DNA of 64,000 nucleotides from an uncultured Lachnospiraceae bacterium. GTDB lineage: Bacteria; Bacillota; Clostridia; Lachnospirales; Lachnospiraceae. The stretch covers positions 53,991 through 117,990 of the forward strand of contig CAJODN010000016.1 in NCBI GenBank assembly GCA_905233695.1, read 5' to 3'. Position 1 is the first letter of the stretch. Each line of letters opens with the position of its first letter. The position numbers and the translations under genes are program-made. Below the pieces are notes generated by a model. It had not been told where the DNA came from. It did no database searches and saw nothing but the letters and a program-made list of their open reading frames with translations. Of this stretch, positions 1-64,000 are shown piece by piece.

Positions 1-77
1 TAAGCTCTTGCTTCGCAAATCGCTAAGTGCCGAGGCCCATAAATGTCTCGAAGAACATTTGTTGACTACGAATGCAA

Positions 78-1157
78 TTAGTTCTTAGCTTCGAAATCCT
101 TCATAAAGGCTACAAGCTTCTCTACACCTTCAATTGGCATTGCATTGTAGATAGATGCGCGCATACCGCCAACTGTTCTGTGACCTTTGAGGTTGACGAA
201 GCCCGCTTCTGTTGCTTCCTTAACGAACTTGGCATCAAGGTCTTCGTCGCCTGTTACGAAAGGCACATTCATAAGGGATCTGTCCTCTTTAACTACCGTT
301 CCCTTGAACATTTTACTCTCATCAAGGAAATCGTAGAGAATCCCGGCTTTCTTCTCGTTATGCTCTTTCATTGCAGAAAGTCCGCCCATTTTCTTAATCC
401 ATTTGAACACCTTACCGCAGATGTAAATGCCGTAGCAAGGCGGTGTGTTATAGAGAGAATCGGCATCAGCCTGTGTCTTCCACTTAAGCATTGTAGGTGT
501 GCCCGGAAGGCAATCGTCTGTAATTAAATCTTCTCTTACAATAGCAATTACAACGCCGGCAGGTCCGATGTTCTTCTGAACGCCACCGTAGATAACAGCG
601 TATTTCGATACATCAACAGGCTCCGATAAGAAGCATGATGATACGTCTGATACGAGGTCAACCCCCTTAGTATTGGGAAGATTCTTATATTTTGTTCCGT
701 AGATTGTATTATTCTCGCAGATATATACATAGTCCATATCATCCGTAATGGGAAGATCGTCGCAATCGGGAATGTAGCTGAAAGTCTTATCGGCAGAGCT
801 TGCAAGTTCAACTGCTTCGCCATAATTCTTAGCCTCCGCAAATGCCTTCTTAGCCCACTGACCGGTAAGAATGTAACCCGCCTTCTTATTCTTCATAAGA
901 TTCATGGGAATAGCTGCAAACTGCTGTGAAGCACCACCCTGTAAGAACATAACCTTATAATTATCGGGAATGTTCATAAGGTCGCGAAGGTCAGCTTCCG
1001 CTTCCTTAATTATATTGTCGAATACCTTGGAGCGGTGAGACATCTCCATAACAGACATACCGCTTCCTTTGTAATCAAGCATTTCATCTGCTGCTTCCTT
1101 AAGAACTTCCTCGGGAAGTACAGCCGGTCCCGCAGAAAAATTGTATACTCTACTCAT
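78..1157 (-). CDS. serC: Phosphoserine aminotransferase
   Basis: 359 aa; MSRVYNFSAGPAVLPEEVL N-terminus and HRTVGGMRASIYNA C-terminus typical of SerC; RBS AGAAGG upstream. Confidence 0.96.
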   Translation of the reverse strand: MSRVYNFSAGPAVLPEEVLKEAADEMLDYKGSGMSVMEMSHRSKVFDNIIKEAEADLRDLMNIPDNYKVMFLQGGASQQFAAIPMNLMKNKKAGYILTGQWAKKAFAEAKNYGEAVELASSADKTFSYIPDCDDLPITDDMDYVYICENNTIYGTKYKNLPNTKGVDLVSDVSSCFLSEPVDVSKYAVIYGGVQKNIGPAGVVIAIVREDLITDDCLPGTPTMLKWKTQADADSLYNTPPCYGIYICGKVFKWIKKMGGLSAMKEHNEKKAGILYDFLDESKMFKGTVVKEDRSLMNVPFVTGDEDLDAKFVKEATEAGFVNLKGHRTVGGMRASIYNAMPIEGVEKLVAFMKDFEAKN

Positions 1158-1285
1158 ATTATTACCTTCTTTCTACATTATATAATACGAATTGCTTCGT
1201 TTCTTCGAAGCTCTCGCAACACAAACCACTGTATATGATACTCTTTGTTAATTTTTTGTCAAGTAGTTGTTGTTTTCCTTCCTTA

Positions 1286-2959
1286 CTACGCTCTATCATT
1301 CTCGTCAAAGCACTTAGATATTGAGGCTCCGGGAGCAACCATAGGCCATACCTTGTCGTCAGAGTCAATTATACAGTCGATTACGACAGGACCGTCTGCG
1401 TTAAGGGCATTGGAAAGTGCGTCCGCAAATTCTTCTTTCGTTGTAACACGATACCCCTTAGCACCCATGGCCTCTACAAGCTTAACATAATCAACGTCTC
1501 CTTCGAGGATTGTGTGAGAATATCTCTTCTCATAGAAGAGGTCTTGCCACTGACGTACCATCCCCAATACCTGGTTGTTGATGATTATTTCAACTACATT
1601 AAGTTGTTCTTTTGCTGCAGTTATTATCTCATTAAAGTTCATTCTGAAGCATCCGTCACCTGCAATATTAATGACAGTCTTGTCGGGATTACCAATCTTA
1701 GCTCCGATTGAAGAACCCAGTCCGTATCCCATAGTTCCTAAGCCCCCCGATGATAAAAACTGGCGTGGCTTAGAATACTTATAATACTGCGCTGCCCACA
1801 TCTGGTGCTGACCAACTTCCGTTGTTATAATGGCTTCACCCTTAGTCTGTCTGTATACTTCCTCAACCACGGCAGGACCTGTAAGACCGGTGCCGTTATA
1901 TGTAAGGGGGAATTTTTCCTTAAGTTCTCTAATCTCAGCCATCCACTCGGAATTATCCTTTTTATCTATCATGGTATTGATACGCTTAAGTATCTCTCTT
2001 ACATCACCAATCACCTGGGATGTTACAATCACATTCTTATTAACCTCAACAGGGTCAATATCGAATTGTACAATCTTCACATCCTTGGCAAATGTCTTGG
2101 GGTTACCCAGAACTCTGTCGCTGAACCTTGTTCCTATTGCAATAAGAAGGTCGCAGTTGCTTACACCCAAGTTAGACACCTTCGTACCGTGCATACCTAA
2201 CATTCCCGTATATCTGTCATCCGTTCCCGAAAATGCTCCTTTGCCCATAAGCGAATCACATACAGGTGCGTCCACAAGCTCCACGAACTGTCTGAGCTCC
2301 TTATCAGCTCCGCTTATTACTGCTCCTCCACCGACAAATACGAAGGGCTTCTTAGCTTCAGCGATTAATTCTGCCGCTTTATTAAGAGCTTCCTCTGTAA
2401 TATCCTTAGTTATAGGCAAAATATCCTTCGGTTCCTCATATTCGTACTCAGCCTTATCGCCGGTGGCATCCTTGGTAATATCCACAAGTACAGGACCGGG
2501 ACGACCGGTCTTCGCTATTGTAAATGCTCTTCTTAAGGTCTTCGTCAAATCATTAACATCTTTAACAATAAAGTTATGCTTCGTTATAGGCATTGTAATT
2601 CCTGCAATGTCCACCTCTTGGAAGCTGTCCTTACCGAGAAGCGGCGTCGTTACGTTACAAGTAATAGCCACAAGGGGAACGGAATCCATATAAGCCGTAG
2701 CGATACCGGTTACAAGGTTAGTTGCGCCGGGACCACTTGTTGCAAAGCACACACCAACCTTACCGGTGCTTCTGGCGTATCCGTCAGCGGCATGGCTTGC
2801 TCCCTGCTCGTGAGATGTGAGGATATGTCTTATCTCGTCACGATGCTTATATAATTCATCATAGACATTAAGAATGGCTCCGCCTGGGTAGCCGAAAACT
2901 GTGTCTACTTTCTGCTCCTTTAAGCATTCTATTACGATTTGTGCTCCTGTAAGTTGCAT
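1286..2959 (-). CDS. ilvB: Acetolactate synthase, large (catalytic) subunit, copy 1
   Basis: 557 aa ThDP-enzyme: FGYPGGAILNVYD, GPGATNLVTGIA, GDGCFRMNFNE. Confidence 0.95.
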   Translation of the reverse strand: MQLTGAQIVIECLKEQKVDTVFGYPGGAILNVYDELYKHRDEIRHILTSHEQGASHAADGYARSTGKVGVCFATSGPGATNLVTGIATAYMDSVPLVAITCNVTTPLLGKDSFQEVDIAGITMPITKHNFIVKDVNDLTKTLRRAFTIAKTGRPGPVLVDITKDATGDKAEYEYEEPKDILPITKDITEEALNKAAELIAEAKKPFVFVGGGAVISGADKELRQFVELVDAPVCDSLMGKGAFSGTDDRYTGMLGMHGTKVSNLGVSNCDLLIAIGTRFSDRVLGNPKTFAKDVKIVQFDIDPVEVNKNVIVTSQVIGDVREILKRINTMIDKKDNSEWMAEIRELKEKFPLTYNGTGLTGPAVVEEVYRQTKGEAIITTEVGQHQMWAAQYYKYSKPRQFLSSGGLGTMGYGLGSSIGAKIGNPDKTVINIAGDGCFRMNFNEIITAAKEQLNVVEIIINNQVLGMVRQWQDLFYEKRYSHTILEGDVDYVKLVEAMGAKGYRVTTKEEFADALSNALNADGPVVIDCIIDSDDKVWPMVAPGASISKCFDENDRA

Positions 2960-2986
2960 TGTTGTTGTCCTTTCATTTCCAATCTC

Positions 2987-3058
2987 AAAAGATATGACAC
3001 TATGCCCGACCGCCTCATACAGAAAATCGGCTTGTCGGACATAGTGCTCATATCTTTT
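2987..3058. repeat. Long imperfect hairpin between ilvD and ilvB carrying the conserved family-1 apical loop TCATACAGAAAATC; possible terminator
   Basis: AAAAGATATGA/TCATATCTTTT and CACTATGcCCGAC/GTCGGaCATAGTG arms; GCC-TCATACAGAAAATC-GGC tip; right arm abuts the ilvD stop. Confidence 0.8.
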
Positions 3059-4722
3059 TATTTCAATTCTAAAACTGCTCCACGGTTACCGGAAGTTACC
3101 ATCTTCGCGTACCTTGCGGCGTAGCCGGTTGTTACCTTAGGTTCTCTCGGCTGCCACTTAGCCTTGCGTTCTTCAAGCTCTTCATCGGATACTTTGATAT
3201 CAAGCTTCATATTAGGAATATCGATTGCAATCGTGTCGCCTTCTTCCACGAGCGCAATAGGACCACCCACTGCTGCCTCCGGTGAGACGTGACCGATTGA
3301 TGCACCTCTTGATGCTCCTGAGAATCTTCCGTCAGTAATAAGCGCCACCGATGAACCAAGTCCCATTCCGGCAATTGCCGATGTGGGATTTAACATTTCC
3401 CTCATTCCCGGACCACCTTTAGGTCCTTCGTAACGGATAACAACTACATCGCCTTCTACAATCTTACCGCCCTTGATAGCGTCAATTGCATCTTCCTCGC
3501 AGTCAAATACTCTTGCAGGGCCTTCGTGTACCATCATTTCTTCTACAACCGCGGAACGCTTGACAACAGAGCCATCCGGTGCAAGGTTACCCTTAAGTAC
3601 CGCCAAGCCTCCTGTCTTAGAATAAGGATTGTCGAGAGGTCTTATAACCTCGGGGTTCCTGTTCTCCGCGTTCTTAATTGCTTCACCGATTGTAACACCC
3701 GTTACGGTCATACAATCAAGGTTAAGAAGATCAAGCTCCTTAAGTTCGTTCATTACAGCATACACACCGCCGGCTTCGTTAAGGTCCTCCATATATGTAG
3801 GTCCTGCCGGTGCCAAGTGACACAGGTTAGGAGTCTTCTCTGAGATTGGGTTGGCAAATGATATATCAAAGTCAAATCCTATCTCATGTGCAATAGCGGG
3901 AAGATGAAGCATTGAATTGGTTGAACATCCAAGTGCCATATCAACCGTAAGCGCATTAAGAATTGCATCTTTAGTCATAATCTGTCTTGCGGTAATACCT
4001 TTATTATAGAGATCCATAACAGCATATCCCGCCATCTTGGCAAGGCGGATTCTCTCAGAATATACAGCAGGGATTGTTCCGTTGCCGGGCAGTCCCATAC
4101 CGATTGCTTCCGTTAAGCAATTCATTGAGTTGGCTGTATACATTCCGGAGCATGAACCGCATGTCGGACATACCTTTCTCTCATATTCCAATACATCATC
4201 TTCGGTCATTGTTCCCGCGGCGTAAGAACCTACAGCTTCAAACATAGACGAAAGCGATGTCTTATGACCGTGAATATGACCGGCAAGCATCGGACCGCCG
4301 GATACAAATACTGTAGGAAGATCAAGTCTTGCTGATGCCATAAGAAGTCCGGGAACATTCTTATCACAATTCGGAACCATTACAAGCGCATCGAATTGGT
4401 GCGCAATTGCCATACATTCCGTGGAGTCTGCAATTAAGTCACGTGTTACAAGGGAATACTTCATTCCCACGTGACCCATAGCGATTCCGTCGCATACCGC
4501 AATTGCAGGGAACTCTACCGGTACACCGCCTGCCTCGGCAACACCGAGCTTAACGGCTTCAACAATTTTGTCAATATTCATATGGCCGGGTACGATTTCG
4601 TTATAGGAACTAACGATACCGACCATTGGCTTTTTCATCTCTTCCTTGGTGAATCCCAAGGCGTTAAACAGGCTTCTTGCAGGTGCTTGCTGCATGCCTT
4701 TTCTTGCGTTATCTGATTTCAT
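3058..4722 (-). CDS. ilvD: Dihydroxy-acid dehydratase
   Basis: [43 protein letters not shown]; start trimmed from ORF start 4803 to 4722 because AGGAGGTAATATTATG lies there. Confidence 0.95.
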
Positions 4723-4800
4723 AATATTACCTCCTAATTTTATATCTTGCATCTTCGGATCGAGAACCTGCACATTCATGACTATACTGTGTCTTCGCGA

Positions 4801-4896
4801 CAAGTACCTGCACGCTACTCTTATTCTTACGTCTCATCACCAAGTACCCGCACGCTACTCTTATTCTTACGTCTCATCACCAAGTACCCGCACGCT
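4801..4896. repeat. Tandem 40-bp direct repeat (2 units plus partial) forming the 5' arms of locus A
   Basis: CAAGTACC(T/C)GCACGCTACTCTTATTCTTACGTCTCATCAC at 4801 and 4841, partial at 4881. Confidence 0.95.
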
Positions 4897-4919
4897 CATA
4901 CAGAAAATCGCTTAGCGGG

Positions 4920-4975
4920 TCTTGGCTGATTCGCCGTTTACTTAATGTCTTGGCTGATTCGCCGTTTACTTAATG
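4920..4975. repeat. Tandem 28-bp direct repeat (2 units) forming the 3' arms of locus A
   Basis: TCTTGGCTGATTCGCCGTTTACTTAATG at 4920-4947 and 4948-4975, identical. Confidence 0.95.
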
Positions 4976-5075
4976 TCGCTTAGCGGGTCTTGCCCGCTCA
5001 TCCACTTGCGAAGTATTGTCGCTTAGCAGGTCTCGACTCCTCAGATGCTTGTTATAATACTTGGCTAACGTCAAG

Positions 5076-6176
5076 TTATATCCTATCACATATAAGGTCG
5101 CCCATCTCCTTAGTGCCGACCCTTGTGATTCCGGTTGTGTCCTTGCCGGGGGCAGGCATAATGTCGATTGTACGATAGCCATCGTCAAGTACCTTGTTAA
5201 TTGCATTTTCAATTGCATCAGCTTCCTTATCCATGTCAAATGTAAATCGAAGCATCATAGCAGCACTTAGTATAGTTGCTATAGGATTAGCAATACCTTT
5301 ACCAGCAATATCAGGTGCCGAACCACCGCTTGGTTCATAGAGTCCGAACTTCGTCTCGTTAAGACTGGCTGATGAAAGCATTCCAATCGAACCTGTAACC
5401 ATTGACGCCTCATCTGAAAGTATGTCGCCGAACATATTCTCGGTTAATATGACATCGAACTGCTTCGGATCCTTAACAAGCTGCATTGCCGCATTATCAA
5501 CAAGCATGTGCTCAAGCGTTATCTCAGGATAGTCGACAGCCACTTCTTCTACGACTTTTCTCCAGAGTCTTGATGAGTCAAGAACATTTGCCTTATCAAC
5601 AGAAGTAACCTTCTTACTTCTCTTCATTGCAATATCGAAGGATCGAATTGCGATTCTCCTAATCTCATCTTCGTTATAAGATAGGGTATCGTAAGCCTCT
5701 GTCTTACCGTTAACTTCCTTAGTCTCCCTCTTACCGAAATAAAGGCCGCCGGTAAGTTCTCGCATAATCATCATATCAAAGCCGTCGCCGATGATGTCAT
5801 CGCGAAGGGGACATGCCTCTTTGAGTTGAGGGTAGAGATATGCCGGTCTCAGATTGGCGAATAGATTAAGTGCCTTTCTTATTCCGAGAAGTCCGGCTTC
5901 GGGACGCTTGTCAGCGGGAAGCTTGTACCAGGGTGATGTCTTGGGGTCACCGCCGATTGAGCCAAGAAGAACAGCGTCGGCTTTCTTAGCCTGCTCTATA
6001 GCCCCTTCCGTTAACGGTTCGCCTGTTGCATCTATTGAACATCCGCCCATCAATATTTCGTCATAGTTAAATGTGTGGCTGTATTTCTCGCCGATTTTGT
6101 CGAGGACTTTGATGGCTTCGGCTACAATTTCAGGGCCGATGCCGTCGCCTCGTATTACACCTATGTTACAGTTCAT
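5076..6176 (-). CDS. leuB: 3-isopropylmalate dehydrogenase
   Basis: 366 aa; [65 protein letters not shown]. Confidence 0.96.
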
Positions 6177-6268
6177 TGTTTTACTCCTTACTATTTGTGT
6201 CTTTTCTTATTAAAATATAAATACACCACGACATTATATAATATTTACAAAAAAATTACAACATAGAA

Positions 6269-6306
6269 GGGCTCCCAACCGTTATAAACATTGCGGTCAG
6301 GAGCCC
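6269..6306 (-). terminator. Probable intrinsic terminator downstream of the carbohydrate-binding protein gene
   Basis: GGGCTCCcaACCG...CGGTcaGGAGCCC hairpin; on the minus strand followed by a T-rich stretch. Confidence 0.6.
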
Positions 6307-6338
6307 GTTTTATTGCCCTTTTATGAAAGTGTATCTAA

Positions 6339-8552
6339 CTACTTTATTCTCCAAGCGATACCTTCATCAATCCAGCCTATATTCCTAAGGAATTCACAGT
6401 CGCTCTCTTTTGTTGTCCATACGTGCTCGCCTTCACTGCTGTTAGGATTGTAGAACTTATACTGCGCTGTTCCTTTGTTAGAGGATTCCTTATATGCATA
6501 ATAAGCTATTCCTTCATAATTCCATCCGTTCATTTTAAGCTGTATGGCATCGCCGGCGCTGGCTGTGTAAAAATGCATTCCTGTACCATTAGGATTATAT
6601 AATCTGTATACAGGTACCGCGTCCTTTTCCGAAGCGCTTACAACAGTAAAATTATCATTTTCTTCGTAGACCCAACCCTCTGACATCAGGTAGAACACAT
6701 CGCCGGGATTTTTCGTGTAGAAATGCTCACCACGATTAGGGTCGTACATACGATATACCGTGCCTTCTGATATAATATCAAGTGAAACTGTCGCTTTAGT
6801 TCCTGCTACATCATCGTATACATCTGCTGTACCCTCATTTTCATTAACAGATAAAACGTTACTGTATAAGCCGTCATCTGTACTCGTACTACCGGAATCG
6901 GTGTTGTCGCCTGTGTTACCACTTGTATCGTCGCCGGTACTGCTTGTATCACCGCCGGTACCTCCGCTTGTATCACTATCGGTACTACCGGAACCGTCGG
7001 GAGGTGTCATTCCATCGGGAGGTGTGGATCCGTCGGGAGGTGTCATTCCGTCATTACCGCCGGGCTGTCCACCATCGGGAGGTGTCATGCCTCCGTTACC
7101 ACCGGGTCCCATTCCACCGTTTCCGCCGGCCTGTCCGCCATTAGGAGGTGTCATGCCACCCTGACCGCCGGGTCCGAATCCGCCTTGGCTTGTTCCTTCA
7201 GTTGCCGTAGCGACAGAAGATCCGTTAACATATAATGTATATGTGGCTCCGTCTACAAGTGCGTCGTCCGAGAAGATTACGCTGTTAGCACTCTTTTTAA
7301 CCGTTGTTGTATATAGCGTATTGCCACTTGAATCCTTAATGCTTACGGTATTACCCTTCGACAAGCTCGCACTGAACATTACGTAGTTACCGCTTGTAAA
7401 TCCCTGCTGCATTCCGCCCATGCCGATACCGATAATGGTACCTCCTGTTACGGTTGAGGTTGAATTCTCGCCCCAATCAATGGCGTTATTATCATTCTGA
7501 GTTGATGATGAGATATCCGTCACACCACCGGATACTTTAAGCGTACCGTTAGAATCAAGTCCGTCACCACCGGCATTAATATTCCATGTTCCTCCGTAAA
7601 TGTTAAGAGAATAAGAATAGTTCGTAAGATCAGAATTAGCAGCATTGATACCGTCATCGGAAGATACTATATTGGCAGTTCCGCCGTAGAGGTTAACTGT
7701 GGCTCCTTCGAAACCTTCTGTAGAGCTTCTTACATTAATATTGGCACCACCGGTTGTTCCCTGCTTACCTATATTAAGAATGTAATCTGACTTAATTGCA
7801 TCGTCTGATGCTGATACATTGATATTTCCACCGATTATCTCAAGTCCGGTGACCCCTTCGGCACCGTCAGAGGATATTCCGTCGTTAGCCGCATTTACAT
7901 TAAGGGTAAATGTGTCAGTTGAAGTCGCACCTATAGTTATGGTAGAACCGTCACCACCCTTGATACCGTTCTTACAATTACCGTTAACGTTAAGTGTTCC
8001 GTCACCTGTTATAAGAAGTGTTCCGCTTGACTTAAGCTTAATTCCGGCACCCTCGAAATTATCGTTTTCCGTGCCGTCTTCTAAGTATTCGTCATCCGGA
8101 TCTTCATTATCTGTAAGCGTATTGGTTCCGGAAATTACGATTGTAGTATCCGTATTATCCTTATTAATTGTAATAGGTGCGCCGTCTGAGTTTGAAAGTG
8201 TTAAATTCTTAAGTATAAGTGTTACTCCCGTTGTTCCCTTCTTAACCTTCACAGAGCCCTTCGAACATGAACCGGTTATAATATATATACCCGACTGATT
8301 AATTGTAAGGTCTGTTCCATCAGCTTTGTAACCGCTATCTGTTCCGCTTGTGACTGATACCGAACTATCGGTAAATGTGAATGTGGTCTGCGCCTCCTTA
8401 ACATAGCTCGCAGATGATGTTGCGGCATTTGCCGTCATCGTACTGACGGGCACCATTGCGATTGTCATGGCGAGGAATACCGCCAGTGCCACTCCTTTCT
8501 TACCAAGTGCTCTTGTGGTTTTTCTGTTAATCTTATTATTCAATTTCATCAT
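6339..8552 (-). CDS. Secreted carbohydrate-binding domain protein (Cthe_2159-like beta-helix/DUF4353 type) with Pro/Gly-rich linker and C-terminal lipase-like (DUF5648-type) repeats
   Basis: Signal peptide; repeated GDGLDSNGTLKVSGG / SDDGINAAN motifs; GGMTPPDGG linker; YRMYDPNRGEHFYTKNPGD / YRLYNPNGTGMHFYTASAGD / YKFYNPNSSEGEHVWTT repeats. Confidence 0.8.
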   Translation of the reverse strand: MMKLNNKINRKTTRALGKKGVALAVFLAMTIAMVPVSTMTANAATSSASYVKEAQTTFTFTDSSVSVTSGTDSGYKADGTDLTINQSGIYIITGSCSKGSVKVKKGTTGVTLILKNLTLSNSDGAPITINKDNTDTTIVISGTNTLTDNEDPDDEYLEDGTENDNFEGAGIKLKSSGTLLITGDGTLNVNGNCKNGIKGGDGSTITIGATSTDTFTLNVNAANDGISSDGAEGVTGLEIIGGNINVSASDDAIKSDYILNIGKQGTTGGANINVRSSTEGFEGATVNLYGGTANIVSSDDGINAANSDLTNYSYSLNIYGGTWNINAGGDGLDSNGTLKVSGGVTDISSSTQNDNNAIDWGENSTSTVTGGTIIGIGMGGMQQGFTSGNYVMFSASLSKGNTVSIKDSSGNTLYTTTVKKSANSVIFSDDALVDGATYTLYVNGSSVATATEGTSQGGFGPGGQGGMTPPNGGQAGGNGGMGPGGNGGMTPPDGGQPGGNDGMTPPDGSTPPDGMTPPDGSGSTDSDTSGGTGGDTSSTGDDTSGNTGDNTDSGSTSTDDGLYSNVLSVNENEGTADVYDDVAGTKATVSLDIISEGTVYRMYDPNRGEHFYTKNPGDVFYLMSEGWVYEENDNFTVVSASEKDAVPVYRLYNPNGTGMHFYTASAGDAIQLKMNGWNYEGIAYYAYKESSNKGTAQYKFYNPNSSEGEHVWTTKESDCEFLRNIGWIDEGIAWRIK

Positions 8553-8716
8553 AATCATATCTCCTTTGTATCTGTGGTTTGATTTGTTCCTTCTTTTTGT
8601 ACGTACGTTCAATTTTCTATTCCATTTTCCTTGATATGCTATAAGAATAACAAGTAAACCTTAAACGAAACTTAAACAACGAAAAAAATTTAAAATATTT
8701 TACACAAACCAAAAAA

Positions 8717-8736
8717 AGCGCGACTCTCGTCACGCT
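8717..8736 (-). terminator. Intrinsic terminator of the HTH/unknown gene pair
   Basis: Minus strand AGCGTGAC-GAGA-GTCGCGCT followed by TTTTTT. Confidence 0.75.
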
Positions 8737-8811
8737 GAATAACCTCCTGCAATACACCTGCGACGCCATCCGTCGTAAGCATACCGCAGATCACACCAAA
8801 ACAAACAAAGG

Positions 8812-9096
8812 TTATATAATGTTAAGCTGTAGTCTCTCTCTATAGATAATATCTAAAGAATCAAGACATCTTCTGGCACGGGTATACTCATTACGGTTGA
8901 TCTTAATCACACAGACCTTGGATGCACCGTTGTAATTCTCTCTTCTGAAAAATGGAATGTACTTCCATCTCTTAGAAAAAGGAATCGAATCCTTGATAAG
9001 CGCCTTGCTGGTGCAATTACTGGCTCTGTGATTGGTTGTCTCACAGAGAACCACATCCTTACCCACGTTCCTATCACATTTTAATTTCTTATTCAT
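8812..9096 (-). CDS. Small basic protein of unknown function, cotranscribed with HTH regulator (candidate toxin/effector)
   Basis: 94 aa from MNKKLKCDRN; GGAGGATTCATG start; 10-25 bp after the HTH gene. Confidence 0.6.
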   Translation of the reverse strand: MNKKLKCDRNVGKDVVLCETTNHRASNCTSKALIKDSIPFSKRWKYIPFFRRENYNGASKVCVIKINRNEYTRARRCLDSLDIIYRERLQLNII

Positions 9097-9117
9097 GAAT
9101 CCTCCCATAGTATACTG

Positions 9118-9363
9118 CTAATCCAGACGAATAGTCACCTTTTTCCCCAGACTATCCGCAACCTTCACTATGAAATCCAAGCTGGGGTTATATCTGCCCG
9201 ATTCCATTCTGGAAATGTTGGATTTCTTAGTGCCTGCCTTCTCTGCCAGCGCCTGCTGCGTCATATGAAGCCCACACCTAGCTTCACGAAGCTCTCTGGC
9301 CACTAACATTCTGGCCTCACTACTACTACTCGGGACGATGCCATCTTCATACCTCTTCTTCAT
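9118..9363 (-). CDS. XRE-family HTH transcriptional regulator (antitoxin-like)
   Basis: MTQQALAEKAGTKKSNISRMESGRYNPSLDFIVKVADSLGKKV HTH_3; start at GGAGGTGCTTCTCATG. Confidence 0.85.
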   Translation of the reverse strand: MKKRYEDGIVPSSSSEARMLVARELREARCGLHMTQQALAEKAGTKKSNISRMESGRYNPSLDFIVKVADSLGKKVTIRLD

Positions 9364-9411
9364 GAGAAGCACCTCCGCATGTGTAAATGCCTTAAAACAT
9401 CTACGCTGAAT

Positions 9412-9440
9412 ATGTTATCATATATGATAACTTTTTGCAA
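9412..9440 (-). promoter_or_regulatory. Promoter plus 18-bp perfect palindromic operator upstream of the HTH gene
   Basis: Minus strand TTGCAA-17 nt-TAACAT; GTTATCATATATGATAAC (9414-9431) is a perfect palindrome overlapping spacer and -10. Confidence 0.7.
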
Positions 9441-9473
9441 GAGAATTTTTTCTTTTTTTCCGGGAGAAAAACG

Positions 9474-9554
9474 CCCAAAGTACCTCCGAGCGACTAGATG
9501 TCTTATGTCCATCCCCGCAAGGGGTGGACCGGTAATTTCGGAGGTCTTTGCGGC
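9474..9554. repeat. Diverged family-1 structured repeat (locus F)
   Basis: CAAAG-TA-CCTCCGA ... TCGGAGG-T-CTTTG arms; GACTAGATGTCTTATG; GTCCAtCCCC-GCAA-GGGGTGGAC; CCGGTAA. Confidence 0.7.
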
Positions 9555-9634
9555 TTATTTTCCCCGAGTAAATACAAAAAAAGAACCAAGCACACTTGCT
9601 CAGCTCTTTCAAAATCATATTATTCCGGGAAATA

Positions 9635-10318
9635 TTATATATTCTTTAGCGTATATATCGCATCCTTTTTAATTACGCATTTCCCATGCTCGTTAATAAT
9701 GGTTGTCCCGTCGTAGTCGAAGAATACTTCCTTGCCGTATTCACAGATTGCAAGGAGGAATCTGCCGATTGTCTCGGCTTCCTTTATTTCTACACGAAGA
9801 TAGTATTCGTCCTTGTATGAGTATAGCGATGATTTCCTTACAGAGATATCGCCGGACAGTTCAGCAATCTTAATACATTCATCAAGTGATTCGCATCTTA
9901 CCCAGAGGGGCTCTGCGACACTTATAAAGCCTTTGATTGGGCTTAGTGACTCTTCCTCCTGCTTAGCAGGCACTCCCTTCTGTGAGTTCTGTGCCGCTAC
10001 CTTGCCCTCAAGAATCCTCTGGAAGTCTTCTAAGTAATCCTTAAGCATCTTCATCTGACTTACTATCCTTGACGGATCCGCTTCGGCAATCGTCATTGCA
10101 ACGTCACCTTCCGGAAGCACGGCAATCTGTACTGAAAGTGCCCCGCCGTTCGTCTTATAGTCAAGTTCGTATCTTGCTTCCTGCATTACACGTCTAAGGA
10201 AATCCTCAGCCTTATCTCTATTGTCCACTATCTCAGATATCTCGATGCCATAATCGAACATCTCTTCCTTAGTTATGACGCATCTTATGGCATTCTCGTT
10301 TATTCTTGTAAATTTCAT
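9635..10318 (-). CDS. mecA: MecA-like adaptor protein
   Basis: MKFTRINENAIRCVITKEEMFDYGI...FLRRVMQEARYELDYKTNGGALSVQIAVLPEGDVAMTIA; GAAGGTAATCATATG start. Confidence 0.82.
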   Translation of the reverse strand: MKFTRINENAIRCVITKEEMFDYGIEISEIVDNRDKAEDFLRRVMQEARYELDYKTNGGALSVQIAVLPEGDVAMTIAEADPSRIVSQMKMLKDYLEDFQRILEGKVAAQNSQKGVPAKQEEESLSPIKGFISVAEPLWVRCESLDECIKIAELSGDISVRKSSLYSYKDEYYLRVEIKEAETIGRFLLAICEYGKEVFFDYDGTTIINEHGKCVIKKDAIYTLKNI

Positions 10319-10382
10319 ATGATTACCTTCTATAATTAGTATCAGCTTGAACATTATAACATCATAAGATATAGTATGCAAT

Positions 10383-10769
10383 ATGAAGAAAGATAATATC
10401 AAACTAATTCCAATAATTATTACAGTATTAATTATAGTACTTGCCCTTTATTTTATTATCGGCTGTCCCGTTAGATTCTTTACAGGGCTTCCATGTCCGG
10501 GATGCGGTATGAGACACGCCGCCTACTATCTTATTACAGGAAATGTCAATGAGGCAATAAAGTGGCATCCCTTAATCTTCTTATTGCCGATAATAGCGAT
10601 AATTCTCGTATTTTATAAGAGATTCTCAAAGGTTAGTCTAACACTATTTCTTGTACTTTTTGTGACGATATTCGTAGTTACATATGTTCTTAGGTTCTTA
10701 GATCCTAATGACATCGTAGTCAGATTCGACTATAGCCAGACAATTTACCATAGATGGTTTGGTTTATAG
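10383..10769 (+). CDS. DUF2752 domain membrane protein
   Basis: GCPVRFFTGLPCPGCGMRHAAYYLITGNVNEAIKWHPL. Confidence 0.85.
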   Translation: MKKDNIKLIPIIITVLIIVLALYFIIGCPVRFFTGLPCPGCGMRHAAYYLITGNVNEAIKWHPLIFLLPIIAIILVFYKRFSKVSLTLFLVLFVTIFVVTYVLRFLDPNDIVVRFDYSQTIYHRWFGL

Positions 10770-12341
10770 CCACCTTCTCACCGCCCTGATATCAGTTAGC
10801 GCCACATGAGAACCGGTAAGTGCCACATATACATCCTTGATATGATTGTTAAGTACTGTGGTATTCTCTATCTTAATGCCCAGATTCTCCGTACTCGTTA
10901 CTATCTTATTACCCCTTCTGTGGATTACAACCTCACACTCAATACCTTCTTTGTTCTTCTCTTTCCATACGTCCCAACCCTCGAATTCATCGGTTTTCTC
11001 CATGTTGAGCTTACTTTCAACTATCTCATCTCCGGCAACACTTTCGCCGTTTAATTTGACTTCGTCGAATTCGATATAGTTCTCGCCTAATGCTTCACCG
11101 TTATCGGAATTATAGAACACAATGAAAGGGCAATTCCATACGAATTCCGATCCGGGAATTGTCATTGTATGGAACTTAAGTCTCAATTCTCCGCTTAGTT
11201 TAACGCCCTCTGTGTAAGATGACATCTCGCCCTCTATCTGAACATTAGGAAGATCCGATTCCATCCTTTCAATGTAATTAATCTTATCGGCAATTATTCT
11301 GATATCGCCTTCTCCCACCTTATGTCCCGTCTTATCGACGACAATATTACTGATATGGCAGTTCTCTCCTGTAATGCCGATACATGCCTTGCCACCGCTT
11401 GGAAGGGCAACTACACAGTCTATCACGCCTTCATCACTCTCTACTTCAATAGACACGTGGTCTCCGTAGGCTGACGTCGTAATCTTATACTTACTGACGA
11501 TCGAATCACCCTCAGAAGAGCCCGACACAGCGTCACTCTTGCCGTTGGCATTCTTAACCTTGTTGTTAAGACGAACTTCCATATTCCTAGCCGCCGTATA
11601 GACAAAATTACCGTCGAAGAACAGTTCTCCATACTCAACATAGCGATACGCCGATATTGTCTTGGCGTGGCTATGGAAGCATTTATCATCGGCGTCAAAT
11701 ATCACAATAGAGGGTTTCGCGAACCTTGTATCACCGGAATCTATGGGTGTACTCTCGAACAAAATGGTCTTAACCTCTTCGTCGATTCTTATACCGCTTG
11801 ACACCATTTCCTTATATTTATTACATGTAAGCTCTTCCTCAACCTTAATTATGTCTTCGTCCTTCCTGAAATCATGGTCAAGAATCTTAAGAAATGCGTC
11901 GTATAATACCGGGTCGAATAGATCTGCCGACTCTTTTACAAATTCTTCTCTGACATTATTATAGGAAAGCACCTCTTCCGTCTCTAACCTGTGGGCGATA
12001 TTATCATACATATCGCACAGTGCAAGAAGCTCTATATTCTGAGACGCCTTCGTCTTATCCTTAAGCCGGAACAGTACATCCTTTTTACCCATTTCATAGA
12101 AGAAACAGGCAAAATATATGGCGGCAAGCTCCTCATCGGACTTTCCGATGGCTTCAGCCATCTTGGTTGCCTTAACCGCAATTTGTTCAGACTTCTCGTC
12201 GATTGGTTCTTCACTTCTTGCAATAATATTGGTAAGACTGTCCGCAATTCTTTCAAGCTTCTTATTACTCTTGGCTATCTCCGACTTTATGGCGTCCGAA
12301 TCATCCGGTTTTTCCGTCTTTTTCTTCATAAATTCAAACAT
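10764..12341 (-). CDS. Unknown protein with N-terminal region resembling a degenerate HD-GYP domain
   Basis: 525 aa; FYEMGKKDV / ALCDMYDNI / FDPVLYDAFLKIL correspond to HDVGKINI / AVADVFDAL / FDPKCVEVFLENL of the upstream HD-GYP protein. Confidence 0.6.
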   Translation of the reverse strand: MFEFMKKKTEKPDDSDAIKSEIAKSNKKLERIADSLTNIIARSEEPIDEKSEQIAVKATKMAEAIGKSDEELAAIYFACFFYEMGKKDVLFRLKDKTKASQNIELLALCDMYDNIAHRLETEEVLSYNNVREEFVKESADLFDPVLYDAFLKILDHDFRKDEDIIKVEEELTCNKYKEMVSSGIRIDEEVKTILFESTPIDSGDTRFAKPSIVIFDADDKCFHSHAKTISAYRYVEYGELFFDGNFVYTAARNMEVRLNNKVKNANGKSDAVSGSSEGDSIVSKYKITTSAYGDHVSIEVESDEGVIDCVVALPSGGKACIGITGENCHISNIVVDKTGHKVGEGDIRIIADKINYIERMESDLPNVQIEGEMSSYTEGVKLSGELRLKFHTMTIPGSEFVWNCPFIVFYNSDNGEALGENYIEFDEVKLNGESVAGDEIVESKLNMEKTDEFEGWDVWKEKNKEGIECEVVIHRRGNKIVTSTENLGIKIENTTVLNNHIKDVYVALTGSHVALTDIRAVRRWL

Positions 12342-12352
12342 TCAGCTCTCCT

Positions 12353-12766
12353 TTACGACATAAAGAAATCACTTAGTCTCTCCAGTAATTCTTCTCTCTG
12401 TATGGTTTTAAGAAAATACCCTTGCGGCTTTAATGCCATAACCTCCAAGACGCTGTCCTTATCGCTTTTACCGGTAAGAAAGATTACGGGAATCGACTTG
12501 GTCTCGTCATCGCTTCTAAGCATCTCAAGAACCTGTGGACCTGATGTTATAGGCATCTCATAGTCAAGAAGAATTAAGTCAACCTTATTCATCCCAAGGT
12601 ACTTAATCGCCTGAAGACCAGAGTTAACGGCAGATATCTTATATGTATCCTTAAGCCAATTACGAACCAATCCAAGATATTGAGGGTCGTCATCCACAAT
12701 AAGAATCTGTTTCTTACTGTTCTCCATTTCCACTAAACTGTCAAAATCATCACTGCTTTTAATCAT
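12353..12766 (-). CDS. Response regulator (single REC domain)
   Basis: ILIVDDDPQYLGLVRNWLKD...VDLILLDYEMP...VIFLTGKSD. Confidence 0.92.
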   Translation of the reverse strand: MIKSSDDFDSLVEMENSKKQILIVDDDPQYLGLVRNWLKDTYKISAVNSGLQAIKYLGMNKVDLILLDYEMPITSGPQVLEMLRSDDETKSIPVIFLTGKSDKDSVLEVMALKPQGYFLKTIQREELLERLSDFFMS

Positions 12767-12767
12767 C

Positions 12768-15700
12768 TTACTGCTCCTTTATCCATTCTTCCATTTTATC
12801 AAAGTCAAATGCTTTTACGTGTTTCTCCAACTCCCCAAATCTCTTCTTGTCATCATCTTCAAGCTTATATTTATTAATCTCAAGAAGTACATTTTCAACA
12901 GTATCTATATCCATAGAGGCTATCGCGTCCTTAAGAGTGGTAACATACTCTTCCTTCTTCTCAGGTGTCAACTCTTCACCGCTTCCCGAATCCTCTTTCT
13001 TAAGCATTTTCAGGGAATCCTTATAGGACAAGAGTTGCGCCGCAAGTTCACTATGATTATCCTTAATGAATGACACATCTTCTTTATTACCGGCTTCTTC
13101 AAGCTTCTCTGCCTTCTTAGATAACTCTCCGGCACCTATAATTCGTGCATTACTCTTAAGCGCATGAACCTTAATTGTGTATAGCCTGATATTGTCACCT
13201 TCAAGAGCCGTCTTAAGCACCGCCGAATTCTCATCTATGGCATCATAGAACATATTGATACTGTATATGTAATTAGCTACGCCACCCGAATTCTTAATTC
13301 CCTCTTCAACATCAAGATTATGAACGTCGTAGAGCCACATCATATCCTCGGGCATCTCTTCTGTCTTATCAACTGCCTCATCTTTATCGGGAATAAGCAT
13401 TTTCTCCTTGGGAAGATGACTCATAATGGTCTTCTCTAATATCTCCGTCTCAACAGGCTTAGACAGATATCCGTTGAATCCGCGAGATGTATAGTATTCT
13501 TCTCCGTTCGTCGAGTTGGCTGTGAGAGCATATACCGGAAGATCCGGATTATCCTTCCTTATCCGTTCTAACGTCTCTATTCCGTCCATACCCGGCATCA
13601 TATGATCAAGAAGCACAACATCGAACTTATTAACGCTTATCTTATCAAGGGCATCTTTACCGCTTGGAGATGTTGTGACGAATACTCTCGTAGGTGCCAG
13701 AAGTCCCTTAATAACGTTAAGGTTCATAGGATTATCGTCAACTACGAGAATGTCGGCATCGGGTGCTATGAACTTAGGTATATATTTACCCTTATTCTCA
13801 TCTTCATCTTCGATAAATGCACCAAGCGGCTTGGCATCAACTATCTTCTGCTTAAGAGTCAGGATGAACTCAGTACCTTTACCGTAGTCGCTCTCACATA
13901 TAAGTTCACCGCCAAGTAACTCTGAGAATTTCTTGGAAATGTCAAGTCCGAGACCCGTTCCCTGAATATCGCTGTTCTTCTCTTCATCAAGTCGTTCATA
14001 CGCGGTGAATAATTTCTCACTATCCTCCTCCTTAACGCCGATTCCCGTGTCATTAACGGAGAACCGAAGGTACGCCACGTCCCCTTCTCTCTTAGTCATA
14101 TCAACTGTAAAGCAGAAACCGCCTTCGTTCGTATACTTAAGAGCATTGGACAGAAGGTTAATTATAATCTGCTTAATCTTACCGTAGTCACCGTAGAGCC
14201 TTCTTGGCAGCATCTCATCCACAACCACGTCGAATGTAAGCTCCTTCTCGGTGGTTCCCGGTCTAATCATAGATACGATTGAACGAATGACATTTGCAGA
14301 ATCATATTCCTGCTCCACAAGGTGCATCTTACCCGACTCAATCTTAGACATATCAAGAAGGTCGTTAATAAGACTTAGGAGTGACCGAGCGGCATTTCTG
14401 ATATCGAAGGAATAACCCACCATGGTATTATGGTATTCCTCCTTGGAAACCCCTGTGAAATCCTCACGGAGAGCCATCTCGTTCATACCCATAATGGTGT
14501 TAATGGGCGTCCTTATTTCGTGGGACATATTGGCAAGGAACCTGGTCTTGGCACTGCTTGCTCTCTCGGCCTCGTCCTTTGCCTCCTTAATCTCCGTGTA
14601 TTGTCTTCTTATTACGGTAGACTTCATGAAGCGCCATACAATGAATCCTGCTAATACAACAAGTATAAGTACTACAAGAACTTTTACTATGGGAAGTTCC
14701 CACATTGTCGGTGTTTTTGTTATGGAAAATGTGTCATCCGACACCACAGTCGAACTTCCGTTATCAAGCATCTGCGCATGTAACGTATAGCTTCCGTATT
14801 TCATATTAGTATATTCAAGAATAGCTGCGTCGCTCTTTGTTACGGTAATTCCGTCCTGTTCCTGACCTTCCATAAAGATTCGAACCGTAGGATTCAGCAT
14901 TGTATAATCCATAACGGATACCGCTATCTGGACACGTCCCTCCGACGCCGGAATCGTATAGCTTCCGTCATCTTCCGGTGCGATTTTTTTGTCATCGCAC
15001 ACTACGGATCTTATAGCCGTCTTAATCTCTTCATTAGCCACATAATAGTTATTGATATTAACCCTGATAGTGCCGTCTCTTCCGGGGATATAGAGGTCAC
15101 CCGTGTCGGTTCTACAGCTGTAGGAATTACTTGTTACGGCGTAAGGCAGACCGTTATCTATCGTATAGAGCCTGTAGCTTGTGATATCATCCTTATACAT
15201 CTCATCAGCATTTACCGTATATATACCGTAAGATGATAGAATCCACAGATTATTGCTGTCGTCAAAGTACATATCGTAGTTATTGTTATATGGGAAGGAC
15301 TTAATCTCTGTAATCCTACCATCCTTGATATATTCAATCGAGTTAGACGTGATTAACCACTCTATTCCTCTCTTCTCATCCTTAACGATACGAAGAATAA
15401 CATCACTTGTAAGACCGTCTGCACGGCCGAGTCTCTTAACGCCGTCGGAACCTATTATGTAGAGACCGTCACCGTCGGAGCCTGCTAAGATATTGCCGTC
15501 CTGAGCTTCACAAATTGTAAGGAACACCGTATTCTTAATGCCCTCTGCACTGCCTACGGTTCTTACAACATTTCCACCATTAATAACGGCAAGACCGCCG
15601 TTAGTACCCGCAAGGACGCTTCCGTCACTTGCGAAATCAATACCTCTAACCTCATTATCGGGAAGACCGTTTTCCTTGGTAAATGAAGTAATTGAGCCGT

Positions 15701-17060
15701 CCGGGCCGTAACAGATAAGCCCCTTATCGTTCTCGTAAGTTGCAATCCAGATATTACCCGCGGAATCCTTCTTAATACAGCGAAGTCTCGTATCTCCGAT
15801 AAACTGTGTCAGCGCATTATCAATTATTCCGCCGTTAATATCGGCAATTCTAAGGCCGTTATCGGTACCTATATAGAGAAGATTGCCGTCGAGGAGCGTT
15901 GCGTTGGTGACTTCGTCAGGAAGACCCAGGTTCTTCGTTACATCAACGAAATTATTGGTAACAACCTTAACCACACCTTGGGAAGAAGATGCTATCCATA
16001 TATTTCCCTGATAATCGGTTGTAAACATCTCCAGACCGCTGTTAATCGGCATATCATTTACAACCTTAAATGATCCGTCCACGTCAAAATATCCTAATAT
16101 ATTATTGGACATGACGAAGAGCCTGTTACACTTATAATCGACCCAATACACTTTGTCTACAGGCGCGGCGGACATCCTTTCCATTCCCGCTGTATCATTA
16201 ACATAGCCATGGAATATCATGCCCTTATCATTACCGATATAGACTTTACCGGGGGAATTGGGGTCAACGGACAGCGCAGTTGCCTTGTCCATTCCAACCT
16301 CTTTACTCTTATATGAAAATGTAACATTTTCCACATCTATGGTAAATATAATTCCGCTCTTTGTAAGACCGTAAATACGTCCGGCAGAATCAGAATCAAG
16401 TCTTATAATGGTCTCTTCATTAAGAAGCTCGCTTTTAAGTTCGTGAAGGTTCAAATTAGAGTCAACGTAGCATACTCCGGCGGTAGTTCCGATGAATACA
16501 TTGCCGTTTCCATCCTCCGCAAATGTTCTTATGCAGGAAGATGTAAGACCTTCCTTATATGTGTAATGCTTCTCATCCATTCCGTCGACAAGCACGACTC
16601 CGTTATCGTTGGTTCCAACCCAGATTCTTCCTTTTTTATCCTCGAATATTGCTCTGGCACTTGTAAGGCCGTTAGATGTGTCACGTCTCTCGAATACAGA
16701 GCCGTCGTACTTAATAACACCACCGTATCCGCCGAGCCAGATGTGACCGTCGGTTGCACCTAAAATATACATAGCATCAGACGTGGGAAGACCGTTGGAT
16801 GCATCATATACTTCCGTTGTGTAGCTTACGTCCTTAAGCTGACCGCTTAATGCATAGCCACCGCCGAATTCGGAAGCGCTACCGGTTTTCTCGCTACCTG
16901 CATTCGTATCGGTTGCATTCGAACTTTTTGTATCGCCCTTTGCTGCCAAGGCAGTCATACCGCATATAATGAAGCAAGGTATGATTAGGACAAGTAGCGC
17001 CCGCGCTATGTATTTTTTCCTTTTAAAAACATTTACCATAACAATCTCACTTCTCTTCAT
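12768..17060 (-). CDS. Hybrid sensor histidine kinase: two-component-regulator propeller (Reg_prop) sensor, HisKA, HATPase_c, REC, Hpt
   Basis: 1430 aa; repeated DGHIWLGGYGGV-type propeller motifs; FLANMSHEIRTPINTIMGM; DILVVDDNPMNLNV; IKVHALKSNARIIGA. Confidence 0.93.
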   Translation of the reverse strand: MKRSEIVMVNVFKRKKYIARALLVLIIPCFIICGMTALAAKGDTKSSNATDTNAGSEKTGSASEFGGGYALSGQLKDVSYTTEVYDASNGLPTSDAMYILGATDGHIWLGGYGGVIKYDGSVFERRDTSNGLTSARAIFEDKKGRIWVGTNDNGVVLVDGMDEKHYTYKEGLTSSCIRTFAEDGNGNVFIGTTAGVCYVDSNLNLHELKSELLNEETIIRLDSDSAGRIYGLTKSGIIFTIDVENVTFSYKSKEVGMDKATALSVDPNSPGKVYIGNDKGMIFHGYVNDTAGMERMSAAPVDKVYWVDYKCNRLFVMSNNILGYFDVDGSFKVVNDMPINSGLEMFTTDYQGNIWIASSSQGVVKVVTNNFVDVTKNLGLPDEVTNATLLDGNLLYIGTDNGLRIADINGGIIDNALTQFIGDTRLRCIKKDSAGNIWIATYENDKGLICYGPDGSITSFTKENGLPDNEVRGIDFASDGSVLAGTNGGLAVINGGNVVRTVGSAEGIKNTVFLTICEAQDGNILAGSDGDGLYIIGSDGVKRLGRADGLTSDVILRIVKDEKRGIEWLITSNSIEYIKDGRITEIKSFPYNNNYDMYFDDSNNLWILSSYGIYTVNADEMYKDDITSYRLYTIDNGLPYAVTSNSYSCRTDTGDLYIPGRDGTIRVNINNYYVANEEIKTAIRSVVCDDKKIAPEDDGSYTIPASEGRVQIAVSVMDYTMLNPTVRIFMEGQEQDGITVTKSDAAILEYTNMKYGSYTLHAQMLDNGSSTVVSDDTFSITKTPTMWELPIVKVLVVLILVVLAGFIVWRFMKSTVIRRQYTEIKEAKDEAERASSAKTRFLANMSHEIRTPINTIMGMNEMALREDFTGVSKEEYHNTMVGYSFDIRNAARSLLSLINDLLDMSKIESGKMHLVEQEYDSANVIRSIVSMIRPGTTEKELTFDVVVDEMLPRRLYGDYGKIKQIIINLLSNALKYTNEGGFCFTVDMTKREGDVAYLRFSVNDTGIGVKEEDSEKLFTAYERLDEEKNSDIQGTGLGLDISKKFSELLGGELICESDYGKGTEFILTLKQKIVDAKPLGAFIEDEDENKGKYIPKFIAPDADILVVDDNPMNLNVIKGLLAPTRVFVTTSPSGKDALDKISVNKFDVVLLDHMMPGMDGIETLERIRKDNPDLPVYALTANSTNGEEYYTSRGFNGYLSKPVETEILEKTIMSHLPKEKMLIPDKDEAVDKTEEMPEDMMWLYDVHNLDVEEGIKNSGGVANYIYSINMFYDAIDENSAVLKTALEGDNIRLYTIKVHALKSNARIIGAGELSKKAEKLEEAGNKEDVSFIKDNHSELAAQLLSYKDSLKMLKKEDSGSGEELTPEKKEEYVTTLKDAIASMDIDTVENVLLEINKYKLEDDDKKRFGELEKHVKAFDFDKMEEWIKEQ

Positions 17061-19209
17061 TATACTTCTTAAGGATTACTTCAGCCTTAGGAAGGTTCTC
17101 CAAAAACACCTCTACACACTTCGGATCGAACTGAGTGCCCGAGCCTTCCTCTATAATGGAAACCGCCTTCTCAACGGAAAACGCCTTCTTATATACACGA
17201 GGCGATGTAAGAGCATCGAACACATCAGCAACAGCCATGATACGGGCAGATAACGGAATAACCTCGCCGTGAAGCCCCTCGGGGTAACCTTTTCCGTCCC
17301 ATCTCTCGTGATGATAAGCCGCCATATTACGGGCTTCCTTAAGGTAATTCTCACCCTCGACGGTACTTATAGCCTTCTCCATAATGTTTTTACCGGCAGT
17401 TGTATGAGTCTTCATAATCTCGTATTCTTCGTCAGTTAATTTGCCGGGCTTATTAAGAACACTGTCGGGTATATTAATCTTACCGACATCGTGAAGAGGC
17501 GCCGATCTTACCACGTCCGACATGAATTTCGGAGTAATCTTCTCGGCATAATAACCCTTTTCCTTAAGACCTTCAACAATTATCTTAACGTAAGCCGCCG
17601 TCTTCTGGATATGGGCTCCGGTGTCGGAATCCCTATTCTCCACAAGATCCGCCATAGTGATAATAAGACCGTCCTGCATCTTCTCAGTTTCGTCGTAGAG
17701 CTTTCTTATACCGCGCATCTGCTCGGCCTGGTTAAGAGCCATATCGCATATTGAATTGTATAATTTCTCCACCTCGTCATCGGTACTTATATCGATACTT
17801 CTAAGTTCCCTAAGGGCAGAGTCCATCTTCTTCTGGTCGCTTCCGGCATTAATAAATATTTCCACGCCCCTTACAATTCCGTTAATGGGGTATGTAATGA
17901 ATATACCGGTAGTCCAGAGACCATAGGCAAGAATAAGCACGAATACACTTGCCATAATAAGCAATATTCGAATAAGGAATACGCTAATATAGCTTACAAT
18001 ATAATCAACAGATGCATCTGCGCCCACGTAAGCGACGCACTGACCTTTATCATTTACAAGAGGGTAATATGTGGTAACCATCCAGTCCCAGGTTGCAGAT
18101 TCAGATTCTACCGCATCCATTCCCTTACCGCTTAAGAGATCGTCAAGGTAAGGTCTGAATTCTTTCTCAACCGGAACCACCTCGCCCACAGTGTATGCTT
18201 CCATATTACCGTAATCTTCATCAACCCCTAAGCTATCTAAGTCAAATACATAAATACCGTTCCCGTCACTTGTAATCTTCACCACATAGAGATAGATTAC
18301 ACCCGGAGCATTTTCCCTGATCTTGTATAGCATATTCTTAGTCTCTGTGTATCCGGGCTCACTCTCACCCTTCGCTAAGTAGTCATCTATCTTATTGGCA
18401 TCAACAACCTCCGCTGCGAATTTGGCGGCACTTTGCGCCATCTGCGTCTTCTCTTCTTTCTGGTTATTAAAAAAAACACGCATAACAATCCAGCCCACCG
18501 CAAGGAGAAGAAGAATACACATTGTAACAAGAATAAGAGTAATCCTCGTTCTTACGGAGTATCTGATATCCTTATTATTCTCCTTGAAGTTCTTAATCTC
18601 TGAAGGAGTAAGAGGCTTCTGCCTCCATCTACTGATCTTAATAATCTCCTTAAGCCTGTCCGGAATAATATATACAAGGAGAAGCGCAAGTCCTATAGAT
18701 ATTCCCTTGTCAATGGTGTTAAGGACGATATTAACAAGGAAGAATGAAAGGAAGGCAGGCATGCCCGTTGCCGCCGTAACGTATGTAGCGAAATCAGTCA
18801 TGAATACTTCCTGACTTCCCGACACAAGCCCCCATTCTACAAACGAGCTTAAGCTTCCGCTAAGGGCGCCGCAGATTACTATGAACAGTATTACCTTCTT
18901 AACCTTCTTAAAAGAATCGCTCCTTGCGAAATATGCGGTAATAATCGCTATTAACGTATTAATGATTCCGTAATATATGGACTCGTCATTGAATGCCATT
19001 GTTATTACATTGGTAAGCGTAGCTGCAATTATTCCGGGGAACAGTCCTCCCACAGAGGATACAACCATTGTTCCCACGGTATCCAGATATATGGGAAGAT
19101 TAAAATAGTATGTGAGAAAAGAGAATAACACATTAAGAATCATTCCCGCCGCCACAAATGTGATACGACACATATCACTTCGTATATTTCTGTTAACAAA
19201 AGCCTTCAA
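17047..19209 (-). CDS. Membrane-anchored HD-GYP domain protein (putative c-di-GMP phosphodiesterase)
   Basis: 720 aa; multi-TM N-terminus; APLHDVGKINIPDSVLNKPGKLTDEEYEIMKTHT and HHERWDGKGYPEGL. Confidence 0.92.
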   Translation of the reverse strand: MKAFVNRNIRSDMCRITFVAAGMILNVLFSFLTYYFNLPIYLDTVGTMVVSSVGGLFPGIIAATLTNVITMAFNDESIYYGIINTLIAIITAYFARSDSFKKVKKVILFIVICGALSGSLSSFVEWGLVSGSQEVFMTDFATYVTAATGMPAFLSFFLVNIVLNTIDKGISIGLALLLVYIIPDRLKEIIKISRWRQKPLTPSEIKNFKENNKDIRYSVRTRITLILVTMCILLLLAVGWIVMRVFFNNQKEEKTQMAQSAAKFAAEVVDANKIDDYLAKGESEPGYTETKNMLYKIRENAPGVIYLYVVKITSDGNGIYVFDLDSLGVDEDYGNMEAYTVGEVVPVEKEFRPYLDDLLSGKGMDAVESESATWDWMVTTYYPLVNDKGQCVAYVGADASVDYIVSYISVFLIRILLIMASVFVLILAYGLWTTGIFITYPINGIVRGVEIFINAGSDQKKMDSALRELRSIDISTDDEVEKLYNSICDMALNQAEQMRGIRKLYDETEKMQDGLIITMADLVENRDSDTGAHIQKTAAYVKIIVEGLKEKGYYAEKITPKFMSDVVRSAPLHDVGKINIPDSVLNKPGKLTDEEYEIMKTHTTAGKNIMEKAISTVEGENYLKEARNMAAYHHERWDGKGYPEGLHGEVIPLSARIMAVADVFDALTSPRVYKKAFSVEKAVSIIEEGSGTQFDPKCVEVFLENLPKAEVILKKYNEEK

Positions 19210-19434
19210 CGTAATTCCTCCCGGCTGTTTCTTCTATAAATATACACTACATCAACTATATATCATATAAAATATGGCCCTGATTTGCAATAATTTTTTA
19301 TTAATTAAAGGCGTGAAAAATACGTAAAAACGGACATTTAATGGGTAATACGCTAGCCATAGGACACCAAGCTGTGTTATAATAGTTTCCGTAGATTCTA
19401 TTATATAAACGTGTATACAAAGGAGGAAAGATCT

Positions 19435-20505
19435 ATGGAAGTATTTCAGGGCAATAGTTTCTTCTTTGAATGGGAAGTTGCGGCTCAGGCCTGGCTTAAT
19501 GGCTTAATCGACGGAAACAGTGTGCTAATAGCAATTGTTTCATTCTTCACAATGTTCGGCGAGGAGCTTATTCTTATTGCCGTACTTGGATTCTTATACT
19601 GGTGTTATGACAAAAAGTTCGGTAAATTCGTTGGAACCAACATCCTTGTCGGTCTTGTTGTTACACCGATGCTTAAGAATATTGCTTTCAGAAGAAGGCC
19701 GTATTTCGACCACGAACACATTAAGATACTTAAGCCTGTTGACGCATCGGCAGACATATATGACATAAGTGCCCAAGGCTATTCATTCCCAAGCGGTCAC
19801 TCAACCAACGCCGCGATTCTATACGGTTCTTTACCCATGTATAAGAAAGGAAATAAAGTGCTTCTTACTCTTGCATTTGTGATTCCTTTCCTTGTTGGAC
19901 TCTCACGTGTAATGCTGGGCGCTCACTATATAACAGACGTTCTCTGCGGTTGGGCTCTCGGTGCCGCAATCATGTTCTTAATGTCATACCTTCAGACACA
20001 TGTTAAGAACGAAGACATACTTCATTTAATAATTGCAATCGTATGTCTTCCGGGATTCTTCTATTGTCAGACAACCGATTATTATTCAGGATACGGTATG
20101 ATGATAGGATATTTCCTTGCATGCCCCTTCGAGAGAAAGTTTGTTAAATTCAAAGAGACAAGAAGCATTGTTCGTATAATACTCAGAGTTGTGGGAGGCG
20201 GAGCGATATACTTCGGACTTAATACTCTTCTTAAGTTACCCTTCTCATCAGAATTCTTAAGTGAAGCTTCAATGGCATCATTTATTGTACGTGCACTTCG
20301 CTACTGCATTATCGTATTCATCTTAATCGGTGTATATCCGCTTTTATTCGATAGAATAGGTAAGCCGAAAGCACCCGAAGCTGTTAAGGCTGAAGACGAA
20401 ACAGTTGAAACTGTTGAAGCAAAAGATGAAGAGACACCTGAAGAGACAACTCCCGCGGACGAGATTCCCGAAGGAAATAAAGCAGAAAAGCAGGCACAAG
20501 CGTAG
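19435..20505 (+). CDS. PAP2-family phosphatase
   Basis: KNIAFRRRPYF, YSFPSGHSTNAA, SRVMLGAHYITDVLCGW; RBS AAGGAGG. Confidence 0.93.
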   Translation: MEVFQGNSFFFEWEVAAQAWLNGLIDGNSVLIAIVSFFTMFGEELILIAVLGFLYWCYDKKFGKFVGTNILVGLVVTPMLKNIAFRRRPYFDHEHIKILKPVDASADIYDISAQGYSFPSGHSTNAAILYGSLPMYKKGNKVLLTLAFVIPFLVGLSRVMLGAHYITDVLCGWALGAAIMFLMSYLQTHVKNEDILHLIIAIVCLPGFFYCQTTDYYSGYGMMIGYFLACPFERKFVKFKETRSIVRIILRVVGGGAIYFGLNTLLKLPFSSEFLSEASMASFIVRALRYCIIVFILIGVYPLLFDRIGKPKAPEAVKAEDETVETVEAKDEETPEETTPADEIPEGNKAEKQAQA

Positions 20506-20540
20506 AATCTTGAAGTCAGCTACTGTAAGCTAAAACAAAA

Positions 20541-20582
20541 CCCCTTATAATCGCTGAAATTCATTCAACGTATTATAAGGGG
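20541..20582 (+). terminator. Intrinsic terminator after PAP2 gene (possibly bidirectional)
   Basis: CCCCTTATAAT...ATTATAAGGGG followed by TTATTATT. Confidence 0.8.
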
Positions 20583-20614
20583 TTATTATTCTATCTCATT
20601 AAAACGCTCTAAGA

Positions 20615-21169
20615 CTAGTAAGTCTCCATTATTTCTTTACATTTTGCTTCAACTATGCTCTCAGCTTCCGATTCCAAAAGATCCAACATTTCTACATATA
20701 TTAATTCCGTATCTTCAATTCCGAAATAATTCTTAGAAAGTGCATCAATAAAGTCAAAGCTGAATCTCTGATCATATGCTCCGCCGGCTGTAGTTACATA
20801 GTAAAGCTTCTTGGCATGGCAGAGGCCAACATTGTTACCGAATTCGTCGTGTTCGGATGTAAGTCCCTGAACACACACATTTTCAATGTATATCTTAAGC
20901 GCCGCGGGGAAAGAATCGTCCCAATAAGGCGCAGCAATTACTATAGTATCGGCAAACGCGAATTGCTTAGCATAATGGAACATAGGTGAACTGAAGTTAC
21001 CCGCCGCACTATAACTCTCTCTCCTTACGATATCTTCTGCCTTAAGTGGCTGCATATTCTCCTCGACCACATCAATTACTTCATATTCGCCAAGCTTACT
21101 TAGGAGTGCCTTGGCAAGTCTGTCTGTTCTGGAATTATTGTTAGGGCAGCATTTAACGTACAGAATCAT
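20615..21169 (-). CDS. NAD(P)H-dependent FMN oxidoreductase / azoreductase-like flavodoxin fold protein
   Basis: MILYVKCCPNNNSRTDRLAKALL...VIAAPYWDDSFPAALKIYIENVCVQGLT. Confidence 0.85.
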   Translation of the reverse strand: MILYVKCCPNNNSRTDRLAKALLSKLGEYEVIDVVEENMQPLKAEDIVRRESYSAAGNFSSPMFHYAKQFAFADTIVIAAPYWDDSFPAALKIYIENVCVQGLTSEHDEFGNNVGLCHAKKLYYVTTAGGAYDQRFSFDFIDALSKNYFGIEDTELIYVEMLDLLESEAESIVEAKCKEIMETY

Positions 21170-21210
21170 TGATACTTCCTCCAATTCGGACTATACACTT
21201 TCGACTATAG

Positions 21211-21294
21211 TACAGGAGAAGGGACTTGAACCCTCACGATGTCGCCACCGCCAGATTTTGAGTCTGGTGCGTCTACCAATTCCGCCACTCCTGC
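21211..21294 (-). tRNA. tRNA-Leu (anticodon CAA)
   Basis: Minus strand GCAGGAGTGGCGGAATTGGTAGACGCACCAGACTCAAAATCTGG...GGTTCAAGTCCCTTCTCCTGT; loop CTCAAAA; long variable arm. Confidence 0.92.
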
Positions 21295-21309
21295 GAGACT
21301 CCTTATATA

Positions 21310-22578
21310 TTAACATAACCCGTCAATTATTCCAAGCCCCTTAAACGTCGCAAAATAATCCTTCGGTGTCTCGGCATTACGAATAAGCTTAAAGCTTCCA
21401 TCCTCCTTAAGAAGAACCTCTGCAGACTTAAGCTTACCGTTATAATTATAGCCCATTGCGAAGCCGTGAGCTCCGGCATCATGGATAAACAGAATGTCTC
21501 CCATGTCAATCTTAGGAAGCTTCCTGTCAATTGCGAATTTATCATTATTCTCACAGAGAGAACCTGTTACATCATATGTATGGTCGAGAGGCGCATCTTC
21601 CTTACCGAGTACCGTAATATGATGATATGCGCCGTACATTGCGGGACGCATAAGGTTAACGGCACAAGAGTCAACTCCAATATACTCCTTATATGTATGC
21701 TTCTCGTGAATAGCCGTTGTAACAAGACCACCGTAAGGCCCCATCATGAATCTTCCCATTTCCGTATATATAGACACATTTCCCATATCTTCGGGAACAA
21801 GAACTTCCTCATATACCTTGCGTACGCCATCGCCGATAATAAGGATATCATTAGGCGTCTGTTCGGGCTTATAGGCAATTCCCACGCCACCGGAGAGATT
21901 AATAAAGTCGAGCTTAACTCCAATCTCATTCTTAATCTCAACAGCAAGCTCGAACAGAGTCTTAGCAAGGGTCGGATAATAATCATTGGTTACCGTGTTA
22001 CTTACGAGGAAGGAATGCAGACCGAATCTCTCTACACCCTTATCCTTAAGAATCTTGTATGCCTCGAACAACTGCTCCTTAGTCATACCGTACTTTGCAT
22101 CACCGGGATTGTCCATAATACCGTTACTCACGGAATACACACCGCCGGGGTTATATCTAAGACTAAGTGTCTTCGGAATATATCCCAAAGTATCCTCCAG
22201 GAACTCGATATGTGTGAAATCATCTAAGTTAATTGTCGCACCGATTTTGTCTGCGTACTTGAATTCCTCAGCAGGAGTGTCATTAGAGGAGAACATAACC
22301 ATGTCGCCATTGACACCAAGTTCGTTAGACAGCATAAGCTCCGTCATAGATGAGCAGTCCAGACCGCAACCGTACTCCTTAAGTATGTTAATAAGAAACG
22401 GGTTGGGGTTAGCCTTAACGGCATAGTATTCTCTGAAGCCCTTATTCCATGCGAATGCTTCCTTAACCTTCGCTGCGTTCTCCCTGATACCCTTCTCGTC
22501 GTAAATGTGGAAGGGGGTTGGGATAGTCTTAGTAATTTCTTCTACCTTTTCTTTTGTTACAAAGCACTTCTTTTCCAT
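21310..22578 (-). CDS. lysA: Diaminopimelate decarboxylase
   Basis: 422 aa; YYAVKANPNPFLINILKEYGCGLDCSSMTEL; GSLCENNDKFAIDRKLP; HDAGAHGFAMGYNYN. Confidence 0.9.
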   Translation of the reverse strand: MEKKCFVTKEKVEEITKTIPTPFHIYDEKGIRENAAKVKEAFAWNKGFREYYAVKANPNPFLINILKEYGCGLDCSSMTELMLSNELGVNGDMVMFSSNDTPAEEFKYADKIGATINLDDFTHIEFLEDTLGYIPKTLSLRYNPGGVYSVSNGIMDNPGDAKYGMTKEQLFEAYKILKDKGVERFGLHSFLVSNTVTNDYYPTLAKTLFELAVEIKNEIGVKLDFINLSGGVGIAYKPEQTPNDILIIGDGVRKVYEEVLVPEDMGNVSIYTEMGRFMMGPYGGLVTTAIHEKHTYKEYIGVDSCAVNLMRPAMYGAYHHITVLGKEDAPLDHTYDVTGSLCENNDKFAIDRKLPKIDMGDILFIHDAGAHGFAMGYNYNGKLKSAEVLLKEDGSFKLIRNAETPKDYFATFKGLGIIDGLC

Positions 22579-22616
22579 TGTAATCTTATCCCCTTATATA
22601 CTTTAATCTCTATCCT

Positions 22617-22685
22617 GTGCCTTCGGACCAAGTACCCGCACGCTCATACAGAAAATCGCTTAGCAGGTCTTGGCTCCTCAGGCAC
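22617..22685. repeat. Family-1 structured intergenic repeat, short form (locus B)
   Basis: GTGCCTTCGGACCAAGTACCCGCACGC-TCATACAGAAAATC-GCTTAGCAGGTCTTGGCTCCTCAGGCAC. Confidence 0.9.
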
Positions 22686-22693
22686 TTGCTTAA

Positions 22694-23828
22694 TCACCCA
22701 AAATGGAACGTTATAATCCTATCCTCCGGATACATGGTGTACTCGAGTGTTCTCATCCCACCGCAATAATCCGTAAAATGCGTATCATCTATAAAGTATT
22801 TCTTCATCTTATCATATGTCTCTTGATTACCACACTTAATGGATACATCAGTACCGTTAACATATCCGTTATGGATAAGCTTACCCATCCTCTCCGGCTC
22901 AAATGTTACAAAATAGCAGCCCTCCTGGTTGTAGTAATTATCGTCAATTGCAACACAATCAGGGACAGGGAATGATGACTCTATCCTATGTGTTCCCGCA
23001 ATGTCTTCCGATGTCACATTGAGAGAACTGTAATTAATTCTTTTATCTTGGGTGGAATCCTCATATGCAGTGTTACCCCAAGTAATATCCATAAAATAGT
23101 ACTGTCCGTCTAATAGGACAAGGTTCCATGCATGGGGTCCTTCTTCCGCATATCCCGGAACGATGCAACTCTGTATTCCAAGTCTATCGAAGAGATAACA
23201 AGCTGCTGCAGAGTATCCCTGGCACACCGTCTGCCCATTCAAGAATACACTTATTATATTCTGATTGTCTGGAGCTTCCATAACATAATCGACTCTGTTA
23301 ATAAGCGTCTCGTATACCCATTTTGACTTCTCGTAGTCACTCGCATTCGGGGAGCCATGAGTTAACAACACTATCAATCTGTGCTTGCTTTGCGTCTCTC
23401 TCCTGCCTTGTCATTGTATAGTTCGGTGACACGGTAAAGCCTGAACCACCGAAGAGTCCCCCTTCATAATATCCATAGCCATCGGTATAGAATATATCGC
23501 CGTGATCGGCATCTATACATTCGGTCACTTTAATGAACTCATTTTCATCGGATGTAGAGACCTCAATCTCATCTTCCATATTGACTATACCTTCGTAGAG
23601 CTCATCATATACCTTTTTAGAATGCTCATCTAAAGTGTTATACGCATATTTCTCATTGCTATATGTGCTGTTGGACTTGGGCGCATCATTCTCTATCTCG
23701 TAGGGCTCGTCGTCAAGAAGCGACATGCATGCACTCATACACCCCACGCATCCCGTAAGACTGAAAAGGGATACCGTGAATACAAGCAGTAAGCCTATTA
23801 TTCTTATCTTAAAAAAACGATTTCTCAT
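22694..23828 (-). pseudogene. Transglutaminase-domain lipoprotein gene split by an apparent frameshift (ORFs 23337-23828 and 22694-23377)
   Basis: N-terminal lipoprotein ORF ends NSWLPECE; overlapping ORF continues PNASDYEKSKWVYETLINRVDY...CQGYSAAACYLFDRLGIQS...HAWNLVLLDGQYYFMDITWG; dropping one base in the CCCC run (+ strand GGGG at 23349-23352) joins them. Confidence 0.8.
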
Positions 23829-24481
23829 AATCTATCTTGTACATCCTTTAGGAACTTTTGCCATGCATCTTCATTATCTACAAAGTACTTAGGACACGAC
23901 TTACCCGTTATGTCGTAGTGTCTCATAACGGAATCGGAATTAAGTCCGTATTTCTTGCATAGCCATGCCACCAGGTTAACAAGACTCTCGTAAGTCTGAT
24001 CGGTAAATTTACCTGTGGTATCCGGGTGACAACATTCAATTGCTATTGTATCGGTGTTCCTTGAATTGGAAGCGTAGCTTATCTCTTCAAGGGGAATAAT
24101 CTGAAGTATCTCGCCCTCAAGACCTATAACATAGTGACTGCTGGCCTTGGTGGTGTGCGTAAACTGAAGGTTCTGGAAATAGTCTCTGTTCTGCTTCGCA
24201 CTGCTGCCGGGATTAGCCGTATAATGAACTACTATTCCGTTTACCTGATTAAGTGCAATTCCCGGTCTGGAATAGGAATTAACAGAAATATAATCCTCTG
24301 TAACTCCCGGTTCCTTAACCGTCTTTTTGAACAATAACCCTACACCTTTTATAATAAATACAACTGTGGTTATAACACCGATAAGAGCAAAAAACAATAC
24401 CGTCACATGAAGTGCAACCATAAGAACTTTACGCTGTTTACTGTTCTTACCGTATTTTTTCTTTTTCCTTTTAACTGCCAT
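23825..24481 (-). CDS. N-acetylmuramoyl-L-alanine amidase (amidase_2 type), membrane anchored
   Basis: GIVVHYTANPGSSAKQNRDYF...ASSHYVIGLEGEILQIIPLEEISYAS...VMRHYDITGKSCPKYF. Confidence 0.92.
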   Translation of the reverse strand: MAVKRKKKKYGKNSKQRKVLMVALHVTVLFFALIGVITTVVFIIKGVGLLFKKTVKEPGVTEDYISVNSYSRPGIALNQVNGIVVHYTANPGSSAKQNRDYFQNLQFTHTTKASSHYVIGLEGEILQIIPLEEISYASNSRNTDTIAIECCHPDTTGKFTDQTYESLVNLVAWLCKKYGLNSDSVMRHYDITGKSCPKYFVDNEDAWQKFLKDVQDRL

Positions 24482-24482
24482 A

Positions 24483-26105
24483 CTACAGCTCTCTTATATA
24501 TTTTCTGAAAAGAAGTATCTGCCTCGGTTGAACGGACAGCCCCTTAATTCCCGCATCAAGAAGAAACCTGAGTGTCTCCTTATCACTTCTTATATCACCG
24601 CAGAGACCCACGGGAATTCCTTCCTTCTCACCGCAATCAACAATAGTATGAATGATTCGCCTCATTGCCTCCGACCTATAGTCTTCCATATCTAAGTTCT
24701 GACCGAGCCTGTCAACGGCGAATACAAATTGCGACAGGTCGTTAGAACCTACGCTTATAAAGTCTACTCTCTTGGCAAACATATCGCATATAAGTGCGGA
24801 TGCCGGCGTCTCAATAACAATCCCCTGTTCAGGGACAGTGTACTTAACGCTTTCGTATTTAAGCTCCTCTTGCACCTCTCTGTTAACAGCTTCAATCCAA
24901 TCAAGCTCTTCTAGAGAGGTAATCATAGGATACATCACATTAACATTTCCAATACCATAATACGCGGCTCTGTAAAGTGCCCTAAGCTGCTCCTTGAACA
25001 CATGCTTATGAGTCATACTGAAGCGTATTCCTCTGTTACCCATTGAAGGGTTGACACTTACAAGGTTGTCAAGATAATCCGGCTGCTTGTCTCCGCCGAT
25101 GTCGGCAGTTCGAAAGACAATTAACTTACCGTCCACCCTCATTACCGCTTCTTTGTAGATTCTGAATTGCTCCTCTTCCGTCGGCAGTGAATCTGCTGCA
25201 ATATACATATATTCCGTACGAAAAAGTCCGATTCCTTCAGCATCATTCTTAAGTGCAATATCGATTTCTTCGAGAGACGACACGTTTGCATAGAGAATAA
25301 TTCTTTCACCGCCGTGAGTTAATGTATCGCGACCCTTGAATTCCTCCAACCTCTTCTTAGTACGTCTGCCTTCCTCAATCGCCTCATTTATCTCTTTAAT
25401 CTTATCTTCCGTAGGCTCAATGAAGAACTTATCGCCGTTTGCATTGAGGGCGCACTTTGTACCATTTTCTATGGTAGATGTTACATTTCCCACATTGAAG
25501 ATTAGGGGTATGTCAAATGTTCTTGCAAGAATCGCAAAATGCGAATAATATGCCCCTTCCTCAAGGACAAATCCCAAAATCTTATCTCTTTCTATAGAGA
25601 AGAAACGGCTGGGTGTAAGGTTCCTTGCCACAATAATACTCGGCTCCTTCGGCTTCTCCAGGGTAAACTCTTCTCCCTTCAGACAGAAAAGCAACCTGTC
25701 GAGAAGCTCTTCTATATCTACGGCACGAGCTTGAAGCCTGGGGTTATTATCCACATTTTCCACAAGCTCAATATATTTTCGTCCAACGGTCTCTACCGCT
25801 TCTTCAGCCGTCATATTATCGTTGATAATACGATTCTCTACTTCATTCTTGAATCCGGCATCATCAAGATATGCCATATAGGCCTCGAAAATGGCTGTCC
25901 CAACGGTACTTCCCTCAGCGTTGGACCTTAGGATTAATTCCTCAACCTGCTCCTTCGCCTTCTCCTTGGTGTTCCAGAATTTCTGAATCTCGTCTCTGGG
26001 GCTCTCGGGAGTTCTCTTATTAAATTCTACTTTCTTCTCTTCTACAACAAATACAGGTCCGATGGCAATACCTTCGCACCCGCATTGTCCTTCTATCGTC
26101 TTCAT
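24483..26105 (-). CDS. ptsI: Phosphoenolpyruvate-protein phosphotransferase (PTS enzyme I)
   Basis: SHFAILARTFDIPLI; GIGLFRTEYMYI; VDFISVGSNDLSQF. Confidence 0.95.
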   Translation of the reverse strand: MKTIEGQCGCEGIAIGPVFVVEEKKVEFNKRTPESPRDEIQKFWNTKEKAKEQVEELILRSNAEGSTVGTAIFEAYMAYLDDAGFKNEVENRIINDNMTAEEAVETVGRKYIELVENVDNNPRLQARAVDIEELLDRLLFCLKGEEFTLEKPKEPSIIVARNLTPSRFFSIERDKILGFVLEEGAYYSHFAILARTFDIPLIFNVGNVTSTIENGTKCALNANGDKFFIEPTEDKIKEINEAIEEGRRTKKRLEEFKGRDTLTHGGERIILYANVSSLEEIDIALKNDAEGIGLFRTEYMYIAADSLPTEEEQFRIYKEAVMRVDGKLIVFRTADIGGDKQPDYLDNLVSVNPSMGNRGIRFSMTHKHVFKEQLRALYRAAYYGIGNVNVMYPMITSLEELDWIEAVNREVQEELKYESVKYTVPEQGIVIETPASALICDMFAKRVDFISVGSNDLSQFVFAVDRLGQNLDMEDYRSEAMRRIIHTIVDCGEKEGIPVGLCGDIRSDKETLRFLLDAGIKGLSVQPRQILLFRKYIREL

Positions 26106-26130
26106 AATAGTGTGTCACTCTCCAAAGACA

Positions 26131-27672
26131 TTAACTTGACTTATCTTCTATTGCGGCGGCACCTCTCATTGTTATGGACGGACCGCCCTTGTCTTCAATG
26201 TATTCTTCCGTTATCTCAACAGCTCCGATATTATCGTCCTTGGGAATCTCATACATAATATCGAGCATGAATTCTTCTATAATCGCACGAAGAGCTCTGG
26301 CTCCAAGTTCTCTCTTCATAGCCTTTCTTGCAATGGCGTGAAGGGCTCCGTCTGTAAATGTCAGCTTAACTTCATCAAGTGCAAGTAATTTCTGATACTG
26401 CTTAAGGATCGCATTCTTAGGTTCCTTAAGGATTCTTACAAGCATCTCTTCATCAAGAGCCTGCGTTGAAAAGAGAATGGGAAGACGGCCGATGAACTCG
26501 GGAATCATACCGAACTTCTTAAGGTCTTCCGATGTGGTCTTCATAAGGATATCTCTGTCCTTATCGTATTTATCCTTGAGTTCTCCGGTGAATCCCATTG
26601 CACTGGACTTATTGAGCCTCTCTTTAACGATATTGTCAAGATCCGGGAAGGCTCCGCCGCAGATGAATAAAATGTTCTTCGTATCGATAGTCGTCATTGG
26701 AACCATGGCATTCTTACTGCTGGCACCCACGGGAACTTCCACCTCTGCGCCTTCTAACAGCTTAAGCATTCCCTGCTGTACCGATTCACCGCTTACGTCT
26801 CTCTGATTGGCATTACGTTTCTTGGCAAGCTTATCAATCTCATCGATAAATATAATACCGCACTCAGCTTTGTCGACGTCATTATCTGCTGCCGCAAGAA
26901 GCTTAGATACAACAGACTCGATATCATCACCGATATAACCGGCTTCCGTAAGTGATGTAGCATCTGTAATTGCAAGAGGTACATCCAGAAGTCTTGCCAG
27001 TGTCTTAACAAGATATGTCTTACCCGAACCGGTAGGTCCGATCATAAGCATATTGGATTTCTCAATCTCGATATCGTCTTCGGGATCATTGGCTACCCTT
27101 TTATAATGGTTATATACGGCAACTGACATAACCTTCTTGGCATGCTCCTGTCCTACCACGTATTCATCAAGTCTTGCTTTAATCTCGTGGGGAGGAAGCA
27201 TATTCTTAATATCGATAGCAGGTCCTTCTTCGCCATCTTCCGCGCCATCGAGCTTTCCATCTGTCTTAGGCTTAGAGTCTGCTTTCTTCTTCGACTTTTT
27301 CTTCTTAATCTTCTGGGAACTCGGCATAGCAAAATCAGCAAGATTAATCATGCCGATATTAGGCATCTTGCTAAAGTCAAAAGCTCCGCCGGTATTCTCC
27401 GTCGTATTATTGAAATTATTCATAGAATCGAAAGTGCGTTGCATACATTCGTTACAAATGCTTACACCGCTTCCGATATTGATCATGGGACCTGCCTGGC
27501 CTTCTGTCCTATGACAAATAAAACAGATATTTTCATATCCGTCTTCTTTCTTATCATTCTTATCAGAGTCTTTATTATCCGTATTCTCAGTTCCGTCAGA
27601 AGTCTCTACAATCTCGGCATCTACAACGTCATCGCCGTTATCATCTACTTCTCTAAAATCATTATCAGACAT
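26131..27672 (-). CDS. ClpX-like AAA+ ATPase, divergent
   Basis: C4 zinc finger CFICHRTE...CNECM; MIGPTGSGKTYLVKTLA; EAGYIGDDIESVVSKLL; IIFIDEIDKLAKK; long acidic N-terminus. Confidence 0.9.
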   Translation of the reverse strand: MSDNDFREVDDNGDDVVDAEIVETSDGTENTDNKDSDKNDKKEDGYENICFICHRTEGQAGPMINIGSGVSICNECMQRTFDSMNNFNNTTENTGGAFDFSKMPNIGMINLADFAMPSSQKIKKKKSKKKADSKPKTDGKLDGAEDGEEGPAIDIKNMLPPHEIKARLDEYVVGQEHAKKVMSVAVYNHYKRVANDPEDDIEIEKSNMLMIGPTGSGKTYLVKTLARLLDVPLAITDATSLTEAGYIGDDIESVVSKLLAAADNDVDKAECGIIFIDEIDKLAKKRNANQRDVSGESVQQGMLKLLEGAEVEVPVGASSKNAMVPMTTIDTKNILFICGGAFPDLDNIVKERLNKSSAMGFTGELKDKYDKDRDILMKTTSEDLKKFGMIPEFIGRLPILFSTQALDEEMLVRILKEPKNAILKQYQKLLALDEVKLTFTDGALHAIARKAMKRELGARALRAIIEEFMLDIMYEIPKDDNIGAVEITEEYIEDKGGPSITMRGAAAIEDKSS

Positions 27673-27690
27673 TTGTCTTCTTCCTCCTGT

Positions 27691-28671
27691 CTATTCAAGC
27701 ATCTTGTCAATATAGTTGAATACATCTTCAAAGTATTCATTTCTGATATCGGGAGTCGCATTGAATAGTTCATGCTTACTCTCCGGGTAAATCTTATACG
27801 TTGTCGTACCGGTTCTCTCTACGAAGATTCTGTGACCTTCATTATCTACAAGCGCATCCTTGCCGGCTTCACAAAGGAGTATAGGCGTCGTTACGTTAGA
27901 CGCATCCTTAAGACATTTCTTAGAGCCGTGAAGACTGGCTCTCGTCCAAGCGTATGTTCCGGCGTACGTTGTATATTCAGGAACACTTAGTCTCTTATCA
28001 AATTGATAATCGTACCTGGCTTTTGAAAGAGACGAGCTCTTCTCCCACACATTAATACCGTCGAATTCCCTCTGCCCCGGAACAATCTTCCTCTCGTTAC
28101 CGGTAAGTTTCATAATACCGCTAATAAGTTCAACCTGCCACGGCTTGAAGCTTCCGAGAACCATCTTGTGCATAGGTGAGGAAAGCACAGCACACTTGAA
28201 GTAGTCATGATATTTCTCCAAGAAAAGAGAAGCAATGCAGCCGCCCATTGAATGAGCGAACAGCACATATGTCTTGGTCTTAGACTGCTTTTTCACAATT
28301 TGATCCATATACTCCCTAAAGTCTTCCACATATTGGTCATAGGACTTAACATACACATGATCAAGCTCCGGCACCACTCTGTCCGAGAAGCCGTATCCTC
28401 TGTGCTCGACGAAGAATACAGAGTATCCCATATTATAGAATATATAGGCAAGCTCGTAGTACTTAGGAAAGAATTCGCAGTACCCGTGAGACATAACGAC
28501 AGACGCTTTCTCATCAGGGTTGACAGCATAATAATAGGCTATCTTCGTGCTGTCGAAGCTCTCGAACTTCCCTGTTATGAATTCCTTCTCTATCCAAGGC
28601 TCTATTTGTTTTTCTGTAAATTCTCTGAAATCCTCTTCGGGTATCATAAGAGGAGATAAATCGTCACGCAT
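27691..28671 (-). CDS. Alpha/beta hydrolase (lysophospholipase-like)
   Basis: VVMSHGYCEFFPKYYELAYIFYNMGYSVFFVEHRGYGFS; FAHSMGGCIASLF. Confidence 0.9.
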   Translation of the reverse strand: MRDDLSPLMIPEEDFREFTEKQIEPWIEKEFITGKFESFDSTKIAYYYAVNPDEKASVVMSHGYCEFFPKYYELAYIFYNMGYSVFFVEHRGYGFSDRVVPELDHVYVKSYDQYVEDFREYMDQIVKKQSKTKTYVLFAHSMGGCIASLFLEKYHDYFKCAVLSSPMHKMVLGSFKPWQVELISGIMKLTGNERKIVPGQREFDGINVWEKSSSLSKARYDYQFDKRLSVPEYTTYAGTYAWTRASLHGSKKCLKDASNVTTPILLCEAGKDALVDNEGHRIFVERTGTTTYKIYPESKHELFNATPDIRNEYFEDVFNYIDKMLE

Positions 28672-28681
28672 TGTAATACCT

Positions 28682-28765
28682 CGTAAGGAGACTCACCTCA
28701 TTGTAGTTTTCGCTGCGCGAAAAGTGGTTCGTCGTGGAGTCAAGTTGCTTCGCAAGCTAACTCCC
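28682..28765. repeat. Family-2 intergenic hairpin element (copy 3, diverged)
   Basis: TTTTCGC-TGC-GCGAAAA and TTGC-TTC-GCAA-GCTAACTCC. Confidence 0.6.
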
Positions 28766-30126
28766 TAATCCATATCCTCAAAAGCTTCCAGACCCTTCTT
28801 AACTTCAATGTTCTTGCTATCACCGTGCTTAACGAACAGCATAGTTACGAATGCAAGTCCCATGAATATGAACGCATATGGGAAGAAGATATCGTAAGAT
28901 ACATATCTAAGGAGTGCACCGCAGATAATAGGTGTTACAATCTGAGCCGCCATACTGAATGTATAATAGTATCCAGTGAACTTACCCACGTCGCTACCCT
29001 TACACATTTCAATAACCATAGGCAAACTGTTAACATTGATAAAGCCCCATCCGGCTCCGATTAATGCCAGAAGTACATAGAAGAATATCTTCTCTGCAAG
29101 CCGGAATTCTCCTGAGAATGAAAGCGTGAATATAAATGCCGCAACAAAGCATACCGTCATAAGAAGGACACCGATAATAATCGTCTTCTTACGACCAATC
29201 TTACTTGCTATTAGTCCGGAAGGAATATAACATACGATAGCGCCGACCGTTGCAACTGTAAGGAAGAGGTTAGCATCTCCAAGTGCCATATCCCATTTTA
29301 CAGATGCAAATGTTGTAAACCATGTCTCAAGTGCGTTATAAGCAATAAACCAAAGGGCTACGGATATAAGTACGAAGATAAGGCTCTTCTTAACCTCCGG
29401 TGGAAGCTTGGCATTTCCCGAACCGTCATCAACGGTAAGATCCCACTCGGGATGCTCTTTCTCTATCTCCTTAACTTCATTACTAAGCTTTACTTCATTA
29501 ACGGTAATCATAACAATCAGCATTCCGACTATCATAATTCCGGCAACTATCGCGAACAGAAGGAAGTAATCGACGTGCTCAAGTTCTGCAACTCTCTTGG
29601 AATTGTAAAGAACTGCTGATATTCCGAGATACAGCACACCACCGACAGCACCCATAAGATTAATAATAGCATTCGCCTGACTTCTAAGTGGCTTCGGTGT
29701 TACATCCGGCATAAGTGCTACAGCCGGAGAACGATATGTACCCATGGCAACAAGAAGTGCGCCAAGGATTCCCACGAAGAGAATTTCCTTACCAAGTGAA
29801 GGATTGGCGAAGTAGCTGTTATCTACAAGCGGAAGCATCAGCATCAGAATAACTGCCGCTATTGTACCGAATAAGATAAACGGTTTTCTTCGTCCCATCT
29901 TGGATTTACATTTATCGGATATACCACCGAATAATGGAAGCAGGAATAATGCAAGCACATTATCAGCCGCCATGATAACACCGGTGATTGTCTCGTTCAT
30001 GTTGAATGTGTTCTTCAGAATCAAAGGGATGATTCCGTTGTACATTTGCCAAAATGCACAGATTGATAAAAATGCAAAACCAACTCTGATTGTCTGCCAT
30101 GTCTTAAGCTTCATAATAAAAGCCAA
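28765..30126 (-). CDS. MFS transporter (SLC45/GPH-like)
   Basis: 12-TM pattern; PLFGGISDKCKSKMGRRKPFILFG. Confidence 0.88.
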   Translation of the reverse strand: MAFIMKLKTWQTIRVGFAFLSICAFWQMYNGIIPLILKNTFNMNETITGVIMAADNVLALFLLPLFGGISDKCKSKMGRRKPFILFGTIAAVILMLMLPLVDNSYFANPSLGKEILFVGILGALLVAMGTYRSPAVALMPDVTPKPLRSQANAIINLMGAVGGVLYLGISAVLYNSKRVAELEHVDYFLLFAIVAGIMIVGMLIVMITVNEVKLSNEVKEIEKEHPEWDLTVDDGSGNAKLPPEVKKSLIFVLISVALWFIAYNALETWFTTFASVKWDMALGDANLFLTVATVGAIVCYIPSGLIASKIGRKKTIIIGVLLMTVCFVAAFIFTLSFSGEFRLAEKIFFYVLLALIGAGWGFINVNSLPMVIEMCKGSDVGKFTGYYYTFSMAAQIVTPIICGALLRYVSYDIFFPYAFIFMGLAFVTMLFVKHGDSKNIEVKKGLEAFEDMD

Positions 30127-30262
30127 TTTTTACAAACTATACTGAGTTATTTTACCATTTATGGAGGAAGATAGCAAATTATATTCTCGGCGCGAGGTGG
30201 ACTTTTTTAGTTAATTAAAGTACAATATAATTCACTATCAGAGGTTGGACGGAGGAAAAAGA

Positions 30263-30919
30263 ATGTATATTCAGCTAGACGGACAAGTATTATACTATGA
30301 AGAGACGGGGGATGGTACGCCTCTTATTATGCTACACGGCAATAATGAGAGTCACGAAATATTCGAAGAGGCCACCGAGATATTGTCTGAGAAATATACT
30401 GTATATGCAATAGATTCCAGAGGACAGGGCCTCTCTGCCGTCCCCGACGAATTCCACTACATAGATATGGCTTATGATGTTATTAACTTTATTGAGACGC
30501 TGGGAATTGAGAATCCGATACTATATGGCTTCAGCGATGGCGGAATTATCGGGCTTCACGTTGCAAGGCTTCGCGGAGAACTGATTTCTAAGCTTATAAT
30601 AAGCGGTGCCAATCTGTCTCCGAAGGGGCTTAAGGGTTCTGCCATATCCGAGATAAAGAGAGAATATAAAAAGAGTAATAAAGATCCGCTTATCGGGCTA
30701 ATGCTAAAAGAGCCCAATATCTTCGACTTCGAATTGGAAGAAATAAGTGTTCCCACATTAATACTTGCGGGCTCAAAAGACATGGTTAAGCCTGCCGAGA
30801 CAAAAAAGATTAATAAATGTATAAAGGGCTCCACTCTCCGAATCCTGGATGGTGAAACCCATAGCAGTTATGTCGTTCATTCAACTAAGATAGCTGAGAT
30901 TATAATGGAATATAACTAA
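30263..30919 (+). CDS. Alpha/beta hydrolase
   Basis: MYIQLDGQVLYYEETGDGTPLIMLHGNNESHEIF; LYGFSDGGIIGLH; RBS GGAGGAAAAAGAATG. Confidence 0.88.
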   Translation: MYIQLDGQVLYYEETGDGTPLIMLHGNNESHEIFEEATEILSEKYTVYAIDSRGQGLSAVPDEFHYIDMAYDVINFIETLGIENPILYGFSDGGIIGLHVARLRGELISKLIISGANLSPKGLKGSAISEIKREYKKSNKDPLIGLMLKEPNIFDFELEEISVPTLILAGSKDMVKPAETKKINKCIKGSTLRILDGETHSSYVVHSTKIAEIIMEYN

Positions 30920-31677
30920 TTCTCCGAAATTACGTCCTTCATACTATACATGCCGGGAGCCTTGCCGGCAAGGAACTTGGCGGCTTCAACAGCACCCTTG
31001 GCGAATACCGACCTTGAATATGCGGTGTGGGAAAGCGTAATCACTTCGTCCATTCCCGCAAATATCACATCATGATCGCCCACGATTGTTCCGCCACGAA
31101 CGGCACTGATTCCAATCTCTTTATCCGGCCTCTTTTCGCGTCTTGCGCTTCTGTCATATACATAATCATAAGAATTATCACACGCTTCATTAATGGAATC
31201 TGCAAGTGCAAGCGCCGTTCCGGAAGGAGCGTCAACCTTTCTTCTGTGATGCTTCTCAACAATCTCAATATCATATCCGGCTTCAGCGAACACATCCGCT
31301 GCCTTCTTAACAAGATCCATAAGAGTGTTAATTCCGAGTGACATGTTAGCAGATCTAAGAATCGCAACCTTAGCCGAAGACTTCTCCACATTGTCAAGCT
31401 GTTCATCTGAAAGCCCCGTAGTGCAGAGAACAACGGGAATGCTCTTGTTGACACAATATTCAACTAACCCGTCAACAGCCTTGGAATTAGAGAAATCTAT
31501 TACGACATCTGCCTCAACATCACATTTATCAATTGTCTCGAACACGGGATAATCATTATCAACTCCTGTAAAGGGATCGACTCCGGCAACAATCTCTATA
31601 CCGTCGTCAGAATTACAAATATCATTAACAACTCTTCCCATATGGCCGTTACAGCCATGCATTATTGCTCTAATCAT
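30916..31677 (-). CDS. dapB: 4-hydroxy-tetrahydrodipicolinate reductase
   Basis: MIRAIMHGCNGHMGRVV; EIVEKHHRRKVDAPSGTALALAD. Confidence 0.95.
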   Translation of the reverse strand: MIRAIMHGCNGHMGRVVNDICNSDDGIEIVAGVDPFTGVDNDYPVFETIDKCDVEADVVIDFSNSKAVDGLVEYCVNKSIPVVLCTTGLSDEQLDNVEKSSAKVAILRSANMSLGINTLMDLVKKAADVFAEAGYDIEIVEKHHRRKVDAPSGTALALADSINEACDNSYDYVYDRSARREKRPDKEIGISAVRGGTIVGDHDVIFAGMDEVITLSHTAYSRSVFAKGAVEAAKFLAGKAPGMYSMKDVISEN

Positions 31678-31690
31678 CTCTATCTCCTAA

Positions 31691-31768
31691 TCACAATGAG
31701 TCTCGCACATTTTGTTTCGCCTACGGCGAAGGTGCTCGACGTGCAGTATTTCGACTTCGCCGAAACAC
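31691..31768. repeat. Family-2 intergenic hairpin element (copy 1) between dapA and dapB
   Basis: TCACAATGAGTCTCGCACATTTTGTTTCGCCTACGGCGAAGGTGCTCGACGTGCAGT. Confidence 0.75.
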
Positions 31769-31774
31769 AGCGTA

Positions 31775-32659
31775 CTACAACAACCCATAATCCTTCATCG
31801 CCTGCTCTAGCACCTTAGCATTCTCATCAGACATTTCACAGAGAGGAGGTCTGAGGCTTCCCACATTCTTACCCATAAGGTTAAGTGCCTTCTTAACGGG
31901 AATAGGATTAACCTCTGAGAAAAGTGCATCTACAAGGGGAAGGGCCTTAAATTGCGCCTTCATTGCAATATCACCGCTACCCTCAAGGTAATCGATTACC
32001 ATATCGTGAGTCTGACGAGGCGCGATATTGGCAATAACCGAAATCACACCGATTGCTCCGATTGACATAAGAGGAACAACAAGACCGTCCTCGCCGGAAT
32101 AAAGTTCCAAGTTACCGTCACAGAGAGCCATTGTCTTAGACGCCTGCGCAATATTACCGGTTGCTTCCTTAAGACCTACGATATTCTTCTTTGTCTTATA
32201 AAGCTCAGCCACAGTCTCCGGTGCGATATTGGTACCTGTTCTGCTTGGCACGTTATAGAGAATAATCGGAAGATTTGTCTCGTCCGCAATCATACTGTAG
32301 TGATTTACAAGACCTTTTTGTGTAGCCTTGTTATAATAAGGCGTTACGATAAGTGCCGCATCCACTCCGTCCTCTTCAGCTTCCTTAATATGCTGAATTG
32401 CAGTAGCGGTATTGTTAGAGCCTGTGCCCGCAACAACGGGGATTCTGCCCTTAACAAACTCTACGCATCTCTTAATCGTATTACGGTGCTCCTCCATCGA
32501 AAGCGTTGCGCTCTCTCCTGTTGTACCGCATATGATAATCGCATCCGTATCATTATCGATATGGAACTCAACAAGCTCTTCCAACTTGTCATAATCTACT
32601 TCCAAGTTATCCTTCATAGGCGTTACGATTGCAACGCCGGATCCTTTGAATATTGCCAT
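31775..32659 (-). CDS. dapA: 4-hydroxy-tetrahydrodipicolinate synthase
   Basis: GTTGESATLSMEEH; LPIILYNVPSRTGTNI; NIVGLKEATG. Confidence 0.96.
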   Translation of the reverse strand: MAIFKGSGVAIVTPMKDNLEVDYDKLEELVEFHIDNDTDAIIICGTTGESATLSMEEHRNTIKRCVEFVKGRIPVVAGTGSNNTATAIQHIKEAEEDGVDAALIVTPYYNKATQKGLVNHYSMIADETNLPIILYNVPSRTGTNIAPETVAELYKTKKNIVGLKEATGNIAQASKTMALCDGNLELYSGEDGLVVPLMSIGAIGVISVIANIAPRQTHDMVIDYLEGSGDIAMKAQFKALPLVDALFSEVNPIPVKKALNLMGKNVGSLRPPLCEMSDENAKVLEQAMKDYGLL

Positions 32660-32670
32660 AATTACCCCTC

Positions 32671-33150
32671 CTATTCCTCTTTGGAAATGTTATATACTAC
32701 GTCACATACGTCTCTTAATTCTTTCGACATATTAATACCCGTAAGTATTATATCCGTGAACATCGACTTACTCCTTAGTACATCAATTACATCTTCTTCA
32801 GATGCAATCTTCTCTTCCACAACACCGAGTATCTCATCTAAGATCAGAACATCACACTCCCCTGTTGTTAATGACTTCTTGGCGAAATTGAGAGCATTGG
32901 CATAATTCTTATGCTCCTCTTCTCTCTCCTTTACAGTCATATTGTCGAATGAATCGACAGATTGCTCAAAACGGAATATTTTAAGCTCGGGCTCAAGCTT
33001 ATCAAGAAAATCATTGCTAAGCTGACCTTTCATAAATTGTATTACATACACCTGCTTTCCCTGCCCCGCAGCCTTGATTCCATAGCCGAGAGCGGCGCTT
33101 GTCTTACCGATACCGGTTCCGGAGTATGCAATTATCCTGCCTTTATCCAT
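32671..33150 (-). CDS. Cob(I)yrinic acid a,c-diamide adenosyltransferase (CobO/BtuR family)
   Basis: DKGRIIAYSGTGIGKTSAALGYGIKAAGQGKQVYVIQFMKG; DVLILDEILGVVEE. Confidence 0.9.
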   Translation of the reverse strand: MDKGRIIAYSGTGIGKTSAALGYGIKAAGQGKQVYVIQFMKGQLSNDFLDKLEPELKIFRFEQSVDSFDNMTVKEREEEHKNYANALNFAKKSLTTGECDVLILDEILGVVEEKIASEEDVIDVLRSKSMFTDIILTGINMSKELRDVCDVVYNISKEE

Positions 33151-33370
33151 AATCATCCTCACATCGTAAAAATGCACGAAACACGCATATTATACCTTAT
33201 ATTTATTAAATTTACAATAATCGGCTGTATCTTAGGCTACTTTTCTACGTTTTACATATTGTTTTTGACACAATGTAACACTATAATTTCTAATTGGTCG
33301 GAAGCTTCAAAGCAAGTTTTATCAATTAATCCGACACATTTTCAATTGACAGATAATTAGGAGAATACTT

Positions 33371-35206
33371 ATGTTACAAAACAGGGAAGATATTAGGAAT
33401 ATAGCAATTATTGCCCATGTAGATCACGGTAAAACCACCTTAGTTGACGAGCTTCTTAAGCAAAGCGGTGTCTTTCGCGAGAACCAGGAAGTTGCCGAGC
33501 GTATCATGGACTCCAACGACATTGAGAAGGAGCGCGGAATAACCATTCTCTCCAAGAACACAGCCGTTACATATAACGGTGTCAAGATCAATATAATCGA
33601 TACTCCGGGCCACGCAGATTTCGGGGGCGAGGTTGAACGTGTTCTTAAGATGGTAAATGGTGTTATTCTCGTTGTAGATGCATTCGAGGGCTCTATGCCA
33701 CAGACTAAGTTCGTCCTTATGAAAGCGCTTGAACTTAACCTTCCCGTTATTTGTTGTATCAATAAAATTGACAGGCCGGAAGCAAGACCGGAAGAAGTTA
33801 TAGACGAAGTATTGGAGCTTCTTATGGACTTAGATGCATCCGACGAACAACTTGATCTTCCATTCATCTATGCTTCTGCCAAGCAAGGCTTCGCTGTTAC
33901 CGATATGGAAGATGAGAAGAAGGATATGGCGCCTCTCTTCGAGACTATATTAGACTATATCCCCGCTCCCACCGGCGACCCTGACAGTGCAACACAGGTT
34001 CTTATAAGTACAATCGATTATAACGAATACGTGGGAAGAATCGGCATAGGAAAGGTTGATAACGGCTCCATTAAGATTAACCAAGAAGCAGTCGTTGTTA
34101 ACGCCCATGAGCCTGATAAATGTACTAAGGTTAAGATATCCAAATTATACGAATTCGACGGACTTGATAAGGTTGATGTAACCGAAGCCAATTTCGGATC
34201 AATCGTTGCAATATCGGGAATCTCCGATATCCATATCGGTGACACCATATGCGACCCGGACGACCCGAAGCCCATTGAATTCCAGAAGATATCAGAACCT
34301 ACAATCGCTATGAATTTCGTAGTAAATGATTCCCCCTTTGCGGGGCAAGAGGGGAAATACGTGACTAGTCGCCACATAAGAGACCGCCTCTTCAAGGAGC
34401 TTAATACGGACGTATCTCTTCGCGTGGAAGAGACAGACTCTCCCGACAGCTACAAGGTATCGGGAAGAGGTGAGCTTCATCTCTCTGTTCTTATTGAAAA
34501 TATGCGACGTGAAGGGTATGAATTCGCTGTATCCAAAGCAGAAGTATTATACAAAGAAGATGAGAACGGCAAGAAGCTTGAGCCTATGGAAATAGCGTAC
34601 GTTGACGTACCGGATGAATTCACAGGTGCGGTAATTGAGAAGCTTTCGCTTCGTAAGGGTGAGCTTCGCAATATGTCGCAGATTGCAGGCGGATACACAA
34701 GAATAGAATTCAAGATTCCGTCACGCGGACTTATAGGCTACAGAGGTGATTTCCTTACAGATACTAAGGGAAATGGAATTCTCAACACAATATTCGACGG
34801 ATATGAACCCTACAAAGGCGATATAGAATACAGACAGCTTGGTTCTCTTATAGCATTTGAGACGGGAGAATCGGTAACATACGGACTGTTCTCGGCGCAG
34901 GATAGAGGAAGTCTGTTCATCGGTCCCGGTGAAAAGGTGTATTCGGGAATGGTGATCGGACAGTGTTCGAGAGCCGAAGATATTGAGCTTAATGTGTGCA
35001 AGAAAAAGCACCTTACCAACACAAGATCTTCTTCTGCTGATGAGGCACTAACATTAACCCCGCCAAGGATTCTGTCCCTTGAGCAGGCTATTGACTTTAT
35101 AGATACGGATGAGCTTCTTGAGGTGACGCCGGAGTCACTTAGGATACGTAAGCGAATTTTGGATCCGACCGAGAGGAAGAGAGCTTACATACGAAGTAAG
35201 AATTAG
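33371..35206 (+). CDS. typA: Translational GTPase TypA/BipA
   Basis: IRNIAIIAHVDHGKTTLVDELLKQSGVFRENQEVAERIMDSNDIEKERGITILSKN. Confidence 0.97.
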   Translation: MLQNREDIRNIAIIAHVDHGKTTLVDELLKQSGVFRENQEVAERIMDSNDIEKERGITILSKNTAVTYNGVKINIIDTPGHADFGGEVERVLKMVNGVILVVDAFEGSMPQTKFVLMKALELNLPVICCINKIDRPEARPEEVIDEVLELLMDLDASDEQLDLPFIYASAKQGFAVTDMEDEKKDMAPLFETILDYIPAPTGDPDSATQVLISTIDYNEYVGRIGIGKVDNGSIKINQEAVVVNAHEPDKCTKVKISKLYEFDGLDKVDVTEANFGSIVAISGISDIHIGDTICDPDDPKPIEFQKISEPTIAMNFVVNDSPFAGQEGKYVTSRHIRDRLFKELNTDVSLRVEETDSPDSYKVSGRGELHLSVLIENMRREGYEFAVSKAEVLYKEDENGKKLEPMEIAYVDVPDEFTGAVIEKLSLRKGELRNMSQIAGGYTRIEFKIPSRGLIGYRGDFLTDTKGNGILNTIFDGYEPYKGDIEYRQLGSLIAFETGESVTYGLFSAQDRGSLFIGPGEKVYSGMVIGQCSRAEDIELNVCKKKHLTNTRSSSADEALTLTPPRILSLEQAIDFIDTDELLEVTPESLRIRKRILDPTERKRAYIRSKN

Positions 35207-35616
35207 GAACATCCAGCGCATCCACCGCATCCGGCTCCGGCAGTGCCACAGCATCCACCACCGTCACCGTGCGCACTGCAAGAAGCCTGCATATCGCCCG
35301 TCATCTGCAGAACAAGACTTCCACCAAGGAATGCTTCTACTGCATCGTCACAGGTGCCTTCTACGTTCGGAATCACAGATACACTGATATTCTGCAATCC
35401 ATTAATCGCTCCTTCACCGATATTATCACAGATGACAACAGCCACATTGTAATCATCCATAAGCATACAAGCTGCTTCGTGACCGCCTTCGCCGTAATTA
35501 TTCACTACTGCGCTGTCGATTATATTTCCGTTTTCCACTTCATATAATTTGAACTCTTTTGCATGACCGAAATGCTGTCCTACATTACCGTTCTCATGTG
35601 TTACTGCTATAACCAT
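35203..35616 (-). CDS. NifX/NifB-associated (dinitrogenase iron-molybdenum cofactor-like) domain protein
   Basis: MVIAVTHENGNVGQHFGHAKEFKLYEVENG; Gly/Cys-rich C-terminus GGGCCGTAGAGCGGCAGCS. Confidence 0.85.
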   Translation of the reverse strand: MVIAVTHENGNVGQHFGHAKEFKLYEVENGNIIDSAVVNNYGEGGHEAACMLMDDYNVAVVICDNIGEGAINGLQNISVSVIPNVEGTCDDAVEAFLGGSLVLQMTGDMQASCSAHGDGGGCCGTAGAGCGGCAGCS

Positions 35617-35680
35617 AATTCTTCCTTTCTATACACACAACCGGCTCATAATATATGACCCGGTTGCTTACTTTACTATA

Positions 35681-36970
35681 CTACTTATTAGGCACCAATA
35701 CTTCCTTACCACCCATATACGGCTGTAACACCTTGGGGATATTAACAGAACCGTCCTCGTTAAGGTTGTTCTCCAGGAATGCTATTAGCATACGAGGAGG
35801 TGCCACAACTGTATTATTAAGTGTATGAGCGAAGTATTTCTTCTTATCCTTGCCTTTAACACGAATCTTCAAGCGGCGGGCCTGCGCATCACCTAAGTTG
35901 GAACACGAACCAACTTCAAAATACTTCTTCTGTCTGGGGCTCCACGCCTCTACATCGCATGACTTAACCTTAAGATCTGCCAAGTCTCCCGAGCAGCACT
36001 CTAAAGTTCTTACAGGGATATCCAGACTTCTGAATAAGTCTACCGTATTCTTCCAAAGTACATCATAATATTTCTTAGAATCTTCAGGCTTACATACCAC
36101 AATCATCTCTTGCTTCTCAAATTGGTGAATTCTGTATACACCGCGTTCCTCTATGCCGTGGGAACCCTTTTCCTTTCTGAAGCAAGGAGAATAGCTTGTA
36201 AACTTATAAGGGAGCTTCTCTTCGTCGTTAAGGGTATCGATAAACTTACCAATCATTGAGTGCTCTGATGTACCGATAAGGTATAGGTCTTCTCCTTCTA
36301 TCTTGTACATCATGGCTTCCATCTCATCGAAGCTCATAACGCCTGTTACAACATTGGATCTAATCATAAAAGGCGGTACACAGTAGGTAAAGCCTCTGTC
36401 AATCATAAAGTCTCTTGCATAGCTTATAACAGCGGAATGAAGCCTTGCGATATCACCCATAAGGTAGTAGAATCCGTTACCTGCGACCTTGCCGGCGCTA
36501 TCTAAATCGATTCCGTCAAAGCTTGCCATGATATCGGAATGGTACGGAATCTCGAAGTCTGGAACTACAGGCTCACCGAACTTCTCAATCTCAACGTTAC
36601 AGGTGTCATCCTTACCGATTGGCACACTGTCGTCGATGATATTGGGAATCTTCATCATAATAGATGTAACCTTATCGGAGAGATCTTTCTCCGTAGGCTC
36701 AAGATCCTTAATCCTATCCTTAAGGCTTGCAACTTCCTTCTTCTTAGCCTCGGCTTCGTCCTTCTTGCCTTGACCCATAAGGGCTCCGATTTCTTTTGCA
36801 GACTTATTCATCTTGGCACGAAGTTCGTCAGCCTCAGACTGCGCCTCTCTTGCCTTTTTATCAAGCTCTATTACTTCATCAACGAGGGCTATTTTCTCGT
36901 CCTGGAACTTTTTCTTAATATTTTCCTTAACAATATCAGGGTTTTCTCTTAAGAATTTAATATCTATCAT
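35681..36970 (-). CDS. serS: Serine-tRNA ligase
   Basis: MIDIKFLRENPDIVKENIKKKF; GSHGIEERGVYRIHQFEKQEM; LECCSGDLADLKVKSCDVEAW. Confidence 0.96.
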   Translation of the reverse strand: MIDIKFLRENPDIVKENIKKKFQDEKIALVDEVIELDKKAREAQSEADELRAKMNKSAKEIGALMGQGKKDEAEAKKKEVASLKDRIKDLEPTEKDLSDKVTSIMMKIPNIIDDSVPIGKDDTCNVEIEKFGEPVVPDFEIPYHSDIMASFDGIDLDSAGKVAGNGFYYLMGDIARLHSAVISYARDFMIDRGFTYCVPPFMIRSNVVTGVMSFDEMEAMMYKIEGEDLYLIGTSEHSMIGKFIDTLNDEEKLPYKFTSYSPCFRKEKGSHGIEERGVYRIHQFEKQEMIVVCKPEDSKKYYDVLWKNTVDLFRSLDIPVRTLECCSGDLADLKVKSCDVEAWSPRQKKYFEVGSCSNLGDAQARRLKIRVKGKDKKKYFAHTLNNTVVAPPRMLIAFLENNLNEDGSVNIPKVLQPYMGGKEVLVPNK

Positions 36971-36982
36971 AATTAACCTTTC

Positions 36983-38224
36983 CTACTGCACTAAAGGATA
37001 CTTTGCCGTAAGCTTATCAACTATGGCTCTTGCCTTAGGCACACCGTCTGCTCCTTCTTTAATAACGATTGAAATTGCCTCTGCAACTTCATCAAAGTCA
37101 GCTTCCTTAAGACCTCGGCTGGTAGCTGCAGGCGTTCCAAGCCTTATACCTGATGTTACGAAAGGCGACTTAGGGTCGTTGGGGATAGTGTTCTTGTTAG
37201 CCGTAATATGCGCTTCATCAAGAAGTGCCTCAACTTCTTTACCTGTAAGTTCATAAGGTGTTAGGTCAAGAAGCATAAGGTGGTTATCCGTACCGCCGGA
37301 TACAATCTTAATATCCCTGTCCTGAAGTCCCTTGCAAAGTGCCTTGGCGTTATCTCTTACCTGAACCATATATTCCTTATATGAAGGGTCTAACGCTTCC
37401 TTTAAGCATATTGCCTTAGCGGCAACAACATGCATAAGAGGTCCGCCCTGGATACCCGGGAACACTGCCTTATTGAAATTATACTTCTTATTAAACTCAT
37501 TAGAGCACATAATCATTCCTCCGCGAGGTCCGCGAAGAGTCTTATGTGTAGTAGTCGTAACTACATCAGCATAAGGCATAGGTGACATATGAAGACCCGC
37601 CACTACAAGACCTGCAATATGTGCAATGTCTGCCATAAGAATAGCATCTACCTTATCTGCAATCTCTCTAAATCTCTTGAAGTCAATCTCTCTTGCATAA
37701 GCTGAAGCACCTGCAATAATCATCTTAGGCTTGCACTCCTTAGCGATTCTCTCAACTTCATCATAGTCGATAAAACCGTCATCATTAACACCATATGGAA
37801 CGATGTTAAAATATTTACCGGAGAAATTAACAGGTGAGCCGTGTGTAAGGTGACCGCCGTGATTAAGGTTCATTCCCATAACGGTATCACCGGGCTCAAG
37901 GATTGCAAATTGAACTGCCATATTAGCCTGTGCACCGGAATGAGGCTGTACATTAACATATTCACAGCCGAATAATTCCTTCGCTCTCTCTCTTGCAAGG
38001 TCTTCTACCACATCAACGCACTCGCATCCGCCGTAGTATCTCTTACCCGGATAACCTTCAGCGTATTTATTGGTAAATATAGAACCCATTACCGACATTA
38101 CAGCGGGACTTACCCAGTTCTCCGATGCGATAAGTTCAATATGACTTGATTGTCTTTCTTTCTCTGCCACGAGAGCTTTGGAAAGCTCGGGATCGGCATT
38201 TTTTATATCGTCAAATGTGTACAT
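36983..38224 (-). CDS. glyA: Serine hydroxymethyltransferase
   Basis: [55 protein letters not shown]. Confidence 0.97.
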
Positions 38225-38233
38225 TTTATCCTC

Positions 38234-40567
38234 CTAAATTGTTACACCGTCACCTTTTGGTTCCTTCTTTTTCTTCTTGTAAGTACTGTTACGAGTAGGT
38301 GTATTCTTCTTACTCTTAATGTGTACCTTCATCACATACCAGAGCTGTGTAGCAAGGCAGATTGATGAGTATGTACCTACGATAACACCGAGAAGAAGCG
38401 GTATCGCGAATTCCTTAATTGTCGACACGCCGAAGATCAAAAGCATAACAACCATAAGTGCCGTTGTAAATGAAGTTGAAATAGATCTAGTAAGTGTCTG
38501 TGTAATACTTTCGTTACAAAGCTTCTTATAGTCTTCGGGATCTCGCCTTGTCATATTCTTCTCATTTTCACGAATTCTATCGAATATGACAATTGTATCA
38601 TTGACTGAATATCCGATTACGGTAAGCATACATGCGATAAATGTTGAACCAACCGTCAGTCTTACAATTGCATAAAGCGTAAGTACAACAAGCACGTCAT
38701 GGACTAACGCCAAAATAGCTGACGATGCGTACCGAAGATCCCTGAACCTGATCCAGATATATATAAGCATCGCTATAGCCGCCACAATAACAGCGATTAT
38801 GGCATCCGTTCGCATTTCACTTGAAATCGTTGAACTTATATTCTCGGAAGAAATATCCGTCTCCTGAATTCCCTTCTTCTCAAGAAGTGCCTTATTAAGT
38901 GCTTCACGTTCGTCTAAGTCAAGTGTTCTCGTCTTAATAACGACCTGATTAGAATTGTCTACAAGCTGTGTCTGTATGTCATTATCTCCCGTCACAGCAC
39001 TGACAATCGGAACTATATCAGAATCTATCTCGTCTAATGTATACTCTTTATCGAGATTAACAGTTGTTGATGTACCGCCGGAGAACTCAAGGCTGTAGTT
39101 TAATGCCTTATTACCCATTCCGGCATTAACGCCCATTCCGATAAGTCCCGCTGCAATAATAACAGCCGAAATCACGAAGAATATTGTCTTCTTTCCTACG
39201 AAGTCGATAGGTGCTCTCTTCTTAGCCTTACCGTAGAGATTAGGATTGGTAAGCCCGAATGCAACAGCACTGCTTATAAGTATTCTTGTAACGATAAGAG
39301 CCGTGAACATTGATAAAACTACACCGATTGCAAGTGTAACAGCGAATCCTCTTACTGTTCCCGAACCAAGGAAATAAAGAACTGCTGCCGCAATAAGTGT
39401 TGTTATGTTACCGTCGAAGATAGCCGACATAGCCTTCTTGAAACCTGTCTGAACAGATGCTCCCGTATCATGTCCCGCCGCAAGCTCTTCTTTAATTCTG
39501 GCAAATATAATAACATTTGCATCCACCGCCATACCGATGGACAGAACAATACCGGCGATACCCGGAAGTGTAAGGGTTATATCGAAAGCCCATATAATAA
39601 ATACTACAAGCGCCGTATAGAACACTAACGACAAACTTGCCGTAACACCCGGAAGTCTGTACATTATAATCATGAATATAATAACTGCGATAAGACCGAT
39701 AAGTCCGGCAAGTAAGCTTGATGAAAGAGCATCAGAACCAAGCTGTGCACCTACGACCTGAGACTGAATCTCAGTAAGCTTAATATCAAGACCACCGATT
39801 CTTATATATGACGCAAGCTTCTCTGCTTCGTCAATCGAAGACATTCCTTCAATAATACAGTTACCGTCGGTAATAGCCGCATTTACCTTAGGAACACTTA
39901 CGAATTGTCCGTCATAGTATATACCGATTGATTCGCCTGACTGGTAAGCCTTGGTAGTTGCATCACCGAAAGCCTTGGCTCCGGCCTGATTAAGTGTAAT
40001 TGACACAACAGGATCCTTAGCATTGGTCTGCTGGTTGTTATTGTATCCTGCCGATGCGGAACTAACCTGCGAACCATCTATTACGATAGAGCCGTCACTC
40101 TCAAGCTGAGCAAGGCTCTTATTAAGCTTATACTGACCGGTAGTCGAGTCATATTCATAATTCTTATTACCCGACGAATCCGTCTCTGACATAAAATAGA
40201 GGTCACCGGGTGTACCTAACTCTTCAAGAATTGCATTGGCATCTGTTACACCCGGGATTTCTACTACAATTCTCTTGTCTCCCACCTTATATACAGATGC
40301 TTCTGTTGTCTGAGAACTTCCCAGATCCTTTTCTATACGCTGTTGCAGCTTATAGATTGTATCGTTCATCTCTTCTTCGGTAGGGGATCCTTCAGCTTCG
40401 TAAGTAATACTTACACCACCTGCAAGGTCAAGACCAAGCTTGATATTCTGGTCGGCACCTTTGCCTGTCGATGATATGATAAGTGACGCTTCATAGATAA
40501 GAAGGGCTGTCAATATCACGAAAGCAAGAAGCCATGCCACCGCTTGTCCTTTTTTCATGTTCTTCAT
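38234..40567 (-). CDS. secDF: Protein translocase SecDF fusion
   Basis: GLDLAGGVSITYEAEG; LPGIAGIVLSIGMAVDANVIIFARIKEE; SFIACMLTVIGYSVNDTIVIFDRIREN. Confidence 0.95.
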   Translation of the reverse strand: MKNMKKGQAVAWLLAFVILTALLIYEASLIISSTGKGADQNIKLGLDLAGGVSITYEAEGSPTEEEMNDTIYKLQQRIEKDLGSSQTTEASVYKVGDKRIVVEIPGVTDANAILEELGTPGDLYFMSETDSSGNKNYEYDSTTGQYKLNKSLAQLESDGSIVIDGSQVSSASAGYNNNQQTNAKDPVVSITLNQAGAKAFGDATTKAYQSGESIGIYYDGQFVSVPKVNAAITDGNCIIEGMSSIDEAEKLASYIRIGGLDIKLTEIQSQVVGAQLGSDALSSSLLAGLIGLIAVIIFMIIMYRLPGVTASLSLVFYTALVVFIIWAFDITLTLPGIAGIVLSIGMAVDANVIIFARIKEELAAGHDTGASVQTGFKKAMSAIFDGNITTLIAAAVLYFLGSGTVRGFAVTLAIGVVLSMFTALIVTRILISSAVAFGLTNPNLYGKAKKRAPIDFVGKKTIFFVISAVIIAAGLIGMGVNAGMGNKALNYSLEFSGGTSTTVNLDKEYTLDEIDSDIVPIVSAVTGDNDIQTQLVDNSNQVVIKTRTLDLDEREALNKALLEKKGIQETDISSENISSTISSEMRTDAIIAVIVAAIAMLIYIWIRFRDLRYASSAILALVHDVLVVLTLYAIVRLTVGSTFIACMLTVIGYSVNDTIVIFDRIRENEKNMTRRDPEDYKKLCNESITQTLTRSISTSFTTALMVVMLLIFGVSTIKEFAIPLLLGVIVGTYSSICLATQLWYVMKVHIKSKKNTPTRNSTYKKKKKEPKGDGVTI

Positions 40568-40587
40568 CGTCTCTCTCCTTTAAAATG

Positions 40588-42048
40588 TTATTTCGAAGTG
40601 GCTGCCTTGATGTAAATAGCATCTTCTACACGCTTCTTCTGAAGCTTACAGCCGATATTATATGTACCCAAAATACTGCCGCTATAGTTATAAGCGTTGG
40701 CGGCGCATCCGCCGCTACAGTAGAATTTAGCAAAGCAATTATTACATTCTTCCTTGGCATAGACATTACAAGATTTAAATTCGTCTCGTAAGTCAAGATT
40801 TTCAAGGCCTGAATCCACATTTCCCATATAAAAATCATTATCGCCAACAAATTGATGACAAGGGAAAAGCTCGCCCGTGGGCGTCACAGCGAGATACTCC
40901 GTGCCCGAACCGCAGCCCGATAGCCTCTTGTACACACAAGGTCCGCCTTCAAGATCTATCATATAATGAAAGAAATTGAATTCATCTTCCGTTCCGCTAC
41001 GCCTCACCATCTCCTTGGCAAGGGAATCGTATTCTTCGAAGAGTATAGGCAAATCCTCTTCTCTAATGGCGTAATCATCTGTATCCTTCGCCACAACCGG
41101 CTCCACCGAAATCTGCTTGAAGCCGAGATTCGCAAGATGAAGTACATCCTTACTAAAGTCAAGATTATTATGTGTGAACGTACCTCTTACATAATACTTT
41201 TCTTGCCCTCTCTTTTTGGCAAATGTAATGAATCTATCGATAACAGTGTCGTAGCTTCCCGCTCCCTTAGGGAAAGGACGCATCCTGTCATGAACCTCGG
41301 GGCGACCGTCAACGGACAACACCACATTATCCATATTGTCGTTGAGATAGTCCATAATCTCTTCTGTGAGAAGGACACCGTTGGTTGTAAGAGTGAACCG
41401 GAAATTCTTATCATTTTCCTTTTCGATACTTCTTGCATAGTCGACGATTTTTTTAACAACCTCGAAGTTCATAAGTGGCTCGCCACCGAAGAAGTCGACC
41501 TCGAGATTTCGACGACCTTTTGAATTCTCCACGAGAAAATCTATCGCCTTCCTACCGACCTCGAAACTCATAAGCTCCTTCTCGCCGTTGTATTCGCCTT
41601 TGCCTGCAAAGCAATATTTACAGGCGAGGTTACAATCGTGTGCGATATGAAGGCAAAGCGCCTTAACGACCGTCGGTCTCTTACTGTAATCTATGATATT
41701 ACTTTCATAGTTATCGACGGTGAATAATTCTTCATTATTAACAAGAGTATCTATCTCGTCATATGCCTCGAATAATTCGTCAATTGTAATATCTTTACTA
41801 TCTGTAAAATGTTCCTTCCGATTCATAACGGTCTTACATATAGCTTCTTTATCGAGCTTCGACCATAGAGGGTTCTTACTGCCCTCTTTGTTTGACTCTG
41901 AATCGACGCTGCCATTCTTCTCTAATTCCTGAAGAAGCTTATCGCATTCTTCTATGAGCTCATAGGTTATATCATCTACGACATGTATGGCACCGGAGCT
42001 TACATCAATTACAATACTCTCACCGTTAACCCTATACTGATGTATCAT
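40588..42048 (-). CDS. scfB: Radical SAM thioether maturase of SCIFF peptide
   Basis: LHIAHDCNLACKYCFAGKGEYNGE; CGSGTEYLAVTPTGELFPCHQF; SPASM CKSC/CxxCFAKFYCSGGCAANAYN; SCIFF gene immediately upstream. Confidence 0.95.
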   Translation of the reverse strand: MIHQYRVNGESIVIDVSSGAIHVVDDITYELIEECDKLLQELEKNGSVDSESNKEGSKNPLWSKLDKEAICKTVMNRKEHFTDSKDITIDELFEAYDEIDTLVNNEELFTVDNYESNIIDYSKRPTVVKALCLHIAHDCNLACKYCFAGKGEYNGEKELMSFEVGRKAIDFLVENSKGRRNLEVDFFGGEPLMNFEVVKKIVDYARSIEKENDKNFRFTLTTNGVLLTEEIMDYLNDNMDNVVLSVDGRPEVHDRMRPFPKGAGSYDTVIDRFITFAKKRGQEKYYVRGTFTHNNLDFSKDVLHLANLGFKQISVEPVVAKDTDDYAIREEDLPILFEEYDSLAKEMVRRSGTEDEFNFFHYMIDLEGGPCVYKRLSGCGSGTEYLAVTPTGELFPCHQFVGDNDFYMGNVDSGLENLDLRDEFKSCNVYAKEECNNCFAKFYCSGGCAANAYNYSGSILGTYNIGCKLQKKRVEDAIYIKAATSK

Positions 42049-42068
42049 TTCTCTGTCCTTATAACGTC

Positions 42069-42116
42069 AAAAACCGACCGAATAGCAGTATGGCATTTCA
42101 TACTGAACATCGGTCA
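42069..42116 (-). terminator. Terminator/attenuator hairpin between SCIFF peptide and maturase genes
   Basis: Minus strand GACCGATgttCAGTATG-aaatgc-CATACTGctATTCGGTCGG followed by TTTTT. Confidence 0.8.
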
Positions 42117-42154
42117 GAATTTTGCTATTTCTGTATATTTTGTATAAAACTTAA

Positions 42155-42295
42155 CTACTTCTGTTCGCAGGATTGGTTACCAACGGTACAGCTTGTCTTG
42201 CAGGCAGACTGACAAGATGTCTGGCATTCGCCACATCCGCCCTTCTTAACTGTTGTAGAAAGCTTCTTTGTTTTTAATGTCTTTACATGCTTCAT
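42155..42295 (-). CDS. scfA: Six-cysteine (SCIFF) RiPP precursor peptide, 46 aa: MKHVKTLKTKKLSTTVKKGGCGECQTSCQSACKTSCTVGNQSCEQK
   Basis: Read directly from sequence (below ORF-track length cutoff); six Cys; adjacent to maturase and secDF. Confidence 0.96.
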   Translation of the reverse strand: MKHVKTLKTKKLSTTVKKGGCGECQTSCQSACKTSCTVGNQSCEQK

Positions 42296-42400
42296 AGTTC
42301 TACTTCCTTTCTTTAAAACACAACACGTTTTGACATTATATCACAATTTTTTCTATTAATAAAGGTTTTCAGCAATGTTTTTTTATGTTATTATTCAAAT

Positions 42401-43369
42401 ATGTTTACAAAAGAGCATTTAGAGCATTTTAAAACAAAACAAGTATTCATACATACCCACGATTTCCCGGATCCCGATGCCTTCGCAAGTGCATTCGGAC
42501 TCCAAAGTCTTCTGGAGAATTACGGTATTAAATCAATCATTTGCTACGGCGGAGAGATTGAAAGAAGCAGCCTTATTAAAATGGTTGAGGAATTCAATAT
42601 TGAGGTTACTCCCCGCACGAAGTACGATAATCAGTTCCTTAATGCTGTAAATATCCTAGTTGACTCTCAGATCAACAACTCCAACATCACATTTAATCCC
42701 GGGGACGACGTCTATTGTATCGATCATCACCCCATATTCTCTGATGCGAAATATGTATGGCAGGATATAAGACCTGTGGGTGCATGTGCAAGTATAATCA
42801 TTTCCTACTATAAGGAAGCCAACATTACGGTGACAAAGGATGCTGCTTCCGCTCTCTGCTACGGAATCAAAATGGATACCAATGATTTCAACAGAGGCTG
42901 TACAATGTTCGATATTGAAATGTTCAGAGAAATATTCGAATATTGTGATTACAATAAGGTTACATACATTAACCAGAATCAGTTGGTTCTTAATGATTTC
43001 GAAGCATTCAGGGCGGCGCTTAAGAATATTACTATTTATGGAAGCATCGGATTTGCTTATATCCCATTCAAGTGTCCTTCCACCCTTGTTGCCATAATAT
43101 CAGATTTCCTTTTATCTACGGCAGAGGTTACGGTATCAATTGTATATTCAAGGCTGGATGATGTAGTGAAATTCTCCATAAGAAGCGAAGATAAGACAAT
43201 ACACGCGGGAAGGCTTATTCACGAAGCGTTAAAAGATATTGGTAACGGCGGAGGCCACCCGACTATGGCGGGTGGCGTCATATATAAGAATTATCTTGAT
43301 AAAATCAGCAATCTGGAAAGCACCGTAGAGCGAGTATTTATGGGGGCGTATGAGAAGCTGTATAAATAA
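42401..43369 (+). CDS. DHH-family phosphoesterase (NrnA/RecJ-like)
   Basis: HTHDFPDPDAFASAFGLQ; CIDHHPIFSDAKYVWQD; GNGGGHPTMAGGVI. Confidence 0.9.
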   Translation: MFTKEHLEHFKTKQVFIHTHDFPDPDAFASAFGLQSLLENYGIKSIICYGGEIERSSLIKMVEEFNIEVTPRTKYDNQFLNAVNILVDSQINNSNITFNPGDDVYCIDHHPIFSDAKYVWQDIRPVGACASIIISYYKEANITVTKDAASALCYGIKMDTNDFNRGCTMFDIEMFREIFEYCDYNKVTYINQNQLVLNDFEAFRAALKNITIYGSIGFAYIPFKCPSTLVAIISDFLLSTAEVTVSIVYSRLDDVVKFSIRSEDKTIHAGRLIHEALKDIGNGGGHPTMAGGVIYKNYLDKISNLESTVERVFMGAYEKLYK

Positions 43370-43373
43370 AAGC

Positions 43374-43522
43374 GTGCCTTCGGACCAGGTACCCGCACGC
43401 TACTCTTATTCTTACGGCTCATCACCAAGTACCTGCACGCTCATACATAAAATCGCTTAGCAGGTCTTGGTTGATTCTACGTTTACTTAATGTCACTTAG
43501 CATATCTTGGCTCCTCAGATTC
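43374..43522. repeat. Family-1 structured intergenic repeat with one nested unit (locus C)
   Basis: GTGCCTTCGGACCAGGTACCCGC + one 5' unit + CCAAGTACCTGC...TCATACATAAAATC...GCAGGTCTTGG + one 3' unit + TCTTGGCTCCTCAGA. Confidence 0.85.
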
Positions 43523-43534
43523 TTGCGAAGTGGT

Positions 43535-44380
43535 CTAGAGTTTCGTAATGATTTCAACTCCCTCATCAAGATAATCTATATCTAACTCATACAGTTTTCC
43601 TTCATCCGACTTAGTCGCATACTCAGGATTAAGAGGCATCTTGCCGAGAACTTCTATTCCGAGTTCTTTTGCAACCCCATCAATATTACTCTCACCGAAG
43701 ACATTTATCTTCTTGCCGCAATCAGGGCATTCTACATAACTGTAATTCTCTACCACACCGAGTACGGGTATATCCATCATTCCTGCCATATTGTAGGCTT
43801 TTTTTACAATCATTTGAACAAGCTCTTGCGGAGATGTCACAATAACGATTCCGTCAACGGGAAGTGACTGGAATACCGTAAGTGGTACATCGCCTGTTCC
43901 CGGTGGCATATCAACAAGAAGATAATCAATTTCTCCCCAGATGATATCAGTCCAGAATTGTTTAACGACTCCGGCAATTACGGGACCTCTCCATACAACA
44001 GGTTTTTCCTCATCATCGAGAATAAGATTAATAGATATAATCTTCGTTCCGTCCTCTGCTTCAATAGGATAGCTTCCTTCTTCAACTGCTTCCACAGGCC
44101 CTTTAATTCCGAACATTTTCGGGATAGATGGACCGGTAATATCGGCATCAAGTATACCTACCTTGTAGCCTTGTTTTCTAAGCTTAGCAGCAAGGGTTGA
44201 TGTGACGAAGCTCTTTCCCACACCGCCTTTTCCGGATACGACTCCGATAACATTCTTAATATTAGACAGTGGATTCATATCTGCCAGGAAGTTAGGCTTC
44301 TCCTTCGAAGGGCATCCTTCACAGCTCTCTTTGTCACAGCTTGCTGCACTACTGCAATTTTCTTTTTCACTCATTTTCAT
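43535..44380 (-). CDS. Mrp/NBP35-family P-loop ATPase (Fe-S carrier type)
   Basis: GVVSGKGGVGKSFVTSTLAAKLRKQGYKVGILDADITGPSIPKMFG; VECPDCGKK. Confidence 0.93.
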   Translation of the reverse strand: MKMSEKENCSSAASCDKESCEGCPSKEKPNFLADMNPLSNIKNVIGVVSGKGGVGKSFVTSTLAAKLRKQGYKVGILDADITGPSIPKMFGIKGPVEAVEEGSYPIEAEDGTKIISINLILDDEEKPVVWRGPVIAGVVKQFWTDIIWGEIDYLLVDMPPGTGDVPLTVFQSLPVDGIVIVTSPQELVQMIVKKAYNMAGMMDIPVLGVVENYSYVECPDCGKKINVFGESNIDGVAKELGIEVLGKMPLNPEYATKSDEGKLYELDIDYLDEGVEIITKL

Positions 44381-45491
44381 TTCCTCCTACTAATACTCTT
44401 AGGGACTGCGTGAAGTCTCCCTCAGCAATTCCATTCTCTGTAATGAACGCAGTTATAAGTTCATGACTTGTTATGTCAAATGCGGGATTATATACATCAA
44501 TGTCTTTTGGTGCCATCCTTTCCTTATACCACATTTCTGTTACTTCGTATTCTTTTCTCTTTTCTATTAAGATTTTGTCACCGCATCTTATGTTAAGGTC
44601 TATCGATGACGTGGGTGCACATACGTAAAACGGTATATTATAATACTTCGCAACAATTGCGAGAGAAGAAGTTCCTATCTTATTGGCAGTATCACCGTTG
44701 GCCGCAACTCTGTCGCAACCTACAATAACCTTATCGATTCGCCCCTCCGCCATAATAGACGATATCATATTGTCGCACAAAAGTGTAGTCTTAATACCAT
44801 TTTCCCTAAGTTCATATGCTGTAAGTCTGGCTCCCTGCAGAAGCGGTCTTGTCTCGCTGCAGTAGACGCTTATGTTCATATTGTTTTCATTGGCAAGATA
44901 GATTGGTGCCGTTGCCGTTCCGTATCTTACGGCACAGAGGCTTCCCGCATTGCAGTGGGTAAGTATTCTATCACCGCCTTTAATAATCTTAAGTCCGTTT
45001 TCACCAATTCGTCTGCACACTTCTATGTCATGATCATAGATTTCCATTGCCTTCCTGTGAAGAACATTTCCGATATATCCGCGAAGCTCGTCATCAAGTT
45101 CAATTTCTTCTAAGCGAGAATCAAGAAGGTAGGCACCGAATCTGTGAAGAGTGAACCGTTCAAGCTCCTTCTTCATAATATTAAGAGCCCAGAAAAGGTT
45201 AACGGCCGTCGGTCTTGCAGATTGTAAATAGTCTGAACAACGAATATACTCCTTAACAAAATCATGCAGATTGTTACCGCCGATTCTTACAGCAAGTACA
45301 TACATAGAAAGCGCCGAGAATACGCCGATGGCAGGTGCGCCTCTGACTTCCAGATTAATAATTGCACCAAACATCTCATCAAGATTCTGAGTGCTCTTAA
45401 TTCTAAGCTCACCGGGAAGAGCCGTTTGGTCAATATATTTTACCTCACGAAGCTCTTCGTCGAGCCACAGTGTGCTATAATCGCTAAGCAT
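44367..45491 (-). CDS. mtnA: S-methyl-5-thioribose-1-phosphate isomerase-like protein (MtnA/eIF2B family)
   Basis: IINLEVRGAPAIGVFSA; ILTHCNAGSLCAVRYGTATAPIYLA; ETRPLLQGARLTAYEL; VGCDRVAANGDTANKIGT. Confidence 0.85.
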   Translation of the reverse strand: MLSDYSTLWLDEELREVKYIDQTALPGELRIKSTQNLDEMFGAIINLEVRGAPAIGVFSALSMYVLAVRIGGNNLHDFVKEYIRCSDYLQSARPTAVNLFWALNIMKKELERFTLHRFGAYLLDSRLEEIELDDELRGYIGNVLHRKAMEIYDHDIEVCRRIGENGLKIIKGGDRILTHCNAGSLCAVRYGTATAPIYLANENNMNISVYCSETRPLLQGARLTAYELRENGIKTTLLCDNMISSIMAEGRIDKVIVGCDRVAANGDTANKIGTSSLAIVAKYYNIPFYVCAPTSSIDLNIRCGDKILIEKRKEYEVTEMWYKERMAPKDIDVYNPAFDITSHELITAFITENGIAEGDFTQSLRVLVGGNENE

Positions 45492-45507
45492 ATATATTTC
45501 CTCCGAA

Positions 45508-46674
45508 CTAGAAGAAGAACTGCGTTCCTATAATCTCGCCGTCTGTAGTGCCAACTAAGCCTCGCTGTTCTGCGAGCCAAAGCGCCCAGAAAAAGAGCCT
45601 GTTGGTGTTCCTCGTGCCGGCCAGGACCTCTCTTGCGGCATTAAAACATGACGCACCGGGACCTCTATTCAAAATAAGCTGTAATCTGCCGGATCTAACA
45701 GGTTCGAATTGATTCTTCTGATATACAACCCCTGATATAGTATTGGGAAACTTTGATGAGAATACTCTATTCATAACAACAGAGCCAACTGCAATCTGTC
45801 CCTCATAAGGCTCTCCGCCGGCTTCCGCATCAATTATTGCCGCCAAGAGATATAAATCATCATTTGTATATCCGGCATATGCACCGCCGGTATACTCTGT
45901 ATTAGGGAAATTGCCTATCTCTCTTGAAAGGGCATAATTACTTGATGCATTCTGCATTGCCAGTTGCTTCTCATACTCCTTCATCTCGGCAATCTTCTTA
46001 TCGTAAGCATTAATCTCTGCTTGCGTCTCATTGACCTCGGCATTCTTCTGGCTAAGCTCCTCTCCGGCGCTATCCACAAGCTTCTTAAGCTCTTCCTTAT
46101 TCTTGGAAAGATTAGCAGACATCTCTTCTAACTGCGTTCTCTTAGCAGTAAGCTCAGTAGTCTCCGTTTCAATATCACGCTGAGTCTTCTTATACTCTTC
46201 CATGATATCGCGGTCGTATTTTACAATCATATTGAGATATTCATAACGCTCGAAGAACTCGGCAATGGAACTGCTTTCAAGAAGAAGCTCAAGCATGCTG
46301 AGGCTACTGTTCTCATACATATACTTTATATGTATTCTCATGATATCTTCCATCTCAACTTGCTTCTCTTTTGCTTCGGAGAGCTTTTTACTGAGATAGT
46401 CAATCTCGCCTATGGTCTGCTCCAGATCAATATTGGCGTCATCCACCTGCTTTTTCAGCGCTTGATACTGACTCCGCACATCACGATAATCGGACGCTAA
46501 GTTACCTGCTTCTTTTTGAAGGGCATTCTTCTCCTGAATTGCCTGCTGCTTCTGTCTCTCGAGCTCGCCCACAGAAGTTGCGCTGCTAGTAAAAGACATG
46601 CCGGACACGAGAAATACGGCCGACATCACAAGGCACATAAGGCGTATTGTTTTTTTTACAGACCTCTTGCTCAT
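45508..46674 (-). CDS. Secreted cell wall hydrolase: coiled-coil N-terminus plus SleB-like hydrolase_2 domain
   Basis: DLYLLAAIIDAEAGGEPYEGQIAVGSVVMNRVFSSKFPNTISGVVYQKNQFEPV. Confidence 0.92.
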   Translation of the reverse strand: MSKRSVKKTIRLMCLVMSAVFLVSGMSFTSSATSVGELERQKQQAIQEKNALQKEAGNLASDYRDVRSQYQALKKQVDDANIDLEQTIGEIDYLSKKLSEAKEKQVEMEDIMRIHIKYMYENSSLSMLELLLESSSIAEFFERYEYLNMIVKYDRDIMEEYKKTQRDIETETTELTAKRTQLEEMSANLSKNKEELKKLVDSAGEELSQKNAEVNETQAEINAYDKKIAEMKEYEKQLAMQNASSNYALSREIGNFPNTEYTGGAYAGYTNDDLYLLAAIIDAEAGGEPYEGQIAVGSVVMNRVFSSKFPNTISGVVYQKNQFEPVRSGRLQLILNRGPGASCFNAAREVLAGTRNTNRLFFWALWLAEQRGLVGTTDGEIIGTQFFF

Positions 46675-46800
46675 AATAATTTCCTTCAGCTAAAACTAAT
46701 ACACTTCGTATATATATCGGCAATAAAACAACAATAATCAGTAAAGAAAAAGCGTAGTTGATACAAGGCCAACTACACCGCTCCCCCATTCTATGCAGGG

Positions 46801-47298
46801 TTATCTCTTGCTTATAGATATTGATTCCATCGCAACGGCTCCGCCACGTACAATCTGAACCTTCTTAAACTTCTTCTTAAGAAGCTTGATAAGTTCATTA
46901 TTAGATTCCGTCGTAAGAAGACATTCCAGTATCAGACAGTCCTCTCCCGCATCACACACGCGAACCTTGAATACTTCCGCAAGGTGGAATATCTGGTTCA
47001 TCTCTTCCGCACCGATATCATTAATCCGAGCATACAGAAGCTCCTTCATATGAAGGGGTTGGGTTGTAATATCAATAACCTTGATAACCTCTACCATACG
47101 GTTAAGCTGTTTCTTAATCTGTTCAAATGTTACATCATCACTTGTAACGCATATTGTCATACGGGATACATCCTCGTGCTCTGTCGTTCCTACAGTAAGA
47201 CTTTGGAGGTTATAATTTTTACCCGAGAACAGCCCCGATACCTTGGCAAGTACACCAACCTGATTTTCAACATATAAAGAAATCCATCTGTCTTTCAT
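46801..47298 (-). CDS. ilvN: Acetolactate synthase small (regulatory) subunit
   Basis: WISLYVENQVGVLAKVSGLFSGKNYNLQSLTVGTTEHEDVSRMTI ACT domain. Confidence 0.94.
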   Translation of the reverse strand: MKDRWISLYVENQVGVLAKVSGLFSGKNYNLQSLTVGTTEHEDVSRMTICVTSDDVTFEQIKKQLNRMVEVIKVIDITTQPLHMKELLYARINDIGAEEMNQIFHLAEVFKVRVCDAGEDCLILECLLTTESNNELIKLLKKKFKKVQIVRGGAVAMESISISKR

Positions 47299-47318
47299 CT
47301 ATACACTCCTTCAATTCT

Positions 47319-47334
47319 TCACAATGAGTCTCGC
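47319..47334. repeat. Family-2 terminal block only (copy 4) upstream of ilvN RBS
   Basis: TCACAATGAGTCTCGC, same as the end of copy 1. Confidence 0.6.
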
Positions 47335-47338
47335 CCCA

Positions 47339-49063
47339 TTACTTAAGAATCATCTCACTCATGGCATTCCCACCTTTAACCATGGGAAGTACCAATTCGT
47401 CTGATGCTATTATAAATTCTATAATCGTCGTGGTCTCATTCGCCTTCGCTTCTCTTAAAGCATCCTCAATCTGCCCGGGCTCTGTTACGCGAAGTCCTAA
47501 AGCTCCGTAGCTTTCCGCCCATTTCACAAAGTCGGGAACATAAGGCGGACACGCATTAGAAGGTCCTTTACAGTCGCTTGGGCAATCTACATTCTGCCGA
47601 AGACAAGTAATCTTATATCTCTTACCGTAGAAAAGCTGTTGGAACTGCTTAACCATTCCCAGATACTGATTATTAAGGATACAAACCGTTACATTTGCCT
47701 TCTCAATAATCGATGTGGCAAGCTCTTGCATATTCATCTGCATTCCGCCGTCACCGGTAATACATACAACATCCTTATCCCTCGCGCCGATCTTCGCTCC
47801 TATTGCCGCAGGGAATCCGAAGCCCATAGTGCCTAACCCTCCGGACATTATCATCTGCTTCTTGGAATTAATGTTAATATATTGACCTGCCCACATCTGA
47901 TGCTGACCAACGTCTGTTACAACTATTCCTTCCGGAAATACGTTATTAATGCCTTCCATTATCGTCTGAGGACAAAGCCCGAGATCACTTCTCATTTTCA
48001 GCGGGTGCTCTTTGTCCCAAGTCTCAATCCTTGTTATCCAGTCTTCTGTATCCTTAGGCTCTGCCCATTCGAGAAGCTTAGTTAAAGCCGCTTTGGCATC
48101 GCATACAACGGGAACGTCAACAACAACGTTTCTCGAAATAGAAGCTGTATCGATATCAATATGAACGATTGATGCTTTAGGTGCGAATTCGTTAAGGTCT
48201 CCCGTTATTCTGTCGTTGAATCTCGTTCCGATTGAGAAAAGCACATCACATTCGCTTACCGCCTTATTGGCCGCATATCTTCCGTGCATACCGCAATTAC
48301 CGATGTATAAGGGATGGTCATAGGACATAGAGCCTTTACCCATTACCGTAGTAACAACAGGCACATTGGTCTGCTCTGCGAATTGCTGAAGAAGGTCATT
48401 AGACCTCGAAATGTTAATTCCGCCACCGGCTAAAATAATTGGGTTCTCCGCGTTCTTAAGAAGCTTATATGCTTTCTTAAGCTGTCCTACATGAACGCTG
48501 CTGTTAGGCTTATAGCCTCTTATATCTACATAAGAAGGGTAGTCGCTGTCACCTTGTGCAAGCTGAATATCCTTCGGTATATCGATAAGAACCGGTCCGG
48601 GCTTACCTGTCGGTGCAATCTGAAATGCCATCTTAATAGTTCTACCCAAGGCATCCCTGTTACTTACGGTAACGCCGTACTTAACAACAGACCTTGTCAT
48701 TCCCACAATGTCTACCTCTTGGAAGGCATCGTTACCGATAAGGCCTTGTGATACCTGCCCCGTGAATATTATAAGAGGGATGCTATCGTAAAATGCGTCA
48801 GCTATTCCCGTAATCGTATTAGTCGCACCGGGACCCGACGTAACAAGACATACCGCCGTCTTACCCGTAGCTCTTGCGTATCCTTCCGCTTCATGAATAA
48901 GCGCCTGCTCATGACGTGGAAGCACAACCTTAATCTCCGGCGTCTTATAGAGTTCATCGATTATATCGGTAACCATTCCGCCGGGATATGCAAATATTGT
49001 ATCCACCTCTTCTTCAAGAAGTGCCTTAACGAATAATTTTCTTCCTGTAATATTCATAATCAC
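47339..49063 (-). CDS. ilvB: Acetolactate synthase large subunit, copy 2, with Cys-rich insertion
   Basis: 574 aa; FAYPGGMVTDIIDEL; GDGGMQMNMQEL; insertion CLRQNVDCPSDCKGPSNACPP. Confidence 0.95.
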   Translation of the reverse strand: MIMNITGRKLFVKALLEEEVDTIFAYPGGMVTDIIDELYKTPEIKVVLPRHEQALIHEAEGYARATGKTAVCLVTSGPGATNTITGIADAFYDSIPLIIFTGQVSQGLIGNDAFQEVDIVGMTRSVVKYGVTVSNRDALGRTIKMAFQIAPTGKPGPVLIDIPKDIQLAQGDSDYPSYVDIRGYKPNSSVHVGQLKKAYKLLKNAENPIILAGGGINISRSNDLLQQFAEQTNVPVVTTVMGKGSMSYDHPLYIGNCGMHGRYAANKAVSECDVLFSIGTRFNDRITGDLNEFAPKASIVHIDIDTASISRNVVVDVPVVCDAKAALTKLLEWAEPKDTEDWITRIETWDKEHPLKMRSDLGLCPQTIMEGINNVFPEGIVVTDVGQHQMWAGQYININSKKQMIMSGGLGTMGFGFPAAIGAKIGARDKDVVCITGDGGMQMNMQELATSIIEKANVTVCILNNQYLGMVKQFQQLFYGKRYKITCLRQNVDCPSDCKGPSNACPPYVPDFVKWAESYGALGLRVTEPGQIEDALREAKANETTTIIEFIIASDELVLPMVKGGNAMSEMILK

Positions 49064-49548
49064 TTTACCTTTTTATATACGTTGAAACTATATATAACAT
49101 CAAAATAAGTCTGTTCTTCGGACTCTTCCACAAGTTCCCAACCCATTTTCGGAAGTGCGGGGAAATATGTGTCGGCTTCGTACTCGTAGTCAATCTTGGT
49201 GATTAAAGCCGTATCCGCATAGGGCTCAAATGCCTCATATATGCTTCCGCCACCGATTATAAATACGTTGTCGGTGTCGTATTTCTTAAGCTCTTCCAAG
49301 ACCTCTTCCACCGAGTGACATACAATTGCTCCCTCAACACTGTAGTTTAGATCTCTTGTGATGACTATGTTAATTCTATCCTTAAGGGGCTTCTTATTGG
49401 GGAAGCTTTCAAGAGTCTTACGTCCCATAACTACAACATTTCCCATAGTTGATTCACGAAACAACTTCATGTCATCCGGGATACTTATGAGAAGTTTATT
49501 GTTGTTACCGATAGCCCAATTTTTATCAACTGCTGCAATTAGTTTCAT
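49060..49548 (-). CDS. folA: Dihydrofolate reductase
   Basis: MKLIAAVDKNWAIGNNNKLLISIPDDMKLFRESTMGNVVVMGRKTLES. Confidence 0.96.
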   Translation of the reverse strand: MKLIAAVDKNWAIGNNNKLLISIPDDMKLFRESTMGNVVVMGRKTLESFPNKKPLKDRINIVITRDLNYSVEGAIVCHSVEEVLEELKKYDTDNVFIIGGGSIYEAFEPYADTALITKIDYEYEADTYFPALPKMGWELVEESEEQTYFDVIYSFNVYKKVK

Positions 49549-49557
49549 GCTATTCTC

Positions 49558-50499
49558 CTAGACGGCGATGGGAATATTCTTAATCTGTTCGCCGTGATTA
49601 TAATTCTCGATTGTAATATCCTCTTCGCTGAAGTCGTAGAAATTCTTTTTCTCGGGATTAAGGGTAAATGTGGGTGCATCATATTGTTCCCTGCTTATTA
49701 ATTCCTTAACCAAGTCAACGTGCCTGTCATAAATATGCGCATCGGCAATGACATGCACAAGCTCTCCCACCTTCATATCTGTGTCCCTTGCGAGCATATG
49801 AATAAGCACCGAATACTGACATACGTTCCAATTATTGGCAGCCAGGATATCCTGTGATCTCTGATTGAGGATTCCGTTAAGAACCAAGTTATCTTCGCTG
49901 TCTGTTGTCACGTTAAATGTCATGGAATATGCACAAGGATAGAGGTGCATATCGTGAAGATCCTCGAAATTATACATATTAACCATTATTCTTCTGGAAA
50001 AGGGATTATTTCTAAGGTCATATCTTACACCGTCCACTTGGTCGAGATATACGTACCTCTTATTAATAATTCCTTTATCGGTATCACAGGGGATTTCCTT
50101 AATATCAGCCGAAGGATAATCCGATAAGTCTTCACCCTCTTTATATGCATGGTGCGCATAGGGCTTTCCTATCTGATATCCGTACGCTTTACCGATAGTC
50201 CCCTCTTCATCTGCCCACTCATCCCATACAGAGGACTTAAGGTCTTTAATATTATTAGACTTCTTCTGCCATATCCAAAGCATCTCGTTAACGGCACTCT
50301 TAACCGCAGTTCTTCTAAGGGTAAGCGCAGGAAATTCTTTTCTTAAATCGTAGCGATTGACGACAGCGAACTTTTTAATTGTATAAGCGCTCTCACCGGT
50401 ATCCGTCCAGATTGGGCGAACCTTTTGCCCTTCTGTTGATACTCCGTTATCTATAATGTCGCGACACATGTCGACGAATAATTTGTCTGCGTGACTCAT
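49558..50499 (-). CDS. thyA: Thymidylate synthase
   Basis: MSHADKLFVDMCRDIIDNG; DLHLYPCAYSMTFNV; LNQRSQDILAANNWNVCQYSVL; start trimmed. Confidence 0.93.
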   Translation of the reverse strand: MSHADKLFVDMCRDIIDNGVSTEGQKVRPIWTDTGESAYTIKKFAVVNRYDLRKEFPALTLRRTAVKSAVNEMLWIWQKKSNNIKDLKSSVWDEWADEEGTIGKAYGYQIGKPYAHHAYKEGEDLSDYPSADIKEIPCDTDKGIINKRYVYLDQVDGVRYDLRNNPFSRRIMVNMYNFEDLHDMHLYPCAYSMTFNVTTDSEDNLVLNGILNQRSQDILAANNWNVCQYSVLIHMLARDTDMKVGELVHVIADAHIYDRHVDLVKELISREQYDAPTFTLNPEKKNFYDFSEEDITIENYNHGEQIKNIPIAV

Positions 50500-50513
50500 T
50501 TTAGTTCCTCTCT

Positions 50514-50592
50514 TCACAATGAGGTTCGCACATTTTGGTTCGCCTTCGGCGAAAGTGCTCACCGTGCAGTCATCTCGCTTCGCGAGCTAACA
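50514..50592. repeat. Family-2 intergenic hairpin element (copy 2) upstream of thyA
   Basis: TCACAATGAGGTTCGCACATTTTGGTTCGCCTTCGGCGAAAGTGCTCACCGTGCAGTCATCTCGCTTCGCGAGCTAACAG. Confidence 0.78.
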
Positions 50593-50595
50593 GCA

Positions 50596-51495
50596 TTACT
50601 CATAAGTCCCATCATCATCTACACCTATTGTGATAAGGCCTTGCGCGTTAGCCATCTGGTCGGCCCAGATTCTTGCAAGAGCCTCTCTCGTTCCGCTCCT
50701 TACCAGCATAGCAACGAATTCATCCTTGGTTATATATGAATATGTCGTTTCATTCGGAAGCGTATATACTTCAATTCCGTTATTTGCAACAACTCCCACG
50801 TTGCCGTTATTGGGGTCTACAACTGTGTCACCCGCCTTGGCCTCGGGGTGATAGCCTCTTCCGGTAGCATTGGATGTTGTCTGAGGTGTAGCTTCAGGAT
50901 TAGGGTTTTCCTGCGGTGCCGGAGTCGCTGCCTGTGCAGTCTGGGCTGATGCTTCAGTCTGTATCCCTTCTTCCGTAACACGTACTGACAACTGCTTAGA
51001 TATCTCATCCAATATATTATATGCCTCCTGATACTTACCTTCCTTGAAAGCCGTCGCATACTCAGTGAACAATGAATCCAACCTTGCCTTCACCTCAGGT
51101 GTAAAGTAGTTATTGGCAACGTCAGTATCGAATTGCTTCTTGACCTTACCGTAGAATGATACAACGTGCATCTTAGAGCTCAATGAGTCTGCGTCAATCT
51201 TTCTTGCAAGAGTAATAAAAGCGTCCTTATCGTCAATTGTCATATTGTAGTCCTGCTTAACCTTATCAGTGTATTTTGAAAGCTCGGTCCTGTAGCCTTC
51301 TCTGACGCTATTGGTCGTAACGAGATTGGTTACTTTATTCTCGCAGTCTCCGTACTTTTCCTGGAAAGTAATGGCGTCGGTAATTACCTCATTATTCTTA
51401 GCCAAAACCATGAAAAATATTGATAAACTGGCGACAAGTAGTACAACAATCAAAATGATAATAATCGATATCTTATGACTTTTTATATATTCCAT
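50596..51495 (-). CDS. Membrane-anchored extracellular protein of unknown function
   Basis: N-terminal TM segment; Ala/Pro/Thr-rich linker; C-terminal NGIEVYTLPNETTYSYITKDEFVAMLVRSGTREALARIWADQM. Confidence 0.7.
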   Translation of the reverse strand: MEYIKSHKISIIIILIVVLLVASLSIFFMVLAKNNEVITDAITFQEKYGDCENKVTNLVTTNSVREGYRTELSKYTDKVKQDYNMTIDDKDAFITLARKIDADSLSSKMHVVSFYGKVKKQFDTDVANNYFTPEVKARLDSLFTEYATAFKEGKYQEAYNILDEISKQLSVRVTEEGIQTEASAQTAQAATPAPQENPNPEATPQTTSNATGRGYHPEAKAGDTVVDPNNGNVGVVANNGIEVYTLPNETTYSYITKDEFVAMLVRSGTREALARIWADQMANAQGLITIGVDDDGTYE

Positions 51496-51588
51496 AAGTC
51501 AACCCCCAAATAGTTAGAAAAACACATTCTAAGTAATTATAACACATATCGAACACAATCACAAAATACCTTATTTCATTCTCATCTT

Positions 51589-51689
51589 ACATCTTCGGAC
51601 CAAGTACCCGCACGCTCATGACGAAATGTCGTATGCACACCCCGAAAGGGGTGTGCCGGTAACTTAGCGGGTCTTGGCTCCTCAGATGT
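51589..51689. repeat. Family-1 structured intergenic repeat, long-core form (locus D, 101 bp)
   Basis: ACATCTTCGGACCAAGTACCCGC...GCACACCCC-GAAA-GGGGTGTGC-CGGTAACTTA-GCGGGTCTTGGCTCCTCAGATGT. Confidence 0.92.
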
Positions 51690-51715
51690 CTGCCATGATT
51701 GAGTTTTATTAATGC

Positions 51716-53293
51716 CTAGAACTGCATATATACAAAGTCTGCGGGGCTGATGCCGGTGCCGTAGTAGCCGAACATCACAAGGATTATCATTCCGAGAGCT
51801 ATAATTAAGAACTTCCTGCCGGTTTTGAGAGAAAGGATGCGGGGACGAAGATCTTCACACTTTTTCTTCTCCTTATATAAACTTATGAAGAAAAGCCCTA
51901 TCGTACCGATCAGGAGAATATAGAAATCATATATATTAAGAGTTGCCTGATTCCAGAGCTCCATAAAGTCTGAAAAAGCGAAATCGGTAATGTGGAAGTC
52001 AACAATACTTCGCCATAGCATTGAGAATGCATCCATTGGACCCTGCGCTACGTCGAAATAGTATCCCACAAGAACAAGGATAAATGTCCATAGTACAGAC
52101 ACAATTACAGAGAATACGCCGTTCTTCTTAAGCTTCGTTACACCAAAGAATTTATCGGCTATCTTCTCATTTACAGGAGCAAAAAGTTCAGACAGCATAA
52201 TAACAACACCGTTCCAAAGACCGAAGTATACATACTTAAGATTAGAACCGTGCCATATACCGATTACGAGGAATGTAAGGAGACTTGCAATACATCCCGG
52301 GAATACTTTCGCTATGTGCTTTCCGAACTTAGGCTTAAGCCATTTACCGAAATTAAGGAATTTCTTGGATATTGATAATGGATAGAAAATGTAATTCCTG
52401 CACCAGTTACCAAGTGTGATATGCCATCTATGCCAGTACTCCGTAAGGCTTCTTGAGAAGTACGGTCTTCTGAAGTTCTCTGCCATTGTAATTCCGAAGA
52501 GCTCCGCCACACCGCGAATTATATCGATACCTCCGGAGAAGTCGCAATATAGCTGAAGTGCATAAAGTATTACGGAGAAGAGTATATAGCTTCCCGAAAA
52601 AGACTCTGAATCTGCGGTTATGAGATTAACAAAAGGCAATGCTCTGTCCGCAATCACCATCTTTTTCATTGCGCCCCAGAGTATTAACATAAGGCCTTTC
52701 TTAATATTTTCAATATTGAAGGAATGACCCTTGTAAAGCTGCTTGGCAAGGTCGTCGTATACAGCGATGGGACCCTGGATAATCTGCGGGAAGAATGATA
52801 CGAAGAGCGCGAACCTGAAGATATTCTTCTCACTCTCCGTCTTCTCTCTGTAGACATCAATAAGATATCCCATTGATTGGAATGTGTAGAATGATATACC
52901 GAGAGGAAGAAGTATTCCAAGCTCAGACATAAGAGGTACATATTTTAATAATCCGAGAATGCCGAAATTAAGAATTAATCCGACAATGAGGAGTGCCGCA
53001 CGCTTCTTTCTGCCCTTGGCTTTATAAGCCTTCCTTTCCTTCCTGTCCCAGTCCTCTTTATGCTCCTTAACTATAGCCTTCTCATTAAGGAGATGACTCT
53101 CAATAAGACGTGCGAACGTATAGGTTGAAATAATTGTAAATACTATGAAGAAAACGTAGAACTTACATACATATACATAATAGAACATACTTCCGGCAAG
53201 TAAAACTATCCATCTGTATTTCTTCGGTATTATGTAGTATAGCAACACTGAAACCAGGACAAATGCTGCATATTGTAACGATATAAGTTCCAC
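51716..53293 (-). CDS. MBOAT-family O-acyltransferase (DltB-like)
   Basis: LPLGISFYTFQSMGYLIDVYR; LQLYCDFSGGIDIIRGVAELFG; FRRPYFSRSLTEYWHRWHITLGNWCRNYIFYPL; IGIWHG. Confidence 0.95.
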   Translation of the reverse strand: MELISLQYAAFVLVSVLLYYIIPKKYRWIVLLAGSMFYYVYVCKFYVFFIVFTIISTYTFARLIESHLLNEKAIVKEHKEDWDRKERKAYKAKGRKKRAALLIVGLILNFGILGLLKYVPLMSELGILLPLGISFYTFQSMGYLIDVYREKTESEKNIFRFALFVSFFPQIIQGPIAVYDDLAKQLYKGHSFNIENIKKGLMLILWGAMKKMVIADRALPFVNLITADSESFSGSYILFSVILYALQLYCDFSGGIDIIRGVAELFGITMAENFRRPYFSRSLTEYWHRWHITLGNWCRNYIFYPLSISKKFLNFGKWLKPKFGKHIAKVFPGCIASLLTFLVIGIWHGSNLKYVYFGLWNGVVIMLSELFAPVNEKIADKFFGVTKLKKNGVFSVIVSVLWTFILVLVGYYFDVAQGPMDAFSMLWRSIVDFHITDFAFSDFMELWNQATLNIYDFYILLIGTIGLFFISLYKEKKKCEDLRPRILSLKTGRKFLIIALGMIILVMFGYYGTGISPADFVYMQF

Positions 53294-53296
53294 GGT

Positions 53297-54466
53297 CTAT
53301 AATCCTTTAACGTTAATCTTAGAGGCTTTAATTATATCTCTTACCTTAGTTAATTCATTGCCTCTCTTGGTGTAAATTGTAGGAAGTTCTCTCGACAGGA
53401 AAAGTGCCGGCGCTTCCGTAACGGAGTAAGCACCGCATCTGTCGAAGCAAAGTACATCACCAACGCTTAGTTCCGGAAGAGTAACTTCTCTTACAAGAAC
53501 ATCTGCTACGGTACATAAACTACCGCATATACAATAGTCCACATCCTTGCTGTTTGCTCTTACACTTCCCTTATTCTGAATGAGTTCCTCGACTGAATAT
53601 TTATAACCATTATTGATTACGCTGATCGGCGGAATCTCCATAGCCATCTTCTGTCCATAGTAATTGACGTGATGAATACCGCCGTCCACAAGAAGATACT
53701 CCGTATCCATACTGCTTTTTGTATCAACTACCTTCGTGAAGAAAGATCCTGAAGTTGCAGCAAGAAATCTACCCATCTCAATTCCAAGCGGGTGCTTCTT
53801 CGCGAATTTATTAAGAACAACGGCAGCTTCCTTAAGATGCTCCATCTCAAGCTCATCATTATTCTGCTTGAAATACTCGACGCAAAGTCCGGGACCGTAT
53901 TCAATAAACGAAGGCTCGTAGTCACACTTATGCTTAAGACCTGTAAGCGCCTTCTCAATCTTCTCAATATCCTTAAGAATCTTCTTAAGGTTCTTCTGTG
54001 TTCCCGAATAGAAATGAAGACCGATTATATCGAGATTACTGAAGTACTCATCGCGATTCGCAATAATATATTCGATATCATCGTAAGACATTCCGAATTG
54101 ATTACCGCTTGTTAATCGGAGAATTGCCTTCACATTAACATTTTCCTGCTGAATAAGCGCAGCATGACGAAGGCTCTCACAGGTTATAATATCAACGCCG
54201 TATTCGAGAGCAATATGAACATCCTCCTCTTCCTTAACAACACCGGAATAGATAATCCTTTCTCCCGGAATATTAAGCTCTTTACATATCTCAAGCTCTC
54301 CCGGCGAACATACTTCCACATGGTCTATTGCATCCGGAAGTCCGCCTAAGAGGAAGGGATTAGCCTTAATTGAATATGTGAGAGGCATGCCCGGAAGCTC
54401 CTCTTTTATAGCCAAGGCTCTCTTTTCAAATTCATCAAAGTCAAATACGTAACAAGGTGTACTCAT
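53297..54466 (-). CDS. Fold-type-III PLP-dependent decarboxylase (LysA/ODC/BtrK-like)
   Basis: MPLTYSIKANPFLLGGLPDAIDHVEVCSPGELEI; VDGGIHHVNYYG; CGSLCTVADVLVREVTLPELSVGDVLCFDRCGAYSVTEAPALF. Confidence 0.9.
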   Translation of the reverse strand: MSTPCYVFDFDEFEKRALAIKEELPGMPLTYSIKANPFLLGGLPDAIDHVEVCSPGELEICKELNIPGERIIYSGVVKEEEDVHIALEYGVDIITCESLRHAALIQQENVNVKAILRLTSGNQFGMSYDDIEYIIANRDEYFSNLDIIGLHFYSGTQKNLKKILKDIEKIEKALTGLKHKCDYEPSFIEYGPGLCVEYFKQNNDELEMEHLKEAAVVLNKFAKKHPLGIEMGRFLAATSGSFFTKVVDTKSSMDTEYLLVDGGIHHVNYYGQKMAMEIPPISVINNGYKYSVEELIQNKGSVRANSKDVDYCICGSLCTVADVLVREVTLPELSVGDVLCFDRCGAYSVTEAPALFLSRELPTIYTKRGNELTKVRDIIKASKINVKGL

Positions 54467-54517
54467 AATGTCTCCATTTCATAATATGTCCCATTAATCG
54501 GACACATCCAACACTTC

Positions 54518-54757
54518 TTATTCGTCCATCAGCTTAGTAACAAGCTCAGTCATAGCGTCAACGGAATTAAAGTTCTCGGGAACTAAGTCCTTAGGTCTTA
54601 TTGTGATATCGAACTCATCTGAAAGCTCGGATACGAGTGATACGATATCGAATGACTCTAATACATTTCCATCAACAAGAGATGTCTCCGACTCGAAGTC
54701 AACATCAGGTCTGATGTCTTCTAAGATCTCAATAATAGTTTCTTTTGTGCTTGCCAT
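54518..54757 (-). CDS. Acyl/peptidyl carrier protein (DltC-like)
   Basis: 79 aa; NVLESFDIVSLVSELSDEFDITIRPKDLVPENFNSVDAM carrier-protein motif. Confidence 0.88.
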   Translation of the reverse strand: MASTKETIIEILEDIRPDVDFESETSLVDGNVLESFDIVSLVSELSDEFDITIRPKDLVPENFNSVDAMTELVTKLMDE

Positions 54758-54759
54758 AA

Positions 54760-56418
54760 TTACATTACCTCCAATCCTTTTACATCAATCTTACCGTTGG
54801 GAAGCTTCGGCAGCTCCTCTAACTTCTTAATCTTACGCGGTACCATGAAGCCCGGAATTAATTCTCTAAGTGCAATTGAGATATCCTTCTTATTAGCTTC
54901 TCCCGAATAATATAGTATAAGGCTCTCTTTTTCCTTCTTGTAAATGCAACAGCTCTCGCTGACATCTTCTAAGGAATTGGCCGCGTATTCAATCTCATCA
55001 AGCTCGACTCTGTGTCCCATATGCTTAATCTGTCTGTCGAGACGACCGTGGAATTCGAATAATCCGTTCTTAATTGAACCGATATCACCGGTCTTATATA
55101 TTCTCTTCGTTGTACCGTCACTTAAAGTCCGATTAACGAAGCTGTCATTCGTTCTCTCTTCGTCGTTAATGTATTCAATCGCAAGGGAAATGCCTGATAC
55201 ACAGATCTGACCCTTCGCATTTTCACCCTCAATAAGCTTGCTGTCATCGTCAACATCTGTAAGAAATACGTCGTAACCTTCGTAGGGAACTCCGATGGGA
55301 AGAATCTCATCGTCGGTAACGCGGTGGTCAACTACGTAGTATGTACAGCTTGCTGTAGCTTCCGTAGGACCGTACTGGTTAACAAATAAGGCATCGGGCA
55401 AATTCTCCTGCCATACCTTAAGCGCACTGCAAGGCATTACGGAACCGGAGAAACAAATCTTACGAAGAGTATTAAGCTTTACTTCTTCAAATGCTCCGAG
55501 ACTTAAAGGAACGGTAAGTGCCGATACACTCCAGCCTATTGCCGTAACACCGTTATCATTAAGGTAAGTGAAAAGCTCGTTCGGATCCATAAAATATTTC
55601 TTGGGAATGATAAACGAACTTGCACCGAACTTAAGAGGCAGATAAATATCACGAATAGCCGCAATATAATCAAGTGGCGACTGGTTACCGAATCTGTCGC
55701 TCTCTTCTATCTTCATGACCTTGCTGTATGCATTAATGTAATTAATAAGGGATTCCTGACTCGTTGATACGCCCTTCGGTCTTCCTGAAGAACCGGATGT
55801 GTGAATAATGTAAAGCGCATCGCTCGGCTTATAATCTGCTCTGATCTTACCGAGTAAATCCTCATTAACGAGTTCATCCGTAAGATTCTTCTCTACTGTT
55901 GCAGTGTCGTACCTGCCGTCCTCGAACTTCGAAATAGTTCTATCTTCAAAGTCAACTACTATTACTTTAAATGCTTTTCCTTCGTATTCCTTATCTATGA
56001 ACTTAACGAAACCTTCGTAACTTTTCTTATCTGTTAAAATAACCGTCGGCTTAAGATTATCAAGTATCTTCTTAATCCTGCTATATGGAAGTGCCATATC
56101 AATCGGTGCATAAGCACGATTGTTATACACGCATGACATAAAAAGAATCGGCGTTGTTGCGGCTCTTTCAGAGAAAACAGCTATAGGTGTCTTCACATCG
56201 GCATCACTTGAATCACCGGCTATGAATGAACCTATCATCTCCGCTTTGCTTAATACATCTGAAAATGTGACTTCCGTCTTTTTACCTGTATCGTCTTCAC
56301 TTGTAAATGCGACCTTGTCCGGAAGTCTCTTAGCGCTTTCATAAAGCCACTCTAACACATTGTTCATTGATAATTCCTTTCCGAAACGGTTAATCCAATC
56401 TATCTCACCATAAACCAC
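54760..56418 (-). CDS. AMP-forming amino-acid/acyl ligase (DltA-like adenylation enzyme)
   Basis: IIHTSGSSGRPKGVSTSQESL; FVNQYGPTEATASCTYYVVD; YKTGDIGSIKNGLFEFHGRLDRQIKHMGHRVELDEIE. Confidence 0.92.
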   Translation of the reverse strand: MVYGEIDWINRFGKELSMNNVLEWLYESAKRLPDKVAFTSEDDTGKKTEVTFSDVLSKAEMIGSFIAGDSSDADVKTPIAVFSERAATTPILFMSCVYNNRAYAPIDMALPYSRIKKILDNLKPTVILTDKKSYEGFVKFIDKEYEGKAFKVIVVDFEDRTISKFEDGRYDTATVEKNLTDELVNEDLLGKIRADYKPSDALYIIHTSGSSGRPKGVSTSQESLINYINAYSKVMKIEESDRFGNQSPLDYIAAIRDIYLPLKFGASSFIIPKKYFMDPNELFTYLNDNGVTAIGWSVSALTVPLSLGAFEEVKLNTLRKICFSGSVMPCSALKVWQENLPDALFVNQYGPTEATASCTYYVVDHRVTDDEILPIGVPYEGYDVFLTDVDDDSKLIEGENAKGQICVSGISLAIEYINDEERTNDSFVNRTLSDGTTKRIYKTGDIGSIKNGLFEFHGRLDRQIKHMGHRVELDEIEYAANSLEDVSESCCIYKKEKESLILYYSGEANKKDISIALRELIPGFMVPRKIKKLEELPKLPNGKIDVKGLEVM

Positions 56419-57524
56419 TCTGGTAAGTATACACTTAATTCATAATAATATGTTCCTAAATTATCGGAAATATCGGCCTCTGCTCTGTTCAAAATGTCAT
56501 TAGTATTGTCCACAGCCTTCTGCCAGTTCTCCTTTGTCTCGGCCGAATGCTCACCTACAATGTCGTAATTACTTACAAGATAGTTACCGAAATAGTTCGT
56601 GAACTTCCTGGCTCCTCTTACGTTGAAGTGCTCGTCGTTATAGTAATCCTCTATCTTAACAATTCCCGCTTCATCCTTGGAATAACTAAAGTCCACGAAC
56701 TTATATCCGTGGGAAGAAGCCATATCCGTAAGCTCAGCCACAAGCTCGGGCTCAGTATCTTTGTTCTGATGTGGAAAACGCACGAACAATACATTGGTAA
56801 GGCCTTCAGACTTACAGTATTCCATAAGATCCGTGAATATTCCCTTACTCTTGTCGGTAAAATAATTATGCTTAACTTCGTCGGCATCTTTTGTAGACGC
56901 AGTCTTGGCAAATGTGGCATATCCCTTTAAGTTGGAACGTGGTTCAACAAGCATACCTATCCTGGTATAAAGGGTTGCGAAGCTTTTCCCGGGGTCCTGC
57001 CAATTGTTATGATATACATCTAAGAAATGTGAAAGTTTAAAGTCATCCTTATTCTCATCTGCTACTGCATATTCAATAGCTTCCGCTCTATTCTCCTTGC
57101 CGTCGATATTATCCAGATATCCGTGAAGGTTACCTTGACGATCATAATAATAATCCTTCTGAAGGAGACCGTTCATCTCGAATACCACAAGCTTGGGCTT
57201 CTGGGCGCTTAGTACCTCTTTAAGCATTGACTGATAGAGGCTTCCGGGAACACCGGACACACCGTAGGAATATGACGTGTAGCCGTACTGCTCATATGCC
57301 AAGGGTGCGCAGTAGTTAGCGTACGCCTCGCTTGCCCCGATAACCACCACATCAAGGGTGTCCTTTTCCTTGTAAATGCCCTGAAGAGACGCCACATTTA
57401 CGGGCTCTGTCATCTTAAGGAACATACAAAGCGCCAGGAACACTAAAATAAGGGCGGCTGAAAATCCCAGACACCCTAAAATAGTTTTTGATTTCTTATG
57501 ACCATCCGACATACTATCCCTCAA
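56400..57524 (-). CDS. Membrane-anchored SGNH/DltD-like protein
   Basis: N-terminal TM; VVVIGASEAYANYCAPLAYEQYGY; YYNDEHFNVRGARKFTNYF. Confidence 0.75.
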   Translation of the reverse strand: MRDSMSDGHKKSKTILGCLGFSAALILVFLALCMFLKMTEPVNVASLQGIYKEKDTLDVVVIGASEAYANYCAPLAYEQYGYTSYSYGVSGVPGSLYQSMLKEVLSAQKPKLVVFEMNGLLQKDYYYDRQGNLHGYLDNIDGKENRAEAIEYAVADENKDDFKLSHFLDVYHNNWQDPGKSFATLYTRIGMLVEPRSNLKGYATFAKTASTKDADEVKHNYFTDKSKGIFTDLMEYCKSEGLTNVLFVRFPHQNKDTEPELVAELTDMASSHGYKFVDFSYSKDEAGIVKIEDYYNDEHFNVRGARKFTNYFGNYLVSNYDIVGEHSAETKENWQKAVDNTNDILNRAEADISDNLGTYYYELSVYLPEWFMVR

Positions 57525-58425
57525 TCATTCTGTTAATACATTTCGACGCGCCGTCGATTATTTCTTTATCAAGAATAATCTCCTCACCGCCTACTCCTCT
57601 AAGAGTATTGTAAATGTCAAATAACGACGTTACTCTCATATTATCACAAGATAGATTGACAGATAGTGGATAAAACATTTTATCCGGGCAGTCATATTGT
57701 AAATGTTCCACAATACTATTCTCTGTTCCGATAATAAATTCCTTATTATCCGATTCCCTGGCATAATCCATAATAGCTGTTGTGGCACCGACAAAATCGG
57801 CCTCCTTGGTGACTTCCGGATGGCACTCCGGGTGAACTAAGAAAAGCGCATCAGGGTGAGCCTTCTTGGCGTTACATACATCTTCGTAGGTTGCTCTCTG
57901 ATGGTAGGGGCAACCGCCGTCAAAGTATATAAACTTCTTATCCGGAAGATCTTTCTCAACGTATGCACCTAGATTGGGGTCGGGGATAAATATTATAGTA
58001 TCTTCTTTAATACCTTTCATAAGACGTCTTGCAGACGAACTTGTAACACATAAGTCACACTCCGTCTTAAGTTCAGATGTCGTATTAATGTAACATACAA
58101 CGGCAGAACCGGGATTTTCTTCTTTAAGCTTTCTTACATCCTCTACAGACATTTGTTCTGCCATGGGACAGCCTGCTACAGGATTAGGAAGATACACCTT
58201 CTTCTCGGGAGATAAGACTTTACATGTCTCAGCCATAAAACGAACACCGCACATAATGATGCTTGAATTATCAGCATCTCTTCCTTGTACACTGAGTCCA
58301 AAAGAATCGCCGATATAGTCGGCGACTTCGAAAATGCTTTGGTCTTGATATGCATGGGCTAGGATGCATACGTCCTTTTCCTTCTTTAACCTGATAATCT
58401 CTTCTTGAACTTCCTTTACTGTCAT
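57514..58425 (-). CDS. nadA: Quinolinate synthase
   Basis: CILAHAYQDQSIFEVADYIGDSFGLSVQ; NPVAGCPMAEQMS; VHPECHPEVTKEADFVGATTAIMDYA. Confidence 0.96.
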   Translation of the reverse strand: MTVKEVQEEIIRLKKEKDVCILAHAYQDQSIFEVADYIGDSFGLSVQGRDADNSSIIMCGVRFMAETCKVLSPEKKVYLPNPVAGCPMAEQMSVEDVRKLKEENPGSAVVCYINTTSELKTECDLCVTSSSARRLMKGIKEDTIIFIPDPNLGAYVEKDLPDKKFIYFDGGCPYHQRATYEDVCNAKKAHPDALFLVHPECHPEVTKEADFVGATTAIMDYARESDNKEFIIGTENSIVEHLQYDCPDKMFYPLSVNLSCDNMRVTSLFDIYNTLRGVGGEEIILDKEIIDGASKCINRMIEG

Positions 58426-58459
58426 AGTTTTATTTCCTTCCTAATATACTCTCATTCTT

Positions 58460-58560
58460 GCATCTTCGGACCGAGTACCTGCACGCTCATGACGAAATGT
58501 CGTATGCGCACCCCGAATGGGGTGTGCCGGTAACTTAGCAGGTCTCGGCTCCTCAGATGC
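58460..58560. repeat. Family-1 structured intergenic repeat, long-core form (locus E, 101 bp)
   Basis: GCATCTTCGGACCGAGTACCTGC...GCGCACCCC-GAAT-GGGGTGTGC-CGGTAACTTA-GCAGGTCTCGGCTCCTCAGATGC. Confidence 0.92.
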
Positions 58561-58570
58561 TTGCTATATC

Positions 58571-59422
58571 CTAGATTGGTTGCATATTCTTCATAGAAAT
58601 GTCCATAATAGGGGCTGAGTGGGTGAGAGCACCGCTTGATATGTAGTCGACTCCGATATCCTTTAGCTTGTCGATATTCTCCTTAGTTACATTGCCGGAG
58701 CACTCTGTCTCGGCGCGACCGTCGATTATCTCAATTGCCTTCTTCATAGTGTCGATATCCATATTGTCAAGCATTATGATATGGGCGCCGGCTTCCACCG
58801 CTTCCTTAACCTGTTCAAGCGTCTCCGTCTCGACCTCAATTTTCCTTACAAACGGCGCATACTCCTTAGCCATCTTGACAGCTTTGGTGATTGAGCCTGC
58901 AGCACCGATGTGGTTATCCTTAAGCATTACACCGTCTGACAGATTATACCTGTGATTACAGCCACCACCGATTCTTACAGCGTATTTCTCGAATATTCTT
59001 GCGTTGGGAGTGGTCTTCCTTGTATCGAGAAGGGTTGTCTTACTTCCTTCAAGAAGAGACGCTACCTGATTCGTATAAGTGGCTATTCCGCTCATTCTCT
59101 GGAGATAGTTAAGGGCAACTCGCTCTCCCGAGAGAAGAACTCTTATATCGCCTGTTACAGTGGCAAGAAGCTGACCATTCTTAACCTTATCGCCGTCTTT
59201 TACCTTATAATCAATCTCGGTATTCTCGTCAAGCAGCTCGAATACTCTTCCGTAAATGTCAAGTCCGGCGATAATGCCGTCTTCCTTACATATTAAGTCG
59301 ACCTTGCCCTTCTTATATTCGGGCATAACCGCATTGGTCGACACATCCTCACTTGTAATATCTTCTTCAAGTGCCATAAGTAAATATTTATCGGCATTAA
59401 GCTTCATTGTTATGTTATCCAT
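58571..59422 (-). CDS. nadC: Nicotinate-nucleotide pyrophosphorylase (carboxylating)
   Basis: ALEEDITSEDVSTNAV; ALNYLQRMSGIATYTNQV; LLDTRKTTPNARIFEKYAVRIGGGCNHRYNLSDGVMLKDNHI. Confidence 0.97.
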   Translation of the reverse strand: MDNITMKLNADKYLLMALEEDITSEDVSTNAVMPEYKKGKVDLICKEDGIIAGLDIYGRVFELLDENTEIDYKVKDGDKVKNGQLLATVTGDIRVLLSGERVALNYLQRMSGIATYTNQVASLLEGSKTTLLDTRKTTPNARIFEKYAVRIGGGCNHRYNLSDGVMLKDNHIGAAGSITKAVKMAKEYAPFVRKIEVETETLEQVKEAVEAGAHIIMLDNMDIDTMKKAIEIIDGRAETECSGNVTKENIDKLKDIGVDYISSGALTHSAPIMDISMKNMQPI

Positions 59423-59434
59423 GGGTTCCTCTCT

Positions 59435-60709
59435 TTACTGTCCGGACTCAATCTTCTTTCTTGCAATACTCTTGTATTCTTCGAAGAGTTCATCCAAATC
59501 TTTATATTTCTCATAATCAACAAAATAACTGTCGAGACCGGTATCGCCTCTTTCGGTAATACTCTTCGACGCACGCTCCGCGAATACAAGAGCTTCCAGA
59601 AGAGAATTACTTGCAAGCCTGTTCTTGCCGTGCACACCGTTACAAGCGGCTTCGCCCACGACAAAGAGGCCGTGCATAGTCGACTCACTGTTTAAATCCA
59701 CCTTGATACCGCCCATATGATAATGCTGAGCGGGCACAACGGGAATGGGCTCATACAGTACGTCGTAGCCTTCCTTTTTACACCTCTCATATATATTGGG
59801 GAAATGATTGAGAATTGTCTGCTTACCGAGAGGTCTCATATCTTCAAGGACGTAGTTGGTTCCGTCCTTTTTCATCTGAGCCCAGATAGCTTCGCTTACC
59901 ACATCGCGGGGTTGAAGCTCGTCGGTAAATCTCTCGCCGTTTTTATCAAGAAGAACGGCCCCTTCACCGCGTACCGATTCGGATATCAGGAATCTTCTTC
60001 CCCGTTCCTTCGTAAATAAAGTAGTAGGGTGAATCTGTACGTAATTAAGATTGGATACTTCAATACCATGCTTAATTGCAATAGCGAGAGCATCACCTGT
60101 TATATGTGCGAAATTGGTGGAATTCCTGTAAAGACCGCCGATACCTCCGCAAGCTAAAACGACATCATTCGCTTCAATAACGAATAGTTCCTTATCTTCA
60201 TCTGTAACGACAATTCCGCCACAGACGTTATTGTCGACTATGATATCGACCATTGTTGTGAATTCGTGGATTGTGACGTTTTTCTTCTCCTTGACACGCT
60301 TAAGAAGTGTGGATGTAATCTCACGACCGGTCTCGTCTTCGTGAAAAAGGATGCGAGGCTGGGAATGGGCTCCCTCCTTCGTAAATGACAGGTTGCCTTC
60401 TTTATCCTTCTCGAAATCAACACCGTAGGCGATAAGCTTATCGATGATATCCTTTGATGAACGAATCATGACGTCAACAGCGCCCTCGTCGTTCTCGAAG
60501 TGGCCTGCCTTCATGGTGTCTTCGAAGTAGTCATCATAGTCTTCTTCGCCTCGAAGCATAGAAATACCGCCCTGAGCCAGGATGGAGTCCGACTCATCGG
60601 CTTTTCTTTTGGTCACCATATGAATGTTAACATCATCGGGAAAACTTAATGCTGAAAACAGACCTGCCGCCCCTGTACCTACAATTACAACATCACATTT
60701 TAGATTCAT
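59435..60709 (-). CDS. nadB: L-aspartate oxidase
   Basis: DVVIVGTGAAGLFSALSFP; SILAQGGISML; YVQIHPTTLF; HYHMGGIKVDLNSESTMHGLFVVGEAACNGVHGKNRLASNSLLEALVF. Confidence 0.96.
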   Translation of the reverse strand: MNLKCDVVIVGTGAAGLFSALSFPDDVNIHMVTKRKADESDSILAQGGISMLRGEEDYDDYFEDTMKAGHFENDEGAVDVMIRSSKDIIDKLIAYGVDFEKDKEGNLSFTKEGAHSQPRILFHEDETGREITSTLLKRVKEKKNVTIHEFTTMVDIIVDNNVCGGIVVTDEDKELFVIEANDVVLACGGIGGLYRNSTNFAHITGDALAIAIKHGIEVSNLNYVQIHPTTLFTKERGRRFLISESVRGEGAVLLDKNGERFTDELQPRDVVSEAIWAQMKKDGTNYVLEDMRPLGKQTILNHFPNIYERCKKEGYDVLYEPIPVVPAQHYHMGGIKVDLNSESTMHGLFVVGEAACNGVHGKNRLASNSLLEALVFAERASKSITERGDTGLDSYFVDYEKYKDLDELFEEYKSIARKKIESGQ

Positions 60710-60784
60710 AAAAAAATACCTTCGTTAGAAATACATCATATCAAAGTAAAGTCTATACCATAACGACTTAGATGTCAAAGGGAA

Positions 60785-61681
60785 CTAGGAATAACGCAAT
60801 ACTATATTTTTTACCGACATCAGGTAGCTGTCGCCGAAAAGGTTGTAATGGTTTAGGTAGTGGTACAGGTTATAGATGTCCTTTCTGTCTGCGAAGCCTT
60901 CCTGCCTCGGTATCTTGCTTTGATAGTTCTCGTAGAAGAGTCGCGGGAACGGCTTGAACATTTCCGTCATGGCAATATCAGCTTCATAGTGACCTACGTA
61001 TACAGCCGGGTCGATAAGTACTACGCCACTATTCCTGTCATAGATGTGGTTGCCACCCCACATATCACCGTGAAGAAGTGACGGGTGTTCCGGCTCTACA
61101 AGAAGGTCGTCGAGCCTATCAAGTAATTTGTACACATCTTTCATGATGGGGGTAAGACCTTTTTGCGCCATTCGAATCTGCGGTTCAAGTCTGCACTCTC
61201 TGAAGAAATCAATCCAACTGTCTTTCGGTGTGTTAATCTGCTTGGTTGCACCGATGAAATTGTCGCTTACAAAACCGTATTTCCCACCTTCCACGAACTC
61301 GCTTGCGTCGGCAAGGTGCATATTGGCAAGACACTGTCCGAACACACCTTGGGCTCTCTTATTCTCGGCTCCTGTCTCAATTAATTCCATCATAAGAAAT
61401 GACATATTAAGCTTCTTGTCTGTTCCCTTACAATAAAGCTCGGGCGTTTTGACCGTATTGGTCTTCGCCATTGCAGCAAGCCCTACCTCTTCTGCATCGA
61501 AGAATGCAGAGTTCCTTATGGAATTACATTTCAAAAACACGCTCTTACCGTTAGTAAGTTCCACTACCTTCGTGGAATTAATATCGGATGGGAGCATACG
61601 AGTGTTTCTTCCAAGCCTGACATCATCTCCAAAGCATCCCCTAATCGCTTTATCTAAAGAATCATATGAATTAATTGCCAT
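60785..61681 (-). CDS. Fructosamine kinase family protein
   Basis: MSFLMMELIETG; SLLHGDMWGGNHIYDRNSGVVLIDPAVYVGHYEADIAMTEMF. Confidence 0.9.
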   Translation of the reverse strand: MAINSYDSLDKAIRGCFGDDVRLGRNTRMLPSDINSTKVVELTNGKSVFLKCNSIRNSAFFDAEEVGLAAMAKTNTVKTPELYCKGTDKKLNMSFLMMELIETGAENKRAQGVFGQCLANMHLADASEFVEGGKYGFVSDNFIGATKQINTPKDSWIDFFRECRLEPQIRMAQKGLTPIMKDVYKLLDRLDDLLVEPEHPSLLHGDMWGGNHIYDRNSGVVLIDPAVYVGHYEADIAMTEMFKPFPRLFYENYQSKIPRQEGFADRKDIYNLYHYLNHYNLFGDSYLMSVKNIVLRYS

Positions 61682-61693
61682 TACGACTTCCCC

Positions 61694-62404
61694 CTATACC
61701 AGACCTTTGTTAAGTGATATCCAATCAATATACTCTTTGGTCTCAGGCGACTTTTTACCAATTTCCATTCCGATAATAATCTTACCGTCAGTCAACGTCT
61801 GCCTTCTTATTACGTTTGCATTAACAGACATTGTTCTCGTAGAGTCTTTTCCCGAATTATCAAAATCGGCTGTCTCTGTCCACGTAACAGTAGCCGGCTG
61901 TCCCTTATGATGCGGTGCATCGGTGTTTTCAATCAGTATTCCTATTCCTTCTTGACTGATATCTTTTACCACACATTTCTCTGATTTAGACACAGTCCAC
62001 TTAACCTCTCCTTCAATTTCAACCGGAAAACGAGGATAGTTACGTCTGTCATACGGCATTACGCTCTTACTTGAGGTGATACTCATAACCGTAGTCCCTC
62101 CGATATTAACAGAGCTTACGGCTACATCCTCCCAGCGATATATCTTGCCGCTCTTAAGCGTCAGGATCAGCGAGCATTCAACACTATGGAATTCAAAATC
62201 AATAATCTTCCTGTCATATTCAAAATCATCAATAATTATATAGTGCCTAATATTTTTCTGATTCATGAAAATGTTCACTTTGGCACGAAGTGTCTTGTCA
62301 GTCATAAGATTGACATCATAATCATACAGTGCCTTCGTCGCCGGATCGTGACATGATAACTTAAGCGCACAGTCTGTGGCTTTATTAACGTCCTCTATAT
62401 ACAT
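61694..62404 (-). CDS. PilZ domain protein (YcgR-like; putative c-di-GMP receptor)
   Basis: DRRNYPRFPVEIEGEVKW and KDISQEGIGILIE (RxxxR and D/NxSxxG motifs). Confidence 0.87.
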   Translation of the reverse strand: MYIEDVNKATDCALKLSCHDPATKALYDYDVNLMTDKTLRAKVNIFMNQKNIRHYIIIDDFEYDRKIIDFEFHSVECSLILTLKSGKIYRWEDVAVSSVNIGGTTVMSITSSKSVMPYDRRNYPRFPVEIEGEVKWTVSKSEKCVVKDISQEGIGILIENTDAPHHKGQPATVTWTETADFDNSGKDSTRTMSVNANVIRRQTLTDGKIIIGMEIGKKSPETKEYIDWISLNKGLV

Positions 62405-62600
62405 TCAGTATTCTCCCTTCTTTTTTTTTAATCTCACACGTCTCTAAGTACTTTAATACTATTATACCAAATATTTAGCGCAACGACTGTATTTTTTAAC
62501 TTTTTTATTTTATCAACGCAAGCCTTTATTGAATTGCTGCTCTGTTGTTTTGTTGAACAAATCTTAACAGACCTTGTCCCACAAAATGTCGACACAGAAA

Positions 62601-62648
62601 ATCCCCCTAAGTAGATTTTGGTTATTTACCTTGTCTACTTAAGGGGAA
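62601..62648 (-). terminator. Probable terminator hairpin downstream of HD-GYP gene
   Basis: CCCCcTAAGTAGA...TCTACTTAAGGGG arms; minus-strand tail ATTTTC (weak). Confidence 0.5.
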
Positions 62649-62771
62649 TCACATTTTCATAATCAAAATACCAAAAACATCCGGATATATATCTCTGTAT
62701 ATCGCATATTCTTCTGATGTCCTGCCGAAGTCAAATGATTTTCCGCTATCTATACGTGAGTCTGTCCCTTC

Positions 62772-63665
62772 CTATTTAATACTGACCTGTGTCGGAATAC
62801 ATTTCTCCAGTTCTTCTTTCGGAATAGTTAAAAAGATATCGACTAGTTCCTTATCAAGCTGTGTTCCTGCTACTTCTGAAATAATCTTTATCGCATCCTC
62901 ATGCGTTCTCGGTTCTTTATATGACCTTCTCATGGTAATTGCCGAATAGGTATCTGCTATTGCGATAATCTTTGCCGCAACAGGGATATCCATAGCCTTC
63001 GCTTTATAGTATCCGTTCCCGTCAATCCTCTCGTGGTGATACAGAATCCAGTCCCTTATCGACGCGAATGAATCCAGCGGCTTAAGAATCTTTACTCCCA
63101 CCTTCGGATGGGTGCGCATAATTTCCCATTCTTCTTCTGTCAGTTTTGCGGGCTTGTTAAGTATTGCCTCCGGTACACCCAATTTCCCAACGTCATGCAT
63201 AAGAGCCGCATATTCAAGACTGACAGGGTTGATCCCAGTCTTTATATGGCTTGGAATATATCTATAAAAAAGCATTGTGATCTCTTGCACATGGCGACTG
63301 TGACCGTTCAGATTAGGATCCCTGGCATCAATCACGCCCACAAGGACCTCTGCGATATCAATACTTCGTTTTTTAACTGTATCAAGAAGTCCGTACATGA
63401 GCGTAAGCACTATCATCACAAATAAACTTCCGCCGAAAAGCACCATTGCCATCATAATGTCAGGCTTTGAAAAGATGGCTATAAAAAGATATCCTATTAA
63501 AAAGAATATAAGCAATACTAAAGCCAGATACTTTCTTAACCTATCACGTCGGCTTCCTGCGGACAGAACATCATGTGTTGAACGAAGGAAAATGATATAC
63601 CTTGTTATATTTGTAACCATCACAAGCGCTCCTATGATGATTAATGCAATAATCAGAATCTCCAC
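62772..63665 (-). CDS. HD-GYP domain membrane protein (putative c-di-GMP phosphodiesterase)
   Basis: ALMHDVGKLGVPEAILNKPAKLTEEEWEIMRTHPKVG; YHHERIDGNGYY. Confidence 0.92.
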   Translation of the reverse strand: MEILIIALIIIGALVMVTNITRYIIFLRSTHDVLSAGSRRDRLRKYLALVLLIFFLIGYLFIAIFSKPDIMMAMVLFGGSLFVMIVLTLMYGLLDTVKKRSIDIAEVLVGVIDARDPNLNGHSRHVQEITMLFYRYIPSHIKTGINPVSLEYAALMHDVGKLGVPEAILNKPAKLTEEEWEIMRTHPKVGVKILKPLDSFASIRDWILYHHERIDGNGYYKAKAMDIPVAAKIIAIADTYSAITMRRSYKEPRTHEDAIKIISEVAGTQLDKELVDIFLTIPKEELEKCIPTQVSIK

Positions 63666-63823
63666 TGCTCTTGTTTACCTACCATTTCTCTTACTCATAT
63701 GAGCATTTTCATTTAAATACCCACCAACTATATGTCGTCATAATTAAGTCACTTTATTATAGCACGGTAGCAGAAAAACATAAAGGAAGACTACCTCGCA
63801 AAAATATTTCTTCCTTCGTCTTT

Positions 63824-64000
63824 TTATTCAAACATCTCTACTGCTTTCTTAAGATTATCTGTAATAGGAAGATGTTGAGGACAGGCCTTCTCGCACCGCT
63901 TACATTCGATACAATCAGATGCCTTACCACCTTCTGCTACAGCTTTGTCATAAGCTTCCTTAGCTTCTTTAGCAAGTCCGTTTCCAAGCTTTTTATTCAT
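63824..64000 (-). CDS. Partial C-terminal Fe-S segment, probably of an aldo/keto reductase (runs off window edge)
   Basis: MNKKLGNGLAKEAKEAYDKAVAEGGKASDCIECKRCEKACPQHLPITDNLKKAVEMFE*, open to the window end. Confidence 0.75.
   Translation of the reverse strand: MNKKLGNGLAKEAKEAYDKAVAEGGKASDCIECKRCEKACPQHLPITDNLKKAVEMFE

Follow-up and report, generated by a model that had tools for sequence, protein, structure and literature searches.

The BOX and bcr1 repeats of Firmicutes are modular non-coding repeats able to fold, and the origin, spread and compounding of bacterial palindromic repeats are, more generally, poorly known. REP sequences and REPINs are short non-coding intergenic palindromes, with many copies, compensatory changes and hairpin folding (PMC3116915), while among the insertion sequences that target REPs, ISPsy8 inserts with a 3-base duplication (PMC1525189). 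The properties just listed for REP/REPIN are shared by a family of hairpins that we describe here from a 64-kb stretch of DNA of an uncultured Lachnospiraceae bacterium (the window, i.e., the whole of the 64,000 nucleotides analysed), in which its members were termed loci A to E (Table 1).

About 28 nt separate the stop codon of leuB from the start of locus A. Both leuB and ilvD run on the minus strand, which is therefore read as sense. The locus is made of four concentric hairpin units, the arm types of which are mirror-ordered (a-g-b-b / b-b-g-a), the two b units having near-identical sequences. A sequence-only reading of the window had described two direct 40-bp units on one arm and two direct 28-bp units on the other, which it took for two shells of unlike unit length. 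These repeats do exist (4801–4840 and 4841–4880, 39/40 identical; 4919–4946 and 4947–4974, both identical), but the nest has four units (a, g, b1, b2), and its arms do not truly differ in unit length, since the 28-nt unit is the usual 40-nt unit minus GCTTAGCGGGTC (12 nt, missing between two GTC repeats); moreover, the 40-nt unit is seen on the 28-nt side of the nest in other copies. The pairing then proposed (ATCA-CCAAG-TA-CCYGC with GCRGG-T-CTTGG-C-TGAT) is correct and covaries across copies, and locus C has one extra shell and loci B, D and E none, as had been said.

Table 1. Positions of the hairpin units of locus A, of its neighbouring genes and of the other family members in the window.
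Feature	Positions	Strand	Remarks
ilvD, downstream gene	3058–4722	minus	start assigned to the ATG near 4722, approximate
Locus A, outermost unit (type a), 3' arm of sense hairpin	4749–4771	minus	
Locus A, second unit (type g), 3' arm	4789–4811	minus	
Locus A, third unit (type b1), 3' arm	4830–4851	minus	across junction of the two 40-bp repeats
Locus A, innermost unit (type b2), 3' arm	4870–4891	minus	starts within second 40-bp repeat
Locus A, conserved apical tip	4892–4914	minus	sense UAAGCGAUUUUCUGUAUGAGCGU; conserved across the genus
Locus A, innermost unit (type b2), 5' arm	4915–4936	minus	
Locus A, third unit (type b1), 5' arm	4947–4964	minus	without the 12 nt (28-bp unit)
Locus A, second unit (type g), 5' arm	4983–5005	minus	
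Locus A, outermost unit (type a), 5' arm	5026–5048	minus	
leuB, upstream gene	5076–6176	minus	
Locus B	22615–22690	minus	single unit, type a, short tip
Locus C	43374–43522	minus	two units, a outside, b inside
Locus D	51585–51694	minus	single unit, additional mini-hairpin in tip
Locus E	58462–58566	minus	single unit, additional mini-hairpin in tip

The region 4749–5048 folds better than every one of its dinucleotide shuffles on both strands (z −4.4 and −4.9). In a set of 24 single inner units, both sides vary at 12 of 21 pairs, with 63 double-changed cells observed vs. 18.8 in shuffles, and the signal vanishes once the partners are slid; the arms base-pair, with strong support from covariation. 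An argument for a sense-strand RNA drawn from the excess of G-U pairs on that strand was rejected (13 vs. 6, not significant); in each of the three genomes compared, the sense strand folds more stably, a difference for which mismatch content may account. A kink-turn formed by the tandem GA was likewise discarded, as no 3-nt bulge lies next to it.

When searched with A and with D, the 1.7-Mb draft genome to which the window belongs yields about 65 merged loci. The element, an imperfect palindrome approximately 50–110 nt long, consists of two arms flanking a conserved apical tip. Its arms fall into four recurring types (a, b, g and d), all of which have the same internal loops, namely GA/GA, one bulged G and one bulged A, amid base pairs that change together. 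Covariance model searches found the family in all eight genomes of the genus and, with stricter filters than in the genus search, in none of 149 other genera of Lachnospiraceae; an exact match occurs in RUG145 and in Red_deer_4_mag_23, both uncultured Lachnospiraceae. Rfam gave no match at gathering score, and only chance hits below threshold when thresholds were permissive. A plasmid or phage origin was set aside, given that phage and plasmid records gave no match and that the exact pattern is absent from viral contigs. Since copies follow stop codons, integron attC sites, which are marked by conserved AAC/GTT core sites and cassette arrays, were considered as well; copies adjoin housekeeping genes (e.g., leuB, ilvD and infA). 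Several species have a family member, with differing stems, in the spacer between rmlB and a glycosyltransferase gene (G000:C5:70037, L193, L101; L099 beside rmlB). At G000:C28, two broken copies, one of them single-sided, lie about 1 kb apart (7106–7167 and 8203–8294), perhaps owing to a rearrangement or to an assembly join.

Nests were parsed with curated, hand-fitted arm patterns, so that the following counts are a reading rather than a blind measure. Among the 27 nests with complete ends in the window's own genome, the numbers of 5' and 3' arms are equal in 21 and unequal in six (2/1 four times, 2/3 and 3/2), equality thus being usual without being a rule. Single copies included, arm counts are equal in 55 of 61 copies vs. 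29 after shuffling, while arm types are mirror-ordered in 15 of the 17 classifiable nests, and the outermost types also agree in 15 of 17, a value attained by 5 of 20,000 shuffles. Nested units have a constant spacing of about 40 nt, and nests are found in further species too. Slippage or unequal crossing-over acting on each arm separately would fit the six unequal nests, as well as the position of the 12-nt loss of locus A between GTC repeats, but mirror order and equal counts far exceed the shuffled expectation, and such a process is hardly credible. In this respect, the sequence-only reading was right to regard one-strand slippage as a poor explanation, whereas the strictly equal counts that it expected on both arms are contradicted by the six unequal nests, an outcome that it had itself named as adverse. 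Near 3087–3420 of L293 (G005:C149), repeated 3' half-units with tips, devoid of matching 5' arms, adjoin a complete copy.

Outer shells mostly retain both halves of the conserved tip, which is cut at a single position (UAAGCGACAUU^...^AUGAGCG). The 5' joint of nearly all nests listed starts with the tip half UAAG.GAYWUU (UAAGCGACAUU or UAAGCGAUUUU) or with the form comprising tip plus mini-hairpin and, unless worn, the 3' joint has the other tip half (..GAGCGUGC) at its end. Because the halves are split at the same place in outer units, the inner hairpin appears to have been placed into the loop of the outer one. In outer units with a longer tip, only the 5' side retains the mini-hairpin, and the units are spaced by 71–74 nt instead of 40 (C31_12111, C11_34735), which is the expected residue of loop insertion into a complete outer element. 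The concentric, paired growth proposed earlier is upheld by mirror order and by the mostly equal counts, but its point of growth usually lies inside. As for the mini-hairpin itself (loci D and E of the window; L277 and L102 in G002), its ends are fixed (UUACCGG...GCAUA) and its stem varies, its presence differs between close relatives, and it is perhaps another small piece that is mobile.

We consider it likely that mobile hairpins inserted repeatedly into hairpin loops, mostly those of their own family, and thereby formed concentric shells. The element would prefer hairpin loops as its insertion target, often the loop of another copy, and locus A would be a four-deep nest of such a mobile miniature hairpin. 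One loop insertion adds one arm per side, from which follow mirror-ordered and usually equal shells spaced by about 40 nt. The sides would become unequal through subsequent deletions in one of them, such as that of 12 nt in locus A. The six unequal nests speak against this explanation, as do target duplications that are not always clear and the fact that no transposase or other mobiliser was linked to the family.

A further difficulty comes from the close pair G002/G004, for which most flanks compared are about 91–99% identical. At L243:16538, a 23-bp outer shell exists in G004 only, around an inner hairpin common to both genomes (with a compensatory C-G to G-C change between them), both arms differing together. 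At face value, an outer shell was added around an old hairpin, or lost, making this site a possible exception to growth from the inside; the difference could be an outward gain or a paired loss, and the flanks are on different contigs in four more genomes. Outward growth, in which an outer shell arises by self-primed (snap-back) synthesis or template switching that copies one flank to the other side, would explain this G004 shell, as well as the outer palindromes of arbitrary sequence described below and a G001 hairpin whose stem, adjoining infA, extends into the last codons of the gene. However, the outer arms in the window's own genome are themselves family members and bear the halves of a split tip, which flank copying would not yield, and the infA case is also accounted for by a target duplication (AATT); outward growth is therefore rather unlikely. 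Elsewhere in the pair, hairpins are near-identical at at least five sites, while at three further sites G002 has a whole element and the matching G004 site none. Two G002 copies have a 32–33-nt mini-hairpin in their tip that is missing in G004, and after one and the same stop codon, the hairpin is swapped for an unrelated, inverted one. At L279, G002 has a plain outer element, where G004 has the 5' arm of that element followed by another element, which suggests an outer-first order, the outer element preceding the inner one.

The taxonomic distribution of individual sites points in the same direction as insertion. Twenty-three sites of the window's own genome were matched in G003, 15 of which are without the element, including loci A, B, C and D; the site of locus E is occupied, and the inner hairpin of the G003 copy is inverted. 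In G003, G004, G005 and G006, leuB and ilvD are separated by a short spacer without the element, and the gene order is different in three other genomes. After infA, G001 has a 48-nt hairpin unit between AATT copies, while the G007 site is clean and empty; apart from this AATT, target duplications are short AT repeats, and all are short, AT-rich and not always clear. Copies thus come and go between related genomes. Most copies in the window's own genome lie directly past a stop codon, in the same sense as the gene concerned (39 (--) vs. 7 (++)). This orientation, along with the covariation, the compensatory change between G002 and G004, the constant 40-nt spacing and the near-identical stems at several orthologous sites, would suit a single old RNA, the shells of which selection has retained for the long, rod-like structure of the transcript, changes in their number being losses only. 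Yet the sites of relatives are mostly empty, single-unit copies are as frequent as nests, and the orientation bias is weaker in G004 (23 to 11) and absent in G003, all of which makes this explanation improbable.

Loop insertion has to accommodate the behaviour of the stems as well. In G003 and G004, many copies retain the tip while their stems are mutually unrelated (mean identity of 15-nt arms: 0.28 and 0.38, respectively, rough values given that the sets include some chance motif hits), and the copying of a fixed element leaves such sequence-unrelated stems around the same tip unaccounted for. In these two genomes, 12 of 78 copies are enclosed by an outer palindrome of arbitrary sequence, 10 bp or longer, vs. 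1–2% for mispaired flanks. Between dapA and dapB, G004 (L254:5084–5250) and G003 (L194:8491–8622) have almost identical hairpins within flanks about 76% identical, and G004 has a second, related copy alongside. Since orthologous stems can be this stable, they are probably set at the origin of a copy. A possibility is that the stem is borrowed from a host hairpin, and the surplus of outer palindromes enclosing copies lends support to it. More tentatively, one may doubt that anything but the tip is constant and imagine a mobile element able to enter hairpin loops whatever the sequence of the hairpin, its own copies among them, with host-borrowed stems, nests built from inside and a putative loop-recognising enzyme. 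With before-and-after states (empty sites, plain elements, split-tip elements, nests) on offer in close relatives, strain sequencing can test the growth rule, and the findings hint at a mobilisation activity that seeks hairpin loops.

For the cell, the likeliest consequence would be that an mRNA stem-loop directly past the stop codon alters the stability of neighbouring transcripts. Such a role is plausible by analogy with the stem-loops of Clostridium operons involved in selective RNA processing and stabilisation (SRPS), which are also intergenic and located at the 3' end of genes within operons (PMC4423207); these are not described there as a repeat family.

How, then, does the family compare with known mobile palindromes? 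It consists of high-copy palindromic intergenic repeats, as REPINs do, and has terminal inverted repeats, as MITEs (miniature inverted-repeat elements) do; MITEs are further marked by a target-site duplication and by a parent transposon whose ends match theirs. In contrast, REPINs form tandem clusters whereas our hairpins nest concentrically, and the most conserved part is the tip, not the ends (PMC3116915). Mobilisation by a RAYT was rejected: a search of the genus with PF01797 revealed no association with the family, no member lying beside the Y1 transposase genes found in seven of the eight genomes (the sole Y1 gene of G000 is cut by a contig end), and the RAYT of G003 is flanked by a different REP. 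The latter (GCGCGACAGGGGGACGGGTTCCTTGTCGCG; L223, G003:C60, 1224–1320 and 2209–2312) borders a RAYT-like Y1 transposase of about 260 aa, and a similar REP occupies some sites where G000 has the nested element. As far as a comparison by literature search goes, the nesting rule seems to differ from that of the BOX and bcr1 repeats. Palindromic GC clusters of yeast mitochondria are likewise mobile hairpins with short target duplications, which exist in stand-alone and merged forms at one site across strains; they are mitochondrial and unrelated in sequence, and mirror-ordered nests with split tips do not figure in the part of their description used here (PMC4478555). Insertion sequences targeting REPs also enter a predicted hairpin at its axis of symmetry, but are autonomous and carry genes (PMC1525189), while the Lachnospiraceae insert would be a small hairpin of its own family. 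With the RAYT link lacking, we do not file the family among REPINs, even though its way of working would resemble that of a REPIN or of a yeast mitochondrial GC cluster.
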